Under the pieces are notes generated by a model that was not told the DNA's origin, did no database searches, and saw only the letters and a list, made by a program, of their open reading frames with translations. 64,000 nt of DNA from Chryseobacterium pennipullorum. Lineage in GTDB: Bacteria; Bacteroidota; Bacteroidia; Flavobacteriales; Weeksellaceae. The DNA lies in the NCBI RefSeq assembly GCF_003384725.1, contig NZ_QNVV01000002.1, positions 372,001 through 436,000 of the forward strand. Direction: 5' to 3'. The position numbers and the translations under genes were made by a program. Positions 1-64,000 of the stretch are shown piece after piece (the stretch's first letter is position 1; each line of letters opens with the position of its first letter).

Positions 1-92
1 TGGTATTTCTTATCGAAAGCCAGCATCGCAATCACTGCATACACAATAATCAGAAGAATGATTATTCCGAGGATTTTTAAGAGTGTCTTCAT
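1..92 (-). CDS. Partial membrane-anchored protein, N-terminus only
   Basis: Only the first 30 codons are inside the window; the gene runs off the left edge. The visible peptide starts MKTLLKILGIIIL and is a hydrophobic signal-anchor followed by FDKKY. In Flavobacteriia this kind of start is typical of SRPBCC-fold (polyketide cyclase/AHSA1-like) proteins, but too little is visible to assign it. A -7 element (142-149, minus) lies about 50 bases upstream and supports the ATG at 92. The gene is divergent from the M3 peptidase. Confidence 0.55.
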   Translation of the reverse strand, partial: MKTLLKILGIIILLIIVYAVIAMLAFDKKY

Positions 93-141
93 AGTATATT
101 ATATTTAAAGTTATTTGTTGTAACGATTAAAGATCCGTTCT

Positions 142-149
142 CAAAATTA
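142..149 (-). promoter_or_regulatory. -7 promoter element of the partial minus-strand gene
   Basis: Read on the minus strand the bases are TAATTTTG, matching the Bacteroidetes -7 consensus TAnnTTTG. It would start a transcript with a 5' leader of about 45 nt before the ATG at 92. Confidence 0.45.
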
Positions 150-205
150 AATATTCCGACATCATCCCTACTTTTCATATGACAAGATTAATTAAAGGTA
201 CGGCA

Positions 206-241
206 TTTTTGTCACACCTTGATATTCGGGCATTATTTTTG
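206..241 (+). promoter_or_regulatory. Promoter of the M3 peptidase gene
   Basis: TTTTTG (206-211) and TATTTTTG (234-241) are separated by 22 bases. This fits the Bacteroidetes arrangement of a TTG at -33 and TAnnTTTG at -7. The start codon at 300 lies about 55 nt downstream. Confidence 0.5.
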
Positions 242-299
242 TGGGTCTCAGCGGGGATTCCTGATGAATCCTTACATTTACCTAGCAAAAAATTGAAAA

Positions 300-2318
300 A
301 TGAATATTCTAACAGAAAAATTTAATACCCCATATCATTCAGCACCTTTCAGCATCATTAAAAATGAAGACTACCTTCCGGCCTTTAAGGAACTGATTCA
401 AAAATCTGAAGCAGAAATTGATGCTATCGTGAATAATCCGGAGCCTCCTACTTTTGAAAATGTCATTGAAGCACTCGCCTATTCGGGAGAGCAACTGGAT
501 GTGGCTTCCAATATTTTTTTCAACTTAAATTCTGCAGAAACCAGTGACGCTCTTCAACAGATTGCACAGGAAGTGTCTCCTATTTTAACGGAATATTCTT
601 CAAAAATCTCGCAGAATGAGGCCCTTTTCAATAAAATAAAAAAAGTATATGATGCAAAAGAACAGTATCATCTTAATGAAGAGCAGCAAATGCTTTTGGA
701 TGAGACCTACAAAGGTTTTGTAAGAAGCGGCGCCCTACTGAATGAAGAGGACAAAGAGAAATTAAAAAAAATCAGCATGGATCTTTCTTTAAAGTCCCTG
801 CAATTCGGACAAAATGTATTGGCTTCCACCAATGCCTATTTTAAACATATCACCGATAAAGAAGCTCTGGCGGGCATTCCTGAAGCGATCATTGAGCAGT
901 ATGCTGAAGAAGCGAAGGAAAGAAATCTTGAAGGCTGGGTCGTTACCCTGCAGTATCCAAGCTATATCCCGTTCATGACTTATGCTGAAAATCGTGAATT
1001 GAGAAAGGAACTCGCACTCGCTAACGGTAAAAAGTCCTTTGATGGTGGAGAATATGACAACCAGAATCTGATCAAAGAACTTCTTCAATTAAAACAGCAA
1101 AAAGCAAATCTTTTAGGATATAAAGATTATGCAGATTTTGTGCTGGAAGAAAGAATGGCCAAGTCTCCAACTAAAGTTTTTGATTTTTTAAATGAATTAC
1201 TTGCCAAGGCAAAGCCGTATGCAGATAAAGAAATTGAAGAATTAAAAATATTGGCACAAGCTGACGGAATTGCAGATATGCAGGGCTATGATCATGCATT
1301 CTACGCCGAAAAGCTTCGCAAGCAGAAATTTGATCTCAATGATGAAGAACTTAAACCATACTTCCCACTGGATCAGGTTCAGGATGCTGTATTTGGGCTG
1401 GCTGGGAAACTTTTCGGATTGACTTTTGAAGAAAGAAATGATATTCCGAAATACCATGAAGATGTAAAAGTGTACGAAGTAAAAGAAAACGGAACGTACA
1501 AATCTCTTTTATATGTGGATTACTTTCCTAGAAAGGGGAAGAGAGCCGGTGCCTGGATGACCAGCTATAAAAATCAGTACAAGCAAAACGGCGAAAATTC
1601 CCGTCCGCACATTTCCATTGTCTGTAACTTCAGCAAACCCACCAAAGACACCCCGAGCTTACTGACCTTCCAGGAGGTAACCACTTTGTTCCATGAATTC
1701 GGACATGCGCTTCACGGGATGATGGCCGACACGCAGTACCCTACGCTTTCAGGAACATCTGTAAAATGGGATTTTGTGGAGCTTCCTTCTCAGTTTCTGG
1801 AAAATTTCTGCTACGAACCGGAATTTCTGAAAACCTTTGCCAGACATTATAAAACAGGTGAAGTACTTCCGGACGAAAAAATTGAAAAGATCGAACAGTC
1901 TAAAAACTTTATGGAAGGATATCAGACGATGAGACAACTTGGATTTGGACTGCTGGATATGAACTATCACACCAAAGTTGAAGAACTGGAACATGAGACG
2001 GTAAAAAACTTTGAAGATAAATATACCAAAGCAACAAGCCTTTATCCTGTGAATCCTGAGACAGCGATGAGTCCTAGCTTCTCGCATATTTTCCAGGGTG
2101 GATATTCTGCAGGATATTATTCATACAAATGGGCAGAAGTCCTGGATGCCGATGCGTTCCAGTATTTTAAAGAAAATGGTATTTTCAATCCGGAAATTGC
2201 CGCTCAATACAAGGTCTTGCTTTCTTCAGGCGGGACTAAAGATCCGATGGAGCTGTATAAAAATTTCAGAGGAAGTGAGCCCAAAGTAGAGAGCTTACTT
2301 AAAAGAGCATTTGGATAA
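300..2318 (+). CDS. dcp: M3 family metallopeptidase (peptidyl-dipeptidase Dcp-like)
   Basis: The protein has 672 residues, the usual length of the Dcp/oligopeptidase A group of M3 zinc peptidases, which cleave short peptides. The zinc motif HEFGHALHG is at residues 465-473 (HExxH at 465-469); the third ligand should be a Glu about 25 residues later, in the stretch ending VELPSQFLENF. There is no obvious signal peptide, so the enzyme is probably cytoplasmic and recycles peptides. The gene stands alone between a promoter at 206-241 and a strong terminator at 2347-2386. Dcp and OpdA/PrlC cannot be told apart reliably by eye; Dcp is the usual name for Bacteroidota homologues of this length. Confidence 0.88.
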   Translation: MNILTEKFNTPYHSAPFSIIKNEDYLPAFKELIQKSEAEIDAIVNNPEPPTFENVIEALAYSGEQLDVASNIFFNLNSAETSDALQQIAQEVSPILTEYSSKISQNEALFNKIKKVYDAKEQYHLNEEQQMLLDETYKGFVRSGALLNEEDKEKLKKISMDLSLKSLQFGQNVLASTNAYFKHITDKEALAGIPEAIIEQYAEEAKERNLEGWVVTLQYPSYIPFMTYAENRELRKELALANGKKSFDGGEYDNQNLIKELLQLKQQKANLLGYKDYADFVLEERMAKSPTKVFDFLNELLAKAKPYADKEIEELKILAQADGIADMQGYDHAFYAEKLRKQKFDLNDEELKPYFPLDQVQDAVFGLAGKLFGLTFEERNDIPKYHEDVKVYEVKENGTYKSLLYVDYFPRKGKRAGAWMTSYKNQYKQNGENSRPHISIVCNFSKPTKDTPSLLTFQEVTTLFHEFGHALHGMMADTQYPTLSGTSVKWDFVELPSQFLENFCYEPEFLKTFARHYKTGEVLPDEKIEKIEQSKNFMEGYQTMRQLGFGLLDMNYHTKVEELEHETVKNFEDKYTKATSLYPVNPETAMSPSFSHIFQGGYSAGYYSYKWAEVLDADAFQYFKENGIFNPEIAAQYKVLLSSGGTKDPMELYKNFRGSEPKVESLLKRAFG

Positions 2319-2346
2319 ATAAACAAGATCATCTCTGGATAAGAAT

Positions 2347-2386
2347 TACCCCTTAAAAGCAGAAGCTTTATGGGGGTATTTTTTTT
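2347..2386 (+). terminator. Rho-independent terminator after the M3 peptidase
   Basis: The stem TACCCC...GGGGTA contains an inner AAAGC/GCTTT stem and is followed by an eight-T tract. It closes the monocistronic peptidase transcript. Confidence 0.75.
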
Positions 2387-2468
2387 CATCAAAAAAATTA
2401 AAATTTTATTTCAGGATAGCTAAATTTGTATAGGATTAAGATAAGCTTCCTTTCTGTAATTTTATAGT

Positions 2469-2852
2469 ATGAATACAATAACACTGCGATTAGAAAACGT
2501 AAAAAAACTCCAGGCTAAAAGATGGGACCACGAAGATCACTGGGATACTTTAAATGATCTGTTAGTCAAAGAATTGGATGAGATTCTGTCTATTGATCCG
2601 CAAAATACCGCTGCTTTGATCAATATCGGTGCTGTGTATTCTGATATGGGCGAAAATGAACATGCTTTATATTATTTAAGGAAAGCACTGGATTTAGGTT
2701 CAAATGACAAAAATTTATATGTAAATCTTGCAGTTGTACTCATTTATATGGAGAAACATCAGGAAGAATATTTAGAATATCTGGAAGAAATTGAAGATAA
2801 AGTGGAGGATCCGCTTACCTTTAAAGCATATTTTGATCCTCAATCTCATTGA
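2469..2852 (+). CDS. Small tetratricopeptide-repeat protein
   Basis: This 127-residue protein has no signal peptide. Residues about 35-105 form two to three TPR helix pairs, with typical patterns such as NTAALINIGAVYSDMGENEH followed by ALYYLRKALDLG. The protein is acidic and ends in a Glu/Asp-rich stretch. TPRs mediate protein-protein contacts; no partner can be named from context. The YqaE-like gene follows 28 bases downstream on the same strand, so co-transcription is possible. Confidence 0.7.
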   Translation: MNTITLRLENVKKLQAKRWDHEDHWDTLNDLLVKELDEILSIDPQNTAALINIGAVYSDMGENEHALYYLRKALDLGSNDKNLYVNLAVVLIYMEKHQEEYLEYLEEIEDKVEDPLTFKAYFDPQSH

Positions 2853-2880
2853 AATTTATTAACAATTAATACTTTACACC

Positions 2881-3081
2881 ATGTTATTAGCCATTCTACT
2901 TCCCTTCTTGTCCTTTATGGTTCGTGGAAAAATTATTACGGGAATCATCTGCCTGATCTTACAATTTACTTTAATCGGATGGCTTCCCGCCGCCATATGG
3001 GCGGTATTATCTTTACAGAACACAAGAGCAGATAAGAGAACTGACCGCCTTATCCGTGCCATGCGTGAAAACGAAAGGTAA
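2881..3081 (+). CDS. YqaE/Pmp3-like small membrane protein
   Basis: The 66-residue protein has two hydrophobic segments (about 2-15 and 19-45). Between them lies the short loop with VRGKIITGIICLILQF, and the segment that follows ends in IGWLPAAIWAVLS. This layout fits the YqaE/Pmp3 family of tiny inner-membrane proteins, often stress-induced and linked to membrane potential. The basic tail (KRTDRLIRAMREN) is probably cytoplasmic. The start is the only ATG available in frame. Confidence 0.7.
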   Translation: MLLAILLPFLSFMVRGKIITGIICLILQFTLIGWLPAAIWAVLSLQNTRADKRTDRLIRAMRENER

Positions 3082-3163
3082 CTATTAACCTGTTTTTACA
3101 TTGATAGGATTTTTTTAATCTGTCTAAAAGTTATTAAAGAAACTAACCCCCTTATTCTATCCT

Positions 3164-3895
3164 ATGAAAGAAAATAAATATGACCAGCCTTCTTTTTTTG
3201 ACCAGTACGAAAAAATGCTCCGTTCTCAACTTGGGTTGGAAGGTGCCGGAGAATGGCATGTTTTAAAAGGAATGATCCCTGATCTGAAGGATAAAACTAT
3301 TCTTGATCTCGGATGCGGATTCGGCTGGCATTGCCGCTATGCTGTTGAAAATGGTGCGGAGTCTGTTACCGGAATTGATCTTTCTGAAAAAATGCTGAAC
3401 AAAGCACAGGAGATCAACAAGCACGAAAAAATCCGATATGAAAGAAAAGCGGTAGAAGATGTTTCCTACTCTGATGAAACCTTTGATATTGTTTTAAGCT
3501 CATTAACGCTGCATTATGTAGAATCATTTGGTACCGTTACCAAAAATATTTATCAGTGGCTAAAGAATGGAGGCCATTTTATATTTTCTGTGGAACATCC
3601 GGTTTTTACCGCAGAAGGAGGACAGGACTGGGTATATGATAAAGACGGACAAAAAACCTGCTGGCCCGTTGACCAGTATTTTATAGAAGGAGAAAGGAAC
3701 ACTACATTTCTGGGTGAAAATGTGATCAAGTATCACAGGACTTTAACTTCTTATCTGAATACTTTACTGCAGCATGGTTTTAAAATCAAACAGATTATTG
3801 AACCGGAACCAGGCAGTGATCTGCTTAAAGAAATTCCGGAGATGAAAGAAGAACTCCGCCGTCCTATGATGTTACTCATCTCTGCTGAAAAGTAG
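3164..3895 (+). CDS. Class I SAM-dependent methyltransferase
   Basis: The 243-residue protein has a Rossmann methyltransferase core. Motif I (ILDLGCGFGWHCRYA, near residues 46-60) binds the SAM glycine loop. An acidic residue ends the second strand (VTGIDLSEKML). Motif IV region is DIVLSSLTLHYV. A C-terminal extension (about 150-243) would bind the acceptor, which cannot be inferred. The family (Methyltransf_11/25 type) methylates small molecules or proteins in the cytoplasm. The gene stands alone. Confidence 0.82.
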   Translation: MKENKYDQPSFFDQYEKMLRSQLGLEGAGEWHVLKGMIPDLKDKTILDLGCGFGWHCRYAVENGAESVTGIDLSEKMLNKAQEINKHEKIRYERKAVEDVSYSDETFDIVLSSLTLHYVESFGTVTKNIYQWLKNGGHFIFSVEHPVFTAEGGQDWVYDKDGQKTCWPVDQYFIEGERNTTFLGENVIKYHRTLTSYLNTLLQHGFKIKQIIEPEPGSDLLKEIPEMKEELRRPMMLLISAEK

Positions 3896-3946
3896 TTTTA
3901 TTGATACCCCAACCTCTTCGCAATAAAAATATAAGTGATTAAAATG

Positions 3947-3954
3947 TATATTTG
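3947..3954 (+). promoter_or_regulatory. -7 element deciding the start of the first serine hydrolase
   Basis: TATATTTG matches TAnnTTTG. It overlaps a possible in-frame TTG start at 3952, which argues that translation begins instead at the ATG at 3976. Confidence 0.55.
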
Positions 3955-3975
3955 TTTCAATACAAATTACAGATT

Positions 3976-5256
3976 ATGAAGATTTTGACCCTTTTCTTCA
4001 TTTTTATTTGCTCAGTGAAGGGCTTTGCCCAGCAGTACACCAAAGAGCTGGACGAATATTTTACGGCGTTATCAGGCCTTAAAAGTTTCAATGGAAATGT
4101 AAGGGTTGCTAAAAATAATACAATTCTTCTCGATAAGTCTTATAACATCCCTAATGAACAAAGTACTTTAAAGGTTAATAAAGAAAGTAAGTTTATTATT
4201 GCTTCGGTTTCTAAAGTATTTGTAAAATATGCGGTTTTGAAACTTGTTGAGCAGGGAAAACTGAAGTTATCTGATCATCTCAATCAATATATTCCCGATT
4301 TCCCCAACGGAGAAAAAATTTCAATTGAAAACCTGCTTTATCATCAATCCGGTCTTCCAAGAGAAATCACCAACTATGAGAAATATGAAAGTCTGAGTCT
4401 GGAAAAAACAATAGACCTTGCGAAGGACGAAAAATTAGAATTTGAACCGGGAACACGGACGCTCTATTCCAATGTCGGTTACTTTATCCTCCACGATATC
4501 ATTGATCACTCTTCTGACAAAGGATACTGGAATTTTATGCAGAGTGAGATCATCAACAAATATCAGTTAAAAAATACAGGAGAGTTTAATACCTCACAAT
4601 CTGTATCAGATTTCGCCTACGGATTTTTTACGGATGCGGGGAAGATTCTTCCTGTTCCCGTGAACAGCATCAACAGATTTGAAACCGGAAACTATTTTTC
4701 AACGATTGACGATTTGTATACGTTCAGTACACAGCTGCTTTCAGGAAAGCACATGAAAAAAGAGACTGCCCTTAAAATGTTTGGAAGTGATCAGCTTCTG
4801 GTACAGGCTGGCGGGAGGCCAGGTTACAGAGCTTACTATTACCAGAATTTAAAATCCGGAATTACCTTTATCTTCACTTCAAACTTTACGGATATTCCTT
4901 TTCAAAAAGTAACCGAAGATATCATCAACCTCTTAAATGGTGAACCTTACAGCCTGCCCAAAAAAATTAATAAAAAAGCAATCAGCATCTCTGATGAAGT
5001 GCTGAAAAATTATACCGGAAAATTTGCGCTGGAAGCCGATAAAACCCAAACGTTTACCATTATTCTGGAAGATCATTCTTTGTATATTATCGATCGAGAT
5101 GGAGAAAAAACAAAGATATATCCGGAAACACCGTCCTCATTTTTTGATCATCCTGAGTCTGACGATGCTTATCAGTTTTCAGCCAACAGTAGCGGTCAAT
5201 ATGAGCTGACGATTATTTCAACGGGAATTAAATTGAAGACCAAACGGATACAATAA
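3976..5256 (+). CDS. Secreted serine hydrolase of the beta-lactamase fold
   Basis: From the ATG at 3976 the product has 426 residues and a clear signal peptide (MKILTLFFIFICSVKGFAQ). An upstream in-frame TTG at 3952 lies inside the promoter and was rejected. The class C beta-lactamase/DD-peptidase fold is supported by SVSKVF (SxxK nucleophile and base) and YSNVGYF (YxN). The third motif region is AGGRPGYR. Residues about 335-426 form a beta-rich C-terminal domain. Such enzymes act in the periplasm on peptides, esters or peptidoglycan; the substrate is unknown. A second hydrolase of the same fold follows at 5381 with its own promoter. Confidence 0.82.
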   Translation: MKILTLFFIFICSVKGFAQQYTKELDEYFTALSGLKSFNGNVRVAKNNTILLDKSYNIPNEQSTLKVNKESKFIIASVSKVFVKYAVLKLVEQGKLKLSDHLNQYIPDFPNGEKISIENLLYHQSGLPREITNYEKYESLSLEKTIDLAKDEKLEFEPGTRTLYSNVGYFILHDIIDHSSDKGYWNFMQSEIINKYQLKNTGEFNTSQSVSDFAYGFFTDAGKILPVPVNSINRFETGNYFSTIDDLYTFSTQLLSGKHMKKETALKMFGSDQLLVQAGGRPGYRAYYYQNLKSGITFIFTSNFTDIPFQKVTEDIINLLNGEPYSLPKKINKKAISISDEVLKNYTGKFALEADKTQTFTIILEDHSLYIIDRDGEKTKIYPETPSSFFDHPESDDAYQFSANSSGQYELTIISTGIKLKTKRIQ

Positions 5257-5355
5257 CCCATATTATTCACGTGAATATTTACAATGAGAATCGCTCTTTA
5301 ATCTGATAAAAAAACAAATCACTATATTGTATAACATAGTAATTGTAAAAAATCA

Positions 5356-5363
5356 TATCTTTG
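5356..5363 (+). promoter_or_regulatory. -7 element of the second serine hydrolase
   Basis: TATCTTTG fits TAnnTTTG and lies 17 bases before the ATG at 5381. No well-spaced TTG upstream element was seen. Confidence 0.5.
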
Positions 5364-5380
5364 CATAACAAAGCATTAAT

Positions 5381-6484
5381 ATGAATACCAATAAACTGAT
5401 AGCCGCTATTCTATTGCTGTTCTTCTTTGGGCAAAGAACCGAAGCGCAAATACACAGCAAAAATTATGAAAAGAAAATTGACAGCCTTATTCTTACAGGA
5501 TTTGGAAATAAAGGGGAACCCGGCGGTGTTTTCATGATCAGCAGAAAAGGTAAAACTGTATACCGTAAAGCTTTTGGAAAAGCCAACCTGGAACTGGATG
5601 TCAATATGACCCCGGACCACGTTTTCCAGATAGGGTCTATGACGAAACAGTTTACAGCAGTCGCTATTCTGATGCTCGAGCAGCAGGGAAAGCTTAAGGT
5701 GACTGATCCTGTTTCCCAATACATCAAAGAGTATCCTGGTGGGGATAAGATTAGCATTCATCATCTTCTAACCCATACTTCGGGTATAAAAGATTTTACC
5801 AAAATGAAATCTTTGTCCACGATCGCCCAGAAAGAAATGAAGCCGGAAGCAATGGTAGATTTCTTTAAGAATGAACCTGTTGATTTCGCGCCAGGTGAAA
5901 AATTCGACTATAACAATTCCGGATATGTGATTTTGGGATACATCATCGAACTTGTTTCGGGGGATACCTATGAACATTTTATTAAAAAAAATATTTTTGA
6001 TAAAGCAGGAATGGCCCACTCGTACTATGCTTCCGATCGAAAGGTGATTCCCGGAAGAGCCTATGGTTATCACCAGAAAGAACATGGATTTGTGAATAAA
6101 ACGGTCATCAGCTTTAGCGTTCCCTTTTCTTCAGGATCTTTGATGTCTACCGCTGATGATATGCTGAAGTGGCAAAAGGCTTTGAATCAGAATATACTGT
6201 TAAATCCTGAAGAAACTCAAAAAGCCTATCAAAAATACACCCTGAACAGCGGTGAAGAATTCACGTATGGCTATGGATGGCACCTTAAAGATATAAACGG
6301 AATTCCGGATCGGGAGCATGGCGGAAGTATTTTCGGATTTAAGAGCATGGGAGTTTATATTCCCTCAGAGGATATTTATGTTACAGGGTTCAGTAACTGT
6401 GACTGCCACTCCCCTACGGAAATTACCAGAAATATTGCTAAAGCTACTCTGGATGAAGTAAGAACAACCGTAAAGAAACCATAA
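5381..6484 (+). CDS. Secreted serine hydrolase, class C beta-lactamase family
   Basis: The 367-residue protein starts with a signal peptide ending near RTEAQ. The conserved motifs are SMTKQF (SxxK), YNNSGYV (YxN) and HGGSIFG, the last standing at the KTG-like position. It is a compact single-domain enzyme without the C-terminal extension of its neighbour at 3976. The pair shares the fold but is divergent, so it is at best an old duplication. Likely periplasmic peptidase or esterase; lactamase activity should not be assumed. It ends just before the convergent MFS gene. Confidence 0.83.
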   Translation: MNTNKLIAAILLLFFFGQRTEAQIHSKNYEKKIDSLILTGFGNKGEPGGVFMISRKGKTVYRKAFGKANLELDVNMTPDHVFQIGSMTKQFTAVAILMLEQQGKLKVTDPVSQYIKEYPGGDKISIHHLLTHTSGIKDFTKMKSLSTIAQKEMKPEAMVDFFKNEPVDFAPGEKFDYNNSGYVILGYIIELVSGDTYEHFIKKNIFDKAGMAHSYYASDRKVIPGRAYGYHQKEHGFVNKTVISFSVPFSSGSLMSTADDMLKWQKALNQNILLNPEETQKAYQKYTLNSGEEFTYGYGWHLKDINGIPDREHGGSIFGFKSMGVYIPSEDIYVTGFSNCDCHSPTEITRNIAKATLDEVRTTVKKP

Positions 6485-6508
6485 CCCCCGAAGTTTTTTG
6501 TTCAAAAA

Positions 6509-7927
6509 TCATTTTTGGAATGGTACCCGTTTCTTTGTCCTGGGAAGAATATGTTCCGGAACCTTTATCATACAAATCATGACAAAGAACAGGCAGAAGA
6601 TATTAATCAGTAAAGCGATGGAAAAAGCCTTCTGGTAATCATCTACAGACGGTCTTTCACCCAGAAAATAATAAAATACACTTCCTACTGCAACAATTCC
6701 CAGGATAGCGGCCATCTGCTGAACGGTATTAAATACCCCTGATGCATTTCCCATCAACTTTTCAGAGATCCCCGATAAGGCGATATTAGCCAGTGAAGGA
6801 ATGATTGAGCCTACACCCACACCATGGAAAAACAGTAACAGGCAGAAGAGGTAAAAATCTGTTTTCATCCTGAATAAAAACAGCTGAGCGGCAAGGATCA
6901 TGACAATAAAGCCTGATGCTGCAATAAGAGCATCTTTCCCATATTTTAAAATCAGCTTAGCAGAGAAAACAGATGCCAGAATAAAGCCGAGTCCCTGAAA
7001 AACGATAATTTCTCCGGCCATCATAGACCCCATCCCCAAACCATCCTGGAAAAATAAGGATAGAATATAAAAATAAGAATCCAGCATGATAAAAAAGAAG
7101 GAGACTGATACCAGCCCCAGATTAAAGTTCTGATACCGGAAGAGCCCAAAATCTACGAGGTAAGGCCGCTTATTGGTCAATCTGCTTTTTTGATTCTTTA
7201 TGAAATACAGCAAAACACATGCTGCCACAATCAGCAGAACCGTATTTTGTATATGAACTCCCCGATGTTCAGAGGTGGTCAATGCATAGGTAGCACAAAA
7301 CAGCCCGGCAGAAAGTACTGCAATCCCCCAAAGATCAAAAGACTGCCGGACCGGAGCTTTCGATTCAGATAATACTTTCAGACTGCTTAAAGCAGCCAGG
7401 ATACAGATGGGAATATTAATGAGAAATATAAGGCGCCATGGCTCTTCCATGATGGTTAATGAAGAAAAACAGCCCCCCAGAAACTGCCCTGCAATGGTTC
7501 CCAGACCAATGGTTATACCATACCACCCCATTGCCCGCGTTCTTTCTTCATGCTCGGGAAACAGGATTTGTATCATCGAGAGTACCTGCGGAGCCATCAA
7601 AGCTGCACTAAGTCCCTGTACAAATCTCCCTGCCATCAGCTGGGGTACACCTGATGATAGTCCGCATCCCACAGAACTTAACATAAAAAGCACCGTTCCA
7701 CCCATAAAAATTTTCTTTCTGCCATAGACATCTCCCAACCTACCTCCGGTAATAAGGAACGACGAAAATCCGATCAGATAAGAAGCAATCATCAGCTGCA
7801 TTTCTCCATGGGTAGCCCGCATATCACGTTGTATGGAAGGAACGGATACATTGATGATAAAAATATCCATAATGGTGAGCAGCTGTCCCAAAAGAATAAC
7901 GAATAATTTCAATTTACCAGATTTCAT
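6509..7927 (-). CDS. MFS efflux transporter, DHA2 (EmrB/QacA) type
   Basis: The 472-residue protein has about 14 hydrophobic segments, the count of the DHA2 drug:H+ antiporters. The MFS loop 2-3 motif is present as GGRLGDVYGRKKIFMGG, and the first helix carries the DHA2-like LTIMDIFIINVSVPSIQRDM. It should export small toxic or signalling compounds across the inner membrane. A TetR-family gene lies 39 bases upstream on the same strand and a 14-bp palindrome sits in the gap, so expression is probably controlled by that repressor. Confidence 0.85.
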   Translation of the reverse strand: MKSGKLKLFVILLGQLLTIMDIFIINVSVPSIQRDMRATHGEMQLMIASYLIGFSSFLITGGRLGDVYGRKKIFMGGTVLFMLSSVGCGLSSGVPQLMAGRFVQGLSAALMAPQVLSMIQILFPEHEERTRAMGWYGITIGLGTIAGQFLGGCFSSLTIMEEPWRLIFLINIPICILAALSSLKVLSESKAPVRQSFDLWGIAVLSAGLFCATYALTTSEHRGVHIQNTVLLIVAACVLLYFIKNQKSRLTNKRPYLVDFGLFRYQNFNLGLVSVSFFFIMLDSYFYILSLFFQDGLGMGSMMAGEIIVFQGLGFILASVFSAKLILKYGKDALIAASGFIVMILAAQLFLFRMKTDFYLFCLLLFFHGVGVGSIIPSLANIALSGISEKLMGNASGVFNTVQQMAAILGIVAVGSVFYYFLGERPSVDDYQKAFSIALLINIFCLFFVMICMIKVPEHILPRTKKRVPFQK

Positions 7928-7933
7928 TTTTAT

Positions 7934-7947
7934 ATAGATATATCTAT
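7934..7947. promoter_or_regulatory. Candidate TetR operator between tetR-like and MFS genes
   Basis: ATAGATATATCTAT is a perfect 14-bp palindrome directly upstream of the MFS start at 7927. The same half-site words (TAGATA and TATCTA) recur in the palindrome upstream of the regulator at 8548-8573. Confidence 0.5.
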
Positions 7948-7966
7948 TTTTAATTAGTAAAAAAAA

Positions 7967-8521
7967 TCAAGGCAATAAACCCTGAATAATTTTTTGGATA
8001 TGATCGAAAGAAATGTCCTCCTTATTTATTGTTGAAGTCACAACCGCTCCTTCAATAAGCAGAAAGATCTGTTCGGTAACAGCATCACTGTCCACCGTGT
8101 TCTTATTTTGTTTCACGAGGGTACGAATGAGCTCTTTTTGTTTCATCTTATGCGCCTTTACAAAATTTGAAACTGCCGCATTGCTTTCACCGATTTCAGA
8201 AATAATTTTGATAAAATGACATCCGGCAAATTCTGAGGTCTCCTGCAATTTTTTCCGGTAATCTATTAATGCTGATATTTTTTCTTTCGGCTCTGAAATC
8301 TCGGAGATCACTTTTTCAGCACCGTCAAACCAGGCTGCCTCTTCCTGGATAAGATAAGCCTGGAGAAGGTCATTCTTGGATGAAAAATGATTGTACAGAG
8401 AGCCAATAGCAATATCTGCTTCCGCAATAATCTGGTTGATTCCCGTAGAATTAAATCCCTGCTTATAAAACAGATCAGAAGCCACCCTGATAATCCTATC
8501 TCTTACTTTCTCTTTTTTCAT
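7967..8521 (-). CDS. TetR/AcrR family transcriptional regulator
   Basis: The start was placed at the ATG at 8521 (MKKEKVRDRIIRVASDLFY), giving 184 residues, normal for TetR. A longer open frame to 8644 would run through the palindromic operator and was rejected. The N-terminal HTH is clear: FNSTGINQIIAEADIAIGSL then YNHFSSKNDLL. The rest is a helical ligand-binding and dimerisation domain. It lies just upstream of the MFS exporter and likely represses it until an inducing compound binds. Matching palindromes flank the gene. Confidence 0.85.
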   Translation of the reverse strand: MKKEKVRDRIIRVASDLFYKQGFNSTGINQIIAEADIAIGSLYNHFSSKNDLLQAYLIQEEAAWFDGAEKVISEISEPKEKISALIDYRKKLQETSEFAGCHFIKIISEIGESNAAVSNFVKAHKMKQKELIRTLVKQNKNTVDSDAVTEQIFLLIEGAVVTSTINKEDISFDHIQKIIQGLLP

Positions 8522-8547
8522 CCTGAAAATTTTTACAAAGCTACATA

Positions 8548-8573
8548 AAAAATAGATAAGTCTATCTATTTTT
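8548..8573. promoter_or_regulatory. Palindromic operator upstream of the TetR regulator
   Basis: The 11-base arms AAAAATAGATA and TATCTATTTTT are perfect inverted repeats around the spacer AGTC, about 30 bases before the regulator start. The core words match the 14-bp palindrome in front of the MFS gene, although the spacer is 4 nt here and 0 nt there. Confidence 0.55.
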
Positions 8574-8709
8574 ATTCGTAACAAAGTTTTATGGTATCCG
8601 GATCCAACAGTTTTTCCATCATTACTGGATATGGAAATCAGCATCTGTTTTATATTTTTAAGAGTTCTGCGTATCTTGCAGTCAGTACACCAAAAAACAT
8701 ATTAAACCT

Positions 8710-9090
8710 ATGAGCACATCCAATCCAGTTGTTTATTTCGAGATTCCGGTCCATGATCTGAAACGGGCGGAAAAATTTTATACTGCGGTTTTCAATTTTC
8801 AGTTTGAACATGAGATTATTGACGGTTATGCCATGGCACTGTTTCCCTTTGAGGAAAAAAACAGCGGGATCACCGGTGCACTTGCTAAAGGTGATGTCTA
8901 CAGGCCTACCCGGGATGGGGTGATTATTTACTTTAGAACGGAAAGCATTGATTCTACCTTGCAGAAAGTTCTTCAGCTGGGAGGTTCCATACTCTATCCC
9001 AAAAGAACGGATGAGAAATACGGCTGTGCGGTGGCCGAATTTGAAGATTCTGAGGGGAACCGAATTGCCCTGCATGAGACGCTTTTATAA
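8710..9090 (+). CDS. VOC family (glyoxalase/bleomycin-resistance fold) protein
   Basis: The 126-residue protein has two beta-alpha-beta-beta-beta modules typical of the vicinal oxygen chelate fold. It opens with VVYFEIPVHDLKRAEKFYTA and ends with FEDSEGNRIALHE, where the final Glu is a usual metal ligand. A short insert (ALAKGDVYRPTRDG) lies between the halves. Members bind a divalent metal or sequester small molecules; the substrate is unknown. The gene is alone and divergent from the TetR unit. Confidence 0.8.
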   Translation: MSTSNPVVYFEIPVHDLKRAEKFYTAVFNFQFEHEIIDGYAMALFPFEEKNSGITGALAKGDVYRPTRDGVIIYFRTESIDSTLQKVLQLGGSILYPKRTDEKYGCAVAEFEDSEGNRIALHETLL

Positions 9091-9185
9091 CAAGCCATTC
9101 ACTGCATATTATTTTTTTTAATAAAGTTGAGGCATAATTTGTATCTTTAAATAGCACTTTTACAAAATATTATTTGAAACAAACC

Positions 9186-9806
9186 ATGGCAGAAGAACTT
9201 TATTTCATCAAAACCAATCCTAACATTGCCAAAATTAATTTGTACAATAAACTCTGCCGTGAAGAGGAAGATATTATGAAGTATCTGCAGGCTGATGCGA
9301 AAACCAGTCTTGAAATTATCAAAAACAAAGTAAAAGATTCTGTGGAAGATCTTACAAAAGACGAGCTCCTTACCATTTTCTCATGGTTCAGCAATGCCTA
9401 CTCTTCAGATCATGAAGAAGTAAAAACCCAGCTTTTTATCCATGGCATCGATCTTTTTTACGAAATTCCACCCACGGGCCATGCTGTCAATTTTCTGCAG
9501 ATTCTTTCCGATTATGAAAAGCATTCGCAACAGCGTCTGAATTATCTGGTCAATTCTCAGAACTTTAATCAGTTTGTCATTTACGGAATTTTCTTAACCG
9601 AAATTTTCAATAGGGAGCAAGGCCGTGAACATATCCTTTCAGACTACCTGAAACCGAATTATCAGTCTCTTTACACACTGGCTGAGGCCCAACTTCAGTC
9701 CAATGCCCTTTCAGCCGATGTATCTCCCGAACTTCAGCATTATTTTGCGGATCTATATGATCTGACAAAATTTTACAAAGGTTCTATAATCAAATTGGAA
9801 CACTAA
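9186..9806 (+). CDS. Uncharacterised helical protein
   Basis: The ATG at 9186 (MAEELYFIKTNPNIAK) was preferred over an in-frame TTG at 9174; the product has 206 residues. It has no signal peptide, membrane segment or motif I recognise and appears almost entirely alpha-helical. It is acidic and rich in Leu, Asn, Tyr and Gln. A -7-like box TATCTTTA lies at 9142-9149. No function is proposed; neighbours (VOC protein, acetyltransferase) give no clear hint. Confidence 0.6.
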   Translation: MAEELYFIKTNPNIAKINLYNKLCREEEDIMKYLQADAKTSLEIIKNKVKDSVEDLTKDELLTIFSWFSNAYSSDHEEVKTQLFIHGIDLFYEIPPTGHAVNFLQILSDYEKHSQQRLNYLVNSQNFNQFVIYGIFLTEIFNREQGREHILSDYLKPNYQSLYTLAEAQLQSNALSADVSPELQHYFADLYDLTKFYKGSIIKLEH

Positions 9807-9881
9807 GGCACAGACGCACCAGCTTTACTGAGTTACCTGATCCTTTTTTTAACATTAATACCCAAGACCAACAACAAAAGC

Positions 9882-10376
9882 ATGAACTGTCATACATCCG
9901 GTCATGAAATAAGCATAAGAACAGGCACTGAAGATGATCTTCAAACTATGCTGTCCCTTTTTAAAGAGACGATCAGCTCCGTCTGCCGGAAAGACTATAC
10001 GGATGAGCAGCTTGAAGCCTGGAAATCGGGAGCTGAAAACAAAGAACGATGGTACGAAGTCATCCGGAACCAGCTTGTCCTCATCGCTGAATCTGAACAT
10101 CAGATCGTGGGGTTTTGTACGCTGGATAAGGGAAGTTATATTGATTTGCTATTTGTTCATCACCAATATCAGCACAAAGGTATTGCTTCTATGCTCTACA
10201 CCCGCATTGAGGAAGAAGCCTTAAGGCAACATGAACAACAGCTCACCGCAGATGTCAGTAAAACAGCAAGGCCTTTTTTCGAAAAAGAAGGGTTTCATAT
10301 CCTCAACGAACAAAATGTTTCCGTACAAGGTATTATGCTTACCAATTACAAAATGGTCAAAAACCTGGAACCCTAA
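9882..10376 (+). CDS. GNAT family N-acetyltransferase
   Basis: The 164-residue protein begins with the beta-1/alpha-1 pattern ISIRTGTEDDLQTMLSLFKE. The acetyl-CoA binding strand and loop follow as IDLLFVHHQYQHKGIASML, matching the GNAT motif A (Q/RxxGxG/A). The C-terminal part TADVSKTARPFFEKEGF matches motif B. It transfers acetyl from acetyl-CoA to an amine; the acceptor is unknown. The AraC-type gene starts 10 bases after its stop, so the two are probably one operon. Confidence 0.82.
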   Translation: MNCHTSGHEISIRTGTEDDLQTMLSLFKETISSVCRKDYTDEQLEAWKSGAENKERWYEVIRNQLVLIAESEHQIVGFCTLDKGSYIDLLFVHHQYQHKGIASMLYTRIEEEALRQHEQQLTADVSKTARPFFEKEGFHILNEQNVSVQGIMLTNYKMVKNLEP

Positions 10377-10386
10377 TCCATTGCTC

Positions 10387-11205
10387 ATGAACATAAAACC
10401 GGACTATCATGAATTCAGGATTTCAGTTCCTCAGGGATTTGAAAATGTATTCACTCACTTTTATTTTGCTGAAAACGGCTCTGAAGCGCCTGTCACAAAA
10501 ACACTTTTGCCTACTTATCAGACTATTTTATTGTTCTGCTTTGGAGAAAGTGCCACAATATCAACCCGCGAAAAAACAATCATTGATGTTGATAAATGTA
10601 TGGTATTCGGCCCGGTAAGACAAGCTTTTGAATACACACTTCCGGCAGGCTGTTCCATTTTGGTAGCTAATTTTAAAGATGATGCATTCTTCAGGTTTTT
10701 TGGAAAAGTATCACTTGAACAATCAGTAAAACATCCTGATGAATTATTGAAAGACAACTGCTTTACAGATCTGTGGTATCAGCTTAAAGAACTACATTCC
10801 GCTGCAGAACAAGTGAATCATATTCTTGCATTCTGCAGACCTTACCTCCAATACCAGGATACTACCAGTAAGCTTCTGAGCAGTTTTGACAACGATTTTT
10901 TAAATCCCATCAAAATTATTGCTGAGCAGACCCAACAGACCGAAAGAAATATCCAGCGTAAACAGAAAGAACAATTTGGATATTCGTTAAAGGAGCTTAA
11001 CCGCTACAAGCGTTTTTTAAAAGCGATAAAAATTATTGAAGACAAAATCGAAAAACTGGATTCCGTAAAATGGTTTGATATCATTCATGAATGCGGGTAC
11101 TATGATCAAAGCCAGCTTATCCATGATTTTAAACATTTCATCAACATTTCACCCGCGCAGTATTTAAAATTCCAACAGGAAATCTGTAATCCTAAATCCA
11201 AATAA
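10387..11205 (+). CDS. AraC family transcriptional regulator
   Basis: The start was set at the ATG at 10387 (MNIKPDYHEFRISVPQ), giving 272 residues. A longer frame to 10231 would overlap the acetyltransferase by nearly 150 bases and was rejected. The C-terminal third (about 175-270) is the double-HTH AraC domain, ending in the signature CGYYDQSQLIHDFKHFINIS then PAQY. The N-terminal part resembles the DUF6597-like sensor domain common in such regulators. It may control the oxidoreductase at 11281, whose promoter lies immediately downstream; this is inference from position only. Confidence 0.8.
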   Translation: MNIKPDYHEFRISVPQGFENVFTHFYFAENGSEAPVTKTLLPTYQTILLFCFGESATISTREKTIIDVDKCMVFGPVRQAFEYTLPAGCSILVANFKDDAFFRFFGKVSLEQSVKHPDELLKDNCFTDLWYQLKELHSAAEQVNHILAFCRPYLQYQDTTSKLLSSFDNDFLNPIKIIAEQTQQTERNIQRKQKEQFGYSLKELNRYKRFLKAIKIIEDKIEKLDSVKWFDIIHECGYYDQSQLIHDFKHFINISPAQYLKFQQEICNPKSK

Positions 11206-11246
11206 TCCATTTCGTTTTCTTACAATTTCTGAAACGTAAAGCGGCC

Positions 11247-11254
11247 TACATTTG
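11247..11254 (+). promoter_or_regulatory. -7 element of the NAD(P)H oxidoreductase
   Basis: TACATTTG fits TAnnTTTG and predicts a 5' leader of about 20 nt before the ATG at 11281. The gene therefore has its own promoter just after the AraC regulator. Confidence 0.5.
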
Positions 11255-11280
11255 TCTCATTAATCTTAACAATCAAAACA

Positions 11281-11874
11281 ATGAGACATTTAATCATCTA
11301 CGCACATCCTAATGAAAACAGTTTAAATCATAGTCTTTTAAATACTGTTATTGAAAATCTTGAATCCCAGGATCATGAAATCAGAATCAGGGATTTGTAT
11401 ACAATCGGATTCAACCCCATTCTTTCACTTGCTGATATGCAGGGTCAGCGAATGGGACAAGTTTCCGATGATGTGAAGCTGGAACAGGAGCACATTCTCT
11501 GGGCAGAGCAGATTACCTTTATCTATCCTATCTGGTGGACCGGGCTGCCGGCAATTATGAAAGGATATATCGATCGGGTGTTCAGCTATGGTTTTGCTTA
11601 TCGCTATGACCAGGGAATACAGAAGGGATTACTCAAAGGAAAAAAAGCAGTGATCATCAATACACACGGAAAATCTGTTGAAGAATATGAGCAGACAGGA
11701 ATGGATAAAGCATTGAGCTTAACTTCAGACGCCGGTATTTTTATTTATTCCGGTCTGGAAATCATCCGTCATTTCTTTTTTGACAAAGCCGATAAAGCAA
11801 CTCCGGAAAATGTTAGCATCTGGAAAACACAAATCACCAATACCTATTCGCAACCTGCTTTGAATCTCAAATAA
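11281..11874 (+). CDS. NAD(P)H-dependent oxidoreductase (flavodoxin-like fold)
   Basis: The 197-residue protein opens MRHLIIYAHPNENSLNHSLL, the phosphate-binding start of the NQO1/KefF/MdaB group of FMN or FAD quinone reductases. The central signature is FIYPIWWTGLPAIMKGYIDR with VFSYGFAY just after it, which lines the isoalloxazine ring. These soluble enzymes make two-electron reductions of quinones or electrophiles. An AraC-type regulator precedes it. Its reading frame stays open for about 50 more codons after the TAA, an oddity noted separately. Confidence 0.85.
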   Translation: MRHLIIYAHPNENSLNHSLLNTVIENLESQDHEIRIRDLYTIGFNPILSLADMQGQRMGQVSDDVKLEQEHILWAEQITFIYPIWWTGLPAIMKGYIDRVFSYGFAYRYDQGIQKGLLKGKKAVIINTHGKSVEEYEQTGMDKALSLTSDAGIFIYSGLEIIRHFFFDKADKATPENVSIWKTQITNTYSQPALNLK

Positions 11875-12140
11875 AAGAAAGAAACCATTCATAATGATAA
11901 TCAAAATCTTACCTACAATACTTATCACAATCCGTACGCTTATAAAAAAGCAGTATCCCACAGTTTTGAGATCTTCGCATTTTATTTCTCCACCGTGTAT
12001 TTGTGGCATGGAATTCGCTTCAAAAATGGCAAGTAAAATTGTTTTGAACCATTATTTTAAACCATTAGGATCAGTCACCGGTCTAGTTTTTCTTAAACAA
12101 ATCTTGTTTTGACCCTGTCTGCCTCTTAATGGTTTAAATA
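11875..12140 (+). other. Intergenic region with an inverted repeat, upstream of the tyrS leader
   Basis: No gene is called here. A frame continuous with the upstream oxidoreductase stays open from its stop to about 12032 but has no ATG. Perfect 12-nt inverted repeats TTTAAACCATTA (12056-12067) and TAATGGTTTAAA (12127-12138) lie 59 bases apart, immediately upstream of the leader promoter. They could be a loop-forming operator or chance in AT-rich DNA. Confidence 0.4.
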
Positions 12141-12166
12141 TTGGAATCATAAAAACCGTATCTTTA
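12141..12166 (+). promoter_or_regulatory. Probable promoter of the tyrS leader transcript
   Basis: TTGG (12141) and TATCTTTA (12159-12166) resemble the -33 and -7 elements, though the last base of the -7 box differs from TAnnTTTG and the spacing (15 nt) is a little short. A transcript would begin around 12171, a few bases before the leader ATG at 12175. Confidence 0.45.
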
Positions 12167-12174
12167 CAGGGCAG

Positions 12175-12273
12175 ATGAAACATCTTAACAGCATATTACG
12201 CCTTCCTTTCTTCAGTGAGTATTATACCCCGGCCTATTGTTCGGGAAGATTTTCTATAGCTGTAATTCGATAA
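12175..12273 (+). CDS. Putative tyrosine leader peptide of the tyrS attenuator
   Basis: A 32-codon ORF begins just after the predicted transcription start and ends 66 bases before tyrS. It encodes aromatic residues in a cluster, LPFFSEYYTPAYC: Phe12-13, Tyr16-17 and Tyr21, with Tyr codons at 12220-12225 and 12235-12237. The Tyr codons sit at the edge of a segment (12235-12245) that can pair with the 5' arm of the downstream terminator. This is the geometry of a ribosome-stalling leader peptide, where shortage of Tyr-tRNA would stall translation and prevent termination before tyrS. No Shine-Dalgarno is visible, as usual here. It is a prediction from sequence. Confidence 0.65.
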   Translation: MKHLNSILRLPFFSEYYTPAYCSGRFSIAVIR

Positions 12274-12306
12274 AAATAATCTAACATATATAGAGCCCGG
12301 ACAGTA
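12235..12306 (+). promoter_or_regulatory. Antiterminator pairing of the tyrS attenuator
   Basis: TATTGTTCGGG (12235-12245) can pair over 11 consecutive positions with CCCGGACAGTA (12296-12306), with two G-U wobbles. The upstream strand mimics the 3' arm of the terminator (TATTGTCCGGG, 12305-12315), so the two structures are mutually exclusive. Confidence 0.6.
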
Positions 12307-12321
12307 TTGTCCGGGCTTTTT
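12294..12321 (+). terminator. Attenuator terminator directly before tyrS
   Basis: AGCCCGGACA and TGTCCGGGCT form a perfect 10-bp stem with loop GTAT, followed by four more T residues. It ends 18 bases before the tyrS ATG and after the leader ORF, so it lies inside the tyrS transcript and not at the end of the previous gene. Confidence 0.8.
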
Positions 12322-12339
12322 CATTTTAAATAATTCAAT

Positions 12340-13539
12340 ATGATTACTACATTACAAGAAAACGTGGCCATCATCCTGCCGGATAATGGATTAGAAGAAA
12401 AACTAAACCAGGCTCACAAGGAAAACAGAAAACTAACAATTAAACTTGGATTTGATCCGACAGCTCCTGATCTGCATCTTGGGCATGCAGTGGTGCTTAA
12501 AAAGCTGAAACAGTTCCAGGATCTGGGACATCAGATTGTTATTGTTGTAGGGAGCTTTACGGCAAGAATCGGTGATCCCACAGGAAAAAATAAAGCAAGA
12601 AAACCACTAAGTGCTGAAGATGTACAGCACAATGCGCAAACGTATATCAACCAGCTATCCAAGGTTATTGATGTAGAGAAAACAAAAATTGTTTTCAATT
12701 CCGACTGGCTAGATGCTCTCAGCTTTTCAGAAGTGATACAACTGCTTTCTAAAGTGACTGTAGCACAATTGATGCACCGTAATGATTTTAATAAAAGATT
12801 TACAGAGAATACGCCTATTGCTATGCACGAGCTGGTATATCCTGTTCTCCAGGGTTTTGATTCCGTAAAAATTGAATGTGACATTGAGATGGGAGGTACC
12901 GATCAGCTTTTCAACTGTACCATGGGTAGGCAATTACAGGAAGTTCACCACATGCCGGCCCAGATCGTTATGTGTATGCCACTTTTGAAAGGTCTTGATG
13001 GAAAGGAAAAAATGAGCAAATCCCTCAATAATATTATCGGACTCACCGATGAACCTAATGAAATGTTTGGAAAAACCATGTCTATTCCGGATGCTTTGAT
13101 CGAAGAATTTATCGAGCTGACTACGGATTTTTCCCTGAAAGAAAAGACTGATCTTAAAGCAAGAATCAAAAACGGAGAAAATCCGATGGTCATCAAAAAA
13201 CTAATTGCCAAAAATATCATCAGCCAATACCATGACGATATGGCTGCTGAAAATGCGGAGCTCTTTTTTATCAATCAGTTTCAGAATAAAAATTTTGAAG
13301 AAAAAATCTATGAACCGGTTCATATCAGTACTCTTGTGCATTGTAAGCATAAAGTGTCCTTACTTGAACTTTGCCATCAGCTAAAAAATGACCTCAGCAA
13401 ATCCGCTGTCAGAAGATTAATAGAAAGTGGCGGCATCCAGATTAACAGTCTTAAAATGATCAATCCTGATGAAGAAACCGAGCTGAAGCCCCAGACTAAA
13501 ATAAAAATTGGAAAAAGAGCATTCTTTGAATTGGTATAA
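12340..13539 (+). CDS. tyrS: Tyrosyl-tRNA synthetase, TyrZ-type
   Basis: The 399-residue class I synthetase joins tyrosine to tRNA-Tyr in the cytoplasm. The HIGH-type motif HLGH is at residues 46-49 within FDPTAPDLHLGHA, and KMSKS is at 224-228. The tyrosine pocket segment is DIEMGGTDQLFN. The C-terminal 65 residues form an S4 RNA-binding domain. Length and the FDPTAPDLH signature match the shorter TyrZ-like branch, not the 430-residue TyrS branch. This raises the possibility that it is a second, inducible enzyme. It is preceded by a leader ORF and attenuator, the strongest regulatory signal in the window. Confidence 0.93.
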   Translation: MITTLQENVAIILPDNGLEEKLNQAHKENRKLTIKLGFDPTAPDLHLGHAVVLKKLKQFQDLGHQIVIVVGSFTARIGDPTGKNKARKPLSAEDVQHNAQTYINQLSKVIDVEKTKIVFNSDWLDALSFSEVIQLLSKVTVAQLMHRNDFNKRFTENTPIAMHELVYPVLQGFDSVKIECDIEMGGTDQLFNCTMGRQLQEVHHMPAQIVMCMPLLKGLDGKEKMSKSLNNIIGLTDEPNEMFGKTMSIPDALIEEFIELTTDFSLKEKTDLKARIKNGENPMVIKKLIAKNIISQYHDDMAAENAELFFINQFQNKNFEEKIYEPVHISTLVHCKHKVSLLELCHQLKNDLSKSAVRRLIESGGIQINSLKMINPDEETELKPQTKIKIGKRAFFELV

Positions 13540-13736
13540 AGGAGGGAAGATGGCAGCTGGAAGAAGGAAGGTTTCAAAAAAGCATAAACAAATGGAAGAT
13601 TTTTGGATAGGAATATTGTAAAGCATTCGTTAAATTTAAAAAAAACAACTCCCAGCCTTCCCCTGCCAGCTTCCAGCCCTTTATTATTCTGGATCCAGGT
13701 TATTTCAATATCTTCGTTCTGTTAAAAATTTTTCCA
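13540..13736. repeat. Inverted low-complexity GGAAGCTGG-type intergenic repeat
   Basis: Just after tyrS the + strand reads purine-rich words (GGCAGCTGGAAG, near 13553). About 100 bases later come pyrimidine-rich complements (CTGCCAGCTTCCAGCC, near 13664). The arms are degenerate permutations of one word and not an exact copy. A related GGGAGCTGGAAGCT occurs at about 34010. Such words look like a dispersed intergenic repeat of this lineage; it may also end the tyrS message as a large hairpin. Confidence 0.5.
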
Positions 13737-14258
13737 ATGAGCTACATCATGGTCGACATAGAATCGGACGGCCCGATTCCCGGTGATTTTTCAATGATCT
13801 GTTTTGGAGCAGTCCTTGTCACTGATGAACTGGACATTACTTTCTATGGAAAACTAAAGCCAATTTCTGAAAATTTCAATCCTGATGCTTTAGCGGTTTC
13901 CGGTTTCAGCAGGGAAGAAACCCTGAGTTTTGATGACCCTGCAAAGGTAATGCTGGAATTTGAAGACTGGATTAAAAATAATTCTAAAGGAAGGCCCGTG
14001 TTCATCAGTGATAATAACGGCTTCGACTGGATGTTTATCTGCTGGTATTTTCATCATTTTACCGGACGAAATCCGTTCGGATATTCTTCAAGAAGACTTT
14101 CTGATTTGTATTGCGGATTGGAAAAAGATACTTTTGCCCAGTGGAAACATCTGCGTGGAACAGCACACACCCATAATCCGGTAGATGACGCCAGAGGCAA
14201 TGCAGAAGTTTTGCTCTATATGAAAAGAGAAATGGGACTGAAAATTGCATTGAAATAA
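13737..14258 (+). CDS. 3'-5' exonuclease, DEDD superfamily (RNase AS-like)
   Basis: The 173-residue protein opens MSYIMVDIESDGPIPGD, with D7 and E9 as the first metal ligands of the DEDD fold. A second Asp lies in SDNNGFDWMFICWY. HNPVDDARGNAEVLL supplies the last His/Asp pair (HxxxD). The compact one-domain layout resembles the 3'-5' exoribonuclease group formerly DUF5051. It trims RNA or DNA 3' ends in the cytoplasm. A GNAT gene follows 23 bases downstream on the same strand. Confidence 0.78.
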   Translation: MSYIMVDIESDGPIPGDFSMICFGAVLVTDELDITFYGKLKPISENFNPDALAVSGFSREETLSFDDPAKVMLEFEDWIKNNSKGRPVFISDNNGFDWMFICWYFHHFTGRNPFGYSSRRLSDLYCGLEKDTFAQWKHLRGTAHTHNPVDDARGNAEVLLYMKREMGLKIALK

Positions 14259-14281
14259 CAATATTAAACTTTATTTGAAAT

Positions 14282-14722
14282 ATGGATCTTGACCTGCGAT
14301 ACGAAAAAGCTGATGAAGGTGATATTGACTTCCTTCTCAATCTAAGAATGAAAACCATGAATCCTCATTACGAAACTTCAGGGCTTTCCACTGACCGGGA
14401 AACAACCCTCCAAAGAATTCTGTATAAGTTTGACAAAGCGAATATTATTCTTTTGGACAATCAACCCATCGGACTTTTAAAAGTTGACAGAACATTTACC
14501 AATATTGACGTCCTGCAGCTCCAAATCGACCCCAGCCAACAGGGTAAAGGACTTGGAAAAAGAATTTTGTCTGACATCCTTGAGGAAGCTTCACTAGCAG
14601 GAAAAACGGTATCATTAAGTGTCTTAAAAACCAATAAGGCACAGCATCTTTATAGAAGTCTTGGTTTCAAGGTCGTAGATGAAGATCAGTATTCTTATTT
14701 TATGGAAACCGAAAGACAATAA
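14282..14722 (+). CDS. GNAT family N-acetyltransferase
   Basis: The 146-residue protein has a full GNAT core. Motif A is LQLQIDPSQQGKGLGKRILS, which holds the Q-GKGLG pyrophosphate loop for acetyl-CoA. Motif B region is LSVLKTNKAQHLYRSLGF. It resembles the RimI-like small acetyltransferases but the acceptor is not evident. It probably shares a transcript with the exonuclease at 13737 and ends convergently with the Ter operon. Confidence 0.82.
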   Translation: MDLDLRYEKADEGDIDFLLNLRMKTMNPHYETSGLSTDRETTLQRILYKFDKANIILLDNQPIGLLKVDRTFTNIDVLQLQIDPSQQGKGLGKRILSDILEEASLAGKTVSLSVLKTNKAQHLYRSLGFKVVDEDQYSYFMETERQ

Positions 14723-14768
14723 AATCAGAATGACACTCCCGGCACAAGTCCTTGCTGTTGATTACTTT

Positions 14769-16280
14769 TTACTGATTGGCCATGGTCACATAGAGCAATC
14801 TTCCACCTTCTTCTGGAGACAGCAGTATTTTCTTTCCGTCAGTCAGTTCAACCATTGAACCGGGTGGAATTTCTTTCTGCTCTGTAACATCTTTCATTCC
14901 GGACAAACTTTGATTGACAAGCACCCATTTTCCCTGATGAAATGTAAAATATCCTACAGGCATTTTATCCTGCATCGTCAGGTTTTCGTTTCTTATTACT
15001 TTCCTTGAAACATGCCATTTGAATACATATTGATTATGATAAACCATCAGTCTGTGATGCTCAGATTTCCACACTTCTTCATCAAACTTAAAATAGAGAT
15101 CCAAAACAGGCAATGTTCCCTGATGCGGTGTTCCGCAGAACGGACATTTAGGTTGGCTGGTATTATCAAAAACATACCATTTTTCTGTACAGTCTGTATT
15201 TTGACAAGGCTGGATCAGATCTACCGTTTTCAGTAAGGCAGCTTCCCATTCATTAGCTGTAGGCCGTCTGATGGGATCGTGCAGCCCATCAACAAAAGCC
15301 TTTCTGAACAACTCTGAAAGGTAGGGTCCTGTTACGGTATAGGAAATTTTTTGAGGATTCCCCCAGAAGGCATCCCATTTCCTTAAATGGTCAGCTTTTA
15401 TATAATTCGAAGAGTTTTCCGGATGTTCTACAAACATCGCTTTTTCTCCCATTGATAAAATCTCATCTTTTTCAGCATCAAGATCCCATATTTTTCCTCC
15501 ACGTAACGGATGCCTTCTCAACAGATACATATAAATTAAAACAGCGAGAGCATGCAGGTCTGTTTTTTGATTGGGCAAATGCCTTCCCGGATCATGAAGC
15601 GGCAGATGTTTGGTCTTTAGAACTTCAGGCGCAATAAAATCTGCCGTCCCGATTACTTCCGGTGGGAACAGCTTCGGAACGACAAGACCATCAATATCAA
15701 TAATACAGGCAGATTTCGTCACGGGATCCACGAGAATATTATTGTAGGAAAGATCAGAGTGAGCCAGACCCATCTGATGCAGCTTTTTAACACCACGACT
15801 AATATTCACTGCGATCTGAAAATAGCTCAGCCAATCTCCCACCTCCGACGGGTCCAGTCTCAAAGGATATTGCTGATTCCGGAACATGGGAGCCGTAAAC
15901 CACTTTCCCACCTTGTCCTGCCCCATGATATTATCTGAGCCGATATATCCCTTGGCAAAATAGAACTTCTTATGGTAAACAGGAACTACAATTCCGGTAA
16001 GCCGGTCTTTTTCAACAATATCATAAGGCCATCTGAAGATTTCATTAAGAAAATATTCCGAAGCATTTCCATTTTGTATACTTTGCAGATAGGTAGAGAC
16101 TATTCTTATTATCCGCTCTTTTTGTCCTTCATCCAGCGGTTTCCGGTAAAAGGCCACTACATATTCGCGGTCCGGAGAGAAGTATACGTCTTTTACTCCA
16201 CCCTGAACCGGCTTTTCGTCAACATATTCATACGATTTGGCTGTATCTAGGACAGAGACCACCCGGATTGTCTTTTTCAT
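14769..16280 (-). CDS. Protein kinase of the TerY-P (Ter stress) system
   Basis: The 503-residue protein has a eukaryotic-like kinase domain (about 25-350). The catalytic loop is HSDLSYNNILVD with H174, D176 and N181 (HSD replaces HRD). The metal-binding DFG equivalent is IDIDG (195-198), and ADFIAPEV (213-220) is the APE-like segment. A zinc-ribbon follows with Cys 359, 364, 379 and 382. The last 100 residues are beta-rich and FHA-like. In the TerY-P triad described for Ter clusters, this kinase acts with a vWA protein and a PP2C phosphatase. It is the last gene of the operon, 3 bases after the phosphatase. Confidence 0.82.
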   Translation of the reverse strand: MKKTIRVVSVLDTAKSYEYVDEKPVQGGVKDVYFSPDREYVVAFYRKPLDEGQKERIIRIVSTYLQSIQNGNASEYFLNEIFRWPYDIVEKDRLTGIVVPVYHKKFYFAKGYIGSDNIMGQDKVGKWFTAPMFRNQQYPLRLDPSEVGDWLSYFQIAVNISRGVKKLHQMGLAHSDLSYNNILVDPVTKSACIIDIDGLVVPKLFPPEVIGTADFIAPEVLKTKHLPLHDPGRHLPNQKTDLHALAVLIYMYLLRRHPLRGGKIWDLDAEKDEILSMGEKAMFVEHPENSSNYIKADHLRKWDAFWGNPQKISYTVTGPYLSELFRKAFVDGLHDPIRRPTANEWEAALLKTVDLIQPCQNTDCTEKWYVFDNTSQPKCPFCGTPHQGTLPVLDLYFKFDEEVWKSEHHRLMVYHNQYVFKWHVSRKVIRNENLTMQDKMPVGYFTFHQGKWVLVNQSLSGMKDVTEQKEIPPGSMVELTDGKKILLSPEEGGRLLYVTMANQ

Positions 16281-16283
16281 GTT

Positions 16284-17555
16284 TTAATAAATTATGGCAA
16301 GTGTTCTGTCGTCGTGATTTCCTCTGCTCCAGAAATCAGTCCATATTAAAAGCTGTTCGTCAATCTTTTCATCGTCGATAAAATCTACTTTTGCCCGGTC
16401 ATCGTTATTTCCGGCCAGGTCTTCAAAAAAAACCTTCCAGCTTTCGGGATCTTCCAGCTTATTTTCTGTAATAAATTTGGGATCATAGATACCATCTGTC
16501 ATCAGCACGAGATACAAAAAATCATCTGTCACTGTAATTCTGAAACGAGAAGCCATATGACCATTGAAAATTTCTTTCATCGTGATAAAGCGGGTACCGC
16601 CTCCAAATTCACCTACATCCATCTGATTGAGAAGATTTACTTCAGAAAAACCACGATGAATAAGATTGACCGGGCAGTCTCCCACCCCAAAGCTGAGGAT
16701 GACATATCCAAAACTGAACTTTTTAAGCAATACAAAAACAAGTGTTGCATGCAGATCACTCAGAGACAGCGCGTTTACGCCTGCCGCATTTTCCAGTGTA
16801 TGGTATACATGAAAAACACTTTCTGACAAGATATCGATGATATTCTGCCGGGCTTCCAACGGTTCTTCACCAGGAAATCCATTCATCTGATGAATATTAT
16901 TTTCTATTTCATGCAAAATCTCCCGTGAACTGAAAAACTCATTGATAGCTGCTACAGCGAGTCTCGAACCTTCTCTTGCCGCAGTTGCCGAGCCTGCTCC
17001 ATCTGAAACAGAAATAATATTCCATTCTGCTGGAAGTCTGTTCACGGCAAAATCATCTTCCCGGAATTTCCCTTCATGAGCATGAGAACGCCCTCTTTTG
17101 GAAACAACAACAATTTTTTTATCTGAAAATCCCCCTTTGAATGCCTCTTCTTCAGGTTTGTAAAAAGCGGCATTTTTATCGCATGGAATATTTTTCCATA
17201 AATCTTTCGGATCTGCATTGACCAACAGCGGGATCTTCTTTGTTTCTATCTGATTCTGATCATGGAGGTGATAGAACTGAATGTCCAGATGATAGATATT
17301 GTTGGTCAACGGAGTTCCTGAAATGGTATTATTTTCAAAGGTAAGACCTGTTTCCTCAAGATTTCCGATCGTCTTGATCCTGATGCTCGGAAAATCCTCC
17401 ATATCAAAACTGAATTCATAGAATTGTTTTGCATTCGCATTCTTCAGTACCCAATAAGCATCTTTGAACGCTTCTTTTTCCTTATAAATAAGAGATTGTT
17501 CCATCATCTTCGGCTTAGAGTCAGCAGCTGATTTTCTGAAAAATTTTCCCATCAT
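16284..17555 (-). CDS. PP2C-type protein phosphatase of the TerY-P system
   Basis: The 423-residue protein combines an N-terminal beta-rich, Ig- or cadherin-like part (about 40-115) with a PP2C phosphatase domain (about 150-423). Metal-binding residues are recognisable in REDDF (165-169) and SDGAGSA (184-190), and a second Asp pair in LMTDGIYD. It would reverse phosphorylation by the kinase encoded next. Its ATG overlaps the stop of the vWA gene (TAATG at 17553-17557), a sign of translational coupling. A second Met is the next codon. Confidence 0.82.
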   Translation of the reverse strand: MMGKFFRKSAADSKPKMMEQSLIYKEKEAFKDAYWVLKNANAKQFYEFSFDMEDFPSIRIKTIGNLEETGLTFENNTISGTPLTNNIYHLDIQFYHLHDQNQIETKKIPLLVNADPKDLWKNIPCDKNAAFYKPEEEAFKGGFSDKKIVVVSKRGRSHAHEGKFREDDFAVNRLPAEWNIISVSDGAGSATAAREGSRLAVAAINEFFSSREILHEIENNIHQMNGFPGEEPLEARQNIIDILSESVFHVYHTLENAAGVNALSLSDLHATLVFVLLKKFSFGYVILSFGVGDCPVNLIHRGFSEVNLLNQMDVGEFGGGTRFITMKEIFNGHMASRFRITVTDDFLYLVLMTDGIYDPKFITENKLEDPESWKVFFEDLAGNNDDRAKVDFIDDEKIDEQLLIWTDFWSRGNHDDRTLAIIY

Positions 17556-18598
17556 TAGCCCAGCGTTCTGTTGATATCATATCCACCGCCGGAAAATCCG
17601 TAATAATCCGAAGTTCCACACCATGGACATTTGCTGTATCCTTCTCCTCTCAGACAGTGGATGCCGCCACAGGAACAGGTCGCCAGTGCAATAGGACTGG
17701 CACAATGGGGGCACGATGTACCTCCTTCCAGTTCTTCTATATTGATTTTAAGAGGTGTTTTCTGATTGGACGAAAGTCTGTAATATGCTTTTTCATCAAT
17801 TTTATACGCACCATCAAGCCTGTAATATCTTGTGGACATCCCGGGAATCCCAGATTCTGCAAATGCTTTTTTAAATTTCATCAGATACAGTTTGTCAGTT
17901 TCCTGGCATTTTCCATTCAACACAACAAAATTATTATCCGGAAATCTCTGTTCCATTTCGGGATCTACTTTTTCAAGAATCAGGGAATCTATTTTAGATA
18001 GGTTAATCCCTTCTTTTTTGGCTTCGGTCACACTCTGACTCGTTGTTTTTATAGAATCTGTTACCCATTTGAAAAATTCTTTATAGGAATTTTCATCAGA
18101 ATTATTGAACAGCAAAACATGATCTGCTAATGCACCCAAAAGCTTATAGTTTGTATTTTCACCGATGGACACAGCAATGGTATTGGATTTTCCACTGTAT
18201 TTGGCATTCCATCTTTCAATGGCTTTGGTGGCATCATCCGTAGGAACTCCGTCTGTAAACAGGAATACAATAGGTTTCCAGTCTCCTTTTATTTCATAGG
18301 TCGTTTTCACAATATCCCTGTCAATACAATCCATTACCTGGATCAGGCCCTGAGAAAGTGACGTTCCGCTTCCGATAGGAATTTTGGGAGGGTAAAAACT
18401 GATGATATCCTGTAATGGAGTAATCACCTCTGCTTCTCCCGCAAAGCCAATCACCGAAATATAAACAGTTTCCAGGGAATATGGATCTTTTTTAAGCTCC
18501 CTGATGATATCCGCAATACCTTCCTGTACCTGCTCAATAGGCTCTCCTACCATAGATTCGGAGATGTCCACTAAAAAATAAATAGGCAGTCTTCTCAT
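17555..18598 (-). CDS. TerY-like vWA protein with C-terminal zinc ribbons
   Basis: The start was set at the ATG at 18598 (MRRLPIYFLVDISESMVGEP), giving 347 residues; the frame upstream to 18715 has no family resemblance. The vWA domain fills residues 1-200 with the MIDAS motif DISES (11-15) and a downstream TDGVPTDD. The final 55 residues hold paired CxxC zinc ribbons (CPHC, CSC, C, CPWC). The architecture matches TerY of the Ter phosphosignalling triad, where the metal-binding vWA domain is thought to scaffold. Its stop overlaps the phosphatase start. Confidence 0.82.
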   Translation of the reverse strand: MRRLPIYFLVDISESMVGEPIEQVQEGIADIIRELKKDPYSLETVYISVIGFAGEAEVITPLQDIISFYPPKIPIGSGTSLSQGLIQVMDCIDRDIVKTTYEIKGDWKPIVFLFTDGVPTDDATKAIERWNAKYSGKSNTIAVSIGENTNYKLLGALADHVLLFNNSDENSYKEFFKWVTDSIKTTSQSVTEAKKEGINLSKIDSLILEKVDPEMEQRFPDNNFVVLNGKCQETDKLYLMKFKKAFAESGIPGMSTRYYRLDGAYKIDEKAYYRLSSNQKTPLKINIEELEGGTSCPHCASPIALATCSCGGIHCLRGEGYSKCPWCGTSDYYGFSGGGYDINRTLG

Positions 18599-18615
18599 AA
18601 TTGTTAAGACGTTTT

Positions 18616-19254
18616 TTAAATAATAATATTCAGCTCCGATGGTGGCGGAGGCAGTGTGATATTTTCTCCCGTATTCTGTGAGTGTCCTCCCTGTGTAATG
18701 GAAGAGCTTACCCACCTGAAAAACGAGGAAAGGGTAATAGCATCTGTAGTATCAAGTTTCACCACGTGATCGGTAAGTTCTTTCAAAAACTGTTCATCGG
18801 CTTTTGGACCTGCTGCACAGCCTACGATGGCTCCAAATTCAAGTCCTCTGATAACGGGGATCATTTGTCTGTATTTCTGGATATCCGAAGGTTTGCCGTC
18901 TGTAAATATAAAAAGTAAGGGCTGCCAGTCTCCTTTTGTATCAGCTGATTCTTTTACGATTTCCTTTTGAACCAATCCGGAAACCATTTCCAGGGCAGCG
19001 CCTGTATGTGTTGGCCCACTGTCCGGACAGGTGATTTCCATCGGATAGAAACCAGCCAGATCTGTTAAAGGAATAATATTCTTCACTTCCCTGTCGAAGG
19101 TAATGACACTTAAATGCAGACTGTCCATCGCCTGAGGGTCTGCACGAAGCATACTGATGAGGCCATTGAAGCCATTGTTCAACGCCTGAATAGGTTCCCC
19201 GTTCATAGAACCGGAGGTGTCCAGTAAAAAGTAGGCTAATAATCTTCTGCTCAT
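18616..19254 (-). CDS. TerY-like vWA domain protein
   Basis: Start chosen at the ATG at 19254 (MSRRLLAYFLLDTSGSMNG), giving 212 residues. The protein is a single vWA domain with MIDAS DTSGS (12-16) and FTDGKPSD. It lacks the zinc ribbons of its neighbour at 17555, so the two are paralogues with a split of labour. It lies 17 bases before that gene on the same strand and is part of the Ter operon. Predicted cytoplasmic, since no signal or membrane helix is present. Confidence 0.82.
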   Translation of the reverse strand: MSRRLLAYFLLDTSGSMNGEPIQALNNGFNGLISMLRADPQAMDSLHLSVITFDREVKNIIPLTDLAGFYPMEITCPDSGPTHTGAALEMVSGLVQKEIVKESADTKGDWQPLLFIFTDGKPSDIQKYRQMIPVIRGLEFGAIVGCAAGPKADEQFLKELTDHVVKLDTTDAITLSSFFRWVSSSITQGGHSQNTGENITLPPPPSELNIII

Positions 19255-19333
19255 AAGAAAAGAGTGATTCTGAAGCCGGCGGAGGAAGTCGAAGACTTCC
19301 AAGCCGGCTTTTATAGGTTATTAGAAATTAAAT

Positions 19334-20008
19334 CTAGTGGGAATAAGAATACTGCTGTCTCAGGATATCTATAAAGTTATCCGTATGATGAGGTTCTCCC
19401 AGCGCCCGGAATTTCCAGTCTCCATTATGACGGTATGCTTCAGCAAAAACCATGGCACACATTCCGTTCATACTGGCATCACCGGAAAGGCTATATCTGG
19501 TGATTTCTTTTCCAGTAGCATCTACCGCACGGATAAATGCATTTTCGATCATTCCGAAGTGTTGGTTGTTACTTCTTCCCTGGTAAATGGTCACAAGAAA
19601 TATAATTTTCTGATAGGTCTGGTCCAGCTGGTCCAGTTTAACGATAATCTGCTCATCATCTCCGTCTCCTGCACCCGTTCTGTTATCTCCCGTCAGCCAA
19701 ACGTTTCCACTGGGATGCTGCATAGAATTAAAGAAAATCACATCCCCCTGATAAAGTCCCAGCTGTCTTCCATCATTAGTCTGCACCGTTCTTCCCAGAT
19801 TAGCTACTTTTCCGTTGCCATCCAGTAGAAAAGCCACTGCATCAAGATCATATTCTGCTTCCTTATTGAATATCTTTCCAAAAAAACCACCTTGTTTTCT
19901 GACATCCCATCCTAATCCGATCGTTACTTTTGAAAGATCATACACACTTTCTCCACGGTCATTTTTTCTTAAATCAATCGTTTGTCCTTTCTGTAAATTA
20001 ATTGCCAT
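19334..20008 (-). CDS. terD: TerD family protein (longer paralogue)
   Basis: The ATG at 20008 begins MAINLQKGQTIDL, the usual TerD start; the longer frame to 20080 overlaps the upstream gene and was rejected. The 224-residue protein has the TerD beta-sandwich with calcium-site motifs (YDLDAVAFLLDGNGK and GAGDGDDEQ). An insert near residues 35-45 (GGFFGKIFNKE) is not in its shorter paralogue. TerD proteins bind calcium and take part in tellurite, phage and oxidative stress responses. It follows the other terD by 25 bases. Confidence 0.87.
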   Translation of the reverse strand: MAINLQKGQTIDLRKNDRGESVYDLSKVTIGLGWDVRKQGGFFGKIFNKEAEYDLDAVAFLLDGNGKVANLGRTVQTNDGRQLGLYQGDVIFFNSMQHPSGNVWLTGDNRTGAGDGDDEQIIVKLDQLDQTYQKIIFLVTIYQGRSNNQHFGMIENAFIRAVDATGKEITRYSLSGDASMNGMCAMVFAEAYRHNGDWKFRALGEPHHTDNFIDILRQQYSYSH

Positions 20009-20033
20009 AGCTATCGTTTTGTGTAATTGATGA

Positions 20034-20609
20034 TTATTTAATGATTTGTCCTTTATAATATTTCTCAAGGAAAAAGCCAAGGTCTGCCCGGTATCCTATG
20101 CCTGAAGCTTCGAATTTCCAGCTTCCGTTTCTCTTATACAGCCTTCCAAACTCTACCCCTGTTTCAATAGAGAAATCTTCATCCAGTTCATACTTTGCGA
20201 TTTCCTGATTGTTACTGTTGTCTACGACCCTGATGTATGAGTTTCTCACCTGCCCGAAATTCTGTCTTCTTCTCTCAAAATCTTCTATGGTGACTACAAA
20301 AAGTATTTCTTCCACTCTTGAATCCACTTTATCAAGATCAATGATGATGGCTTCATCATCGTCACCATCACTATTTTTCCCATTAGGATCATCTCCCGTA
20401 TGAGTAAGAGCACCATCCGGAGAATGTAGGTTATTATAGAAAACAAAATATTCTTCGCTTACTAATTTTCTGTCAGAATCTATCATGATAGCCGAAGCAT
20501 CGAGGTCGAAATCGTAGCCTGTTCCTTCATTAGGGTCCCAGCCCAATCCTATCGTCATTTTCGTCAGCCCTATCTCAATCTTTTGCCCTTTCTGTAGATT
20601 AATTGCCAT
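20034..20609 (-). CDS. terD: TerD family protein (first gene of the Ter operon)
   Basis: The 191-residue protein starts MAINLQKGQKIEIG and carries the canonical TerD signatures TIGLGWDPNE, FDLDASAIMID and the acidic calcium loop GDDPNGKNSDGDDDE. It is cytoplasmic. As first gene after a promoter at 20668-20675, it leads a six-gene unit: two TerD, two vWA, PP2C and kinase. The set lacks TerC or an ATP-grasp partner in this window, so tellurite resistance as such should not be assumed. Confidence 0.9.
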   Translation of the reverse strand: MAINLQKGQKIEIGLTKMTIGLGWDPNEGTGYDFDLDASAIMIDSDRKLVSEEYFVFYNNLHSPDGALTHTGDDPNGKNSDGDDDEAIIIDLDKVDSRVEEILFVVTIEDFERRRQNFGQVRNSYIRVVDNSNNQEIAKYELDEDFSIETGVEFGRLYKRNGSWKFEASGIGYRADLGFFLEKYYKGQIIK

Positions 20610-20667
20610 AGTGTTTTATATTATGAATTATTTTTTCCATTAAGATATATTTGATTTACGAATTGAC

Positions 20668-20675
20668 CAAATTTA
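20668..20675 (-). promoter_or_regulatory. -7 element of the Ter operon
   Basis: On the minus strand the bases read TAAATTTG, fitting TAnnTTTG, about 60 bases before the first terD ATG. It is the only such box in the 240-base gap and probably drives all six genes. Confidence 0.5.
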
Positions 20676-20793
20676 AAGGTAACAAATCATCAATAACCAT
20701 AGAATTAAAACCACTTTCAGTTCAAATAACGCTGCTTTTAACTTTTGAGCCAATACGCTTCTCACTTCTGACGTCTCCGGAGGATACTATAAC

Positions 20794-20825
20794 AAAAAAG
20801 GCTCAATTAAAAATAATTGAACCTT
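20794..20825 (-). terminator. Terminator after the panD-YbhN-like unit
   Basis: AAGGCTCAATTA and TAATTGAACCTT pair with one mismatch around an AAAA loop. On the minus strand a T tract follows. It lies just after the stop at 20850. Confidence 0.6.
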
Positions 20826-20849
20826 ATATCATCAATAAAGATTATCTGA

Positions 20850-21878
20850 TTAGTGCTTGTGATCTTTTTCTAAAACAGCCGCATTTCTTGCTTTTGCCAG
20901 CATTGGAATGGAAATCAGTCCCATGACCAACATAATAACAATCTGAAGCGGTAAAGAAATAAAGGAATAGGTAAGTCCCATTTCACCTCCGAACTCAGCA
21001 CTTTTTCCTACTGAAATAAAGAGCGCCATAAAACCGTACTTCATTGCAAGATTGTAGGCACCGATCCCACCGCTGGCAGGAACAATCATTCCCAGCGTTC
21101 CTACTACAATAATGAAGAAACCATCTGCAAAGGTAAATGCCGAGGTTTCAGGAAGGGCAAAACACACCAGATACGCAGCAAAATAATAGGAAATCCAGAT
21201 GCCTAAAGTATAAAGAATGAATTTTCCTTTTTCTTTTAACTTAAAAATGGTCGTCAGTCCTTGAAATATTCCGTCTATAAAATTGACAACCTTATCCAAA
21301 AACGGAACATTCGCCAATCTCTTTCTAAACATAAAAAACAAAACGATCCCTACAATCAGTGCAGAAAAAATAAGTAAAACTTTATTTGGGTTAATATTGA
21401 TACCGGAATTTTTATAGAAAGACAGAATTGCATCATATTTAAATAATAATGTTAACCCCAGAAATCCAAGCATGCAAACAAGATCAACCACTCTTTCCAA
21501 AATGATCGTCCCAAAAGATTTGTCAACAGGCACTTTTTCCACTCCGTATAAAGCCGTAGCTCTTGCCACCTCACCACTTCTCGGAATGGTAAGATTCATC
21601 AGGTATCCAAATGATATTGACCAAAGCGCATTGGAATTTGAAATGCTATATCCCATCGGCTCCAGCATCAAATTCCAGCGAATAGCCCGAAACCAGTAGG
21701 CAAGAAGACCAAATACAGAGGCAAACAACACCCAGAGATAATTGGCTTTCGCCAATGACTGCCTGATGACTTTAAAGTCCAGGCCTCTTAAAGCAAGCCA
21801 TAAAAAAAAGCCTGCAAAAGCAAGCGATATTACTATTGTGAGGATAGATTTGAGAGGTTTTTTTGATGTTTTCTCCAT
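20850..21878 (-). CDS. YbhN/lysylphosphatidylglycerol synthase transmembrane family protein
   Basis: The 342-residue integral membrane protein has about eight helices and the pattern of the UPF0104/LPG_synthase_TM family. Examples are YWFRAIRWNLMLEPMGYSIS, IPRSGEVARATALYG and PASGGIGAYNLAMKYGF. It lacks a soluble aminoacyl-transferase domain, so it is probably a flippase-like or lipid-handling protein and not an MprF. It starts 3 bases after panD on the same strand, so the two genes form an operon. Confidence 0.8.
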   Translation of the reverse strand: MEKTSKKPLKSILTIVISLAFAGFFLWLALRGLDFKVIRQSLAKANYLWVLFASVFGLLAYWFRAIRWNLMLEPMGYSISNSNALWSISFGYLMNLTIPRSGEVARATALYGVEKVPVDKSFGTIILERVVDLVCMLGFLGLTLLFKYDAILSFYKNSGININPNKVLLIFSALIVGIVLFFMFRKRLANVPFLDKVVNFIDGIFQGLTTIFKLKEKGKFILYTLGIWISYYFAAYLVCFALPETSAFTFADGFFIIVVGTLGMIVPASGGIGAYNLAMKYGFMALFISVGKSAEFGGEMGLTYSFISLPLQIVIMLVMGLISIPMLAKARNAAVLEKDHKH

Positions 21879-21881
21879 GAA

Positions 21882-22232
21882 CTAGGTAAGAAGATTTGTT
21901 TTTTCGTCCGGGAAAACTATTTTCGGCTGGAAATCTTTTGCTTCTTCAGGAGTCATCTGAGCATAGGCAATGATGATGATGATATCATCTTTCTGCACTT
22001 TTCTTGCTGCAGGCCCGTTCAGGCATACTTCACCCGATTTTCTTTTTCCCTTGATCACGTACGTATCAAACCGTTCTCCGTTGTTGACGTTCACGATATA
22101 GACCCTCTCTCCAACTACCAGTCCGGCAGCTTCTATAAGATCTTCATCAATCGTTATACTTCCTATATAATTAAGGTCAGAGGCTGTTACCCTTACCCTG
22201 TGGATCTTAGACTTAAAAACTTCTATTAGCAT
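21882..22232 (-). CDS. panD: Aspartate 1-decarboxylase PanD
   Basis: The 116-residue pyruvoyl enzyme converts L-aspartate to beta-alanine for pantothenate and coenzyme A. The self-cleavage site Gly24-Ser25 is present in [10 protein letters not shown]. The conserved NGERFDTY and LNGPAARKV segments follow. Length is normal for the proenzyme. A -7 box TAAATTTG lies only 4 bases before the ATG, so the mRNA is predicted to be leaderless. The YbhN-like gene follows 3 bases downstream. Confidence 0.95.
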
Positions 22233-22236
22233 GGTG

Positions 22237-22244
22237 CAAATTTA
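22237..22244 (-). promoter_or_regulatory. -7 element 4 nt before the panD start
   Basis: Minus strand TAAATTTG followed by CACC and then ATG. With the usual distance from -7 box to +1, transcription would begin at or beside the A of ATG, giving a leaderless message. Confidence 0.5.
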
Positions 22245-22567
22245 TTAATAAAAATTAATAAAACGATCTATATCGATCATTTAAAAACTCCCACAAACAC
22301 AGGTGTTTAATTTCATAGAATACAAAAAAAATAAATTTTGGTTGTAGAATTAACAATCATATCCTTAAAAACATTAATACTTTATACTCAATTTAGGATT
22401 TAATAAATACAGAAAATAATACCACCTTTTTCCTAAAGTCAATACACATAAGCATTTGGCATGATTTTAGTGACGCGTAACGTAGATTTTACGTGGAAGT
22501 TGGAATTATCATATTTTAACTGATTTCACTGAAAAGCAAAAAAATTTTACAAGTTTTAATAAAAAAA
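22245..22567. other. Intergenic region between panD and hup
   Basis: About 390 AT-rich bases separate the divergent panD and hup genes. Visible are the short inverted repeat ACGTA-N5-TACGT near 22480 and homopolymer A/T runs. I see no coding frame or RNA gene here. The space is larger than two promoters need and may hold extra control sites for hup. Confidence 0.4.
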
Positions 22568-22597
22568 TTGCACAATTAGAAAATAGTATTATATTTG
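22568..22597 (+). promoter_or_regulatory. Promoter of hup
   Basis: TTG (22568-22570) and TATATTTG (22590-22597) are 19 bases apart, an exact fit to the Bacteroidetes -33/-7 arrangement. It is the best promoter in the window and predicts a leader of about 30 nt. Confidence 0.65.
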
Positions 22598-22631
22598 CTA
22601 TAATTACGAACTAACTTTAATATTAAAAATT

Positions 22632-22922
22632 ATGAACAAGTCTGAATTAATCGACGCAATCGCAAAAGATGCTGGTATCACTAAAGTTGCAGCAAAAGCT
22701 GCTTTAGAATCTTTCATTGGTAACGTAACTTCTACTTTAAAGAAAAAAGACGGAAAAGTTTCTTTAGTAGGTTTTGGTACTTTCTCAGTAGCTGAGAGAG
22801 CAGCTAGACAAGGTATTAACCCTGCAACTAAAAAACCAATCAAAATTGCGGCAAAAAAAGTTGCTAAATTCAAAGCGGGAGCTGATCTATCAAATGCAGT
22901 TTCTGGTGCTAAGAAAAAATAA
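22632..22922 (+). CDS. hup: HU family DNA-binding protein
   Basis: The 96-residue basic protein starts MNKSELIDAIAKDAGITKVA and has the HU helix-turn-helix base. The beta-arm region is VGFGTFSVAERAARQGINPA, the usual HU/IHF arm signature. It binds and bends DNA as a dimer in the nucleoid. Codon use is strongly biased (GCA, AAA, GGT), as expected of an abundant protein. It has a strong promoter and terminator of its own. Confidence 0.95.
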   Translation: MNKSELIDAIAKDAGITKVAAKAALESFIGNVTSTLKKKDGKVSLVGFGTFSVAERAARQGINPATKKPIKIAAKKVAKFKAGADLSNAVSGAKKK

Positions 22923-22943
22923 TCATTCAGATTACAAAAATTC

Positions 22944-22973
22944 AAAGGCTGTTTCATTGAAACAGCCTTTTTT
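22944..22973 (+). terminator. Terminator of hup
   Basis: AAAGGCTGTTTC and GAAACAGCCTTT form a perfect 12-bp stem around ATT, followed by T residues. It lies 22 bases after the hup stop. Confidence 0.85.
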
Positions 22974-23214
22974 CTATTTTAAATGTAGATCATTGGGAAA
23001 AATCTTCATTGACTGCATCAGGAATCAAAGATTAACAGCAGAGATCATCAGTGCGAAAGGAAAAAAAGTATTGGAAAAGATCAGATCACTGATGGAAATG
23101 CATTGATATATTTCGGCAATACCTGCCGGAGTCTGTTTTACTTAATCTGAAACCCGGGGAGCTGAAGTCTTACAGCCGGAAGATTATCATTAAGTAAAAA
23201 TTAAATTGTTTACC
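22974..23214. other. Non-coding stretch after hup
   Basis: No gene is supported. The frame ending at 23106 reads like a basic helical tail (AEIISAKGKKVLEKIRSLME) but overlaps the hup 3' end and its terminator, so it may be a decayed remnant or chance. The rest of the gap up to pdxH is filled by repeat-like DNA listed separately. Confidence 0.35.
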
Positions 23215-23370
23215 ACGCAAAGGGGCGCTAAGTTTTCTTAATTCTTATACAAAAACGATCGCTAAGGCGTTTCACTCAGCAGAAAAACCCTTTGCTGAAC
23301 GAAGTGCCACTGCGAACGAAATCGTACACAACATCAATAACCTTGCGAACGTGGCGTTAAAAAAAAACAG
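23215..23370. repeat. Intergenic repeat-like element with CGCAAAGG/CGCTAAGG words
   Basis: The stretch holds recurring related words: ACCACGCAAAGG, GGCGCTAAG, CGATCGCTAAGGCG, CCCTTTGCTGAACG, TGCGAACGAA and CTTGCGAACGTGGCG. It is GC-richer than the flanks and has no open frame. Words of this sort are dispersed in intergenic spaces of Chryseobacterium-like genomes as far as I recall; the copy number here cannot be checked. Confidence 0.45.
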
Positions 23371-23429
23371 GTTCAAGCTTTACAGCTCTTGAAAAGAGTA
23401 AACTAAAATTTTTTTAAAAGCAAATAACA

Positions 23430-23625
23430 AAAACAAAGATAGTGGCCGACATAAACCGACAACTATCTTATATCTCATAAATCTGTACTGCTTATTTAGG
23501 ATTAGCCAGGTCAACCAATACATTAAATAGGCGCAATTAAAATTATTAAGAAGTTAAGAGATTAAGTTTCGGCTCAAGCCATTTACCATGGTTGCAAACA
23601 ATTAAGCGGACTAAGTCCGCCTCTA
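23430..23625. repeat. Hairpin-bearing intergenic repeats before pdxH
   Basis: Two palindromic pieces are visible. AAGATAGT and ACTATCTT flank an 18-base loop near 23433-23466. GCGGACT-A-AGTCCGC at 23606-23620 is a perfect 7-bp hairpin in the context AAGCGGACTAAGTCCGCCTC. No open frame is present. These look like small palindromic intergenic elements; they do not end in T tracts of the kind needed for a terminator. Confidence 0.45.
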
Positions 23626-23716
23626 TTGATATTACAAAGTTTATATATTTAAGATGCTACTATCATATTTTAAAAACATAATCACTGACATCTTATTTGT
23701 AGTTTCTAACCTCTCA

Positions 23717-24358
23717 TTAAGGTGCCAGTCTTGAGATCTTCCAGTCCAGGCCCTCCAGTGTATATATAATCCTGTCATGAAGACGGTTAGGTCTACCCTG
23801 CCAGAATTCAATTTCGTATGGTTTAGCAAGATAGCCTCCCCAATGTTCCGGCCTGGGAACTTCAACATTTTCATATTCATTTTCCAGATCCTTCAATTTT
23901 TTTTCCAGAAACTCTCTGTTAGGAATTGGTTGACTTTGCGGAGAAACCAATGCTCCCAGCTGGCTCCCCTTCGGTCTTGAGTGGAAATAACCGTCACTAA
24001 GATTTTCAGCTACCTTTTCCAGATCCGCTTTTATGATGATCTGCCTTTCCAGATTAGGCCAGAAAAAATGCAGGCAGGCTTTATGGTTATTCTCTATCGC
24101 TTTTCCTTTACGGCTGTTATAGTTGGTATAAAAAATAAATCCTTCATGAGTATATGCTTTAAGAAGCACCATTCTCGTCCGCGGACAGCCATCTTCTTCT
24201 ACTGTAGAAACAGCCATAGCATTGGCTTCTGAGACCTCAGGGCTCTCATTAGCGTCCAAAAACCAATCTCTGAACTGCTCTATTGGATTTTGTTTTATCT
24301 CACTTTCAATAAGTTGGGATTTCTCGTACACTTTTCTTTTGTCGTGCAGGTTTTCCAT
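23717..24358 (-). CDS. pdxH: Pyridoxamine 5'-phosphate oxidase
   Basis: The 213-residue flavoenzyme oxidises pyridoxamine or pyridoxine 5'-phosphate to PLP, using FMN and oxygen. Characteristic segments are RTRMVLLKAYTHEGFIFYTN, NSRKGKAIENN (FMN phosphate binding), SRPKGSQLGALVSPQSQPI and the C-terminal WQGRPNRLHDRIIY and RLAP. It is a cytoplasmic dimer. It is divergent from the AlgH-like gene with only 24 bases between the start codons. Confidence 0.96.
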   Translation of the reverse strand: MENLHDKRKVYEKSQLIESEIKQNPIEQFRDWFLDANESPEVSEANAMAVSTVEEDGCPRTRMVLLKAYTHEGFIFYTNYNSRKGKAIENNHKACLHFFWPNLERQIIIKADLEKVAENLSDGYFHSRPKGSQLGALVSPQSQPIPNREFLEKKLKDLENEYENVEVPRPEHWGGYLAKPYEIEFWQGRPNRLHDRIIYTLEGLDWKISRLAP

Positions 24359-24371
24359 AAATATTTTTTAT

Positions 24372-24379
24372 TAAATTTG
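24372..24379 (+). promoter_or_regulatory. -7 element 3 nt before the AlgH-like start
   Basis: TAAATTTG is followed by AGT and ATG (24383). The tight spacing predicts a leaderless mRNA, as at panD. Confidence 0.45.
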
Positions 24380-24382
24380 AGT

Positions 24383-24931
24383 ATGAATCACTCATACAAA
24401 GGTAAAATATTAATCTCGACACCTGACATTTCCGGCGATATTTTTTCCAGATCAGTCGTATTGGTTATTGAACATAACGAAAGCGGTGCATTTGGTTTGA
24501 TATTAAATAAAAAAAACAGCCAGATGAGTAGTAAATTCAAAGATTTCTTTGACTTTAAAATTGAAGTCTACGACGGAGGTCCTGTAGAGAATGATAAGGT
24601 ATTTTTCATCGTCAAAGGTCCAAAGGTTACGGAGGTTTACACAGAAATCACCAGTGAATTCTACCTTACAGAAGATATCGAACGTATCATCAATGCGGTT
24701 TTGAGCAAGGAGCTTGATATCAACAATGTAAAAATATTCTCCGGGTATTCTGGATGGTCTCCCGAGCAGCTGGATACGGAAGTTCAAAGAAAAGTATGGA
24801 CGGTAGTGGATGTTTATAATCTGGACTATACGCTTCCTAATGATCAGACCCTATGGAAATCTATTATGCAGAATCTGGGTGGAGAATTTTTGCTATGGGC
24901 CAATTCACCTGAGGATATTTCACTTAATTAG
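24383..24931 (+). CDS. YqgE/AlgH family protein
   Basis: Start set at the ATG at 24383 (MNHSYKGKILISTPDISGDI), giving 182 residues, the family length. The longer frame to 24290 overlaps pdxH. Family marks are FSRSVVLVIEHNESGAFGLI and LNKK just after it, then VYDGGPVENDKVFFI and FSGYSGWSPEQLDTE. YqgE/AlgH proteins are single-domain cytoplasmic proteins of unclear function, named for a link to alginate regulation in Pseudomonas. It is divergent from pdxH. Confidence 0.9.
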   Translation: MNHSYKGKILISTPDISGDIFSRSVVLVIEHNESGAFGLILNKKNSQMSSKFKDFFDFKIEVYDGGPVENDKVFFIVKGPKVTEVYTEITSEFYLTEDIERIINAVLSKELDINNVKIFSGYSGWSPEQLDTEVQRKVWTVVDVYNLDYTLPNDQTLWKSIMQNLGGEFLLWANSPEDISLN

Positions 24932-25034
24932 CAATATGGTTTTCAATACGATAAAATAATTAACAAACTTTAAGATTATCTTAACCAATTTTAAAAAAAC
25001 TTTTCCCGTTCTTTGGATAACCAAAATCACAGAA

Positions 25035-25616
25035 ATGAAAGGTATTACTTTACTTGCTGTATCAGTCTTTTCTACTGCATTTTTATCATTTACACCGCTC
25101 AACAAAAAATACATCATTATTGATGCCGGACATGGCGGAAGTGATGCCGGAGCAGTATATGGTCAGTTTTCTGAAAAAGATATTTCCTTAAACATTGCAA
25201 AAGAAATTCACAAGATCAATAAGAGTCAGGATAAGTATGAAGTGATTTTAACAAGGGACGCAGATATATCTTCCAGCCTTCCTGACCGAACTATCCTAAT
25301 CAACAATCTGAATCCGGAAATGGTGATTTCTCTGCATGTCAACAAGTCTCCTGAGAAAGAGACCCCAAAACATGGTTTTGAAGTATTTATTCAAAATTCT
25401 GAAGGTTCAAAAAAGCTGGCTGACAAAATCTCTAAAAAATTTAGTGCCCAAACGATCGTAGAACGCAACCTGCACATCTTAAGAGAAACCAAAGCTCCTG
25501 CAGTATTGGTAGAACTTGGATTTATCAATAATACCCAGGACAGAAATTATATGACGAGTGAAAAGGGGCAAAAAGAAATTGCACAAAAATTCGTTGAAAT
25601 CATCAACGAGTACTAA
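25035..25616 (+). CDS. N-acetylmuramoyl-L-alanine amidase (Amidase_3)
   Basis: The 193-residue protein has an N-terminal hydrophobic export signal (about 1-22) and a complete zinc amidase domain. Zinc ligands can be placed in IIDAGHGGSDAGA (His), EKDISLNIAKEI (Glu) and VISLHVNKS (His), and the catalytic Glu in VLVELGFINN. It cleaves the amide bond between muramic acid and the stem peptide during cell separation and wall turnover. No LysM or SH3 targeting domain is present. Confidence 0.92.
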   Translation: MKGITLLAVSVFSTAFLSFTPLNKKYIIIDAGHGGSDAGAVYGQFSEKDISLNIAKEIHKINKSQDKYEVILTRDADISSSLPDRTILINNLNPEMVISLHVNKSPEKETPKHGFEVFIQNSEGSKKLADKISKKFSAQTIVERNLHILRETKAPAVLVELGFINNTQDRNYMTSEKGQKEIAQKFVEIINEY

Positions 25617-25699
25617 AATAAAGAAACAATTTCTGATTTAATCAGAATAAAACCCGGTAAAGGACTTTGAAATTTCGTTGTTTACCGGGTTTGTCAATT

Positions 25700-26515
25700 C
25701 TATGACTGAAAACTTTTCTTCCAGCTTTCTACCAATTCGGTAAAACGGAGGTTTTCAAAAGTCTTATTTCTTATTTTACCTACAGAAAATATGCCTTTCT
25801 CATCGGAGATCATTAAAATCTCTTCTGCCTTCTGTGATTCGAAGGCAATAATCTCGTGTTCCTGAATGTCGGCAAGGTTACTTTTATGTAAGAAAGTCAC
25901 AAAATTTTCCAGCAGCGGAGAGATATAAGCTCCTTCGGAGTGTTTGGGGATTTTTATGACATTCCCTTCCAAAAATAAAAGATTTCCTGAGGTTGACCGG
26001 GCAATTCTCTTATTAGGGTTTAAAAGAATAACGTCATCAAGATCATTTTCCTGTGCATAAATCTCTCCATAAATATTTTCGGGGCAGTGAACCCTAATAT
26101 TGCTCAGAAGGTTGTTATTAACATTGATTTCCTTGATCATATCCAGTTCCAGAAGCCTTTGGTGAACCGTAAGAAGGTCTGCAATTTCTGTAACTTCATA
26201 AAAATAGGAAACTGAAGATTTTGCCAGCGTCAGACCATCATTATTTCTGAACACCTGGAAATTGATGATTCCATTGTGTATTCCTTTGCCCTCGATAATA
26301 TCTTTCTGAAAAAGAGACTGAAAAAACTCCAGGGTATAGGTCAAAGGAATATTCAACCTCATCTTTCTCATAGAAGCCATCAAGAAAAAATAACATTCCT
26401 CATCCATGATGAGTCCTCCATTTCTTACAAAGAAAGAAACCTTCACTGAATCCCCCCAAAGAAAAGCTCTGTTTTTTACCTTTAATTCGTCTGATGTAAA
26501 ATATTGATTTTCCAA
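25700..26515 (-). CDS. Class IV aminotransferase-fold protein, probably without the PLP lysine
   Basis: The 271-residue protein starts with TTG at 26515 (MENQYFTSDELKVKNRAF); no in-frame ATG exists upstream of it. The opening (KNRAFLWGDSVKVSFFVRNG) and the later segment QENDLDDVILLNPNK then RIARSTSGNLLFLEG follow the branched-chain aminotransferase/PabC fold. By hand alignment, the catalytic Lys position falls at Ile140-Arg141, and the usual TEG(S/A) glutamate is replaced by ARS. It is therefore doubtful that it binds PLP covalently. Annotation as 4-amino-4-deoxychorismate lyase would be unsafe. Confidence 0.7.
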   Translation of the reverse strand: MENQYFTSDELKVKNRAFLWGDSVKVSFFVRNGGLIMDEECYFFLMASMRKMRLNIPLTYTLEFFQSLFQKDIIEGKGIHNGIINFQVFRNNDGLTLAKSSVSYFYEVTEIADLLTVHQRLLELDMIKEINVNNNLLSNIRVHCPENIYGEIYAQENDLDDVILLNPNKRIARSTSGNLLFLEGNVIKIPKHSEGAYISPLLENFVTFLHKSNLADIQEHEIIAFESQKAEEILMISDEKGIFSVGKIRNKTFENLRFTELVESWKKSFQS

Positions 26516-26535
26516 TTTTCGATGCGATTTATTTA

Positions 26536-26564
26536 TAAAAAAATAATGAACGATAAATCGTTCA
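26536..26564 (-). terminator. Terminator between the START-like gene and the class IV protein
   Basis: TGAACGAT-AA-ATCGTTCA (26547-26564) is a perfect 8-bp stem. On the minus strand it is followed by a T-rich run (A tract at 26537-26543). It separates the two minus-strand genes into different transcripts. Confidence 0.65.
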
Positions 26565-26593
26565 TCAGTTTTATCATTTACAATGGTACAACC

Positions 26594-26980
26594 TTATGCC
26601 GCACCTAATTTTATTCTAAGGTTTTCAATAAGATTTTCCCAATACATTGCATTTTCTTCTTCATCACCTTCTTCACAGAAATCTGTAATGTTCAGGGCCA
26701 GGTCTTCTGTAATATCATCTATAACGATAGTCATTTCAAAGAAGTTTTTAGTTCCTTCATCTTCTTCCCATCTGAAACGTACGAAACCTTCAGGCTTATA
26801 TCTGATTAAAGTGGCCTTTTCTGCAGGACCTCCACCCCAGCTAAAAAAGAAGTCATCGCCTTTTTCTGTTACCTCATCCGCAAACCATTCAGACAACCCT
26901 TCCGCAGTCGCCAGATATTCATATAAAATCTCTGATAAACAGTGCATTGGGAATTCGTAATGGACTTTATGTTTCGCCAT
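26594..26980 (-). CDS. START-like (SRPBCC fold) domain protein
   Basis: The ATG at 26980 (MAKHKVHYEFPMHCLSEILY) gives 128 residues; the nine-residue upstream extension is probably not translated. The helix-grip fold shows in EYLATAEGLSEWFADEV, then WGGGPAEKATLIRYKPEGFV and the terminal helix WENLIENLRIKLG. The group is related to AHSA1-like proteins and is common in Bacteroidota. It should bind a hydrophobic ligand or chaperone client; none is known. The protein is strongly acidic. Confidence 0.78.
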   Translation of the reverse strand: MAKHKVHYEFPMHCLSEILYEYLATAEGLSEWFADEVTEKGDDFFFSWGGGPAEKATLIRYKPEGFVRFRWEEDEGTKNFFEMTIVIDDITEDLALNITDFCEEGDEEENAMYWENLIENLRIKLGAA

Positions 26981-27134
26981 ATAATCTTTGTTTTTATCGT
27001 CCCGCAATATATAAATTAATTTTTTTATTACACAAGAAAGAGGTTACTTTTTTAAAGGATCTTCATGATATTTATCAGAGATTTTCAACCTGTATTATGT
27101 TAAGTCCAAATGTTTACAAGTGTGATGGTAAGCA

Positions 27135-27164
27135 TAAAAATATCCCTCCTATTTGGAGGGATAT
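27135..27164 (-). terminator. Terminator of the class III aminotransferase
   Basis: ATATCCCTCC and GGAGGGATAT pair perfectly over 10 bp around TATTT, and a T tract follows on the minus strand. It ends 5 bases before the stop at 27169. Confidence 0.8.
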
Positions 27165-27168
27165 CCGG

Positions 27169-28350
27169 TTAGTTTTCATCAAGGATTTCCAGAATAATGC
27201 GGCATCCTTCGCGGATTTCGTCCAGCGATAATGTTAGCGGTGGAGATATTCTTAGGTATTCGTTTCTATAAAGCTGCCAGAAGACAATAAGCCCTCTATC
27301 CATACACTTTTTGGCGACTTCCAGGGTGTATTCAGGCGCGCCAAGATTTACGGCAAGCATCAGGCCTTTTCCGTTAATATTTTTGATTTTCGGATGGACC
27401 AGCAGCTCTCTGAACAATTTTTCTTTTTCGTCAACCTCTTCCATCAGGCCGCTTTCCAATACTTCTTTCAAAGTAGCATAGCTGGCAGCTGCAATAAGAG
27501 GGTTTCCTCCAAAGGTAGTCACGTGACCAAGCTTTGGAGAATGGGACAAGGTTTCCATTATTTTTCGGGAACTCATAAAAGCACCTACAGGTACACCGCC
27601 TCCCATTCCTTTACCCATGACCAGAATATCGGGAACTATTCCAAAATGTTCGAAAGAGAACAGTTTTCCCGTTCTTCCGAATCCGGGCTGTATTTCATCC
27701 AGGATCAGTAGGGCTCCCACTTCTTCGCATCGTTGTTTCAGCTTAATGAGATAGCCGGGATCAGGTACCAGAAAACCTGCAGCTCCCTGAATAGTTTCCA
27801 GGAGGACACATGCTGTTTTATCAGTAATTTTATCAAATTCCTTTTCATCGTTGAACTCAATGAAGGTCACCATCGGTAGTAAAGGGCGGAATTCTCTCTT
27901 ATGATTCTCATTTCCGGAAACACTCAATGCTCCATGGGTATTTCCATGGTAAGAATTTTTAAAAGAGATAATTTCTTCCCTTCCTGTATATCGTTTCGCC
28001 AGCTTTAAGCTTCCGTCAATAGCCTCTGCCCCGCTGTTTACAAGATAGGTTACTTGCAACGGATCAGGAGTAGCTTCTGCCAGCAGTTTACACAAGGCTA
28101 TAGGTTTTTCCTGTGCGTATTCACCGTATACCATGACATGGAGATATTTATCGGCCTGTTCTTTTATCGCGTTTACCACCTTAGGATGTGAATGTCCCAA
28201 TGTATTGGCTGAAACCCCCGCAACAAAGTCCAGATATCTTCTTCCGTCTGTACCGTAAATATAGTTTCCAACTGCCTTTTCAACTTCAAAACCTGCTGCA
28301 AATTTTGTGGTTTGTGCCTGGTATATAAAAAAATCTTTGTGCATTTCCAT
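27169..28350 (-). CDS. Class III aminotransferase (acetylornithine aminotransferase-like)
   Basis: The product has 393 residues from the ATG at 28350; a second ATG at 28344 is equally possible. The frame upstream to 28371 begins with a TTG inside the promoter. Fold-type I PLP signatures are LVNSGAEAIDGSLKLAKRYT, SYHGNTHGALSVSG, LLILDEIQPGFGRTGKL and the lysine loop MGKGMGGGVPVGAF. The enzyme moves an omega-amino group to 2-oxoglutarate. Substrate (acetylornithine, ornithine or other) cannot be told; no arg genes are nearby. Confidence 0.88.
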   Translation of the reverse strand: MEMHKDFFIYQAQTTKFAAGFEVEKAVGNYIYGTDGRRYLDFVAGVSANTLGHSHPKVVNAIKEQADKYLHVMVYGEYAQEKPIALCKLLAEATPDPLQVTYLVNSGAEAIDGSLKLAKRYTGREEIISFKNSYHGNTHGALSVSGNENHKREFRPLLPMVTFIEFNDEKEFDKITDKTACVLLETIQGAAGFLVPDPGYLIKLKQRCEEVGALLILDEIQPGFGRTGKLFSFEHFGIVPDILVMGKGMGGGVPVGAFMSSRKIMETLSHSPKLGHVTTFGGNPLIAAASYATLKEVLESGLMEEVDEKEKLFRELLVHPKIKNINGKGLMLAVNLGAPEYTLEVAKKCMDRGLIVFWQLYRNEYLRISPPLTLSLDEIREGCRIILEILDEN

Positions 28351-28368
28351 TGTCTCAAAAAATTTCAG

Positions 28369-28376
28369 CAAAGCTA
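28369..28376 (-). promoter_or_regulatory. -7 element of the class III aminotransferase
   Basis: Minus strand TAGCTTTG fits TAnnTTTG and overlaps the rejected TTG start at 28371. It supports translation from 28350 or 28344. Confidence 0.5.
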
Positions 28377-28470
28377 TAAAAGATTCACCAGATGCCGAAA
28401 TTATTGCTTTAGAATAAACTGTTCCCTTACCAATTAAAGAGGATCAGAAACTAAAAGATAATACATGCCT

Positions 28471-28500
28471 AAAAAAAAAGAACCACTCTTTAAGTGATTC
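28471..28500 (-). terminator. Terminator of the fur-OstA operon
   Basis: GAATCACT and AGTGGTTC pair over 8 positions with one G-U wobble. On the minus strand nine T residues follow. It lies 8 bases after the stop at 28509. Confidence 0.7.
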
Positions 28501-28508
28501 CTTTTATA

Positions 28509-30251
28509 TTATTTTCTAACCCGTTTAGGTTTTTTAGCTTCTTCTTTAGCTTTTTCATCATCTACCGCCTTCTGAGCTTTATCAAAGAGCTCATTATCCG
28601 CTGTATATTGTATTTCTTCATAATTAGGACTGTCTACCAGAATATCCTGCCATTTTCTGATCCGGTCCCGGGTGTTCCAGTTAAAGTCCGGAAACTTTCT
28701 CCGTGCCGGCTCTATCATGCTCATCGGATAGGTATCTGAAGTAGCGCCAATACTACAGGAAATAATCTGCAGTGCTCTTTCTTCAAATAAAGCCCCAATG
28801 ATTCCACATGCAGAAAGGGTGATTCCTATTCTTTCAGGCTTTTTGGTTTCCTGATCTTCATCATCCACATACACAATAGACTGTGCATTTCCTACCACTC
28901 TGGCTTCTCTGATATCATTGTTCTGATAATACACCGTCATAAATTTGCCTTTTACCTGATTGAATTCATCTTTCAGGGTTAAAGAATCTACTTTACTGAT
29001 GGCAAAGGCGTTTCCTATGACTTTTAATGAATCAATATTTTCGCTTTGGGTATTGAAATAAGCTTCCACTTTATCTCCGGTTACCTGCTTTTCACCACTC
29101 CAAAGAATGGGATTGGTATACATGTGCATCACCCCATCCGTCTCATTGAAGGCAATGGAGTCTGCCCTTCCCTGTGCATTGGACTTAAATACCCTTGCTT
29201 TTTTATAGGCTCTAAGGAAACTTTTCTTTACTTTGATGTCCAGAGAATCCGGTCTCTGATAAGAAATAATTCTTTCTGCAGCAAAATACACAGAATCCTT
29301 TTCCATTATTTTTACAGCATAAGGGTTTCTGGTCATCATGGCAGAGTCCTTTTTCTCAAAAATCTCCCCGTATCCGCCTTTGATATATCTTTTTTCTAAA
29401 GGATCATCCAAGGTCACATTTCCGGTTGCCTTACCAAAACCTGAAATCTGATTGTAATACATATCATCACCGGTAAGGATTTTATCATTGTAGAAGATCT
29501 TCGAATTTTTATTCAGGAAAGCCTCCTTCGTTTCCATTTTATAGGTTCCCCTTTCGGTGTAAATCCTGTTTTTAGGATTCGCTTTGTTGGTAATGGTCGT
29601 AGGGCCGAAAAACTCAGCAACTTTGGTATTCTGATTCTGTTTGATATTCACCCCTTCAATCAGGTATTGCGGGTTGTCTATTTTTACATTCCCAACAAAA
29701 TCAATCATCTTGGTATTCAGAAAATAAGTTGCAGACTTGGTATACATCACATTTCCCTGGGTATCAGAGATTGTTCCACCCGTATTGAAGTATGCCTGAT
29801 TGGCCATGCGGTCATAATACAGGATATCTGTTTTTATGGTTTGTTTCGGGTCGGTAAGAACAACATTTTTTCTGGCAACACCTTTCTGAGTATTACCGTC
29901 GTATTCCATTTCTCCTGCAGTAATTACGGATCCGTCAGCATTCTGAAGCCTTGTATTGCCGATTGCTTTTACAAAGTTTTCTTCACTGTACAGAACCACT
30001 TCGTCTGCGGTAAGAACAGACCCCTGATGCTCAATCTGAACATTCCCTGTAAAGTACTGATTGCCTTCGTACTTTTCAGCGTCTTTTATGATTTTATCCG
30101 CGTGGATGATCTTTATTTTATCTTCGGGCTTCAGCGGCTTAGGCTGCCCTGGTGAGGGAGCCTGCAAATAAGGATCTTTCTTCACGGGAAGTTTGTCCTG
30201 CGCAACACTCAGCGTAGAAATAAAGATGAACAGAAAAAGGATTATTCTCAT
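28509..30251 (-). CDS. OstA-like protein (LptA/LptD N-terminal fold)
   Basis: The 580-residue secreted protein has a signal peptide (MRIILFLFIFISTLSVAQ) and then long runs of OstA-type beta-jellyroll repeats. Examples are YFTGNVQIEHQGSVLTADEV, VLYSEENFVKAIGNTRLQN and MYYNQISGFGKATGNVTLDD. In other bacteria this fold carries LPS across the periplasm. In Bacteroidota such long OstA proteins are thought to serve the same transport route. A Lys/Glu-rich basic tail (AKEEAKKPKRVRK) is unusual. It starts 3 bases after the Fur-family gene, so the two form an operon. Confidence 0.82.
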   Translation of the reverse strand: MRIILFLFIFISTLSVAQDKLPVKKDPYLQAPSPGQPKPLKPEDKIKIIHADKIIKDAEKYEGNQYFTGNVQIEHQGSVLTADEVVLYSEENFVKAIGNTRLQNADGSVITAGEMEYDGNTQKGVARKNVVLTDPKQTIKTDILYYDRMANQAYFNTGGTISDTQGNVMYTKSATYFLNTKMIDFVGNVKIDNPQYLIEGVNIKQNQNTKVAEFFGPTTITNKANPKNRIYTERGTYKMETKEAFLNKNSKIFYNDKILTGDDMYYNQISGFGKATGNVTLDDPLEKRYIKGGYGEIFEKKDSAMMTRNPYAVKIMEKDSVYFAAERIISYQRPDSLDIKVKKSFLRAYKKARVFKSNAQGRADSIAFNETDGVMHMYTNPILWSGEKQVTGDKVEAYFNTQSENIDSLKVIGNAFAISKVDSLTLKDEFNQVKGKFMTVYYQNNDIREARVVGNAQSIVYVDDEDQETKKPERIGITLSACGIIGALFEERALQIISCSIGATSDTYPMSMIEPARRKFPDFNWNTRDRIRKWQDILVDSPNYEEIQYTADNELFDKAQKAVDDEKAKEEAKKPKRVRK

Positions 30252-30254
30252 TGA

Positions 30255-30728
30255 TTAATCATTCTTAGTGCCATAGAAATACAGCGAATGAGAATCAATA
30301 TTTACGCCAAAAGCTTCTTCAATGGCTTCTTTGATTCCCTGGATCCTTGGGTCACAGAACTCAATAATTTCTTCGATTTCTTTATCAGAATCTTTTTTGT
30401 AGATCACCAGGTGATCGTGCTGTTTATCAAAATAAGATTTTTCATAAGATGAGGAAGTCAGTGTCTTTTCTCCAAACTGATGCTTACGGATAAGCCCTGC
30501 ATCAAGGAAAATCTCGATCGTATTGTAAATCGTAGCTTTGGAAACGTGATATTTTTTCTGCATCATCAAAAGATACAGATCATCTACATTGAAGTGATGA
30601 TCCATATTATAAATCTCTTCCAATATCGTATATCGTTCAGGGGTATTCCGGAAACCTTTTTCTAATAAGTAGTTTCTCAAAACATCCTTGATCAAAGCTA
30701 TATTTTTTTCTTTTTGTATTGTATCCAT
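30255..30728 (-). CDS. Fur family transcriptional regulator
   Basis: The 157-residue protein has the Fur winged helix (about 10-85), with RNTPERYTILEEIYNMDHHF and VSKATIYNTIEIFLDAGLI. The C-terminal half is a dimerisation domain with HDHLVIYKKDSDK and a final HSLYFYG, but it lacks the paired CxxC structural zinc site. It may respond to iron or peroxide (Fur or PerR type); the metal cannot be told. A -7 box TAAATTTG lies about 20 bases upstream. It forms an operon with the OstA-like gene. Confidence 0.88.
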   Translation of the reverse strand: MDTIQKEKNIALIKDVLRNYLLEKGFRNTPERYTILEEIYNMDHHFNVDDLYLLMMQKKYHVSKATIYNTIEIFLDAGLIRKHQFGEKTLTSSSYEKSYFDKQHDHLVIYKKDSDKEIEEIIEFCDPRIQGIKEAIEEAFGVNIDSHSLYFYGTKND

Positions 30729-30795
30729 TAAAAAAATTATCTACAAATTTATCGATTTTTATTTAAATAGATATTATGGTTAGATACTCTCGGGT

Positions 30796-32787
30796 TTAAG
30801 AATTGTGACGGAAGTACCCCGACTGCTCAATTTTGTTATCATAAACAGTGAGCTCAGTAATAGGAGCAGACTCCACTTCAACGTTGTGAGAAGATACTCC
30901 CCAGGCCTTAAAGTCATCACTTCCGATATACTTCACAAAGCTGTAAATATTGAGTGTAATCTTCTGTTTAACAGTTAAAAGGATATCATTGATATACGTA
31001 TTATCTATAATCACGTACTTCAGATCCGGTGGTATATTGTGTGCTCTCAGAGATGGGTGGCTGCTTCTTGACGGAATAGTCCCGTCTGCCATAAGATCTC
31101 TGAGTACCATGTTGAAGTAATCATTAATTCTACGGTCTACTTTGAATCCCAAAAGGAAGTTGATCTTATAAACGGTTCCCGGTAAAATTTCATCCACCGT
31201 ATATTTGAAAGTATAAGGATCTTCCTGATTCACGATGCTCAGGATGAAGTAATGATCGGCTCTTTTCGGCTGCTTCTTAATGATGGAGTAAATAATTTTG
31301 GACTCTACCTCATCATTTCTCTTGGCCCGGCTCAGATACGCCAGATTGGTGGCATATTTAGGAATCGTTTCATCCAGCTTCATGTCTTTGATGATAGAGA
31401 CGTATTTGTCAATCTTTACATACTGGATAAAGTTAGCCTTGATGAGTCTGCCGTTATACCAGGCATACATACAGACCGCAATAAATCCACCCAATACCAT
31501 CGTAAGCCAGCCTCCATCTACGAACTTGATCACATTGGCATAGAAAAACCCTGATTCAAGAAACAGATACACTGCTGCAAAACCTGCAATAAAGATCTTA
31601 TTGACTCTTGTACGGCTTAGCCAGAACAACAGTAGAATAGTTGTCATCAGCATTGTAATGGTAATGGTAAGTCCATATGCTGCTTCCATACGTTCTGACT
31701 TTTGGAAGAAGATAACAACTACGAAACAGAAAGCCATCAGCCCCCAGTTGATTCTTGGAATATACATCTGTCCTTTGATTCCGGAAGGGTATTCAATATG
31801 CTGATTAGGCCAGAAAGATATGGACATTGCTTCTGAGAACATGGTAAATGATCCTGTAATAACAGCCTGACTGGCAATAATGGCAGCTGCTGTTGCTAAA
31901 ATCACACTTGGTAAAACGGCCCATTCCGGCATAATTCCGAAGAAAGGATTTACCCCGTTGTGTACCTGCTGGTAATTATCTAACAGCCATGATCCCTGTC
32001 CAAGATAGTTCAGAATCAGCATCAGCTTAACAAAAATCCAGCTGATTCTGATATTTTTGGCCCCGCAGTGTCCTAAATCTGAATATAAAGCTTCAGCTCC
32101 TGTGGTACACAGAAAAACTGCTCCCATGATCACAATAGCACTTGATGAGTGGGTGATCAGATTATATGCGTATATAGGGTTAAAAGCCTTTAATATTTCG
32201 ATATGATCAAAAATATGCATTGATCCTGACAGTCCCAGTACTAAAAACCATGTGACCATGACGGGTCCGAAGAATTTACCTATGGAAGCTGTACCGAACT
32301 GCTGTACGACAAAGACTATAAATAAGATCACTATGGTGATAAGCACCACCGGGGTTTCCGGATTGTATATCTTAAGTCCCTCAATCGCAGACATCACAGT
32401 CAGGGAAGGTGTGATCACACTATCTGCAACCAGTGTGGAGGCGCCAATAATGGCGACGACGTACAACCATTTTTTCTTAAGCTTTTTTACCAGTGAATAG
32501 AGGGCAAGGATTCCTCCTTCACCCTTGTTATCAGCTCTTAGAGCGATAATCACATATTTAAGGGTGGTCTGCAGCGTCAATGTCCAGATGATACAGGATA
32601 ATGCTCCTTCAATGTATTCATCAAACGGCATGGTAGCGCCATCTTTTCTTGCGTTCACGATCGCCTTCATTACGTAAAGCGGTGACGTACCAATATCTCC
32701 GAAAACGATCCCGAGAGAAACTATAACGCCCACAAATGAGAGTTTCTTTAGGTCAAAGTGATGACCGCCTTCTGTAACTTCTGCCAT
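30796..32787 (-). CDS. kup: KUP family potassium uptake transporter
   Basis: The ATG at 32787 (MAEVTEGGHHFDLKK) was preferred to a TTG three codons upstream; 663 residues result. There are about 12 membrane helices in the first 430 residues, then a cytoplasmic domain. Family marks are GIVFGDIGTSPLYVMKAI, LRADNKGEGGILALYSLVKK, TPSLTVMSAIEGL and FLCTTGAEALYSDLGHCG. It imports K+ with protons. A -7 box TAAATTTG lies in the 100-base gap before it. The gene is monocistronic. Confidence 0.93.
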   Translation of the reverse strand: MAEVTEGGHHFDLKKLSFVGVIVSLGIVFGDIGTSPLYVMKAIVNARKDGATMPFDEYIEGALSCIIWTLTLQTTLKYVIIALRADNKGEGGILALYSLVKKLKKKWLYVVAIIGASTLVADSVITPSLTVMSAIEGLKIYNPETPVVLITIVILFIVFVVQQFGTASIGKFFGPVMVTWFLVLGLSGSMHIFDHIEILKAFNPIYAYNLITHSSSAIVIMGAVFLCTTGAEALYSDLGHCGAKNIRISWIFVKLMLILNYLGQGSWLLDNYQQVHNGVNPFFGIMPEWAVLPSVILATAAAIIASQAVITGSFTMFSEAMSISFWPNQHIEYPSGIKGQMYIPRINWGLMAFCFVVVIFFQKSERMEAAYGLTITITMLMTTILLLFWLSRTRVNKIFIAGFAAVYLFLESGFFYANVIKFVDGGWLTMVLGGFIAVCMYAWYNGRLIKANFIQYVKIDKYVSIIKDMKLDETIPKYATNLAYLSRAKRNDEVESKIIYSIIKKQPKRADHYFILSIVNQEDPYTFKYTVDEILPGTVYKINFLLGFKVDRRINDYFNMVLRDLMADGTIPSRSSHPSLRAHNIPPDLKYVIIDNTYINDILLTVKQKITLNIYSFVKYIGSDDFKAWGVSSHNVEVESAPITELTVYDNKIEQSGYFRHNS

Positions 32788-32870
32788 ATCAGCCAATTTA
32801 TTTTTTTAAAAGCGCAAATTTAGATCAATTTTATGACGCCAAGAATTTTTCTTCATGAATATAATAAATG

Positions 32871-32897
32871 AAAAAACTTCCTTTCGGAAGTTTTTTT
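32871..32897 (-). terminator. Terminator of pdhB
   Basis: ACTTCC and GGAAGT form the stem with loop TTTC; flanking A and T tracts extend it and supply a T run on the minus strand. It lies just after the pdhB stop at 32904. Confidence 0.7.
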
Positions 32898-32903
32898 CTA
32901 TTA

Positions 32904-33884
32904 TTACTTTACGTACATCGCTTTTTTGATTTCCTCTTTTACTTTTTCAAGCTTAGGGAACCATTCTGCAAATAATGCAGCCGAGTATGGTGCAGGTGCA
33001 TCAGGAGTAGTAATTCTCTTGATAGGAGCATCTAAATAATCAAATGCTTTTTGCTGTACCATGTAGGTAATTTCTGAAGATATTGATCCGAATGGCCATG
33101 CTTCTTCAAGAATAACCAATCTGTTGGTTTTCTTCACAGATTCTAAAACAGTATCAAAATCAAGAGGGCGAACTGTTCTAAGGTCAATAACTTCTACAGA
33201 GATTCCTTCTTTAGCCATATCTTCAGCAGCCTGTAAAGCCAGCTTCATGATTTTACCAAATGAAACAAGAGTTACGTCTGTTCCCTCTCTCTTAATATCT
33301 GCCTTTCCGATTGGCAGATAATATTCCTCTTCCGGAATTTCCATCTTATCTCCATACATCTGCTCAGATTCCATGAAAATAACCGGGTCGTTATCCTGAA
33401 TTGCTGTTTTTAATAATCCTTTTGCATCATACGGATTGGAAGGTACAACCACTTTAAGTCCCGGGCAGTTCGCAAACCAACCTTCAAAAGCCTGAGAGTG
33501 AGTTGCTCCTAATTGTCCTGCAGAGGCAGTAGGACCACGGAAAACAATCGGGCAGTTCCACTGTCCACCACTCATCTGGCGGATTTTTGCCGCATTATTA
33601 ATAATCTGGTCAATTCCTACCAAAGAGAAATTGAATGTCATAAATTCTACGATGGGTCTGTTGCCATTCATTGCAGCTCCTACGGAGATTCCTGTAAATC
33701 CTAGTTCTGCAATCGGGGTATCGATTACTCTTTTCGGACCAAATTCATCCAGCATTCCTTTTGAAGCCTTATATGCACCATTATATTCTGCCACTTCCTC
33801 CCCCATCAGGTAGATGGATTCGTCTTTACGCATTTCCTCGCTCATTGCCTGTGCAATTACCTCACGAAAAGTATATTCTGCCAT
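32904..33884 (-). CDS. pdhB: Pyruvate dehydrogenase E1 component, beta subunit
   Basis: The 326-residue protein opens MAEYTFREVIAQAMSEEM. It has the transketolase pyrimidine domain, GEEVAEYNGAYKASKGMLDE with the catalytic Glu, and the C-terminal transketolase domain (SFGKIMKLALQAAEDMAKEG, VIDLRTVRPLDFDTV, EEAWPFGSISSEI). With the alpha subunit and TPP it decarboxylates pyruvate for the dehydrogenase complex. The alpha subunit and E2 genes are not in this window. A -7 box TATTTTTG lies upstream. Confidence 0.93.
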   Translation of the reverse strand: MAEYTFREVIAQAMSEEMRKDESIYLMGEEVAEYNGAYKASKGMLDEFGPKRVIDTPIAELGFTGISVGAAMNGNRPIVEFMTFNFSLVGIDQIINNAAKIRQMSGGQWNCPIVFRGPTASAGQLGATHSQAFEGWFANCPGLKVVVPSNPYDAKGLLKTAIQDNDPVIFMESEQMYGDKMEIPEEEYYLPIGKADIKREGTDVTLVSFGKIMKLALQAAEDMAKEGISVEVIDLRTVRPLDFDTVLESVKKTNRLVILEEAWPFGSISSEITYMVQQKAFDYLDAPIKRITTPDAPAPYSAALFAEWFPKLEKVKEEIKKAMYVK

Positions 33885-34138
33885 ATTTTCTTGAAAAATT
33901 TAGACTACAAAAATAGTGTTTTTTTATGATACACATCATAAAAAGGCGTTTCATTTGAACGAGAGGTATTAATATTAATAGGAATTTCAAAAGAGATATT
34001 TCTGTGAAAGGGAGCTGGAAGCTAAAAGAAGGAGGTTTAAAAGAATTGACAAACATCTTCTCATCGACTTTAAAATTAATATGATAAAAGTTTTTTCCTT
34101 ATACCCGCGATTATATTCTATAAGTGGAGATATTAAAA
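33885..34138. other. Intergenic region between pdhB and the DUF2147 gene
   Basis: About 300 bases, including the DUF2147 terminator at its right end. It holds the pdhB promoter and, near 34010, a purine-rich stretch GGGAGCTGGAAGCT with AGAAGGAGG. This matches the repeat words next to tyrS (13540-13736). No coding frame is supported. Confidence 0.4.
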
Positions 34139-34168
34139 AAACGGCATTTCATTGCTGAAATGCCGTTT
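34139..34168 (-). terminator. Terminator of the DUF2147 gene
   Basis: AAACGGCATTTCA and TGAAATGCCGTTT form a perfect 13-bp stem around TTGC with a T run on the minus strand. Confidence 0.85.
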
Positions 34169-34191
34169 CAAAAATTCTATTTAAACTTAAA

Positions 34192-34611
34192 TTAATTGGC
34201 CTTCTCCCAAACCTGGGTTCTGCCTAGTAATGATAATCCTAAATAACCTCTTACATTAAGCTTATCTCCGCTTTTTGTAATGGTACATTTGTAAGTTTTA
34301 CCGGTTTTTGGATCTGTGATAGATCCTCCGGTGAACTCATCCCCTTCCTTTTTTAAGCCTCTGATGATTTCTAATCCTACAATAGGTTTTCCTTTTCTAT
34401 CATCTTTACATGCTGTACAATTCGGGTCTGCAGGCTTTATCAGCAATTGAGAAACTTTTCCATAATATTTCCCGTCTGATTTTTTGTATATTTCTACAAT
34501 AGACTTCGCCTGCTTGGTTTCGTCATCTATCGTCTTCCACTTGCCTTCTATCTGTGCAAAAGAGAGCACACCGAATAAAGAAAGCCCAAACGTTAACAAT
34601 AATTTTTTCAT
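34192..34611 (-). CDS. Secreted DUF2147 family protein
   Basis: The 139-residue protein has a signal peptide (MKKLLLTFGLSLFGVLSFAQ) and the DUF2147 pattern GKWKTIDDETKQAKSIVEIY followed by GKYYGKV. CTACKDDRKGKPIVGLEI and DPKTGKTYKC come next. The end LRGYLG-type motif appears as VRGYLGLSLLGRTQVW. It is a small periplasmic beta-barrel-like, lipocalin-related protein of unknown job. Two Cys (CTAC) could form a disulfide. It is a single-gene unit. Confidence 0.85.
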   Translation of the reverse strand: MKKLLLTFGLSLFGVLSFAQIEGKWKTIDDETKQAKSIVEIYKKSDGKYYGKVSQLLIKPADPNCTACKDDRKGKPIVGLEIIRGLKKEGDEFTGGSITDPKTGKTYKCTITKSGDKLNVRGYLGLSLLGRTQVWEKAN

Positions 34612-34796
34612 ATTTCTTATAGTTTTAATTTTAATACAGTATTCTTATCTACGTATTGATAAAAATATAAATTAATTTTCAACAAACAAAAACTTTTATT
34701 ATACAAAGCATAAATACCGGTAAAGTAGTGAAAGATCAACAAATACCACTCCAAAAAAGTGTAATCCCATTATGAGCGAATACTTTTTCCGTCTTT

Positions 34797-36725
34797 CTAA
34801 TACAGCTTTCTGTTGATCACTCTGTTCATATAATCCTGGTACCAGGCTTTTGCTATCTGTTTTCCTTTTTCAATCTCAGTGCTTTTAAGCTGGTCGATCA
34901 GATTTTTTTCAAATCCAAGATCCGTTTTATCGTAGACCCCATTGATTTCCTTGCCGTCAAATCGGTACATATAATTCCCGATAATAAACTGCTCGGTATT
35001 CCCATCGGAATTAACTACTATTGAAGGGTATTTTTCAGGACTTACCAAGCTTCTGCCCCAGCTTCTGATCGGCTTATTGTATCCGATAAGGTCAACCAGT
35101 GTAGGATAAATATCAGCCTGCTGCGCTGTTTCCGGACTCACCCCTTTAAGCTGATATTCCGGATTGGGAGAATAGAAGATCAATGGAACTGCAAAACGGT
35201 TCATGGCTCTTTCATATTCCGGGTAATAGATCTGGTTGGTATGATCTCCAGTAAAAACAAAGATGGTATTTTTGAACCAAGGTTCTTTTTTGGCCGTTTC
35301 AAAGTATTTTTTAATTGCATAGTCCGTATACTGTATCGGCTCATGCATTTCTATTTTTCCTTTCTTAAATTTCCCCTGGTATTTTTCAGGAATTTTAAAA
35401 GGATGATGGGAAGAAGCTGTAAACACCGTAGTCATAAAAGGCTGTTTCTTTCCAACATTCTTAGCAAAATACTGAAGGAATGGCTCATCCCAGATGGCCC
35501 ACATCCCATCGAAATCTTCGTCATGATTGTATTCCGTTTTTCCGAAATAATGTTTGAACCCTAAAATATTACCAAACCCCAGGAATCCCATTGAACCATT
35601 AGGAGCTCCATGGTAAAATGAAGTGTCATAACCCAGATCATTACAGACAGAAACGATAGACTGGATCTTCTGATTGGAGTATGGCGATCCCGTAAAGGCA
35701 TCCGTAAGGCTGGGAATTCCGGCCAGCACACTGCTCATCCCATGAATAGACTGTCTTCCGTTCGCAAAAGTATCCGGAAAAATAAGACTTTCCCCCGCCA
35801 GACTATCCATAAAAGGAGTATAGGAAACGTAATCCTTTATATTTTTGTCTTTGTTAAAAGCACCGGAATATTCTCTGCCAAAGGATTCTACAATAAAAAT
35901 GACAATATTAGGCCGGTTTTCAACTTTCCTGTCATAGGTTTTATAAGGAAAAACATGGTCATCAATATATTTTTCGTCTACAAAATGTACTTCTTTAAAG
36001 TTATTAGTATTCAAGGTTCTGAAAAAGGAGAATGTACTGTTAAGCACCATATTTCCCTGTAAAGGATTCGTCACAAACCTGGTAGCATCAACCATATTGA
36101 TCGGTCTTGTACTGTGTTTGAAATCACCCCTGATTCCACCTACTACCAACACCGCAGTGATACATAATGTCACAATGGAAAAAAGGAAATAGGGAAGAAG
36201 TTTCGCAGGTTTAGTATCTTCCACTTTTACTTTCTTATAGAGGAAAACCCATCCTGCCATTAAAACAATATACCAGATCAGGACAAAAGGATGCTCTTTG
36301 ATAGAGATCATCAGGGTCTGGGAAACATTAGATTCGTGCTCGGCCACCTGGAACACCGCTGAAGTAAGTCTTGCCTGGGAAAATTTGTAATAGATAAAAT
36401 CTCCGAAATTCATAGCATAAGCCACCCCATTGGTTATAAAATACAGCCAGAAAAGAATTTTCTGATAGACTTTCTTTGTATTCACGACGAGAGGCAGCAG
36501 ACTCAGTAGAATAAATAAAGAATTGACATACAGAATTGCTGTCGTATCGAAAGCCGTCCCGTGGTAAGCAAGCTTCAAATAATCGTAAACCGAATCAACT
36601 TTTATGAGGTCTTTATTGAAATACCAGAACAAAAGTCTTGCGATCTGATAAAAAACATAGGCTAAAAAAATTCTGTAAAACAATGCCAGAACTTCCTGTT
36701 TTCTAAATCCTTTTAAAAATTTCAT
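34797..36725 (-). CDS. LTA synthase-like sulfatase-fold membrane enzyme
   Basis: The 642-residue protein has five N-terminal membrane helices (to about 200) and an extracytoplasmic alkaline phosphatase-superfamily domain. Metal and nucleophile sites fit IVESFGREYSGAF (Glu280) and FANGRQSIHGMSSVLAG, where Ser326 takes the place of the Thr of LtaS. FTGDHTN holds the later Asp-His pair. In Gram-negatives such enzymes move phosphoglycerol or phosphoethanolamine onto glycans or lipids. The donor may come from the phospholipid pathway of pssA, encoded divergently next door. A -7 box lies 4 bases before its ATG. Confidence 0.85.
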   Translation of the reverse strand: MKFLKGFRKQEVLALFYRIFLAYVFYQIARLLFWYFNKDLIKVDSVYDYLKLAYHGTAFDTTAILYVNSLFILLSLLPLVVNTKKVYQKILFWLYFITNGVAYAMNFGDFIYYKFSQARLTSAVFQVAEHESNVSQTLMISIKEHPFVLIWYIVLMAGWVFLYKKVKVEDTKPAKLLPYFLFSIVTLCITAVLVVGGIRGDFKHSTRPINMVDATRFVTNPLQGNMVLNSTFSFFRTLNTNNFKEVHFVDEKYIDDHVFPYKTYDRKVENRPNIVIFIVESFGREYSGAFNKDKNIKDYVSYTPFMDSLAGESLIFPDTFANGRQSIHGMSSVLAGIPSLTDAFTGSPYSNQKIQSIVSVCNDLGYDTSFYHGAPNGSMGFLGFGNILGFKHYFGKTEYNHDEDFDGMWAIWDEPFLQYFAKNVGKKQPFMTTVFTASSHHPFKIPEKYQGKFKKGKIEMHEPIQYTDYAIKKYFETAKKEPWFKNTIFVFTGDHTNQIYYPEYERAMNRFAVPLIFYSPNPEYQLKGVSPETAQQADIYPTLVDLIGYNKPIRSWGRSLVSPEKYPSIVVNSDGNTEQFIIGNYMYRFDGKEINGVYDKTDLGFEKNLIDQLKSTEIEKGKQIAKAWYQDYMNRVINRKLY

Positions 36726-36729
36726 GCGG

Positions 36730-36737
36730 CAAATTTA
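36730..36737 (-). promoter_or_regulatory. -7 element 4 nt before the LTA synthase-like start
   Basis: Minus strand TAAATTTG, then CCGC and ATG. Same spacing as at panD and queD; a leaderless message is predicted. Confidence 0.5.
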
Positions 36738-36800
36738 CATCAAAATCGTTTTAATGCCTTTTTTAGTTCATATTATTTTGAGTTAGAATTTTTAAAAATG

Positions 36801-36808
36801 TAATTTTG
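36801..36808 (+). promoter_or_regulatory. -7 element 5 nt before pssA
   Basis: TAATTTTG is followed by TACTT and ATG (36814). The message would be leaderless or have only one or two leader bases. Confidence 0.45.
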
Positions 36809-36813
36809 TACTT

Positions 36814-37527
36814 ATGGATTTTATAAAAAATAATCTGGCCAATGCCTTGACCCTGGCTAATTTATTTGCGGGCTGCGTGGGTGCAATACACCTTATTTTA
36901 GGAGACTATCAGACAACGGCAATATGCCTTGTTCTCTCTTCCATTTTCGATTTTTTTGACGGGTTTGTTGCCAGAGCCTTAAAATCAAATTCCAACCTTG
37001 GGCTGCAGTTGGATTCTCTTGCTGATATGGTAAGCTTTGGATTGATCCCGGGACTCACCCTATATAAAGCTCTTGAACCATTCGGAACGGAACTGCTGGG
37101 GCTTCACCTTCCTTTTGAAATCAAGTATTTCGGGTTGCTGGTTACTGTATTTTCATGTCTGAGACTGGCCATCTTTAACCTTGATGAAGAGCAGCGTTAT
37201 TACTTCAAGGGACTGAATACACCTACCAACACCGTTTTACTGTTCGGTCTCTATTATGCATTTAAAGAAACCGGAACTTTCAGCTTCTTATTCAATAATG
37301 AGTTGCTATTGGTTCTGCTTACCGTCCTTACTTCATGGCTTCTGATCAGCCCGATCAAGATGATGGCCATGAAATTCAAATCCAGACAATTAAAAGACAA
37401 TTACCCGAAAGTTGTATTATTGGTGGGGGGAATTGCTATTCTTGCTCTATTTCAGATCGTAGGAATTCCGATGCTTGTTATTTACTATATGCTGGTATCG
37501 GTTATTTTTCAAGGGCAGTTGAAGTAG
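36814..37527 (+). CDS. pssA: CDP-diacylglycerol-serine O-phosphatidyltransferase
   Basis: The 237-residue membrane enzyme has about seven helices and the CDP-alcohol phosphotransferase signature DGxxAR-x8-GxxxDxxxD. It is seen as FFDGFVARALKSNSNLG then LQLDSLADMVSFG. It makes phosphatidylserine from CDP-diacylglycerol and serine, the first step to phosphatidylethanolamine. FNLDEEQRYYFKGLNTP is typical of the PssA branch. It is divergent from the LTA synthase-like gene, 88 bases apart. Confidence 0.9.
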   Translation: MDFIKNNLANALTLANLFAGCVGAIHLILGDYQTTAICLVLSSIFDFFDGFVARALKSNSNLGLQLDSLADMVSFGLIPGLTLYKALEPFGTELLGLHLPFEIKYFGLLVTVFSCLRLAIFNLDEEQRYYFKGLNTPTNTVLLFGLYYAFKETGTFSFLFNNELLLVLLTVLTSWLLISPIKMMAMKFKSRQLKDNYPKVVLLVGGIAILALFQIVGIPMLVIYYMLVSVIFQGQLK

Positions 37528-37690
37528 ATGAAGGGGTGATGGGTGGTAGTTGCTGGATGCGAGATGCTAGTTTTTAGTTGCTAGATGCTGGATGCGAGAT
37601 GCTAGATGCTAGATGCTAGAACAAGAAACTAAAAAACTAGAAACTAGCAACTAAAAACTAGAAACTAGAAACTAGAACTTAAATAAATAA
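37528..37690. repeat. Inverted array of GCTAGATGCT/AACTAGAA short repeats
   Basis: After pssA a short-word array runs for about 150 bases. The left half repeats GATGCTAGATGCT-type words. The right half repeats AACTAGAAACTAG-type words. The halves hold perfect 18-nt inverted repeats: CTAGTTTTTAGTTGCTAG (37567-37584) and CTAGCAACTAAAAACTAG (37644-37661). Folded, it forms a large hairpin that could end the pssA message or represent a mobile palindromic element. No coding frame is present. Confidence 0.7.
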
Positions 37691-37719
37691 AACACATTTT
37701 CAAATTATTATTGATCAAC

Positions 37720-38484
37720 ATGAATTTAAAACTCCATAAACCGCTTTGCGTTTTTGATCTTGAAACGACAGGAACGAATATCGGAAAAGACAGAATCGTA
37801 GAAATCTGCATTTTAAAAGTAAATCCGGACGCCTCCAGAGAGAGCAAAACATGGCGGGTAAATCCTGAAATGCCGATCCCAAAAGAATGCAGTGAAATCC
37901 ACGGAATTTATGATGAGGATATAAAAGATGCTCCAACCTTCAGGGAAATTGCTCCCAAAATCATGGAAATGATTACCGGTACAGATCTTGGAGGGTTCAA
38001 TTCCAACCGGTTTGATGTTCCGCTGCTGGCAGAAGAACTCCTAAGAGTCGGGATAGACTTTGATCTCAGCAAATTCAGACTGGTGGATGCCCAAACCATT
38101 TTTCATAAAAAGGAACCCCGGAATCTTGGTGCTGCTTACCAGTTTTACTGTGGAAAGACCCTGGAAAATGCACATTCTGCAGAAGCCGATGTTATGGCTA
38201 CTTTTGAAGTACTGGATGCGCAAGTTGGAAAATATGAGGATATCCCAAATGAGATTGCACCACTAAGCGAGTTTACCTTTCATAATAAAAATGCTGACCT
38301 TGCCGGATTCATCGGGTTCAACGAAAAGATGGAAGAAGTATTCAACTTTGGAAAATATAAAGGGCAAGGAGTGAAAGCAGTATTCCAGAAAGATCTGGGC
38401 TACTTTGGATGGCTTCAGAATGCAGATTTCCCGTTATATACCAAAAAGGTATTTACCAAGATCCAATTATCAAGTAAATTTTAA
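37720..38484 (+). CDS. 3'-5' exonuclease, DnaQ/epsilon-like
   Basis: Start chosen at the ATG at 37720 (MNLKLHKPLCVFDLETTGT), not the TTG at 37711; 254 residues. The DEDDh exonuclease sites are FDLETTG, GFNSNRFDVPLL and HSAEADVMAT. A C-terminal segment (about 205-254, FNFGKYKGQGVKAVFQKDLG then YFGWL) is a small extra domain seen in exodeoxyribonuclease X-like proteins. It probably trims 3' ends in DNA repair. It begins a run of four closely spaced genes. Confidence 0.85.
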   Translation: MNLKLHKPLCVFDLETTGTNIGKDRIVEICILKVNPDASRESKTWRVNPEMPIPKECSEIHGIYDEDIKDAPTFREIAPKIMEMITGTDLGGFNSNRFDVPLLAEELLRVGIDFDLSKFRLVDAQTIFHKKEPRNLGAAYQFYCGKTLENAHSAEADVMATFEVLDAQVGKYEDIPNEIAPLSEFTFHNKNADLAGFIGFNEKMEEVFNFGKYKGQGVKAVFQKDLGYFGWLQNADFPLYTKKVFTKIQLSSKF

Positions 38485-38487
38485 AAA

Positions 38488-38886
38488 ATGGCAGACCTTG
38501 TTCGTTTTAAATTTTATGAAACTGCCCTTGAAGCTAACAGGGACAAGCAGATATTGGCTGAAAACGGCATCAACAGTTTTATTGCGAATGAACAGCTGAT
38601 CCAGTCAGACTGGCTTCTTTCACAAGCTGTAGGAGGCATTCAGCTTCAGGTTTTTGAAGACGACATAGAAAAAGCTAGCCAGATCCTGAAGGATTATAAA
38701 GAGAATGAACAATACTCTTTAGAAGTAGAGCACACGATTGCCAACCCTGAGTTTGATTTTGTATGCCCGAAATGCGGTTCCAATCATATTTACAGGGATG
38801 ATAGTGCCACCAGTTTCTTTGGAATTTCATTTCTGACGAGCCATCAGTTCAAATGTTATTATTGTGGAAATGAATTCACTCATTAA
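38488..38886 (+). CDS. DUF2007 domain protein with C-terminal zinc ribbon
   Basis: The 132-residue protein has an N-terminal DUF2007 domain (RFKFYETALEANRDKQILAE, then INSFIANEQ). This is a putative signal-transducing fold also found near nitrogen regulation genes. Residues 90-132 form a zinc ribbon with CPKCGSNHIYRD and CYYCGNEF. It starts 3 bases after the exonuclease stop, so the two are co-transcribed. The function is unknown; the ribbon suggests nucleic-acid or protein contact. Confidence 0.78.
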   Translation: MADLVRFKFYETALEANRDKQILAENGINSFIANEQLIQSDWLLSQAVGGIQLQVFEDDIEKASQILKDYKENEQYSLEVEHTIANPEFDFVCPKCGSNHIYRDDSATSFFGISFLTSHQFKCYYCGNEFTH

Positions 38887-38894
38887 AGCTTGAT

Positions 38895-39455
38895 ATGATT
38901 AAAAGGATTGGAAAAATTTTACTCATTATTGTTCTTGGCTTTTCCGTTTTCATTATAGGAAAGTTCTTTTTAGTATGGAACAGTGTTGAAGTTGATCACA
39001 ATTTGAGTCAAAAATCTCTTTTCAAAATATTTGACACACAAAAACAGCAAACGCTTTGGGACAGGGGAGATATTAAATCCAATGATTTCAAAGTAAAAAC
39101 AGAAACCGATGACCTAAGTCCGGAATATTACTGGTGTTCCATCCATAAAGATCCCATATTGACCGTAAGACTTTATGCCGGAGATGGTTTTAGTGGCGAC
39201 GGTTATGAAATTACTATTTTACAGAACAGATATAAAATTTCACCGTATTCATATACAGATAATATCAAATCTTTTGATTTTCTGAATACGGGAGAATATT
39301 ATAAGGTTCTGGATAGTAAACTTATTCTGAATAAGGAATCTTATCAAAGAGGAGACAGTATCTTCGGATATACCGAACTTAAAATTCAAAGAAGATATGG
39401 TCCGGAAAAATATATAGTAGAAGGAAAAGGATATTTTAAAGGTAAAGTAAATTAA
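38895..39455 (+). CDS. Uncharacterised membrane-anchored protein
   Basis: The 186-residue protein has one N-terminal membrane helix (about 5-26, ILLIIVLGFSVFIIGKFFLV) and an otherwise soluble, beta-rich extracytoplasmic part. No motif is recognised. It lies 8 bases after the DUF2007 gene and 7 bases before the FAH gene, inside the four-gene run. A role in the envelope is possible from topology only. Confidence 0.6.
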   Translation: MIKRIGKILLIIVLGFSVFIIGKFFLVWNSVEVDHNLSQKSLFKIFDTQKQQTLWDRGDIKSNDFKVKTETDDLSPEYYWCSIHKDPILTVRLYAGDGFSGDGYEITILQNRYKISPYSYTDNIKSFDFLNTGEYYKVLDSKLILNKESYQRGDSIFGYTELKIQRRYGPEKYIVEGKGYFKGKVN

Positions 39456-39462
39456 TTAAATT

Positions 39463-40068
39463 ATGAAAATCATCTGCATAGGAAGAAACTACAGTGAGCA
39501 TGCGAAAGAATTAGGAAACGAAATTCCTGAGAATCCTGTTATCTTTATGAAGCCGGATACAGCTGTTTTAAAAGGAAACGATTTTTACATTCCTGAATTT
39601 TCGAATGATATCCACTACGAGCTTGAAGTGGTTGTAAAAATATCAAAAGGAGGAAAATATATTCAGAAAGATATCGCGCACAAGCATTATGAGGAAATAG
39701 GTCTGGGAATAGATTTCACAGCGAGAGATCTTCAGAGTCAACTGAAGTCGAAAGGGCTTCCCTGGGAACTTGCAAAAGGTTTTGACGGTTCTGCTGTGGT
39801 CAGTTCTTTCTTCAAAAAAGAGAAGTTCAGTCTGGACCATCTTCAGTTTTCATTGCTTAAAAATAAAGAAAAGGTACAGGATGGTAATACGAAGGATATG
39901 ATGTTTACTTTTGATGATATTATTGCCTTCGCCTCTCAGTATTTTACGTTACGAGTGGGAGACCTCATTTTTACAGGTACGCCAAAAGGAGTTGGCAAGG
40001 TTGAAGAAAATGATGTTCTTGAAGCGTATCTTGAAGAGGAAAAAATCCTTGATATCCGAATATTATAA
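39463..40068 (+). CDS. Fumarylacetoacetate hydrolase (FAH) family protein
   Basis: The 201-residue protein is a compact single-domain FAH-fold enzyme. It opens MKIICIGRNYSEHAKELGNE, with PVIFMKPDTAVLKGNDFYIP, the metal site HYELEVVVKI and the closing LRVGDLIFTGTPKGVGKVEE. Members hydrolyse or decarboxylate C-C bonds in beta-keto acids (acylpyruvase or oxaloacetate decarboxylase are common activities). It is the last gene of the run starting at 37720. Confidence 0.88.
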   Translation: MKIICIGRNYSEHAKELGNEIPENPVIFMKPDTAVLKGNDFYIPEFSNDIHYELEVVVKISKGGKYIQKDIAHKHYEEIGLGIDFTARDLQSQLKSKGLPWELAKGFDGSAVVSSFFKKEKFSLDHLQFSLLKNKEKVQDGNTKDMMFTFDDIIAFASQYFTLRVGDLIFTGTPKGVGKVEENDVLEAYLEEEKILDIRIL

Positions 40069-40127
40069 GTATTTAACATAAAAGTTTAGCAAATTTTTCA
40101 TATCTTTAGGTAACAAAATTAGAGGTT

Positions 40128-40565
40128 ATGATAAATATTGTATTACCCGTAGATTTTGGGGACAAGACAGACCAACTGGTAGACGGTGCCATAAAATTTG
40201 CAAAACAGCTTAACGGGAGAATTTACCTGATCCATGTAGCACCATCAGATATTGGCTTTGCCATTGGTGATATGGGATTTCAATATTTTCCGGAAGTGGA
40301 AGCCAACGAAATCAGGGAAGAGCTGGTTCAGCTCAACAAAATTGAACAGAGAATCATCGCTCAGGATGTAGATTGTGAGCACCTTTTAAAACAGGGGCTG
40401 GCAAAAGATATTATCCTGGAATACGCTGCTGCAAAGAATGCCGATTATATTGTGATGGGATCACATGGCAGAAGCGGAATTTATGATGTATTCGTCGGAA
40501 GCTTAACAAAAGGGCTTACCAAAAGTTCTACAGTTCCTGTTTTGGTACTTCCAATTCATGACTAA
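40128..40565 (+). CDS. Universal stress protein (UspA family)
   Basis: The 145-residue protein has the Usp alpha/beta fold. It starts INIVLPVDFGDKTDQLVDGA and ends with the nucleotide-binding signature VMGSHGRSGIYDVFVGSLTK then STVPVLVLP. This G-x2-G-x9-G-(S/T) layout is that of ATP-binding Usps. A -7-like box TATCTTTA lies about 22 bases upstream. It ends at a bidirectional terminator shared with the convergent small membrane protein. Confidence 0.9.
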   Translation: MINIVLPVDFGDKTDQLVDGAIKFAKQLNGRIYLIHVAPSDIGFAIGDMGFQYFPEVEANEIREELVQLNKIEQRIIAQDVDCEHLLKQGLAKDIILEYAAAKNADYIVMGSHGRSGIYDVFVGSLTKGLTKSSTVPVLVLPIHD

Positions 40566-40592
40566 ACAAAAGAAATTTTAATCGTTAGTAAT

Positions 40593-40630
40593 AAAAAAAC
40601 CGATCAAATTATTTAATTTGATCGGTTTTT
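40593..40630. terminator. Bidirectional terminator between usp and a small membrane gene
   Basis: AAAAACCGATCAAATTA and its complement TAATTTGATCGGTTTTT form a long perfect stem, with A and T tracts on both sides. It serves both convergent genes. Confidence 0.85.
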
Positions 40631-40648
40631 TACTATATAACCAATTAA

Positions 40649-40882
40649 TTAACCTTCTTTTTTGTAGATATTCGGATCGTAGTAAGGGTGCTTACCTTCC
40701 GTTGGAGAATAATAGTCTTTGTCTTTATCGCCGCCTAGTGTCACCACCAGTACATAGCACCAGTATGTAAACAGTACACAACAAACGATAAATAAGATCC
40801 AGTTTAAAACATTTCCGAAAGCATCAAAAAAACCAAAAGTCCATTTGAAAACTTTACTTAAGAATAGAAAGAAAGACGTCAT
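40649..40882 (-). CDS. Small membrane protein (DUF6341-like)
   Basis: The 77-residue protein has a central membrane helix (about 25-50, NWILFIVCCVLFTYWCYVLV) and a polar, Tyr/Pro-rich tail (DYYSPTEGKHPYYDPNIY). It resembles small Flavobacteriia proteins now called DUF6341, which often sit beside DUF6427, as here. The name is from memory and not verified. It is divergent from the DUF6427-like gene with overlapping promoters. Confidence 0.6.
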   Translation of the reverse strand: MTSFFLFLSKVFKWTFGFFDAFGNVLNWILFIVCCVLFTYWCYVLVVTLGGDKDKDYYSPTEGKHPYYDPNIYKKEG

Positions 40883-40900
40883 TATTTTCCTTTTTTAAAT

Positions 40901-40918
40901 TAACTTTGTACAAATTTA
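40901..40918. promoter_or_regulatory. Overlapping divergent -7 elements
   Basis: TAACTTTG (40901-40908, + strand) and TAAATTTG (40918-40911, minus strand) are separated by only TA, around the palindrome TTTGTACAAA. Each faces its own gene (40925 + and 40882 minus), so the two promoters should exclude each other. Confidence 0.6.
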
Positions 40919-40924
40919 TAAAAA

Positions 40925-41830
40925 ATGTTTAAATTACTTTCAAAAGAAAGCAATATTTTTTCAATTCCTGTTTACATTGGTTTTCTTCTTTTAGTAGTCA
41001 TAATATTTAACATACTGAATTTCAATACATATGAAGCAATTATTGCCGGAATTACTTTTCTGGGAATTGCTTTGGGATATTTCTGTTTTCACAGTATAGC
41101 CCTTAATTATCAGACCCATCTGCCTCTCTTTTTATATACGATTTTTGTTTTTGGGCTTTATCCAGGAAATCTGGATATAGGAATTGCGGTGTCCCTGCTT
41201 ACCAACTCTTTCCTGCTTCTGCTTCTGACCAGTGCAGATGAAGATATCAGAAAGAAGTCGTATGTACTGGTAGGATCAATTGTAGCATTGAACTTTATTT
41301 TTCTTCCCACCACGTGGCCCATGGCTGTTTTTGTGATTATCCATGTGATTGCTACTTCGGCTAAGATAGGTTTAAATATTTTCAGGTTCCTTCTGGGAAC
41401 AGTCTTGATTGCATTGAGCTATTTTTCCGTGATGTATTTCGTGCAGTTTACCTCGTGGAACATTGATTATTTTCCGTTTGGAAAAATGAAACCTGTGACA
41501 GATTATACTGAGCTTTTACCGCTGATTCCAGTAATTCTTATGCTGATATATGCGGTATATGACCATTTTAAAAACTATAATAAAAAAAGTCCGATAAGCA
41601 GGTACAAATATACGTTCCTCCTTGTTTTTTCGGTGGCCCAGCTTGTTTCGATCATCCTGTATATGAATAAAAGCTATGAATACCTACTGCTTCTGGCGTT
41701 CCCTTCAAGCATCATCCTGAGCAGAATGATCCGATTTTTACCAAAATACTGGATGCAGGAGGCCGGTTTATGGCTAATTATTTTCAGCCTGATAACCTTT
41801 AAGGCAGGTACAGTTTTTGATTTATTTTAA
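40925..41830 (+). CDS. Polytopic membrane protein (DUF6427-like)
   Basis: The 301-residue protein has about nine membrane helices with short loops and no enzyme motif. It resembles the DUF6427 group of Flavobacteriia membrane proteins. Genes of this group travel with a DUF6341-like small protein, encoded divergently here. The DUF3109 gene starts 6 bases after its stop, so they share a transcript. The function is not known. Confidence 0.7.
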   Translation: MFKLLSKESNIFSIPVYIGFLLLVVIIFNILNFNTYEAIIAGITFLGIALGYFCFHSIALNYQTHLPLFLYTIFVFGLYPGNLDIGIAVSLLTNSFLLLLLTSADEDIRKKSYVLVGSIVALNFIFLPTTWPMAVFVIIHVIATSAKIGLNIFRFLLGTVLIALSYFSVMYFVQFTSWNIDYFPFGKMKPVTDYTELLPLIPVILMLIYAVYDHFKNYNKKSPISRYKYTFLLVFSVAQLVSIILYMNKSYEYLLLLAFPSSIILSRMIRFLPKYWMQEAGLWLIIFSLITFKAGTVFDLF

Positions 41831-41836
41831 AAAATT

Positions 41837-42421
41837 ATGATTCAGATAGACGATAAATTGATTTCTGAGGAAATTTTTTCCGAAGAATTTGTTTGCAACC
41901 TTACAAAATGTAAGGGCGCATGTTGTGTGGAAGGTGATGTAGGAGCTCCGTTGGACAAGAACGAGCTCGAAATCTTGGACGGTATTTTTGACAAAATAAA
42001 GCCTTACCTAACCCAGGAAGGCATTAAAGCCCTAGAAGAGCAGGGAACATGGACTACTGATCCACACGACGGAATGTACGTTACTCCTATGGTGGAGGAC
42101 CGTGAATGTGCTTATGTGACATTCGATGAGAAAGGAATTACAAAGTGTGGTATTGAAAAAGCCTATGAAGACGGAGCCGTAGACTGGCAGAAACCTATTT
42201 CCTGCCACCTCTATCCTATCCGGATTACAGAATACTCGGCATTTACCGCTTTGAACTATCATGAGTGGAATGTATGCAGTGATGCCTGTACGCTTGGGAA
42301 AGAACTTCAGGTCCCTGTCTACAAATTCCTGAAAACACCATTGATCAGAAAGTACGGTGAAGAATTCTATTCTGTTCTCAGCGGAGCCGCTGATGAATGG
42401 AAAAAAGAATATGGTTCGTAA
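41837..42421 (+). CDS. DUF3109 family cysteine-rich protein
   Basis: The 194-residue cytoplasmic protein has the Cys pattern of the DUF3109/YkgJ-type metal-binding group. It shows FVCNLTKCKGACCVEGDVGA, then RECAYVTFDEKGITKCGIE, then ISCHLYPIRI and WNVCSDACTLG. Eight or more conserved Cys could hold zinc or an Fe-S cluster. It follows the DUF6427-like gene by 6 bases and ends at a terminator. Confidence 0.85.
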   Translation: MIQIDDKLISEEIFSEEFVCNLTKCKGACCVEGDVGAPLDKNELEILDGIFDKIKPYLTQEGIKALEEQGTWTTDPHDGMYVTPMVEDRECAYVTFDEKGITKCGIEKAYEDGAVDWQKPISCHLYPIRITEYSAFTALNYHEWNVCSDACTLGKELQVPVYKFLKTPLIRKYGEEFYSVLSGAADEWKKEYGS

Positions 42422-42450
42422 CCGCCCCGAGCCTTGAACTTTAATACATA

Positions 42451-42479
42451 AACCGCAGACTATTTATCTGCGGTTTTTT
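42451..42479 (+). terminator. Terminator of the DUF6427-DUF3109 unit
   Basis: AACCGCAGA and TCTGCGGTT form a perfect 9-bp stem with a 7-base loop and a T6 tract. Confidence 0.85.
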
Positions 42480-42507
42480 GTTTTATCCATAATGGATTTT
42501 GGGTGAG

Positions 42508-43088
42508 GGATCAAGTACAAAAGTTGTGAGGAGAAACTGAGTGTTTTTCTATTTATACTTTTGCCTTGAAATCGAAGATTCGACGGAGTCAAACAAAAGT
42601 ATACAAAAATTCAAGACTGGAATCATCCGCTAAAAATTGACCTTGCCTCCTAAAATTTCCAAACTCGCATGGATTCAACATTGGTTCTTCGACTCAATAG
42701 AATGGCCATGCTCAGACACTGGAAATTTCTTAACGGATTCAAGGTCAATTTTGCCTCTGATTTTTATTTTTTATTTGAATCGGCGAACCTTAGAAGGTTT
42801 ATTAACGCTCCTGATTTCTAGGTCGGTTAAAGGTTTACTTACAACTATTTCCCATGGCTCTGCTACAAAGTTCCCTTAAAGTTTATGCTCAAAAATCTGT
42901 GAAAATCAGTATTATCTGTGGTTAATTATTTTTACTTATACGCTACAATCGAAAATCATCTCCCTTCAGTCGGTGAATACTATTTTTACAGAGTCAAACA
43001 GTGATGGGTATACCATCCCAATAGTATTTTTCCTATTCACATTAACTCAACTTTTTGCCTGGTGGCCCAAAACTTTTGTACCTGATCC
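42508..43088. mobile_element. MITE-like element with 18-nt terminal inverted repeats
   Basis: The ends are GGATCAAGTACAAAAGTT (42508-42525) and AACTTTTGTACCTGATCC (43071-43088), inverted copies with a single mismatch. The 581-bp interior has no credible gene, but includes a 120-nt imperfect hairpin (42633-42752). It also has, near both ends, the motif resembling CTATTCACATTAACT...TTTTTGCCT. The same motif occurs in a shorter relative at 51554-51639. This suggests a non-autonomous, palindromic mobile or repeat family; no target-site duplication was established. Confidence 0.6.
42633..42752. repeat. 120-nt imperfect hairpin inside the MITE-like element
   Basis: AAAATTGACCTTG (42633-42645) and CAAGGTCAATTTT (42740-42752) are perfect 13-nt inverted repeats. 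Inside them AAATTTCCA pairs with TGGAAATTT, then GCATGG with CCATGC, then ATTC/ATTG with CAAT/GAAT toward a short loop. The whole piece folds as one long stem. Confidence 0.65.
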
Positions 43089-43190
43089 GGCGAAAGACTG
43101 TCTACCTTTATAACTGTGTGAAGAAGTCTTTTTTATTCGTCTTCCGGTACCGTTTCCAACGCATTTCCCAGTATGCATATTGGCTGTCGT

Positions 43191-43221
43191 ATATAAAAAA
43201 AAGCCGGAATACCCGGCTTTT
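43191..43221 (-). terminator. Terminator of the LolA-like secreted protein
   Basis: AAAAGCCGG and CCGGCTTTT pair perfectly around AATAC, and a T tract follows on the minus strand. It lies 18 bases after the stop at 43239. Confidence 0.8.
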
Positions 43222-43238
43222 ATAATGTAAAAAGAATT

Positions 43239-43925
43239 TTATTTGAAATCTTCATCTGTAACTCCAGAGTTGATGACAACTTTTGTGGTTTTGATATTCA
43301 CCTTCTGTCCGGATCCTTCTGCTTCCACTTCTGCAGGGAATTTCAATCCGTCTGCGGTCATATAGCTTTTAACAGTTACATTACCTTCTGCCGCATTGGT
43401 TTTATATAAAAGCCCTGTTGCCGCATCAAAGTAAAACTTACCTTTATCTGAAGACAGTACATTGTAGTCTTTGCCATCGAGTTTCTCTGTAGTTACCTCT
43501 TTAAAATTAGCCACATCAAAAGCAAGGGCATCTACCGGTCTTCCTTTTTTAAGATCAGCAATCTTATCTGCAGGAATATCAGTTTTGTTTCCCATCTGGT
43601 CAAAATAGCCTTTTTCACCATCAAAAAGCTGAACCATCTGCTGGCCCATCAAAGATTGTACAGACTTGAATTTGTTTCCTAATTTCTTAGTCGTCATCGT
43701 AATTTCCATTCCCTGTACGCTCAGTGTATTTTCAGTAATCGTAGACTTTACAGCTTCCAATTTATCTTTTCCTCCCAGGGCTTTGAAATAATTATCAATA
43801 ACCTCTTTAGGTGTTAATTTCGATTTTACTGCTTCAGTCTTTACAGAGGCAGCTTCTTTTTTCTGAGCTGTAGCCGGAACGGAAAAAAGCACGGCACAGA
43901 AAAACGGAATGATGATCTTTTTCAT
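43239..43925 (-). CDS. Secreted LolA-fold-like protein of unknown function
   Basis: The 228-residue protein has a signal peptide (MKKIIIPFFCAVLFSVPATA). It then has a pattern of outer-membrane lipoprotein-sorting/LolA-like proteins: TPKEVIDNYFKALGGKDKLE near residue 38, followed by a row of beta strands. A FYFDAATGLLYKTNAAEGN segment resembles LolA-like half-barrels. It is rich in Lys and lacks Cys after the signal, so it is periplasmic. The gene is alone with its own terminator. Confidence 0.7.
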   Translation of the reverse strand: MKKIIIPFFCAVLFSVPATAQKKEAASVKTEAVKSKLTPKEVIDNYFKALGGKDKLEAVKSTITENTLSVQGMEITMTTKKLGNKFKSVQSLMGQQMVQLFDGEKGYFDQMGNKTDIPADKIADLKKGRPVDALAFDVANFKEVTTEKLDGKDYNVLSSDKGKFYFDAATGLLYKTNAAEGNVTVKSYMTADGLKFPAEVEAEGSGQKVNIKTTKVVINSGVTDEDFK

Positions 43926-44152
43926 ATACTATAATAAGTTTTTAGAAGGTAAATATATGAATATTGACGGACATACATCAGGATAATCAATAAATCAGGG
44001 TAAGAGACATTCCAATGGAAACTTATTTGATTTAAAGACAACGATCATCTTTACATAAGGAATTACCTCCATTGTTCTTCCAGGAAATAAGAAGGCCGAA
44101 TAATGCTCTTGAAGTCATACTGAATGAAAAACTATCTGTCTGCATATATGAT

Positions 44153-44179
44153 AAAAAAACCGCCAGATCTGGCGGTTTT
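44153..44179 (-). terminator. Terminator of tig
   Basis: AAAACCGCCAGA-TCTGGCGGTTTT (44156-44179) is a perfect 24-base palindrome, with a T run on the minus strand. It lies 24 bases after the trigger factor stop. Confidence 0.8.
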
Positions 44180-44202
44180 CAAATATTTATATCGTAATAT
44201 AA

Positions 44203-45537
44203 TTACTTTTTAAGTTCTTCTAAAAATTCGTCGTGAGAAATTTTAGTTTCTTTTTTGCTTGCTTTTTCAAGAATTACATCTTTCAGTTTAGCCATAGCTA
44301 CTTCAGAAGAGATTTGTCTTACTTGCTCCTGATCTTTCAGCATTTCAACAGCATATTTCTGGATCTCCTCATCTCCAAGGTGGTGGATTCCGTAGATTGC
44401 CAACTGGTTTTTCACCAATTGCTCAGCCTGTGCCAATACATCAGCATAATCAAGGTTGATTTCGTTATCAGTCATCAGTTTACCTTCGATGATCTGGTAT
44501 CTCAACTGGCTTTTTTCAGCTTCAAGAATTTCTTTAGCCTGATCATCAGACTGGATATTCTGGTTAGAGAATAATAACCACTTCACAAGGAATGATTCAG
44601 GAAGTTTTACTTCTTCTTTCTCATTAACCTGCTCCAATACCTTATTCACAAAGTGAACATCAGCATTCTGCTGGAAATACTCATCCAATTCAGTTTTTAC
44701 TTTTTCTTTAAGCTCATCTTCAGACTTGATGTTTCCTTCACCATATACTTTATCAAATAACTCCTGATTAAGCTCAGCAAGATCTAATGAATAAAAGTCT
44801 TTTACTTTTACTTCTACTTCATTGTGGTGAAGATGTTCTACCTCCTCTTTGCTGAAACCTAATTCTTTAGCTAATTCTTCATCTCCTGCAAGTGTTTCTT
44901 TAGTCACTTTTACAGATCCGTCCATTTTCAAAGCTTTTACCAATTTGAAAGCTTCTTTGTTTTCAGCGGTAATGGTAACATTCTTCGGATGGTGGTGGTG
45001 CTCTCCTTCAGCATCTTCTTCCACAACCTGAGAAACTTCTAAAGCAATGTAAGAATCTTTAGTGATTTTATCTTGAGGAACCTGCTCAGCAAAACGCTTC
45101 TGCATGTTTTCAATACTCTTGCTGATTTCTTTTTCAGAAGCTTCTACTTTGTAGTGAGGAGCTTCATATTTAGCTAAATCTATAGTGAATGCAGGCTCAT
45201 ATCCTACTTCGAAAGCAACTTCCAGCTGATCCGCATTGTAGTCGAATTCGTTTACTGGCTGAGGAATAGGCTGACCAACTAATCTTAATTTGTTTTCATT
45301 AACATAGTTGTTCAAAGCATCAGAAACTTGTTTGTTGATCTCTTCAAATGCAATACCTGCTTCATATTGTTTTTTAACCATACTCAAAGGCACTTTCCCT
45401 TTTCTGAAACCAGGAACTTGCGCATTTTTAGCATAATTAATCAACTGCTTCTCTACTTTTTCTTTGTAGTCAGATTTTTCCAATGTCACTGTAAGCAATG
45501 CACTTACATCATCATGGTTTTGTGCGGTAACCTTCAT
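44203..45537 (-). CDS. tig: Trigger factor
   Basis: The 444-residue ribosome-associated chaperone has the ribosome-binding signature VPGFRKGKVP (41-50) in its N-terminal domain. A divergent PPIase-like middle and a long helical C-terminal domain follow. The middle domain is reduced, as in other Bacteroidota. It carries an acidic/His stretch with four consecutive His (180-183, in EGEHHHHPK), which might bind metal. A -7 box TATTTTTG lies upstream. The terminator is at 44153-44179. Confidence 0.9.
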   Translation of the reverse strand: MKVTAQNHDDVSALLTVTLEKSDYKEKVEKQLINYAKNAQVPGFRKGKVPLSMVKKQYEAGIAFEEINKQVSDALNNYVNENKLRLVGQPIPQPVNEFDYNADQLEVAFEVGYEPAFTIDLAKYEAPHYKVEASEKEISKSIENMQKRFAEQVPQDKITKDSYIALEVSQVVEEDAEGEHHHHPKNVTITAENKEAFKLVKALKMDGSVKVTKETLAGDEELAKELGFSKEEVEHLHHNEVEVKVKDFYSLDLAELNQELFDKVYGEGNIKSEDELKEKVKTELDEYFQQNADVHFVNKVLEQVNEKEEVKLPESFLVKWLLFSNQNIQSDDQAKEILEAEKSQLRYQIIEGKLMTDNEINLDYADVLAQAEQLVKNQLAIYGIHHLGDEEIQKYAVEMLKDQEQVRQISSEVAMAKLKDVILEKASKKETKISHDEFLEELKK

Positions 45538-45627
45538 TATTGATTAAAATTTTAGGTTGCAAAAATATGAATTTTTTATGAAAATCACCCATTTAAAATT
45601 AACTTATACAGCCAAATATTGTTAAAT

Positions 45628-45652
45628 AAAAAAACCACTGAAAAATCAGTGG
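45628..45652 (-). terminator. Terminator of the TonB receptor-lipoprotein unit
   Basis: CCACTGA and TCAGTGG pair around AAAA and are followed by a T tract on the minus strand. It lies 55 bases after the lipoprotein stop. Confidence 0.65.
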
Positions 45653-45706
45653 CTTCCCAAATTATTATATGACAAGATTGAAATACTCTTTTCAGAGTGT
45701 TTCGTA

Positions 45707-46261
45707 TTAATGAAAATCAATAAGGATATCTACATCACTTTCTCCACCTATGGTGCTTCCCAACTGGTTATCAGGTGATGGAGTATTATCATCTACGGCA
45801 GTAGGTCCGTGAACAAGAACAATATTAGCCTTACCAGCAGCCGAAGCAGATACAGTCCACTCTGTTTTTAGACCCAGTTTTTTACCGTCTGTTCTTACAA
45901 TATCATCGGCAGCTCTTTTTACTTTGATATCAGCTCCTGTAAATTTGTAGGTGATAAAGTGCATATCTTTTTCTTCCACGATCTCATCAGAGCTGTGATA
46001 ATGATCATCATGCTTGATCTGGAAATCCAGGTTGACCAAATAGGTCTGTCCTTGGTTCAGGTGAAGGTGTTCCGCAGCGACTCCGCCTATGACATTTGCG
46101 GTCTGCTTTTCTCCCGTCGCTTTATTGGTGACAGTCACTACTACCTTTCCTATTTCCTCGTGCTCATGGATATCTTCCGGAATATCATTATTTCCGTCAC
46201 GACAAGAGAATAATAAGATAGCAGCGAATAATAAAAGCGATATGTTGAATAATTTTTTCAT
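45707..46261 (-). CDS. Histidine-rich lipoprotein
   Basis: The 184-residue protein has a lipoprotein signal peptide with lipobox LLFSC (Cys20). The mature part is unusually rich in His and acidic residues: IHEHEE, AEHLHLNQG, KHDDHYHSSDE. The rest is beta-rich. It starts 26 bases after the TonB receptor stop and is very likely its partner, either as a surface metal-binding protein or a metallochaperone. Zinc or a similar transition metal is the natural guess from His content; this is inference. Confidence 0.8.
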   Translation of the reverse strand: MKKLFNISLLLFAAILLFSCRDGNNDIPEDIHEHEEIGKVVVTVTNKATGEKQTANVIGGVAAEHLHLNQGQTYLVNLDFQIKHDDHYHSSDEIVEEKDMHFITYKFTGADIKVKRAADDIVRTDGKKLGLKTEWTVSASAAGKANIVLVHGPTAVDDNTPSPDNQLGSTIGGESDVDILIDFH

Positions 46262-46287
46262 TTTAATTTAATTTTAAATATTAATTG

Positions 46288-48672
46288 TTAGAAGTTGTAT
46301 TTAAGAGTAACCACGACATTTCGTCCGGTCTCAGGCATATAATATCTCAGTCTGTTAAGATATTCCCTGTACTCTCTGTTAAAAATATTGTTGATTCTGA
46401 AATTCAGATTCAGGTTTTTACATAGGTCTGCCCCTACTGAAGCATGAAATATGGAATAGGCTGCCGGAGTCGAGCTATAATCTATAATCCGGGTTACCAA
46501 TTCCTGATTATCAATAAACTGTACCTGCTGATCGGTTATCGGAAAACGGTTTTGTTTGAATACATTTTCATTTTCCAGTCTGATATAAAAATTGGAAGGT
46601 TTGTTCAGCTTCAGTTCCAGTGAATTTCTAAGGTTCATTGGCATCATCAGGATCAATGGTTCATTTTTGGTAAGATCATCTCCTCTTAACGCGCTAAAGC
46701 TGGTATTCCACTTTAAGTTATCCAGGATATTCAGTTGTGCATCGGCATCAATTCCGTAGATTCTTGCCTTGATCTGCTGGTATTCCCAGACGGCAAAGCT
46801 ACCTCTATTGGTATCGAGAATACCTACGGGAATCTGATTGATAAAACTGTCTGAGAACATCATATAGGGGTTGGCTTCCACCTGCAGGCCCTTCAAAACA
46901 TCGAAATGCCCTGTGAGTGACAGATTAGCATTATAGACCACTTCTTTATTGATCTTTAAGCTTCCTTTCTCAATGATGGCTGCAGAGTGGTGAAGCCCAT
47001 CCGCAAACAATTCTGCGGGGTTGGGAGTTCTGCTCATTCGTGAGAAATTGAATTTGATATCAAAATCTTTAGCAGGTTTATAATTCAGGCCGATATTGGC
47101 AGAAAAATTATGATAATCAATTACGGGACGGGTTAAGACTCTGCTTCCGTTTTTCTGTACAAAGAACTGTGGAAAAACATCGGCATAATTGTCATCCCAT
47201 TCTTTAGCATCATAATATTTATAAGCATCATATCTGCTGAAATCATATCTCACTCCTGCCTCGGCATTCAGTTTTGGTGTAAACCTATATTTGAATACGG
47301 AAAAAGCTCCTGCATCATATCTGTAATAATCAGGGATCAAACGCCTCGCTTTAGTGCCGGGATTGGGATAATTATCCTGAAAGCCTCCTGAAATACCACT
47401 TTCCAGACTCCAATTTGCCCGTTCTATAAGATGGGTAAGGCTTGCGGAGTGGGTAATCAGCCTGAGGTCCATAGAAGGAGTATCTTTAAGATCTCCTTTT
47501 CGGACATCATATTCTTTACGTCTGTTCAGCTGAAAGCTATACTGGAATGTAATTTTTCCAAAGTCGGCAAAACGTTTATAAGCAGAAAGCTTTACAATGT
47601 GGTGTTCCACATTCTGCTTTGGATAACCGATATTATAGCTGAAATCATCCAGATAATAAGGCTGTCCCAGTGTCATTGCATTGTAGATATCACGAGCATT
47701 ACCAAGGTGTGCTCCCCTGTAAATCCCGAAATCCTGATTGATTCCGTTGTAGGTAACATCAAATCCCTGCATAAAGCTGTGATTTCCAAAGGAAAAATTA
47801 AAAGAATTTATTTCTGCTCCGGTATTCTGAAGGGTGTGGTGCGGAATATAAAGGTCTCCCAGTTTTCTATAGCTTCCACCAGCTTTTACAAACCATTGAT
47901 TCTCCCATGATTTCAGCACGTTAGCTGAAATCTCACCGCCTCTGCCATTAGAGATTCCGGACAGCTTCACATTTCCCATTATCGTATCTTTCTTCGGAGC
48001 TACGGCAGGCTCCAGAAGAACGACTCCTGCGATTCCGTCATTCCCATATTTCAGGGCAGATGCTCCTTTGATGACATCAATATGTTCAAAATCGTTGACA
48101 TCCACATTGGGAGCATGTTCTGCTCCCCATTCCTGCTCTGCCATCTTCACCCCATTATTCATAATGGAAATCCGGCTCCCATAAAGACCATGAATAACCG
48201 GTTTGGTGATATTATTTCCGGTCTTCAACACCGCTACCCCCGAAATCCTTGAAAGAATATTTCCGAGATTTTCTGTGGAATTCCTTTCAATTTCCGATTT
48301 ATCCAGTGTTTTCATAATCATGGAACCTTTAGACTTATGACTTCCATGCAAAGTAATGGTTTCAATATCTCCGGTATGATGTTCCAGTGTAATGGTAATG
48401 TGAAGATCCTGATCAACTCCTATATTTTCAGTATAATCATTGCAATCAGGATGTTTGGCAATGAGTGTATACTTCCCTGCAGGGATTTTGTCAAAAGAGA
48501 ACTTACCTTTTTTGTCGGTTTTCATTGCGAAACCACCGATCTTCACGACTGCATTTTCCAGCATTGTTTTGTCATGAAAATCCTGTACGGTTCCTTGTAC
48601 GGTATACGTTTTTTGTGCACTCGTAAATACTGATCCGCAAAAGATCAGCAGCAGGCAATATATCAATTTCAT
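46288..48672 (-). CDS. TonB-dependent receptor, probably for a metal
   Basis: Start chosen at the ATG at 48672 (MKLIYCLLLIFCGSVFTSAQ), giving 794 residues. Order: signal peptide, carboxypeptidase-like regulatory domain (about 21-110), TonB plug (NLGNILSRISGVAVLKTGNN, VIHGLYGSRISIMNNGVKM) and a beta-barrel ending in aromatic Phe (VVVTLKYNF). The plug has EQEWGAEHAPNVD, a motif seen in zinc-type receptors. It imports a substrate across the outer membrane with TonB energy. Neighbouring His-rich proteins on both sides suggest a metal. A 16-bp palindrome lies 80 bases upstream. Confidence 0.88.
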   Translation of the reverse strand: MKLIYCLLLIFCGSVFTSAQKTYTVQGTVQDFHDKTMLENAVVKIGGFAMKTDKKGKFSFDKIPAGKYTLIAKHPDCNDYTENIGVDQDLHITITLEHHTGDIETITLHGSHKSKGSMIMKTLDKSEIERNSTENLGNILSRISGVAVLKTGNNITKPVIHGLYGSRISIMNNGVKMAEQEWGAEHAPNVDVNDFEHIDVIKGASALKYGNDGIAGVVLLEPAVAPKKDTIMGNVKLSGISNGRGGEISANVLKSWENQWFVKAGGSYRKLGDLYIPHHTLQNTGAEINSFNFSFGNHSFMQGFDVTYNGINQDFGIYRGAHLGNARDIYNAMTLGQPYYLDDFSYNIGYPKQNVEHHIVKLSAYKRFADFGKITFQYSFQLNRRKEYDVRKGDLKDTPSMDLRLITHSASLTHLIERANWSLESGISGGFQDNYPNPGTKARRLIPDYYRYDAGAFSVFKYRFTPKLNAEAGVRYDFSRYDAYKYYDAKEWDDNYADVFPQFFVQKNGSRVLTRPVIDYHNFSANIGLNYKPAKDFDIKFNFSRMSRTPNPAELFADGLHHSAAIIEKGSLKINKEVVYNANLSLTGHFDVLKGLQVEANPYMMFSDSFINQIPVGILDTNRGSFAVWEYQQIKARIYGIDADAQLNILDNLKWNTSFSALRGDDLTKNEPLILMMPMNLRNSLELKLNKPSNFYIRLENENVFKQNRFPITDQQVQFIDNQELVTRIIDYSSTPAAYSIFHASVGADLCKNLNLNFRINNIFNREYREYLNRLRYYMPETGRNVVVTLKYNF

Positions 48673-48751
48673 TGTAAATAGAATGATTGCGCACCCTTTC
48701 AGGTACATTTTCGTTAAAATTTGTTGGAAGGGTTGGTTTAATTATAAAATG

Positions 48752-48767
48752 TACGTTGTACAACGTA
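48752..48767. promoter_or_regulatory. 16-bp palindromic operator candidate upstream of the TonB receptor
   Basis: TACGTTGTACAACGTA is a perfect palindrome, located between the small His/Cys gene and the receptor, 80 bases before the receptor start. The size and symmetry suit a dimeric repressor such as a Fur-family protein, but it does not match a consensus I know. Confidence 0.5.
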
Positions 48768-48859
48768 AAAAGTAAAATGCCTTAACAAGAAGTCAGAAAC
48801 AAGTAGTTTAACGGTATTAAATATCATTACAACTACCAGTTGTTTTCTAACAACGATAA

Positions 48860-48925
48860 AACTAAAAACTTTAAATTTTAAGCATTAAACATTGAACTTT
48901 AAAGTATTAAACTTTAAACCCTATA
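48860..48925. repeat. Short TTAAACTTTAAA-type tandem words
   Basis: About 65 bases consist of variants of (A/T)TTAAAC(T/A)TT(A/G)AA: ACTTTAAATTTTAAGC, ATTAAACATTGAAC, TTTAAAGTATTAAAC and TTTAAACCC. It is low complexity and intergenic, similar in style to the array after pssA but with a different word. Confidence 0.4.
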
Positions 48926-48936
48926 GAATCTATGAA

Positions 48937-49293
48937 TTATGAAAGTGCGGGAGGTCCCCGAAGCTGAAAGGTGAATTTGGTCTGGGACCAGATTTTCTCC
49001 TGAATGGCGATGATTTGTTTTACCTCGTGCGTATAATGCTCAAAAGTAAAACTGAAATCTTCAGGAGCCAGTGTATGGCCGGTAGCCAAAAAATGACAGG
49101 CCAAACAGTCGCCGGCTTTCTCTTTATGGTTGGCTTGCGCCATCGTATTCTCTGTCTTTTTAAGATTAAAACCTTTAAAATAGTCTACAGAGTCATGATG
49201 GTGAAAGCTTTGAGAAAGCAGCGCGAGAAAATACACTCCAAACAAAAGCTTGGAGATAAAACTCTTTAAATTTCTGCTTTCTTTAAAAATCAT
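48937..49293 (-). CDS. Small His/Cys membrane-associated protein near the TonB receptor
   Basis: The 118-residue protein has one N-terminal hydrophobic helix (about 14-29) followed by SFHHHDS and then CLACHFLATGH (CxxCH). The tail ends QLRGPPALS. The His and CxxCH residues suit periplasmic metal binding; heme attachment is possible but unproven. It lies upstream of the TonB receptor on the same strand. A -7 box TACTTTTG ends 4 bases before its ATG, so the mRNA is probably leaderless. I do not recognise a named family. Confidence 0.7.
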   Translation of the reverse strand: MIFKESRNLKSFISKLLFGVYFLALLSQSFHHHDSVDYFKGFNLKKTENTMAQANHKEKAGDCLACHFLATGHTLAPEDFSFTFEHYTHEVKQIIAIQEKIWSQTKFTFQLRGPPALS

Positions 49294-49297
49294 TCTT

Positions 49298-49305
49298 CAA
49301 AAGTA
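49298..49305 (-). promoter_or_regulatory. -7 element 4 nt before the small His/Cys gene
   Basis: Minus strand TACTTTTG, then AAGA and ATG. Another instance of the leaderless spacing. Confidence 0.45.
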
Positions 49306-49393
49306 TGAAAATAATTTAACTGTTAGCTTAAACTTACATTAAATTACTGATGTTATTTTTGATGATAAGTGGATAAAAATTACAATATGTTAC

Positions 49394-49431
49394 AAAAAAT
49401 GCTTCATATTTTTTGGGTATGAAGCATTTTT
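49394..49431 (-). terminator. Terminator of the ABC-F gene
   Basis: AAAAATGCTTCATA and TATGAAGCATTTTT form a 14-bp stem with a nine-base loop; A6/T5 tracts flank it. It lies 10 bases after the stop at 49441. Confidence 0.75.
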
Positions 49432-49440
49432 AATTTAGTG

Positions 49441-51372
49441 TTAATCAAGCTGAGTCCCCAGGTATTCCCACTCCTGCAGCGCGGTATCCAGTTCTTCTTT
49501 AGCCTTATTGTATTTTTCGAGGGTTTCTTCTGAAGGATTTTCCTTTGCAAAAGAACCTTCCATTTCTTCTATTTTTGTTTCAAGCTCAGAGATTCTTTCC
49601 TCAACCTTTTTTATTTTATTCTGAATATTTTTCTGCTCCTTGCTTACTATACCGGAAGTGGGGCTAGCGCTAATGACAGGTTTCTCTTCGGCTTTTTTGG
49701 GTTCTACCTTTACTTCCTCCTGATGAAGCTTAGCTTTTTCTGCAGAAATTTCTCTGATGGTTTCTTTTTGTCTGTATTCAAGATATTCGTTGATATCACC
49801 CAGGAACTCTTTCATTTTCCCATCACGGAACTCATAGATTTTATCACAAAGTCCCTGAAGGAATTCCCTGTCGTGAGAGATTACAATCAAGGTCCCTTCA
49901 AAATTCTGTAAAGCCAGCTTAATAATCTCCTTAGACTGAATATCCAGGTGATTGGTAGGCTCATCCATGATCAGTGTATTGAAAGGGCGAAGGAGCAGTT
50001 TACATAGTGCCAGACGGTTTCTTTCACCTCCGGAAAGTACTTTTGTTTTCTTGGTAACGGCATCACCCTGGAACAGAAATGATCCTAAAAGATCTCTCAC
50101 TCTAGGTCTTGTTTCTTCTGTTGCAGCATCCTCCGCTTCTTCCAGAACAGTTTTGTTTGGCGTTAAAACCTCTTCCTGATTCTGTGCAAAATAACCAATG
50201 TTTACATTATGTCCCAGGTTCCAGGTTCCTGAATAATCTTTAATATCACCTGCCAGAATTTTGGCTAAAGTTGTTTTCCCTTGTCCATTCTGTCCCAGAA
50301 GGGCAATTCTGTCTCCTCTCTGCACGATGAAGTCCACATCATCAAAGATTTGTTTATTTCCATACGCTTTTCCTAAATGTTCCGCTTCAAAAATTACTTT
50401 TCCGGGAACCATAGACTGTACGAAACGGATATTGAATTTTGAAACGTCTTCATTATCCACTTCTATCCTTTCTATCTTATCCAGCTTTTTGATCAGTGAC
50501 TGGGCGAAGGATGCTTTGGTAGCACTTGCCCGGAACTTATTAATATTATCTTCCATCTGCTTGATCTCCGCGTCCTGATTCTTTTTGGCCTGAATCAGTT
50601 TTTCACGTCGATCTTCTCTCATCACAAGATATTTGGTATAGTTGGCTTTATAGTCATCAACTTTCTTATTGTTGATATCAAAAGTCCTGTTACAAACTGC
50701 AGTCATAAACTGCTTATCGTGGCTTACCAGAACAATGGCACCGGGATAGTCTTTCAGGAAGTTTTCAAGCCAGATAATGGATTCCATATCGAGGTGGTTA
50801 GTAGGCTCATCGAGAAGCATAATATCATTCTTCTGCAGAAGTAATTTTGCCAGTTCGATTCTCATTCTCCATCCTCCGGAAAACTCGTCGGTGATTTTCT
50901 GGAAATCATCAGCTTTAAATCCGAGACCAAACAATACTTTCTCCATATCACCTTCAAGATTATAGGCGTCATGGTTCATCAAAAGATCATTCAGTTCTGT
51001 CATTTTATTGATCAGATCTGTATAGGAATCACTTTCATAATCTGTTCTGACCGTCATTTGGTGGTTTACCTCTTCCAGCTCATTTTTCCATGCATTGATC
51101 TGCTCAAAAGCCTGCATCGTCTCATTCCATACCGTTCTTCCCTTTACAAAATCGAGGTCCTGCTTCAGGAAACCGATGGTAACGCTTCCTTCTGTGATGA
51201 CCTCCCCTTCGTAGAAATTAATTTCACCCGACAGCATTTTTAATAAAGTAGATTTTCCCGCACCATTTTTTCCTACGAGACCTACTTTATCATCCTTTTT
51301 GATGGTGAAATTGACATTTTGGAATAAATAATTTCCCGAATGATGTAATCCTAAACTTTGAACCGAAAGCAT
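49441..51372 (-). CDS. ABC-F family ATPase
   Basis: The 643-residue soluble protein has two ABC nucleotide-binding domains with no membrane segment. Walker A motifs are VGKNGAGKST and LGQNGQGKTT; signature motifs are FSGGWRMR and LSGGERNR; Walker B is LLDEPTNHLD and LIMDEPTNHLD. A linker of about 80 helical residues joins them, and a C-terminal coiled coil (about 540-643) follows. ABC-F proteins act on the ribosome in translation or antibiotic protection. The layout matches the Uup/YdiF-like housekeeping type. A -7 box TATTTTTG lies upstream. Confidence 0.92.
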   Translation of the reverse strand: MLSVQSLGLHHSGNYLFQNVNFTIKKDDKVGLVGKNGAGKSTLLKMLSGEINFYEGEVITEGSVTIGFLKQDLDFVKGRTVWNETMQAFEQINAWKNELEEVNHQMTVRTDYESDSYTDLINKMTELNDLLMNHDAYNLEGDMEKVLFGLGFKADDFQKITDEFSGGWRMRIELAKLLLQKNDIMLLDEPTNHLDMESIIWLENFLKDYPGAIVLVSHDKQFMTAVCNRTFDINNKKVDDYKANYTKYLVMREDRREKLIQAKKNQDAEIKQMEDNINKFRASATKASFAQSLIKKLDKIERIEVDNEDVSKFNIRFVQSMVPGKVIFEAEHLGKAYGNKQIFDDVDFIVQRGDRIALLGQNGQGKTTLAKILAGDIKDYSGTWNLGHNVNIGYFAQNQEEVLTPNKTVLEEAEDAATEETRPRVRDLLGSFLFQGDAVTKKTKVLSGGERNRLALCKLLLRPFNTLIMDEPTNHLDIQSKEIIKLALQNFEGTLIVISHDREFLQGLCDKIYEFRDGKMKEFLGDINEYLEYRQKETIREISAEKAKLHQEEVKVEPKKAEEKPVISASPTSGIVSKEQKNIQNKIKKVEERISELETKIEEMEGSFAKENPSEETLEKYNKAKEELDTALQEWEYLGTQLD

Positions 51373-51706
51373 TGTAATTGATAATTAGTAATGAATAATG
51401 AATTTTCGGGTGCAAAAATACGGAAAAAGAAATGAATAGCCCAGAAATAAAAAAGTGAGTGAAAAAGACCTTCTTTTTTTCACGGTCCTATAAAAGGCTA
51501 TGTTAAAGTGTATCCTTATGAAAGACTTTGTAATGTATACGGATGGATCAAACGGATTAAGTACAAAGTGGGGAGAGAAACAGATATTTTTTCTATTCAC
51601 ATTAACTTTTTGCCTAGCCCCACCTTCAGAGCCTAATCCATAAAAACATTCACGATCGACCCAGCCAGGAAAAAGGGACACCTGTAAAGATGCCCCAAAC
51701 CTAAAT
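51373..51706. other. Intergenic region between ABC-F and Tle1-like genes
   Basis: About 330 bases contain the ABC-F promoter at the left and a short palindromic repeat (51554-51639) at the right. No coding frame is supported; the 98-codon minus-strand frame here lacks family resemblance and crosses the repeat. Confidence 0.4.
51554..51639. repeat. Short relative of the MITE-like element
   Basis: Left end GGATTAAGTACAAAGTGGGG and right end CCCCACCTTCAGAGCCTAATCC pair as GTGGGG/CCCCAC plus GGATTA/TAATCC. The interior holds CTATTCACATTAACT (51593-51607), identical to 43033-43047 in the long element, then TTTTTGCCT. The copy is only about 86 bases long. Confidence 0.55.
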
Positions 51707-53071
51707 TTAAAATTGAGAAGTACTGTTATTGATTTCGTTTATTTTTACAGGTGCCGTTCTTACAATGTAACGGGTCCAGATATCGTTATTGGGAACATTG
51801 GTCCCATAGAGAAAGTCTGCAATAAAGCTGTCTTCGGGCAGATGAAGCTCTACGGAAAGCCTGGTATGGGTATTCTGATCTACTGAAGTGCTGCTGGATA
51901 CATTCAGCCCGTTATTGATAAGCTCTACATTGATTTCATAATCTGTTCTTTCTAAAAAACGGGTACTGTACAAACCGAAATTACCGGAAATATGGATGTA
52001 ATCTTTTAGTTCTTCGTAAGGGTATATCGGCTTTCGTGCTGTAGAAAGATCTTTTACATACCCCTGAAGTTCCCTGTAAATTTTTTTGATCACAGGATGC
52101 CTACACTCATCAGTTTCAAAATAGATGTTGTTCTCAGTACTGAAAACCGGATGTATGAAATTGGTTTCTTCAAGCATTAATTTTCCATATACTTTTGAAA
52201 GATCTGTATAAATCTTATCCCGACAGAGATAAGCCTGCGAAATGCGGTCTACTGTTTCCACCCTGTAATCTGAAAGCAAAGCATCCCAGATCTTATTTCC
52301 TTCTGCATCTGTTTTTGAATTTCTCAGATCAGAAACATAAGTCCTGAGTTCATCAGGATTTACAAAATCTGTAGAAATATATACCGATTGAGGCCCTTCC
52401 AGATATCCGCCTCCCACGTCAGCATGAGCCCCTGGAACAAAGATTTCTTTCCATACAGAATATTGATTTTTATATTCCTGATCCTCCCTCGTTTTTGAAT
52501 GTTCAAAAAAACCTGTCAGCGGGAAAAAGAACCTTGATTCATTCACCGCACAAATATGAAGGGCATTTTCCACCTGATGAGGGAGGTTAAGATCATAAGT
52601 ATTGAATGGCTTTGATTCTACGCTATCGAAAGCGCCTAAAAATCTGATCTTACAGTTTTCCGGAGAATACCTTGCCAAAAGCTGATGACAGAAGGTTCTT
52701 GCCAGCATAGCTCCTCTTCCGAATCCGTACAGGTAAAAATGATATTCCAGGTCTCCATTGCTGATGACCTTTCGGATAAAGTCCTCTGCTTTCTCCAGCT
52801 TATCATCCGAAGAATAGCCATTACTATAGGGAGCATTGGCACACGTAGCCATTGCAAAATTACTATCTTCCTTTCCTGTAACGGTCCCTATTCCCTCTAT
52901 ATATATTTTTTCAGTTCCATTGAAGAGACGGTAAAGTTTATAGATATTGGTGAAGGCACCATAGTAGCTTTCGTTATTATTCAATGGTTTATCGGTTGAG
53001 AAAACATTGACGCCATTATTTCCGGTTCCGTCAAAAAAAATCCCAACGGAAATTACACTGCTACCACTCAT
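51707..53071 (-). CDS. Tle1/DUF2235-like alpha/beta hydrolase lacking the serine nucleophile
   Basis: The 454-residue protein matches the T6SS phospholipase Tle1-like catalytic domain. It has FDGTGNNG (13-20), an Asp in FLGAFDSV (Asp149) and PGAHADVGGGY (213-223, His216). The nucleophile elbow, normally GFSRGA, reads GFGRGA (116-121): Ser118 is Gly, coded GGA at 52718-52720. It therefore looks like a pseudoenzyme or a protein using another residue. It is not adjacent to any T6SS structural gene here. A terminator separates it from the response regulator upstream, so it has its own transcript. Confidence 0.82.
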   Translation of the reverse strand: MSGSSVISVGIFFDGTGNNGVNVFSTDKPLNNNESYYGAFTNIYKLYRLFNGTEKIYIEGIGTVTGKEDSNFAMATCANAPYSNGYSSDDKLEKAEDFIRKVISNGDLEYHFYLYGFGRGAMLARTFCHQLLARYSPENCKIRFLGAFDSVESKPFNTYDLNLPHQVENALHICAVNESRFFFPLTGFFEHSKTREDQEYKNQYSVWKEIFVPGAHADVGGGYLEGPQSVYISTDFVNPDELRTYVSDLRNSKTDAEGNKIWDALLSDYRVETVDRISQAYLCRDKIYTDLSKVYGKLMLEETNFIHPVFSTENNIYFETDECRHPVIKKIYRELQGYVKDLSTARKPIYPYEELKDYIHISGNFGLYSTRFLERTDYEINVELINNGLNVSSSTSVDQNTHTRLSVELHLPEDSFIADFLYGTNVPNNDIWTRYIVRTAPVKINEINNSTSQF

Positions 53072-53182
53072 GCTTTTATTTCTTTTGTATTATCTGTGTT
53101 TTATTTTCATATAAAATCCCTGAAAGAGACATTTCAAAATAACAGAAGAAAAGATCATTACGCTAGAGTAAAAAGTACCAAA

Positions 53183-53208
53183 TAAAAAATTCCGTATTTC
53201 TACGGAAT
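53183..53208 (-). terminator. Terminator of the response-regulator operon
   Basis: ATTCCGTA and TACGGAAT form a perfect 8-bp stem around TTTC; on the minus strand a T6 tract follows. It separates the regulator operon from the Tle1-like gene. Confidence 0.75.
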
Positions 53209-53211
53209 CAC

Positions 53212-53889
53212 TTATATTTTTTCAAGGGAGTAAATATGGTTTACAATAGCATAAATAACAATGCCCACCGTATTTTTGGCGCCAATTTTTTCAAGAATAC
53301 GCTGCCTGTGGCTTTCTACCGTTCTGGGGCTTATAAAGAGCTTCTCCCCTATTTCATTATTGGTAAACTCCTGGCAGATAAGCTTTACGACATCTTTTTC
53401 TCGTTCAGACAGTTCATCTTCCGTCTCAAAAAGGGAGTTTTTCTTGGCGGAGCTGTTCATGTAGGTAAATAGCATCTGGTGATCTTCTGCAGTAAAGTAC
53501 ACTCCATTTTTATCCACCATTGTGATTGCCTCAATGAAGGTTTTCTTATTGGAATTCTTGGGAAGAAATGCAGAGACTCCAAGCTTGACCATGTATCCGA
53601 GAATAGAGGTTTTATAGTGTGATGAAAGGATGATAATTTTTAGATCAGGATATTTCTCTTTGAGAATTTCTACCAGCTCAAAGCCGTTCATGGGTTTCAT
53701 CTGAACATCTACCAGGGCGATATCGGGAAACTCTTCTCCGGAAAGAAGAGCCAGACTCTCTATAAAGTCGGGACCGCTATCTCCGGTAAGAGAAACGGAA
53801 ATATTCTTCTCATTGGACAGCAGCATTTTTACCCCTTCCAGGATCAGCTGTTCATCATCAATCAGGGCTATTTTTATTTGGGAACTCAT
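53212..53889 (-). CDS. NarL/LuxR-type response regulator
   Basis: The 225-residue protein has a receiver domain with phospho-acceptor Asp in VDVQMKP and the acidic pair in LIDDEQ. The signalling Lys/Ser region is ILSSHYKTS and FLPKNS. The C-terminal GerE HTH is LSEREKDVVKLICQEFTNNE with SPRTVESHRQRILEK. It binds DNA when phosphorylated by the partner kinase. Its ATG overlaps the kinase 3' end by 32 bases, so they are translated together. Its target genes are unknown; the Tle1-like gene next door is a candidate. Confidence 0.9.
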   Translation of the reverse strand: MSSQIKIALIDDEQLILEGVKMLLSNEKNISVSLTGDSGPDFIESLALLSGEEFPDIALVDVQMKPMNGFELVEILKEKYPDLKIIILSSHYKTSILGYMVKLGVSAFLPKNSNKKTFIEAITMVDKNGVYFTAEDHQMLFTYMNSSAKKNSLFETEDELSEREKDVVKLICQEFTNNEIGEKLFISPRTVESHRQRILEKIGAKNTVGIVIYAIVNHIYSLEKI

Positions 53890-54652
53890 GATTTTTTGGA
53901 ATTTTTATAATTAAACGACTTCCTTTTTTTAAAAAAGTTTTTTTCCATTTGTGCAAGGCATTCATTGATTTGATCCGGGATTCTATGTTTTTAATGCCCA
54001 TTCCTTTTTTTACCTCTTCGTACTCAAAGCCCTGTCCGTTATCTGAGATCACTACAGTCATGTTCTGAGCATAATCTTTGATATATATCCATACCTCAGT
54101 TGCTGATGAATGCCTGATGACATTGGTGGTAAATTCCTGGATAATCCTGTACAACTGTACTTCTACAAAGAGGTCCTTCTTTTCATATCCCGGCATTACC
54201 TGCAGGGAGATATTAATTTTATGGGAAAGATTAGCAATCAGTTCTTCCACATACAGCACCATCCCTACCGATTCCAGATTAACGGGATATAGTGAGTGAG
54301 AAATACTTCTGGCTGCATCAATCAGGGAAGACATCTGCCCGTAGATATTTTTTTTGATCAGCTCATCTCCCTGGGTATCGAGGTTATTGAGCCACAGGGA
54401 AAGAATATTGAGCCGGTTTCCGATATCATCATGGATCATCACTGCAATTCTCTTTCTTTCTTCTTCCTGGGCTTTGATGTTTTCCAATACCAGTTTTTTC
54501 TGATGAAGAACTTCCGCCTGATGCCGTACATTTTTTTCCTTGATAATCCTGGTTATAAAGGCTCTGTAGGCCAACATAATAAAAGAGACTATAATTGCTA
54601 TGGTAACAATTATAAGAATCAGCAGGTTGATATTTAAGGTTACTTCTTTAAT
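53858..54652 (-). CDS. NarX-type sensor histidine kinase, start codon uncertain
   Basis: The kinase has the HisKA_3 signature QEEERKRIAVMIHDDIGNRL (phospho-His in IHDD) and an ATPase domain (TTNVIRHSSATEVWI, ISDNGQGFE, GMGIKNIESRI). The first ATG is at 54577, but codons upstream encode a full membrane helix (LLILIIVTIAIIVSFIML). I placed the start at the ATT at 54652, which overlaps the upstream gene by 13 bases. No ATG, GTG or TTG is available. From 54577 the protein has 239 residues; from 54652 it has 264. Assembly error or start-codon decay is possible. Confidence 0.75.
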   Translation of the reverse strand: MKEVTLNINLLILIIVTIAIIVSFIMLAYRAFITRIIKEKNVRHQAEVLHQKKLVLENIKAQEEERKRIAVMIHDDIGNRLNILSLWLNNLDTQGDELIKKNIYGQMSSLIDAARSISHSLYPVNLESVGMVLYVEELIANLSHKINISLQVMPGYEKKDLFVEVQLYRIIQEFTTNVIRHSSATEVWIYIKDYAQNMTVVISDNGQGFEYEEVKKGMGIKNIESRIKSMNALHKWKKTFLKKGSRLIIKIPKNHEFPNKNSPD

Positions 54653-55263
54653 CTGATGAATATATATAAGAGTGAACAGTACAAAATACTTGAAAGAATA
54701 TTATTGGCACTGAGAATAAGATAGTAATCGTTTTCTGACAGGTTGGCAATCTGATGCTGGATGATGAAAATAAATACAGAAACCGAGTAGTAGAAAAAAA
54801 TACTGGCATCTGCCAAAAGAAACCGGTTTTGAAAGGATGTATTTTTTATCTCATGAATCAGGGTAAGTCCTGAAAGACAGATGATGATAATATTGGATAT
54901 TACCTTTGCAATATCGGCATTGGCAGGATCGTTAAAGCCATACTTCGAAACCATAAATCCTACAGCCAACGCTGCTGATACGATAAGAAAATATTGAGGA
55001 AGATTCAGTCTCCTAATCATTAATCCTGTTAACAGAAAAAACTCCCCGGCAATATAAAAGGGATAGAGAAAAGAGGTATCATTCAGTCTAAAAACATAGG
55101 GCAGAACAAAATTCAGCAGTTCAATAAAAAAAAGAAAAGCGATATAATAAAAATACGGCTTTTCTTTATTATTGAGTATACGATACCGTGCTGCTCCCAG
55201 AAACAATACAGATAGAAGCAGTCCATAGTTCAGGAATAAAATTGCCTTATACAGATCAGCCAT
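54640..55263 (-). CDS. Six-to-seven-helix membrane protein, sensor partner
   Basis: The 207-residue protein consists of about six or seven membrane helices with short loops and a final basic RLKK. It has no enzyme motif. It overlaps the histidine kinase start and shares its operon, which suggests it is a membrane sensor or input partner. Its stop lies inside the kinase reading frame, so the pair resembles a split fusion of a multi-helix sensor with a kinase. The family is not recognised. Confidence 0.65.
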   Translation of the reverse strand: MADLYKAILFLNYGLLLSVLFLGAARYRILNNKEKPYFYYIAFLFFIELLNFVLPYVFRLNDTSFLYPFYIAGEFFLLTGLMIRRLNLPQYFLIVSAALAVGFMVSKYGFNDPANADIAKVISNIIIICLSGLTLIHEIKNTSFQNRFLLADASIFFYYSVSVFIFIIQHQIANLSENDYYLILSANNILSSILYCSLLYIFIRLKK

Positions 55264-55288
55264 TCCTATTTATACGATATTTTGATAA

Positions 55289-56062
55289 TTAAAATTCAAC
55301 TTCCGGTAAACGGCAAATAGGCGGGCATGGTTTTGCCCAGTCGTAGGTATTGGCCTCAGTAAAGGCACTGGTTCCTGTATTTTTCAGATTTTCAAGGAAT
55401 GAAATAAAAACAAGAGTAACCAGCATTCTTCCATAGACTTCATTGTATTTGAGTCCGAAGGAGCATACGATTCTTTTCAATCCGGCATTGGAAAGGCAGA
55501 GGTCTGCTGTAGGAACGTAGAACTTTGTAAAAATCCGGGTTCCTTTATAATCTTTGCACTCCATATTGAACCAATCCATTCCTTCATTCCTCCATTTTTC
55601 AATGGCATCTATCGCCTTATCCTGCTCAAGAACCGGTTTATTGGAAATCGGGAAAGACATATCTGCGGTTTTATCAATATTTTGGAGGTCTTTGGAAAGC
55701 AATGCATTTTTTACAACGGTATACTGCTGTATTTCCTGCAGCTTCAGGTCTTCCTGAAGTGGGCAAAGCAAGCTGCAAGGATATTGATCCATATTTTTTC
55801 TCACGCCTCTCTCATCCATAGGATAAAGAATGATGATTACCTGATCTTTGTAAACGCCCATGGCAGCACAGAATTCCTCATATCCGCTATTTTCTTTCAT
55901 CCAGGTAAGATGTTCTCTGCCGATTTCGAAAATATAGTTGGTAGGAATGATTCTTTTCAATTCATTAAAATTGGAAAGATGGAGACTCCACTGTTCCGTG
56001 GCCGCCTTGCATTCTTCTTTGGGCAGCATAAAATCTTCGCTATTTAATCTTGTCATAATCAT
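55289..56062 (-). CDS. Uncharacterised protein of the two-component locus
   Basis: The 257-residue protein has no signal peptide and no recognised domain. Conserved-looking features are a Cys-rich segment CSLLCPLQED and a second cluster CPPICRLPE at the C-terminus. ATG at 56062 is used; another ATG lies two codons later. It is 25 bases upstream of the membrane sensor gene and probably belongs to the same operon. A function cannot be given. Confidence 0.6.
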   Translation of the reverse strand: MIMTRLNSEDFMLPKEECKAATEQWSLHLSNFNELKRIIPTNYIFEIGREHLTWMKENSGYEEFCAAMGVYKDQVIIILYPMDERGVRKNMDQYPCSLLCPLQEDLKLQEIQQYTVVKNALLSKDLQNIDKTADMSFPISNKPVLEQDKAIDAIEKWRNEGMDWFNMECKDYKGTRIFTKFYVPTADLCLSNAGLKRIVCSFGLKYNEVYGRMLVTLVFISFLENLKNTGTSAFTEANTYDWAKPCPPICRLPEVEF

Positions 56063-56118
56063 GGCTTTTTTAGTCGTATAAAAATATACAAACTGCGCAT
56101 GTTATGCAAGTAAGAATT

Positions 56119-56739
56119 TTAATAATTTCTCACTGTTATATGATAACAGCTCTGTTGTTTTTCCTTTATATAGAAAATTCTACCAGCATTTGCGTAGTAT
56201 TTTAGTACTTTTTCCAGAGCCACCTCCATCTTGGGATTGTATTTAAGAACATCGTTGAATCGGATGTACGAGATATCGAAAGAATTTCCATAATTATGGG
56301 AGCTTATTCCCAGCGAGGCATTGGAATTCACTCTTCGAAGTCTGCACTGGTCCTCTAGGGTTCTGGTGATTGATGATACTGTAAAAGTACCGCCCTTGGT
56401 GTCTTTACTGAATTTGGAGGCAATTTTCTCGAGGGTTGTCTTCGCCTTGGAAACCATATAAGGTCTGCTGTAACTCAGTTTCTGGACCTTATAGCCCTTT
56501 CCTGTTTTTTTTATTTTATGAAATTTACCATTGTTGATATACTTCTGTACTGTTTTTGAATCTTTGAGCAGATGGACGCTGAAGCTTTTGGAGGCGTCAA
56601 GATGCGGTTTGTAAAGAGCAGTGGGCTCCACCTTCAAAACGGAGGAAAGATCATAACAGGGAAAAGATTTTTTTGCCGCCTGCGAATGATGTAAACTGTA
56701 AATAAAAGGTACGAAGACCACACAAAGAAACTTTTTCAT
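56119..56739 (-). CDS. DUF5715-like secreted protein with M15-peptidase-like residues
   Basis: The ATG at 56739 (MKKFLCVVFVPFIYSLHHSQ) starts a signal peptide; the 206-residue product is exported. The core has SSHNYGNSFDISYIRF and, at the end, CYHITVRNY. This is the HxxGxxxD and final HxH-like pattern of zinc peptidases of the M15/VanY type, also seen in DUF5715 proteins. It may cut peptidoglycan stem peptides. It lies upstream of the locus of the two-component system on the same strand. Confidence 0.7.
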   Translation of the reverse strand: MKKFLCVVFVPFIYSLHHSQAAKKSFPCYDLSSVLKVEPTALYKPHLDASKSFSVHLLKDSKTVQKYINNGKFHKIKKTGKGYKVQKLSYSRPYMVSKAKTTLEKIASKFSKDTKGGTFTVSSITRTLEDQCRLRRVNSNASLGISSHNYGNSFDISYIRFNDVLKYNPKMEVALEKVLKYYANAGRIFYIKEKQQSCYHITVRNY

Positions 56740-56925
56740 TAACCGTTCATTTAAAATTACCAACGAAAAATAAAACATTTATGTTGTGTCTTCCAATTCT
56801 GTCGATAATATTACAATGGGAAATTCCAAACAAACATCAAACCAAATTGTAGAATTTGTAATTTTCGCACGTTTATTTTCAAAATATTTTTTCAGAATAA
56901 CCTTTCTACTTTAAGATATAAATTT

Positions 56926-56933
56926 TACATTTG
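56926..56933 (+). promoter_or_regulatory. -7 element of aqpZ
   Basis: TACATTTG fits TAnnTTTG and contains the first possible TTG start (56931), which supports the ATG at 56958 as the true start. Confidence 0.5.
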
Positions 56934-56957
56934 AGTTACATTTTTAAAATAAACAAC

Positions 56958-57677
56958 ATGATAAAAAAACTTTTTGCTGAATTTTTCGGCACATTTTGGC
57001 TTGTTTTCGGTGGTTGCGGAAGCGCTGTTTTTGCAGCGGGTGTTCCGGACATCGGTATCGGACTTTTAGGAGTAGCCCTTGCGTTCGGTCTTACCGTTCT
57101 CACTATGGCTTACGCGGTAGGCCATATCTCAGGCGGCCACTTCAACCCTGCAGTTTCGTTTGGCCTTTTGGCAGGCGGACGGTTTTCAGGCAAAGACCTC
57201 ATTCCGTATATTGTTGCTCAGTGTCTGGGAGCAATTGTAGCGGCAGGATGTTTATACACCATCCTTAACGGCGCTGGTGCTGTAGAATTCTCTAAACCCG
57301 GAGATTTTGCCACTAATTTTTACGGAGAAGCCGTTTATAACGGTAAAGCATTCAGTATGGGTGCTGCGTTCCTAGCAGAGTTTTTATTAACTGCTTTTTT
57401 CCTTATTGTCATCATGGGAGCCACAGATAAATGGGCCAACGGTAAATTTGCCGGTCTTGCCATTGGTCTTGCTCTTACGCTGATCCATTTGATATCTATT
57501 CCTATTACCAATACTTCTGTAAACCCTGCAAGGTCCCTTTCGCAGGCAGTTTTCATGGGTGGAATTGCGATGTCACAACTTTGGCTGTTTTGGGTAGCTC
57601 CTATTTTGGGAGGTATTGTTGGGGGACTGATCTACAAGTTCTTACTTCAGAGAGACACTGCTGAAATACCAGATTAA
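56958..57677 (+). CDS. aqpZ: Aquaporin Z
   Basis: The 239-residue protein starts [20 protein letters not shown]. It has six membrane helices and two half-helices with NPA motifs: GGHFNPAVS and TSVNPARS. The selectivity-filter arginine follows the second [17 protein letters not shown] ends the protein. It passes water through the inner membrane. The frame upstream to 56931 lies in the promoter. It ends in a terminator at 57699-57727. Confidence 0.93.
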
Positions 57678-57698
57678 GTACTATTGAATATCAACGAT

Positions 57699-57727
57699 AA
57701 AATCCTGTCAGGCGGCAGGATTTTTTT
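57699..57727 (+). terminator. Terminator of aqpZ
   Basis: AAAATCCTGTC and GGCAGGATTTT pair over 11 positions (one G-U) around AGGC, with a T7 tract. It overlaps the stop of the convergent gene at 57726. Confidence 0.75.
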
Positions 57728-58271
57728 ATTTTAATTTTTTGATATCAAAAGGATTTTTAAAAATGAGTTCTTCGTGTTTCCCTTTGATTTCCATTTTACG
57801 CTGAAGCAGATTTAATGCCATCTTCCGGATAAACAAATCCTTATCATTCAGTTTCCAATAAGAATCTTCATGCAGTTTTTTTGGAGGCCGGATCAGATAG
57901 AATTCTGTTTCCCACGTATCTGCATTATGGTAAAACTCAATGATTCCACAATGTTCAGGGATCAGTGCGGCATCTACCATACCCATTGGAAGGAGAAAGC
58001 TGAATGCATTACACATATAATCGCCACACAAAATTTTTTCATGTTTCAGAAACTTTTCTCCGGACTCTTTATTGAGGTAGGATTTTTTAAAATCGTTTTT
58101 GAAGTCACTTTTTGAAAGCTTGATCTCAATTTCGTGACTATTCCCGAGAGAATCAACAATGAGAATATCCGCTTCCCAATCAGCCTGGAAATAATTGGTC
58201 ATCACGACTTCTTTCTCAAAATCACAATGAGAATGGATATAGGCGTGAATAAGTTCTTCTATTTTGAGCAT
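57726..58271 (-). CDS. PD-(D/E)xK-like, MmcB-related protein
   Basis: The 181-residue protein starts at the ATG at 58271 (a TTG two codons upstream was not used). Its core, WEADILIVDSLGNSHEIEIK then LSKSDFKNDFKKSY, matches the nuclease-fold motif D...ExK. It resembles MmcB-type DNA repair proteins, in which EIKxSxxDF is followed by a basic stretch. If active, it would cut DNA with a metal ion. No partner is evident, and the gene is alone. Confidence 0.65.
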   Translation of the reverse strand: MLKIEELIHAYIHSHCDFEKEVVMTNYFQADWEADILIVDSLGNSHEIEIKLSKSDFKNDFKKSYLNKESGEKFLKHEKILCGDYMCNAFSFLLPMGMVDAALIPEHCGIIEFYHNADTWETEFYLIRPPKKLHEDSYWKLNDKDLFIRKMALNLLQRKMEIKGKHEELIFKNPFDIKKLK

Positions 58272-58410
58272 TAGCAATGACTATAAAAATGTGTGAGGTA
58301 AAAATATTTATGATAAGACCGGATTCAGGAAGTAACCGCAAAATTTTAATTGCTGATTACATGCTGTACGAAATTGACAAGCAAGCGGAATGATTATTCA
58401 GAACTGGCTC

Positions 58411-59397
58411 TTAGCTTACCAGCAGGCTGCATCCGCGGATATCGGAATGATCTATCCTTCCCAATACCTGAAATTTCCGACCTGTGATTTTGCCCAAATC
58501 CTGAGTGGCTATAAAAGAACAGGAATGGGTGTTGGCCAGATCAATGATATTTATAGCTCCCGTTCTTCCTTCTTTTTCATAAGCCAGAGGATCTTCTGCA
58601 TTCCGGATCATCACCCTCATCCAGGGCGGGCATTCATATTCATTGTTTCCTAAAGAATACGCCTGGGAAAGAAGTTCTGTCATCGAATATTCAGAGTAAA
58701 TTTTCTGAGTATTAAAGCCATCCTGCAAGATCTTCAAAAGCTCGTCTTTTGTCATCTCCTCTTTTCTTCCTTTCATTCCTCCAGTTTCAATAACGGTCAG
58801 ATTTTGAGATCTATATACAGATAAATTAAGCGTTTTTACGGTATCTAAAAAGTCCAGCAGGGCGAAAGAAACTCCAAAGAGAATTACCTTTTTGTCTTTC
58901 AGCTGCTGCAACAACTCAAAAAGCTCTTTATGATTGTAAAGAAAATATCCGTTCTCCGGCTGATCAGATTTTTTCATGAGAAAATCCACCATATATATTA
59001 ATGATGAATTCTGTTTTTCCAGATAGCTTGGCAGAAGGCCCAGGAAAATAAAGTCTTCCGGCTTGCCGATAAACTGTTCAAAACTTTTATAAATACTATT
59101 TTTGTAAAGATAAGCATCCGCAATATAATGCTTTGAAAGATTCATCTTTGTTGTTCCTGAACTTTGGAAAAAAAGATCCGTACTTACATTTTTGTCGAGG
59201 ATCTGATGGTTTTTAAACATTTCTATGGGCAGAAACGGTATGTTCACCAGACTGTTTACCTCATCGGGGTTAATGTTTAAAAAGTCAACAAATTTTCTGT
59301 AGATCTCAACATGATCATACTGATAGCGGAATGTTTTCAGTGAGGCTTCAAGGAAATCCTGCTCTGTCTGTATGTTAAATATATTTTTCAGCTCCAT
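58411..59397 (-). CDS. LuxE-like acyl-protein synthetase/transferase
   Basis: The 328-residue protein starts at the ATG at 59397 (MELKNIFNIQTEQDF). The ANL-type adenylating fold is shown by LFFQSSGTTKMNLSKHYIAD (P-loop-like), IETGGMKGRKEEM, YSEYSMTELLSQAYS and DLGKITGRKFQVLGRIDHSD. The LuxE domain activates fatty acids and transfers the acyl group. There is no lux reductase or luciferase nearby, so a role in lipid or pigment acylation is more likely than bioluminescence. Confidence 0.82.
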   Translation of the reverse strand: MELKNIFNIQTEQDFLEASLKTFRYQYDHVEIYRKFVDFLNINPDEVNSLVNIPFLPIEMFKNHQILDKNVSTDLFFQSSGTTKMNLSKHYIADAYLYKNSIYKSFEQFIGKPEDFIFLGLLPSYLEKQNSSLIYMVDFLMKKSDQPENGYFLYNHKELFELLQQLKDKKVILFGVSFALLDFLDTVKTLNLSVYRSQNLTVIETGGMKGRKEEMTKDELLKILQDGFNTQKIYSEYSMTELLSQAYSLGNNEYECPPWMRVMIRNAEDPLAYEKEGRTGAINIIDLANTHSCSFIATQDLGKITGRKFQVLGRIDHSDIRGCSLLVS

Positions 59398-59518
59398 AAT
59401 TAATGATCTTCTCACCGGTTGATTATCAAGCAGCTATCCGGATAATTTAATATTTTTTTAATATTCCAAAACCATACTTTGGTAAACTTCTTGCAAGAAT
59501 TTACCCGGAATATGGATT

Positions 59519-59546
59519 AAAAACGAGAACGGGTTTCGGCCCGTTT
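59519..59546 (-). terminator. Terminator of lpxH
   Basis: AACGGG-TTTCGG-CCCGTT (59529-59546) is a 6-bp GC-rich stem followed on the minus strand by CTCGTTTTT. It lies 30 bases after the lpxH stop. Confidence 0.6.
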
Positions 59547-59551
59547 GGGGA

Positions 59552-59579
59552 TTACCTCTTTTTTGAGGTAATTTTTTTA
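59552..59579 (+). terminator. Plus-strand terminator-like hairpin beside lpxH
   Basis: ATTACCTC and GAGGTAAT pair around six T residues, and a T7 tract follows on the + strand. No + strand gene precedes it; it may stop antisense transcription into lpxH. Confidence 0.45.
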
Positions 59580-60347
59580 TTGTTCAAATACCTTCAGTTC
59601 GAAGTCTTTTTCAAAAACGCCATACGTAAAATAAGAAATCCAGTCACCCAAGTTGATATATTTCGAATGCTGTTCCAGTTCGAGTACCATGGGAAGATGC
59701 CGGTGTCCATAGATGAAATAATCGATCTTCTGCGTCTTCAGCTTTTCTTTGGAATAAATGATCAGGAACTCTTTATCTTCTCCAAGGAATGCTTTATCTT
59801 CTTCACCGGAGATCATTTTATTTTTTTGGGACAGGTATAATGCGATCTTCATGGCAATATCCGGGTGAAGCCATTTGAAAAACCACTGAGCAAGTGGATT
59901 GGTAAATAGTCTTTTCATTCTTTTATAGCCTTTGTCACCAGGTCCAAGGCCATCGCCATGAGCCAGGAGAAACTGCTTGCCACCCATTTCAAAATATTGC
60001 TTCTTGTAGAAAACGGTACATCCTATTTCTTCTTCCAGATAATCTTTCATCCATAGATCATGATTTCCCACAAAAAAATAGATCTGAATCCCCCGGTCCT
60101 TTAGTTCTGCAATTTTTCCTAAAACACGTACATATCCTTTGGGCACTACATGCTTCCACTCATGCCAGAAGTCAAAAAGATCACCCATTAAAAACAAAAC
60201 CTGCGCATCTTCTTTGATCTCGTTCATCCAGCGTATAAACTTCTCTTCACGCATCCGGCTTTCTTTGGGTGTGGGAGCCCCAAAATGCTGGTCTGAAGCA
60301 AAGTATACTTTTTTTCCAGGTTCTAAATTTATTGTTGTCTTTAACAC
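59577..60347 (-). CDS. lpxH: UDP-2,3-diacylglucosamine diphosphatase LpxH
   Basis: The 256-residue calcineurin-like phosphatase starts with GTG at 60347 (MLKTTINLEPGKKVYFAS); no other Met fits. Metal motifs are ASDQHFGAP, LMGDLFDFW, FVGNHDLW, LLAHGDGLG and IYGHRH. It hydrolyses UDP-2,3-diacylglucosamine to lipid X in lipid A biosynthesis at the inner membrane. queD is upstream, 20 bases away on the same strand. Confidence 0.9.
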   Translation of the reverse strand: MLKTTINLEPGKKVYFASDQHFGAPTPKESRMREEKFIRWMNEIKEDAQVLFLMGDLFDFWHEWKHVVPKGYVRVLGKIAELKDRGIQIYFFVGNHDLWMKDYLEEEIGCTVFYKKQYFEMGGKQFLLAHGDGLGPGDKGYKRMKRLFTNPLAQWFFKWLHPDIAMKIALYLSQKNKMISGEEDKAFLGEDKEFLIIYSKEKLKTQKIDYFIYGHRHLPMVLELEQHSKYINLGDWISYFTYGVFEKDFELKVFEQ

Positions 60348-60367
60348 CTTATGAATTTTGGATAAAA

Positions 60368-60814
60368 TTATTGATTATCTTCAGCAAACCATTCACCATA
60401 AGAGTTTTCAGTCTCATGAAGTTTAAGATAGGCCAGAGAAATTCCCTGAGGAAGTTTTGATTTTATTTTAGCCGCAATGGCATAGAGCATATTTTCGCAA
60501 GTCGGCTGGAAGCTGCAATAGATTACTTTATGGCCTCTCTGCTCCAGATCATCCCCCAATTCTTTGTGTGGAGTAAGTGCATTGAGTAGAACTGCATGAT
60601 CCCAGACATCTACAATTTCAGATTTTACGATACTTTTGATATCTCCGAAATCTACCACCATCCCGTTTTTAGGGTTTTCAATATCATTTATCGGTTTTCC
60701 CTTCACTGTTACAAACAGCTTATAGGAATGTCCATGCATATTTTTACATTTCCCATCGTAATTGTAAAGTACGTGAGCGGTTTCGAATGTAAAAATTTTT
60801 GTAATACGTATCAT
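60368..60814 (-). CDS. queD: 6-carboxytetrahydropterin synthase (QueD)
   Basis: The ATG at 60814 (MIRITKIFTFETAHVLYNYD) gives 148 residues. Zinc ligands and the active Cys fit ETAHVL and GKCKNMHGHSYKLF, and the catalytic Asp/His area is WDHAVLLNA. ENSYGEWF, with the substrate-binding Glu, comes at the end. It makes 6-carboxytetrahydropterin for queuosine, or pyruvoyl-tetrahydropterin for pterins. A -7 box TATCTTTG is 4 bases before the ATG. Confidence 0.9.
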   Translation of the reverse strand: MIRITKIFTFETAHVLYNYDGKCKNMHGHSYKLFVTVKGKPINDIENPKNGMVVDFGDIKSIVKSEIVDVWDHAVLLNALTPHKELGDDLEQRGHKVIYCSFQPTCENMLYAIAAKIKSKLPQGISLAYLKLHETENSYGEWFAEDNQ

Positions 60815-60818
60815 ATTG

Positions 60819-60826
60819 CAAAGATA
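60819..60826 (-). promoter_or_regulatory. -7 element 4 nt before queD
   Basis: Minus strand TATCTTTG, then CAAT and ATG. A leaderless mRNA is predicted. Confidence 0.5.
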
Positions 60827-60887
60827 TGACAAAACCGTTAAACAGAGAAAAGACTGTTTTTATTACAGCAATATTCAGCTCCGGACC

Positions 60888-62330
60888 TTAATTAATTTTC
60901 AGGGTTATATTATTATCCTGCGTTCCATCCACATTAGCAGCATAATAGGGTACAGAAAGCCAGCCGTTATCATTCATCACAAACTTGAATCCATAGGTTT
61001 TTCCTTTTTCAAACTGTGATTTTGGAAGGGCCAGTTCAAAAGTATTCTTCCCTTTCGAGATCATCTGGTAGTTTTTACTTTCCGGCTTCCAGTCATTAAA
61101 AGAACCTGCAACAGAAACATTTCTGATCAGTTCAGTGCTTTGATTTTCCGGATACTGATACGAGAAGATTACATGATCATTTTCCAGACGGTAACCATAG
61201 GTTTCCTTTGTATGGTTGGGATGGGCAATAGGTTCAGAAAGGGTATATTCTTCTGCCAGCATATAGGGATCCAGCAAACGCTTATCCATAATGCCGGCAA
61301 TGTGATTGAGCATTGGATAATACACCGGAAATGCTTTATATCCGTTATACATTACAATGATAGCCATCTTACTGTCCGGAAAGATTCTATATCCACTTAC
61401 ATTTCCACCAGAAAAATAAAAGGATTTTATATGGTTAAAATTGTTGATATCCCAGCCATGTGCAAAAGTGATTCCTTTATTTTTATACTCAAATGGGGTC
61501 CACATCATCTTTTCCGTAGCGGGTTTCAGAAAATCATTTTTGCTCAAATGGATGCTCCATTGTAAAAAGGCAGGCAATGTGACCGCCAGACCATTGGCTA
61601 CATGAGCTTTCCTTCCTTCCACAAAAGTAGATTGATCATACTTATGGATATTTTTGTTATAGATATACTTCACAACCCTATTAGGAATTTTTTCGATAGA
61701 ATTGGATGAAAACACCACCTGATTTTGAGTATCCGGAAACTGATTCTTCAGAATATAGTCTTCGAGTTTCTGGCCTGTTACTTTTTCAATAATCATCGCT
61801 ATCAGAAGATAGTTGGTCTGATTGTATCGATATTCCCGGCCGGTCTCAAAGTCCATTTTTTCTTTTGACAACCGGTCAATGACCTGTTGGTTTGTGGCAT
61901 TTACCGGAATGTCTTCAAAAATGACCCAGTCGGGTAATCCTGAAGAATGAGACAGAAGGTTTTTGACCTGAACATTCTGCCATTGTTTGGGTATATGCTC
62001 AAGATGCCTGGTAATTTTATCCTCCAATGAAACCTTCCCTTCTTCAATAAGTTTAAAAATAGCAACATTCGACATTAGCTTTGTCGTAGAATATATCCTG
62101 AACATGGTATTGGCATCTACTTTCTTATCATTTTCCAATGTTTCCCTCCCATAATATTTCTGGAAAACTATTGTATTATCTTTTACAATTCCAACTGCCA
62201 TTCCTGGAATTTCATTGATCTGAATAACATTTTTTATATAGGCATCAATTGCTTTGGTCTGCTCTGCATTCTGACTGAATCCCAGCTGATAAATATTTAA
62301 AAACAGGGCTACGAAAATTGATTGTTTCAT
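60888..62330 (-). CDS. Secreted beta-lactamase-fold hydrolase fused to a CBM48-like domain
   Basis: The 480-residue protein has a signal peptide (MKQSIFVALFLNIYQLGFSQ). The serine hydrolase domain (about 25-350) has SxxK in YSTTKLMSN, YxN in RYNQTNYLL and SGGNVSGYR as the third motif. The last 95 residues resemble a glycogen-binding CBM48 fold: VSVAGSFNDWKPESKNYQM, then KGKTYGFKFVMNDNGWLSVP. This fusion suggests that the hydrolase binds a polysaccharide, or that the domain is only structural. It is the third beta-lactamase-fold gene in the window. Confidence 0.82.
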   Translation of the reverse strand: MKQSIFVALFLNIYQLGFSQNAEQTKAIDAYIKNVIQINEIPGMAVGIVKDNTIVFQKYYGRETLENDKKVDANTMFRIYSTTKLMSNVAIFKLIEEGKVSLEDKITRHLEHIPKQWQNVQVKNLLSHSSGLPDWVIFEDIPVNATNQQVIDRLSKEKMDFETGREYRYNQTNYLLIAMIIEKVTGQKLEDYILKNQFPDTQNQVVFSSNSIEKIPNRVVKYIYNKNIHKYDQSTFVEGRKAHVANGLAVTLPAFLQWSIHLSKNDFLKPATEKMMWTPFEYKNKGITFAHGWDINNFNHIKSFYFSGGNVSGYRIFPDSKMAIIVMYNGYKAFPVYYPMLNHIAGIMDKRLLDPYMLAEEYTLSEPIAHPNHTKETYGYRLENDHVIFSYQYPENQSTELIRNVSVAGSFNDWKPESKNYQMISKGKNTFELALPKSQFEKGKTYGFKFVMNDNGWLSVPYYAANVDGTQDNNITLKIN

Positions 62331-62558
62331 TTTGATTTCTTTGTATTTCTTATAAATGACAATTGATGGCCTTGTGGTATTACATGCAATAGAGACGGTT
62401 TCCAGGATCTGATGAATTATTCTCCTGCTGTCCTTATGGGCCTCACTGACTTATTTTTTTTCATCAACGCTACCATTATTTCTATCGGTATTTTGCGGCT
62501 ATCCAGCTAAGTGCTTTACAATTGCTTATTCCCATCTGATACTCTATGACGGTTATGT
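62331..62558. other. Intergenic gap after the thioesterase
   Basis: This gap of about 230 bases holds the serine-hydrolase promoter region at its left end. On the minus strand, short frames such as MGISNCKALSWIAAKYR exist but lack support. I see no other feature. Confidence 0.3.
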
Positions 62559-62945
62559 TCACGCCAACGTATCGAGCCAGTTACCTTCCAGTCTTTTTAT
62601 TTTCTTAGCCTCAGGATCAAATAAAACCCAAAGGGTAAGGGAATCCACAACAAGCTTATCGTGGCAGTAGAATTCTACTTTCCGGGGCTGTTTTGGTCCT
62701 TCAGGTGGCAGAGGATATGTTTTCACGGTAATGGTATCGCCCAGATAAACCTGTTTTTTATATTGAATATGATGATCCAAAAGCATCCAGGCATCATCAG
62801 CATAGTCTGTTTTATGTTTTAAAGACTCCCAGTGTTCTGCAGCTGCTTCTTCTACCCAATGCACATACTGCACATTGTTCACATGATTGTTCTGATCAAT
62901 ATGATCTTCGGTTACCTTAATCTGTTTTTGATGTACTAAATCCAT
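62559..62945 (-). CDS. Acyl-CoA thioesterase, hotdog fold
   Basis: The 128-residue protein has the 4HBT hotdog pattern: VTEDHIDQNNHVNNVQYVHW with the catalytic Asp/Asn region, and HHIQYKKQVYLGDTITVKTY, then LTLWVLFD. Such enzymes cleave acyl-CoA or acyl-ACP thioesters in the cytoplasm; chain length is unknown. The gene is alone on its strand. Confidence 0.85.
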   Translation of the reverse strand: MDLVHQKQIKVTEDHIDQNNHVNNVQYVHWVEEAAAEHWESLKHKTDYADDAWMLLDHHIQYKKQVYLGDTITVKTYPLPPEGPKQPRKVEFYCHDKLVVDSLTLWVLFDPEAKKIKRLEGNWLDTLA

Positions 62946-63264
62946 TTCCTATTGCTTTCCTGATACCAAAGATAGGAACTTTTGACTGCAATAGCTTCTC
63001 AATTATTTACAGGCATTCCAACGGTTTTTCGAAACGATTCTCGCCATTTCTCGTTTCTTCATGTAAATAATCAGTCTATGTGTTATTCTTAAGTCCTATT
63101 TTCTGCCTTTCAAAAACACTATAATAACTCCATAAGCAATTCAATAAATTAGAATTAGCTGGAGCATAATTTTGAAGTAAAAAATATTTAGTAATTTTAT
63201 TAACAGAAGTGTTTTACAAAGTGGAAATATCCACTAATAACCCACTCAATATAAAGTGATTGTA
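62946..63264. other. Intergenic region before the truncated TPR gene
   Basis: About 320 AT-rich bases between divergent genes hold both promoter regions. I see no clear TAnnTTTG box, no repeat and no open frame worth reporting. Confidence 0.35.
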
Positions 63265-64000
63265 ATGAAAATTTCAGGATGCAAAATATTGTTCTTTTTC
63301 CTTCTTTTTTTCCCAGGTATGACAAAAGTGTATAGCCAGGATCATAAAGAACTGATAAAACAAGAGCTGATAGAATATGCTAAAGATTTCAGTCATAATC
63401 CTTCCCAATATATTGAAAAGTTTGAAACATTACGGAGAAGAGCGGTAGAGGTTAACATCAGTGATGTCGCTACTGAATGCTTATATTACAAAGCGTACTG
63501 TTTTTATTTCACCAACAAAAGCGACAGTACTATTATTTACTCCCAAAAAGCCCTCGAAGAAGCCACGAAATACCATAACCGAAAGATCAAAGCAAAATCC
63601 ATGGCATTATTGGCTCTGGCATATTCCAGACGTGGTTTTATGAACAGAGCCTTCAACCTGTTGGATAGTGCGGTAAAAGAGCCGGATCCTGATGACCATA
63701 AAACCAAGGCCCAGCTTTATGCTGTAGGATTACAAATTTCGATGTATGCGGATAATGCAGATAAAGAAGACCAGTATTCTTTGCAAGCCCTACATGAAGC
63801 AGAGCTTTCCCGTGATATACCAACACTTCGTATGGCTTATATAGGCCGGAGCCGTATTGAAAACTACCGGGGAAGCAGTGAACAGGCAAAAAAACATTTG
63901 AAAAAAGCCATAGCTTTAATCAACACCTCTAAAGATAATTATTTAAATGCCCATATTAATACGGGTTTCGGGGAAATTTATTTTAACGAAAAGAAGTATG
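63265..64000 (+). CDS. Truncated secreted TPR protein (C-terminus beyond window)
   Basis: An open frame starts at the ATG at 63265 and runs off the right edge (245 codons visible). A signal peptide (CKILFFFLLFFPG near residues 6-18) is followed by TPR-like helix pairs: AYCFYFTNKSDSTIIYSQKA, KAKSMALLALAYSRRGFMNR, AKKHLKKAIALIN. Bacteroidota proteins of this style often end in a membrane helix and a LuxR- or AraC-type DNA-binding domain; that part is not visible here, so the full function is inference. Confidence 0.75.
   Translation, partial: MKISGCKILFFFLLFFPGMTKVYSQDHKELIKQELIEYAKDFSHNPSQYIEKFETLRRRAVEVNISDVATECLYYKAYCFYFTNKSDSTIIYSQKALEEATKYHNRKIKAKSMALLALAYSRRGFMNRAFNLLDSAVKEPDPDDHKTKAQLYAVGLQISMYADNADKEDQYSLQALHEAELSRDIPTLRMAYIGRSRIENYRGSSEQAKKHLKKAIALINTSKDNYLNAHINTGFGEIYFNEKKY

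Follow-up and report, generated by a model that had tools for sequence, protein, structure and literature searches.

A probable tyrosine-codon attenuator with a conserved leader peptide upstream of an accessory tyrosyl-tRNA synthetase gene in Chryseobacterium

The gene for an accessory tyrosyl-tRNA synthetase (TyrRS), tyrZ, of Chryseobacterium pennipullorum is preceded by a short leader that we regard, with a probability of roughly 85%, as a ribosome-mediated transcription attenuator that senses at two adjacent tyrosine codons, Tyr16-Tyr17. This reading rests on comparison of the leader sequence among related genomes. What is new is selection at the amino-acid level on the leader peptide before the control codons, which, judged from codon substitutions, marks a variant of the attenuator. 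A Tyr-codon attenuator of a TyrRS gene in Bacteroidota, set against the T box used in Bacillus subtilis, would represent a second way to solve one regulatory problem, and the model of the leader predicts when a poorly understood second TyrRS should be made.

All features described here lie on the forward strand of the window, by which we mean the whole stretch of 64,000 nucleotides that was analyzed. The tyrZ-type tyrS gene (12340-13539) encodes a protein of 399 residues that matches TIGR00234 at 337 bits (cut-off 113.8), has 6bqy, 6byq, and 1h3e as the solved structures closest in sequence, and contains HLGH and KMSKS, read by eye, which we take to be class I signatures. An earlier reading of the window sequence, hereafter the preliminary description, had called this enzyme TyrZ-type, and rightly, as it is a second TyrRS alongside a housekeeping TyrS that is encoded on another contig of the source genome and shares 30% identity with the tyrZ product. 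The region upstream of the housekeeping gene, read by eye, has promoter-like sequence near the ATG and no leader. All 173 Chryseobacterium genomes carry the housekeeping gene, whereas 117 of the 173 carry a tyrZ-type gene (E <= 1e-100). In an even sample of the order (395 genomes) tyrZ was present in 22, all of them Chryseobacterium, and in an even sample of the class (305 genomes) it was present only in the source genome (E <= 1e-80). Thus, tyrZ is accessory and patchy in its distribution compared to the universal housekeeping gene of the genus. A search for a plasmid home for tyrZ found none, returning two records with short matches inside tyrS.

The leader begins with an open reading frame (ORF) of 32 codons (MKHLNSILRLPFFSEYYTPAYCSGRFSIAVIR; 12175-12273) that is also present in relatives. 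Its codons 2-15 (12178-12219) are constrained at the amino-acid level (K2, L4, N5, I7, L8, R9, L10, P11, F12, and F13), as judged by codon-change analysis and pN/pS, and are followed by the putative control codons Tyr16-Tyr17 (12220-12225). Next come segment 1, CCCGG (12228-12232), and segment 2, GTTCGGG (12239-12245), which in predicted folds can pair with one another in a weak 1:2 protector hairpin (12228-12245). Segment 2 resembles the 3' arm of the terminator and is assigned, from complementarity and geometry, as the 5' strand of an antiterminator. Segment 3 (AGCCCGGACA; 12294-12303), recognized from sequence and alignment, is the 5' arm of the terminator, and within it CCCGGAC (12296-12302), complementary to GTTCGGG, would also serve as the 3' strand of the antiterminator. 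Segment 4 (TGTCCGGGCT; 12308-12317), recognized from sequence, alignment, and a terminator scan, is the 3' arm and is followed by a T-run that ends at 12321, 18 nt upstream of the tyrZ ATG at 12340. Both the 32-codon ORF with FFSEYYTPAY and the terminator (12294-12317, ending 18 nt before the ATG) are thus found where the preliminary description had placed them. Scanning 11870-12400 for terminators returned two sites compared to a mean of 0.2 in shuffled sequences, and bases 12222-12325 folded with a z-score of -3.46. A translated ORF, Tyr control codons, and an intrinsic terminator are found, with the antiterminator identified by pairing and geometry only; conservation of the arrangement in other genomes shows that it is more than chance.

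The leader accompanies tyrZ almost wherever the gene occurs. It lies upstream of tyrZ in 116 of the 117 tyrZ-bearing Chryseobacterium genomes, and in the last one (G156) a contig end truncates the gene. The leader ORF was found in 110 of 110 loci of the genus, beginning with ATG in 109 and with GTG in one (L003); of the other seven tyrZ genomes of the genus, six have the leader (G146, G157, G154, G160, G048, and G135, the last with a whole leader on one contig and a partial one at the end of the tyrZ contig). Eighteen genomes with strong hits from other genera of the family also have the leader before tyrZ. A pattern search found it at every one of the 80 named loci, which represent the best 80 of 190 relatives and 23 of which were also read, and the named genera with a leader among these best 80 are Chryseobacterium, Weeksella, Flavobacterium, Arenibacter, Gelidibacter, Oceanihabitans, Vaginella, and Faecalibacter. 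Altogether, 245 of 251 loci, with some genomes counted twice, have the leader ORF; the six that lack it are one housekeeping gene, three matches to the terminator only, and two contig ends. Aligning tyrS upstream regions from related genomes, the comparison that the preliminary description had proposed, recovered the ORF, the Tyr codons, and the terminator, with the core of the antiterminator kept. The attenuator logic claimed there for the leader peptide is therefore supported at the level of sequence, in that ORF, Tyr codons, terminator, and antiterminator core all recur in related genomes.

A -7-like element of a Bacteroidota promoter, TATCTTTA (12159-12166), lies 8 nt 5' of the leader ATG. 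The pattern that was scored, TAnnTT[TG]n, represents the -7 consensus of Bacteroidota promoters. Such an element ends no more than 20 nt upstream of the leader ATG in 141 of 150 distinct leaders, and for 139 of the 141 the distance is 4-9 nt. In 84 of the 150 leaders a TTG lies 17-23 nt upstream of the -7-like element, compared to 1.4% in shuffled sequence. The window has a possible -33 element, the TTG at 12141-12143 (read by eye), at a spacing of 15 nt, whereas relatives mostly have 19-21 nt; of the -33/-7 promoter pair that had been proposed, the -7 half therefore fits well and the -33 half is weak in the window. Because the -7-like element is so close to the ATG, the leader mRNA is probably nearly leaderless, with hardly any 5' UTR, given the transcription start that we infer from this element.

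Conservation of the two RNA structures was measured on an alignment of 53 diverse leaders (A2). In the terminator, 97.5% of cells are paired and six pairs have double changes. The antiterminator had been proposed to extend over 11 positions; a 6-bp core is paired in all 53 leaders, but the seventh pair fails in 21 of them. Within the core, one pair is U-A in 31 leaders and C-G in 22, and another is U-G in 28 and U-A in 25. The compensatory changes that the preliminary description had sought in both stems are thus seen in six pairs of the terminator and in one pair of the antiterminator that changed on both sides. Antiterminator cells with a double change numbered 22 compared to 9.0 in shuffled alignments, and 0 of 500 shuffles reached this value. 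Of the five measures used, two were no higher than in the shuffles: only 1 antiterminator pair showed a double change, and there were 3 further pair types. On the tyrZ tree, two changes suffice to account for the U-A/C-G switch. Because it depends on so few events, covariation supports the antiterminator but is thin.

The position of the Tyr codons relative to segment 2 is nearly invariant. Tyr16 is present in 148 of 148 leaders and Tyr17 in 146 of 148, the latter with 25 synonymous changes; the two leaders with a single Tyr at codons 16-17 are L109 (Tyr-Asp) and L235 (Tyr-Leu). Taking as segment 2 the first G[TC]TCGG within nt 53-81 of the ORF, we found its start at nt 64-68 in all 150 distinct leaders. 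By toeprint convention, the front edge of a ribosome lies 13 nt beyond the first base of the A-site codon, and with this rule we folded the transcript up to segment 3 ahead of ribosomes stalled at different codons. The middle pair of the antiterminator had a probability above 0.5 in all 150 leaders when the stall was at codon 16 or 17, in 136 at codon 18, in 2 at codon 19, and in none at codon 21. Stalls further upstream were also predicted to give the antiterminator in many leaders (124 of 150 at Phe12 and 123 of 150 at Phe13), and the antiterminator formed in 68 of 150 when no ribosome was present and in 42 of 150 when the ribosome had reached the stop codon. Codons 16-18 are therefore the furthest sites at which a ribosome can stall and still leave segment 2 free. 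Tyr occurs at codon 18 in 45 of 148 leaders and at codon 21 in 79 of 148. Among the Tyr codons proposed for control, those at 16-17, just 5' of the segment, hold up, but a ribosome stalled at codon 21 would cover segment 2, and this codon is irrelevant to control. As a separate observation, Tyr16 (12220-12222 in the window) is encoded by TAT in all 148 leaders.

The preliminary description had proposed two mutually exclusive structures, and both are present, but they are not balanced at equilibrium. Folding of the full transcript favored the terminator in 149 of 150 leaders even when a ribosome was stalled at codon 17, and in 136 of 150 the terminator hairpin exceeds the antiterminator duplex in stability. 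These two results are what could be said for a constitutive terminator that keeps tyrZ expression low and constant, with the complementarity of segment 2 as a by-product. We consider that explanation very improbable, because the 6-bp complementarity is kept in 53 of 53 leaders although segments 3 and 4 vary, the Tyr codons stand at a fixed distance, and the ORF is conserved. For the attenuator, dominance of the terminator at equilibrium even with a stalled ribosome means that the switch must be kinetic; attenuators of the trp, his, and phe kind generally work by timing. Folding predicts the 1:2 protector in 80 of 108 leaders of the genus; of the 42 leaders from outside the genus, 31 have the tested segment-2 base unpaired. 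Since the protector is only partly predicted, termination in the fed state would rest on ribosome position and kinetics. In many leaders from outside the genus, read by eye, the Tyr codons could pair with a following AATAATA.

Under the attenuator model, transcription would start just 5' of the leader ORF and a ribosome would begin to translate it immediately. With ample Tyr-tRNA, this ribosome would clear codons 16-17, cover segment 2, and proceed to the stop codon as segment 3 emerges; segments 3 and 4 would then form the terminator, and tyrZ would be off. During a shortage of Tyr-tRNA, caused by tyrosine starvation or by poisoning of the housekeeping TyrRS, the ribosome would wait at Tyr16-Tyr17 with its front edge just short of segment 2 and with segment 1 hidden beneath it. 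Segment 2 would pair with segment 3 ahead of the synthesis of segment 4, and RNA polymerase would continue into tyrZ. In trpL, hisL, pheL, and pheM of Escherichia coli, a short leader ORF with clustered control codons is combined with segments that pair as 1:2, 2:3, or 3:4 and with an intrinsic terminator before the gene. The tyrZ leader shares the ORF with clustered control codons, the alternative segments, and the terminator before the gene; it differs from these systems in its Tyr control codons, its accessory TyrRS target, its probably nearly leaderless mRNA, its weak 1:2 pairing, and its conserved peptide before the control codons.

In the usual picture of an attenuator, selection is confined to the control codons and RNA segments, and conservation of the peptide is not required. 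We reconstructed codon changes in 148 leaders by parsimony on the tyrZ tree, weighting transitions two to one in the expectation. Codons 2-17 have undergone 81 nonsynonymous and 235 synonymous changes, whereas in the absence of selection ~241 (240.7) of these 316 changes should be nonsynonymous. Depletion of this kind is absent from the other two frames, in which 279 of 353 and 329 of 362 changes are nonsynonymous. Codons for L8, P11, and F13 have 22, 27, and 12 synonymous changes, respectively, and no others, and R9 has 17 synonymous changes and one other; positions 3, 6, 14, and 15 are freer. By this measure of codon substitution, the leader ORF is translated. Pairwise pN/pS for codons 2-15 was 0.159 in 150 leaders and 0.085 in the 107 leaders of the genus, and for codons 4-13 these values were 0.105 and 0.058, compared to 1.04 and 1.05, respectively, for codons 18-25. 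In three leaders (L024, L054, and L073), single-base deletions past Tyr17 alter the frame and the peptide but keep the RNA segment. Together, this contrast in pN/pS and the frameshifts indicate that the leader is kept as peptide upstream of Tyr17 and as RNA downstream. A long-range stem inside the ORF, GTCTTCC/GGAAGAC, is attractive in single sequences, and one version of it is present in the predicted fold; at five of its seven positions, pairing fails in over one tenth of the 53 aligned leaders, and we therefore dropped it as a cause of the peptide conservation. Amino-acid conservation upstream of the control codons provides a clear and testable sign that the nascent peptide may have a role in what is usually regarded as a codon-and-RNA device.

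Leaders of the same layout, an ORF with clustered control codons followed by terminator-like sequence, were found by eye before two biosynthetic genes of the source genome. The his leader (MKPTFLALHHYHHHLC; L268) precedes hisG and contains HHYHHH, and the trp leader (MFKMNNNIWWWLSNSSSGLEVLSCC; L270) precedes trpE and contains WWW; the 420 nt upstream of pheA contain no leader of this kind. The presence of these leader peptides in the same genome means that the attenuator device is not foreign to the lineage. The hisG loci compared were the 30 best-scoring ones plus that of the source genome, and the trpE loci were the 30 best plus 20 picked for diversity, with one gene included as both L270 and L303. 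The his leader was present in 30 of 31 loci (absent from L274) and the WWW leader in 50 of 51, the exception (L349) being short and at a contig end. For codons 2-8 of the his leaders we counted 12 nonsynonymous and 8 synonymous changes, with 14.0 of the 20 expected to be nonsynonymous. Before the control codons, pN/pS was 0.29 in the his leaders (20 changes) and 0.79 in the trp leaders, compared to 0.085-0.159 over codons 2-15 of the tyrZ leader; after WWW it was 0.92. Only the contrast with the trp leaders is strong, because changes are few among the his leaders sampled and their ratio is also lowered. Naturally frame-shifted leaders, along with the his and trp leaders that these genomes carry, provide ready-made controls.

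These results bear on an explanation in which the leader is mainly an arrest peptide, with the chain MK.LN.ILRLPFFS.YY stalling the ribosome on a small ligand such as free tyrosine or a drug and the level of Tyr-tRNA being secondary. Conservation of the nascent chain at the amino-acid level near the stall site, which is expected of an arrest peptide, is found: the low pN/pS before Tyr16 against values near one after Tyr17 and the much weaker constraint before WWW in the trp leaders both speak for it, and if the ribosome stalls at codon 16 the constrained residues would lie ~11 residues or less from the peptidyl-transferase center. Nevertheless, the Tyr codons occupy precisely the positions at which a stalled ribosome would expose segment 2, the simple logic for a gene whose product makes Tyr-tRNA is to sense a shortage of it, and the lowered ratio in the his leaders suggests that some peptide constraint may be usual. 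We know of no ligand for the tyrZ leader peptide, and we judge this explanation unlikely. The attenuator sensing at Tyr16-Tyr17 remains our preferred reading, and the codon substitutions make a contribution of the nascent chain to attenuation likely enough to test. In a hybrid form, to which we would give slightly less than even odds, a Tyr-codon attenuator and a conserved chain (K.LN.ILRLPFF..YY) acting in the exit tunnel would together bring the ribosome to a halt at Tyr16-Tyr17 at mild Tyr-tRNA shortage or in response to a TyrRS inhibitor, in a leader that is inherited and moves with its gene. If so, the leader would join a trp-type attenuator and an arrest peptide to switch on a spare TyrRS, the chain presumably tuning the stall from within the tunnel. 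TnaC, which stalls in response to free tryptophan, and other arrest peptides (PMC8429421) are comparable in that the sequence of the nascent chain matters for a controlling leader, as we infer for tyrZ; they differ from the tyrZ leader, in which the Tyr codons point to aminoacyl-tRNA shortage and the stall is predicted from sequence.

Selection at the amino-acid level would also be expected if the first 17 residues were a small protein that acts in trans, with its conservation unrelated to attenuation, and peTrpL, the trp leader peptide of Sinorhizobium that is reported to act in this way (PMC7298713), sets a precedent. This seems very doubtful to us, because no peptide conservation is seen beyond Tyr17, where several species carry frameshifts, and because the sole orphan leader found without tyrZ (in genome G013, described below) is decayed.

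Control of tyrZ by a T box or another known RNA family has a precedent of its own in B. subtilis tyrZ, which encodes a second TyrRS beside the housekeeping one and is controlled at transcription by mechanisms including a T box (PMC9437257). There a tRNA-binding RNA senses, whereas in Chryseobacterium tyrZ the position of the ribosome on the Tyr codons is proposed to do so. The window and three leader loci (L001, L173, and L240) have no Rfam match at gathering score, and among the 25 matches listed the best sub-threshold ones fall below half of their gathering scores, making this possibility almost negligible. Sub-threshold matches among those listed include His_leader, Thr_leader, Trp_leader, and trpB, and the his and trp leader loci likewise have no Rfam family at gathering score. 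Clues to attenuation and leader peptides upstream of amino-acid operons, together with structured 5' UTRs of aminoacyl-tRNA synthetase mRNAs (alaS being named), are described for Flavobacterium psychrophilum (PMC9723704), and these flavobacterial features resemble what we find here; tyrS is absent from the main text of that paper. Bacteroid-trp and Flavo-1 appear in PMC2864571. A term search of PMC10219788 returned nothing on a leader peptide with Tyr codons before a tyrS gene, and no title or abstract opening among the literature matches listed names one. A 2010 comparative study by Lopatovskaya and others on attenuation of aminoacyl-tRNA genes, cited in PMC4833913, might contain a prediction of the tyrZ leader.

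Weak matches to the leader model were found at E <= 0.01 in 233 of 320 genomes, and those among the matches listed that cover model positions 87-150 correspond to the terminator end only. Four weak matches away from tyrZ have no leader ORF: L223, L224, and L267 are ordinary terminators, and L251 (G080) is an ordinary terminator or at most a relic. The leader-like terminator of L251 lies behind an oxidoreductase gene resembling the window gene at 11281-11874, in a genome with no tyrZ match, and could possibly mark an empty or decayed site. L266 (G013; 1551-1655, minus strand) contains an orphan, decayed tyrZ-type leader (MKTLNNILLLTFSPYYYRVIFARR...) whose terminator has seemingly lost its 3' half; this genome has no tyrZ match either, and the leader is probably the relic of a lost cassette. 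In L222 (G090), the leader is followed by a tyrZ match over residues 1-86 only, reflecting a truncated gene or an assembly break. Variant leaders include L235 (G319), which reads SEYLLP with one Tyr at codons 16-17, and L236 (G317), whose ORF ends together with segment 2.

Two Chryseobacterium loci, L105 (G076) and L172 (C. tagetis), depart from the rest of the genus in the placement of tyrZ, which nests in the tree with tyrZ of Vaginella, Gelidibacter, Arenibacter, and Oceanihabitans. Their leaders have the form found in the genera with which their tyrZ nests (the Flavobacteriaceae form). Because gene and leader are both of the form of other genera, the two probably travel together, and horizontal transfer of a leader-tyrZ cassette is probable at these loci.
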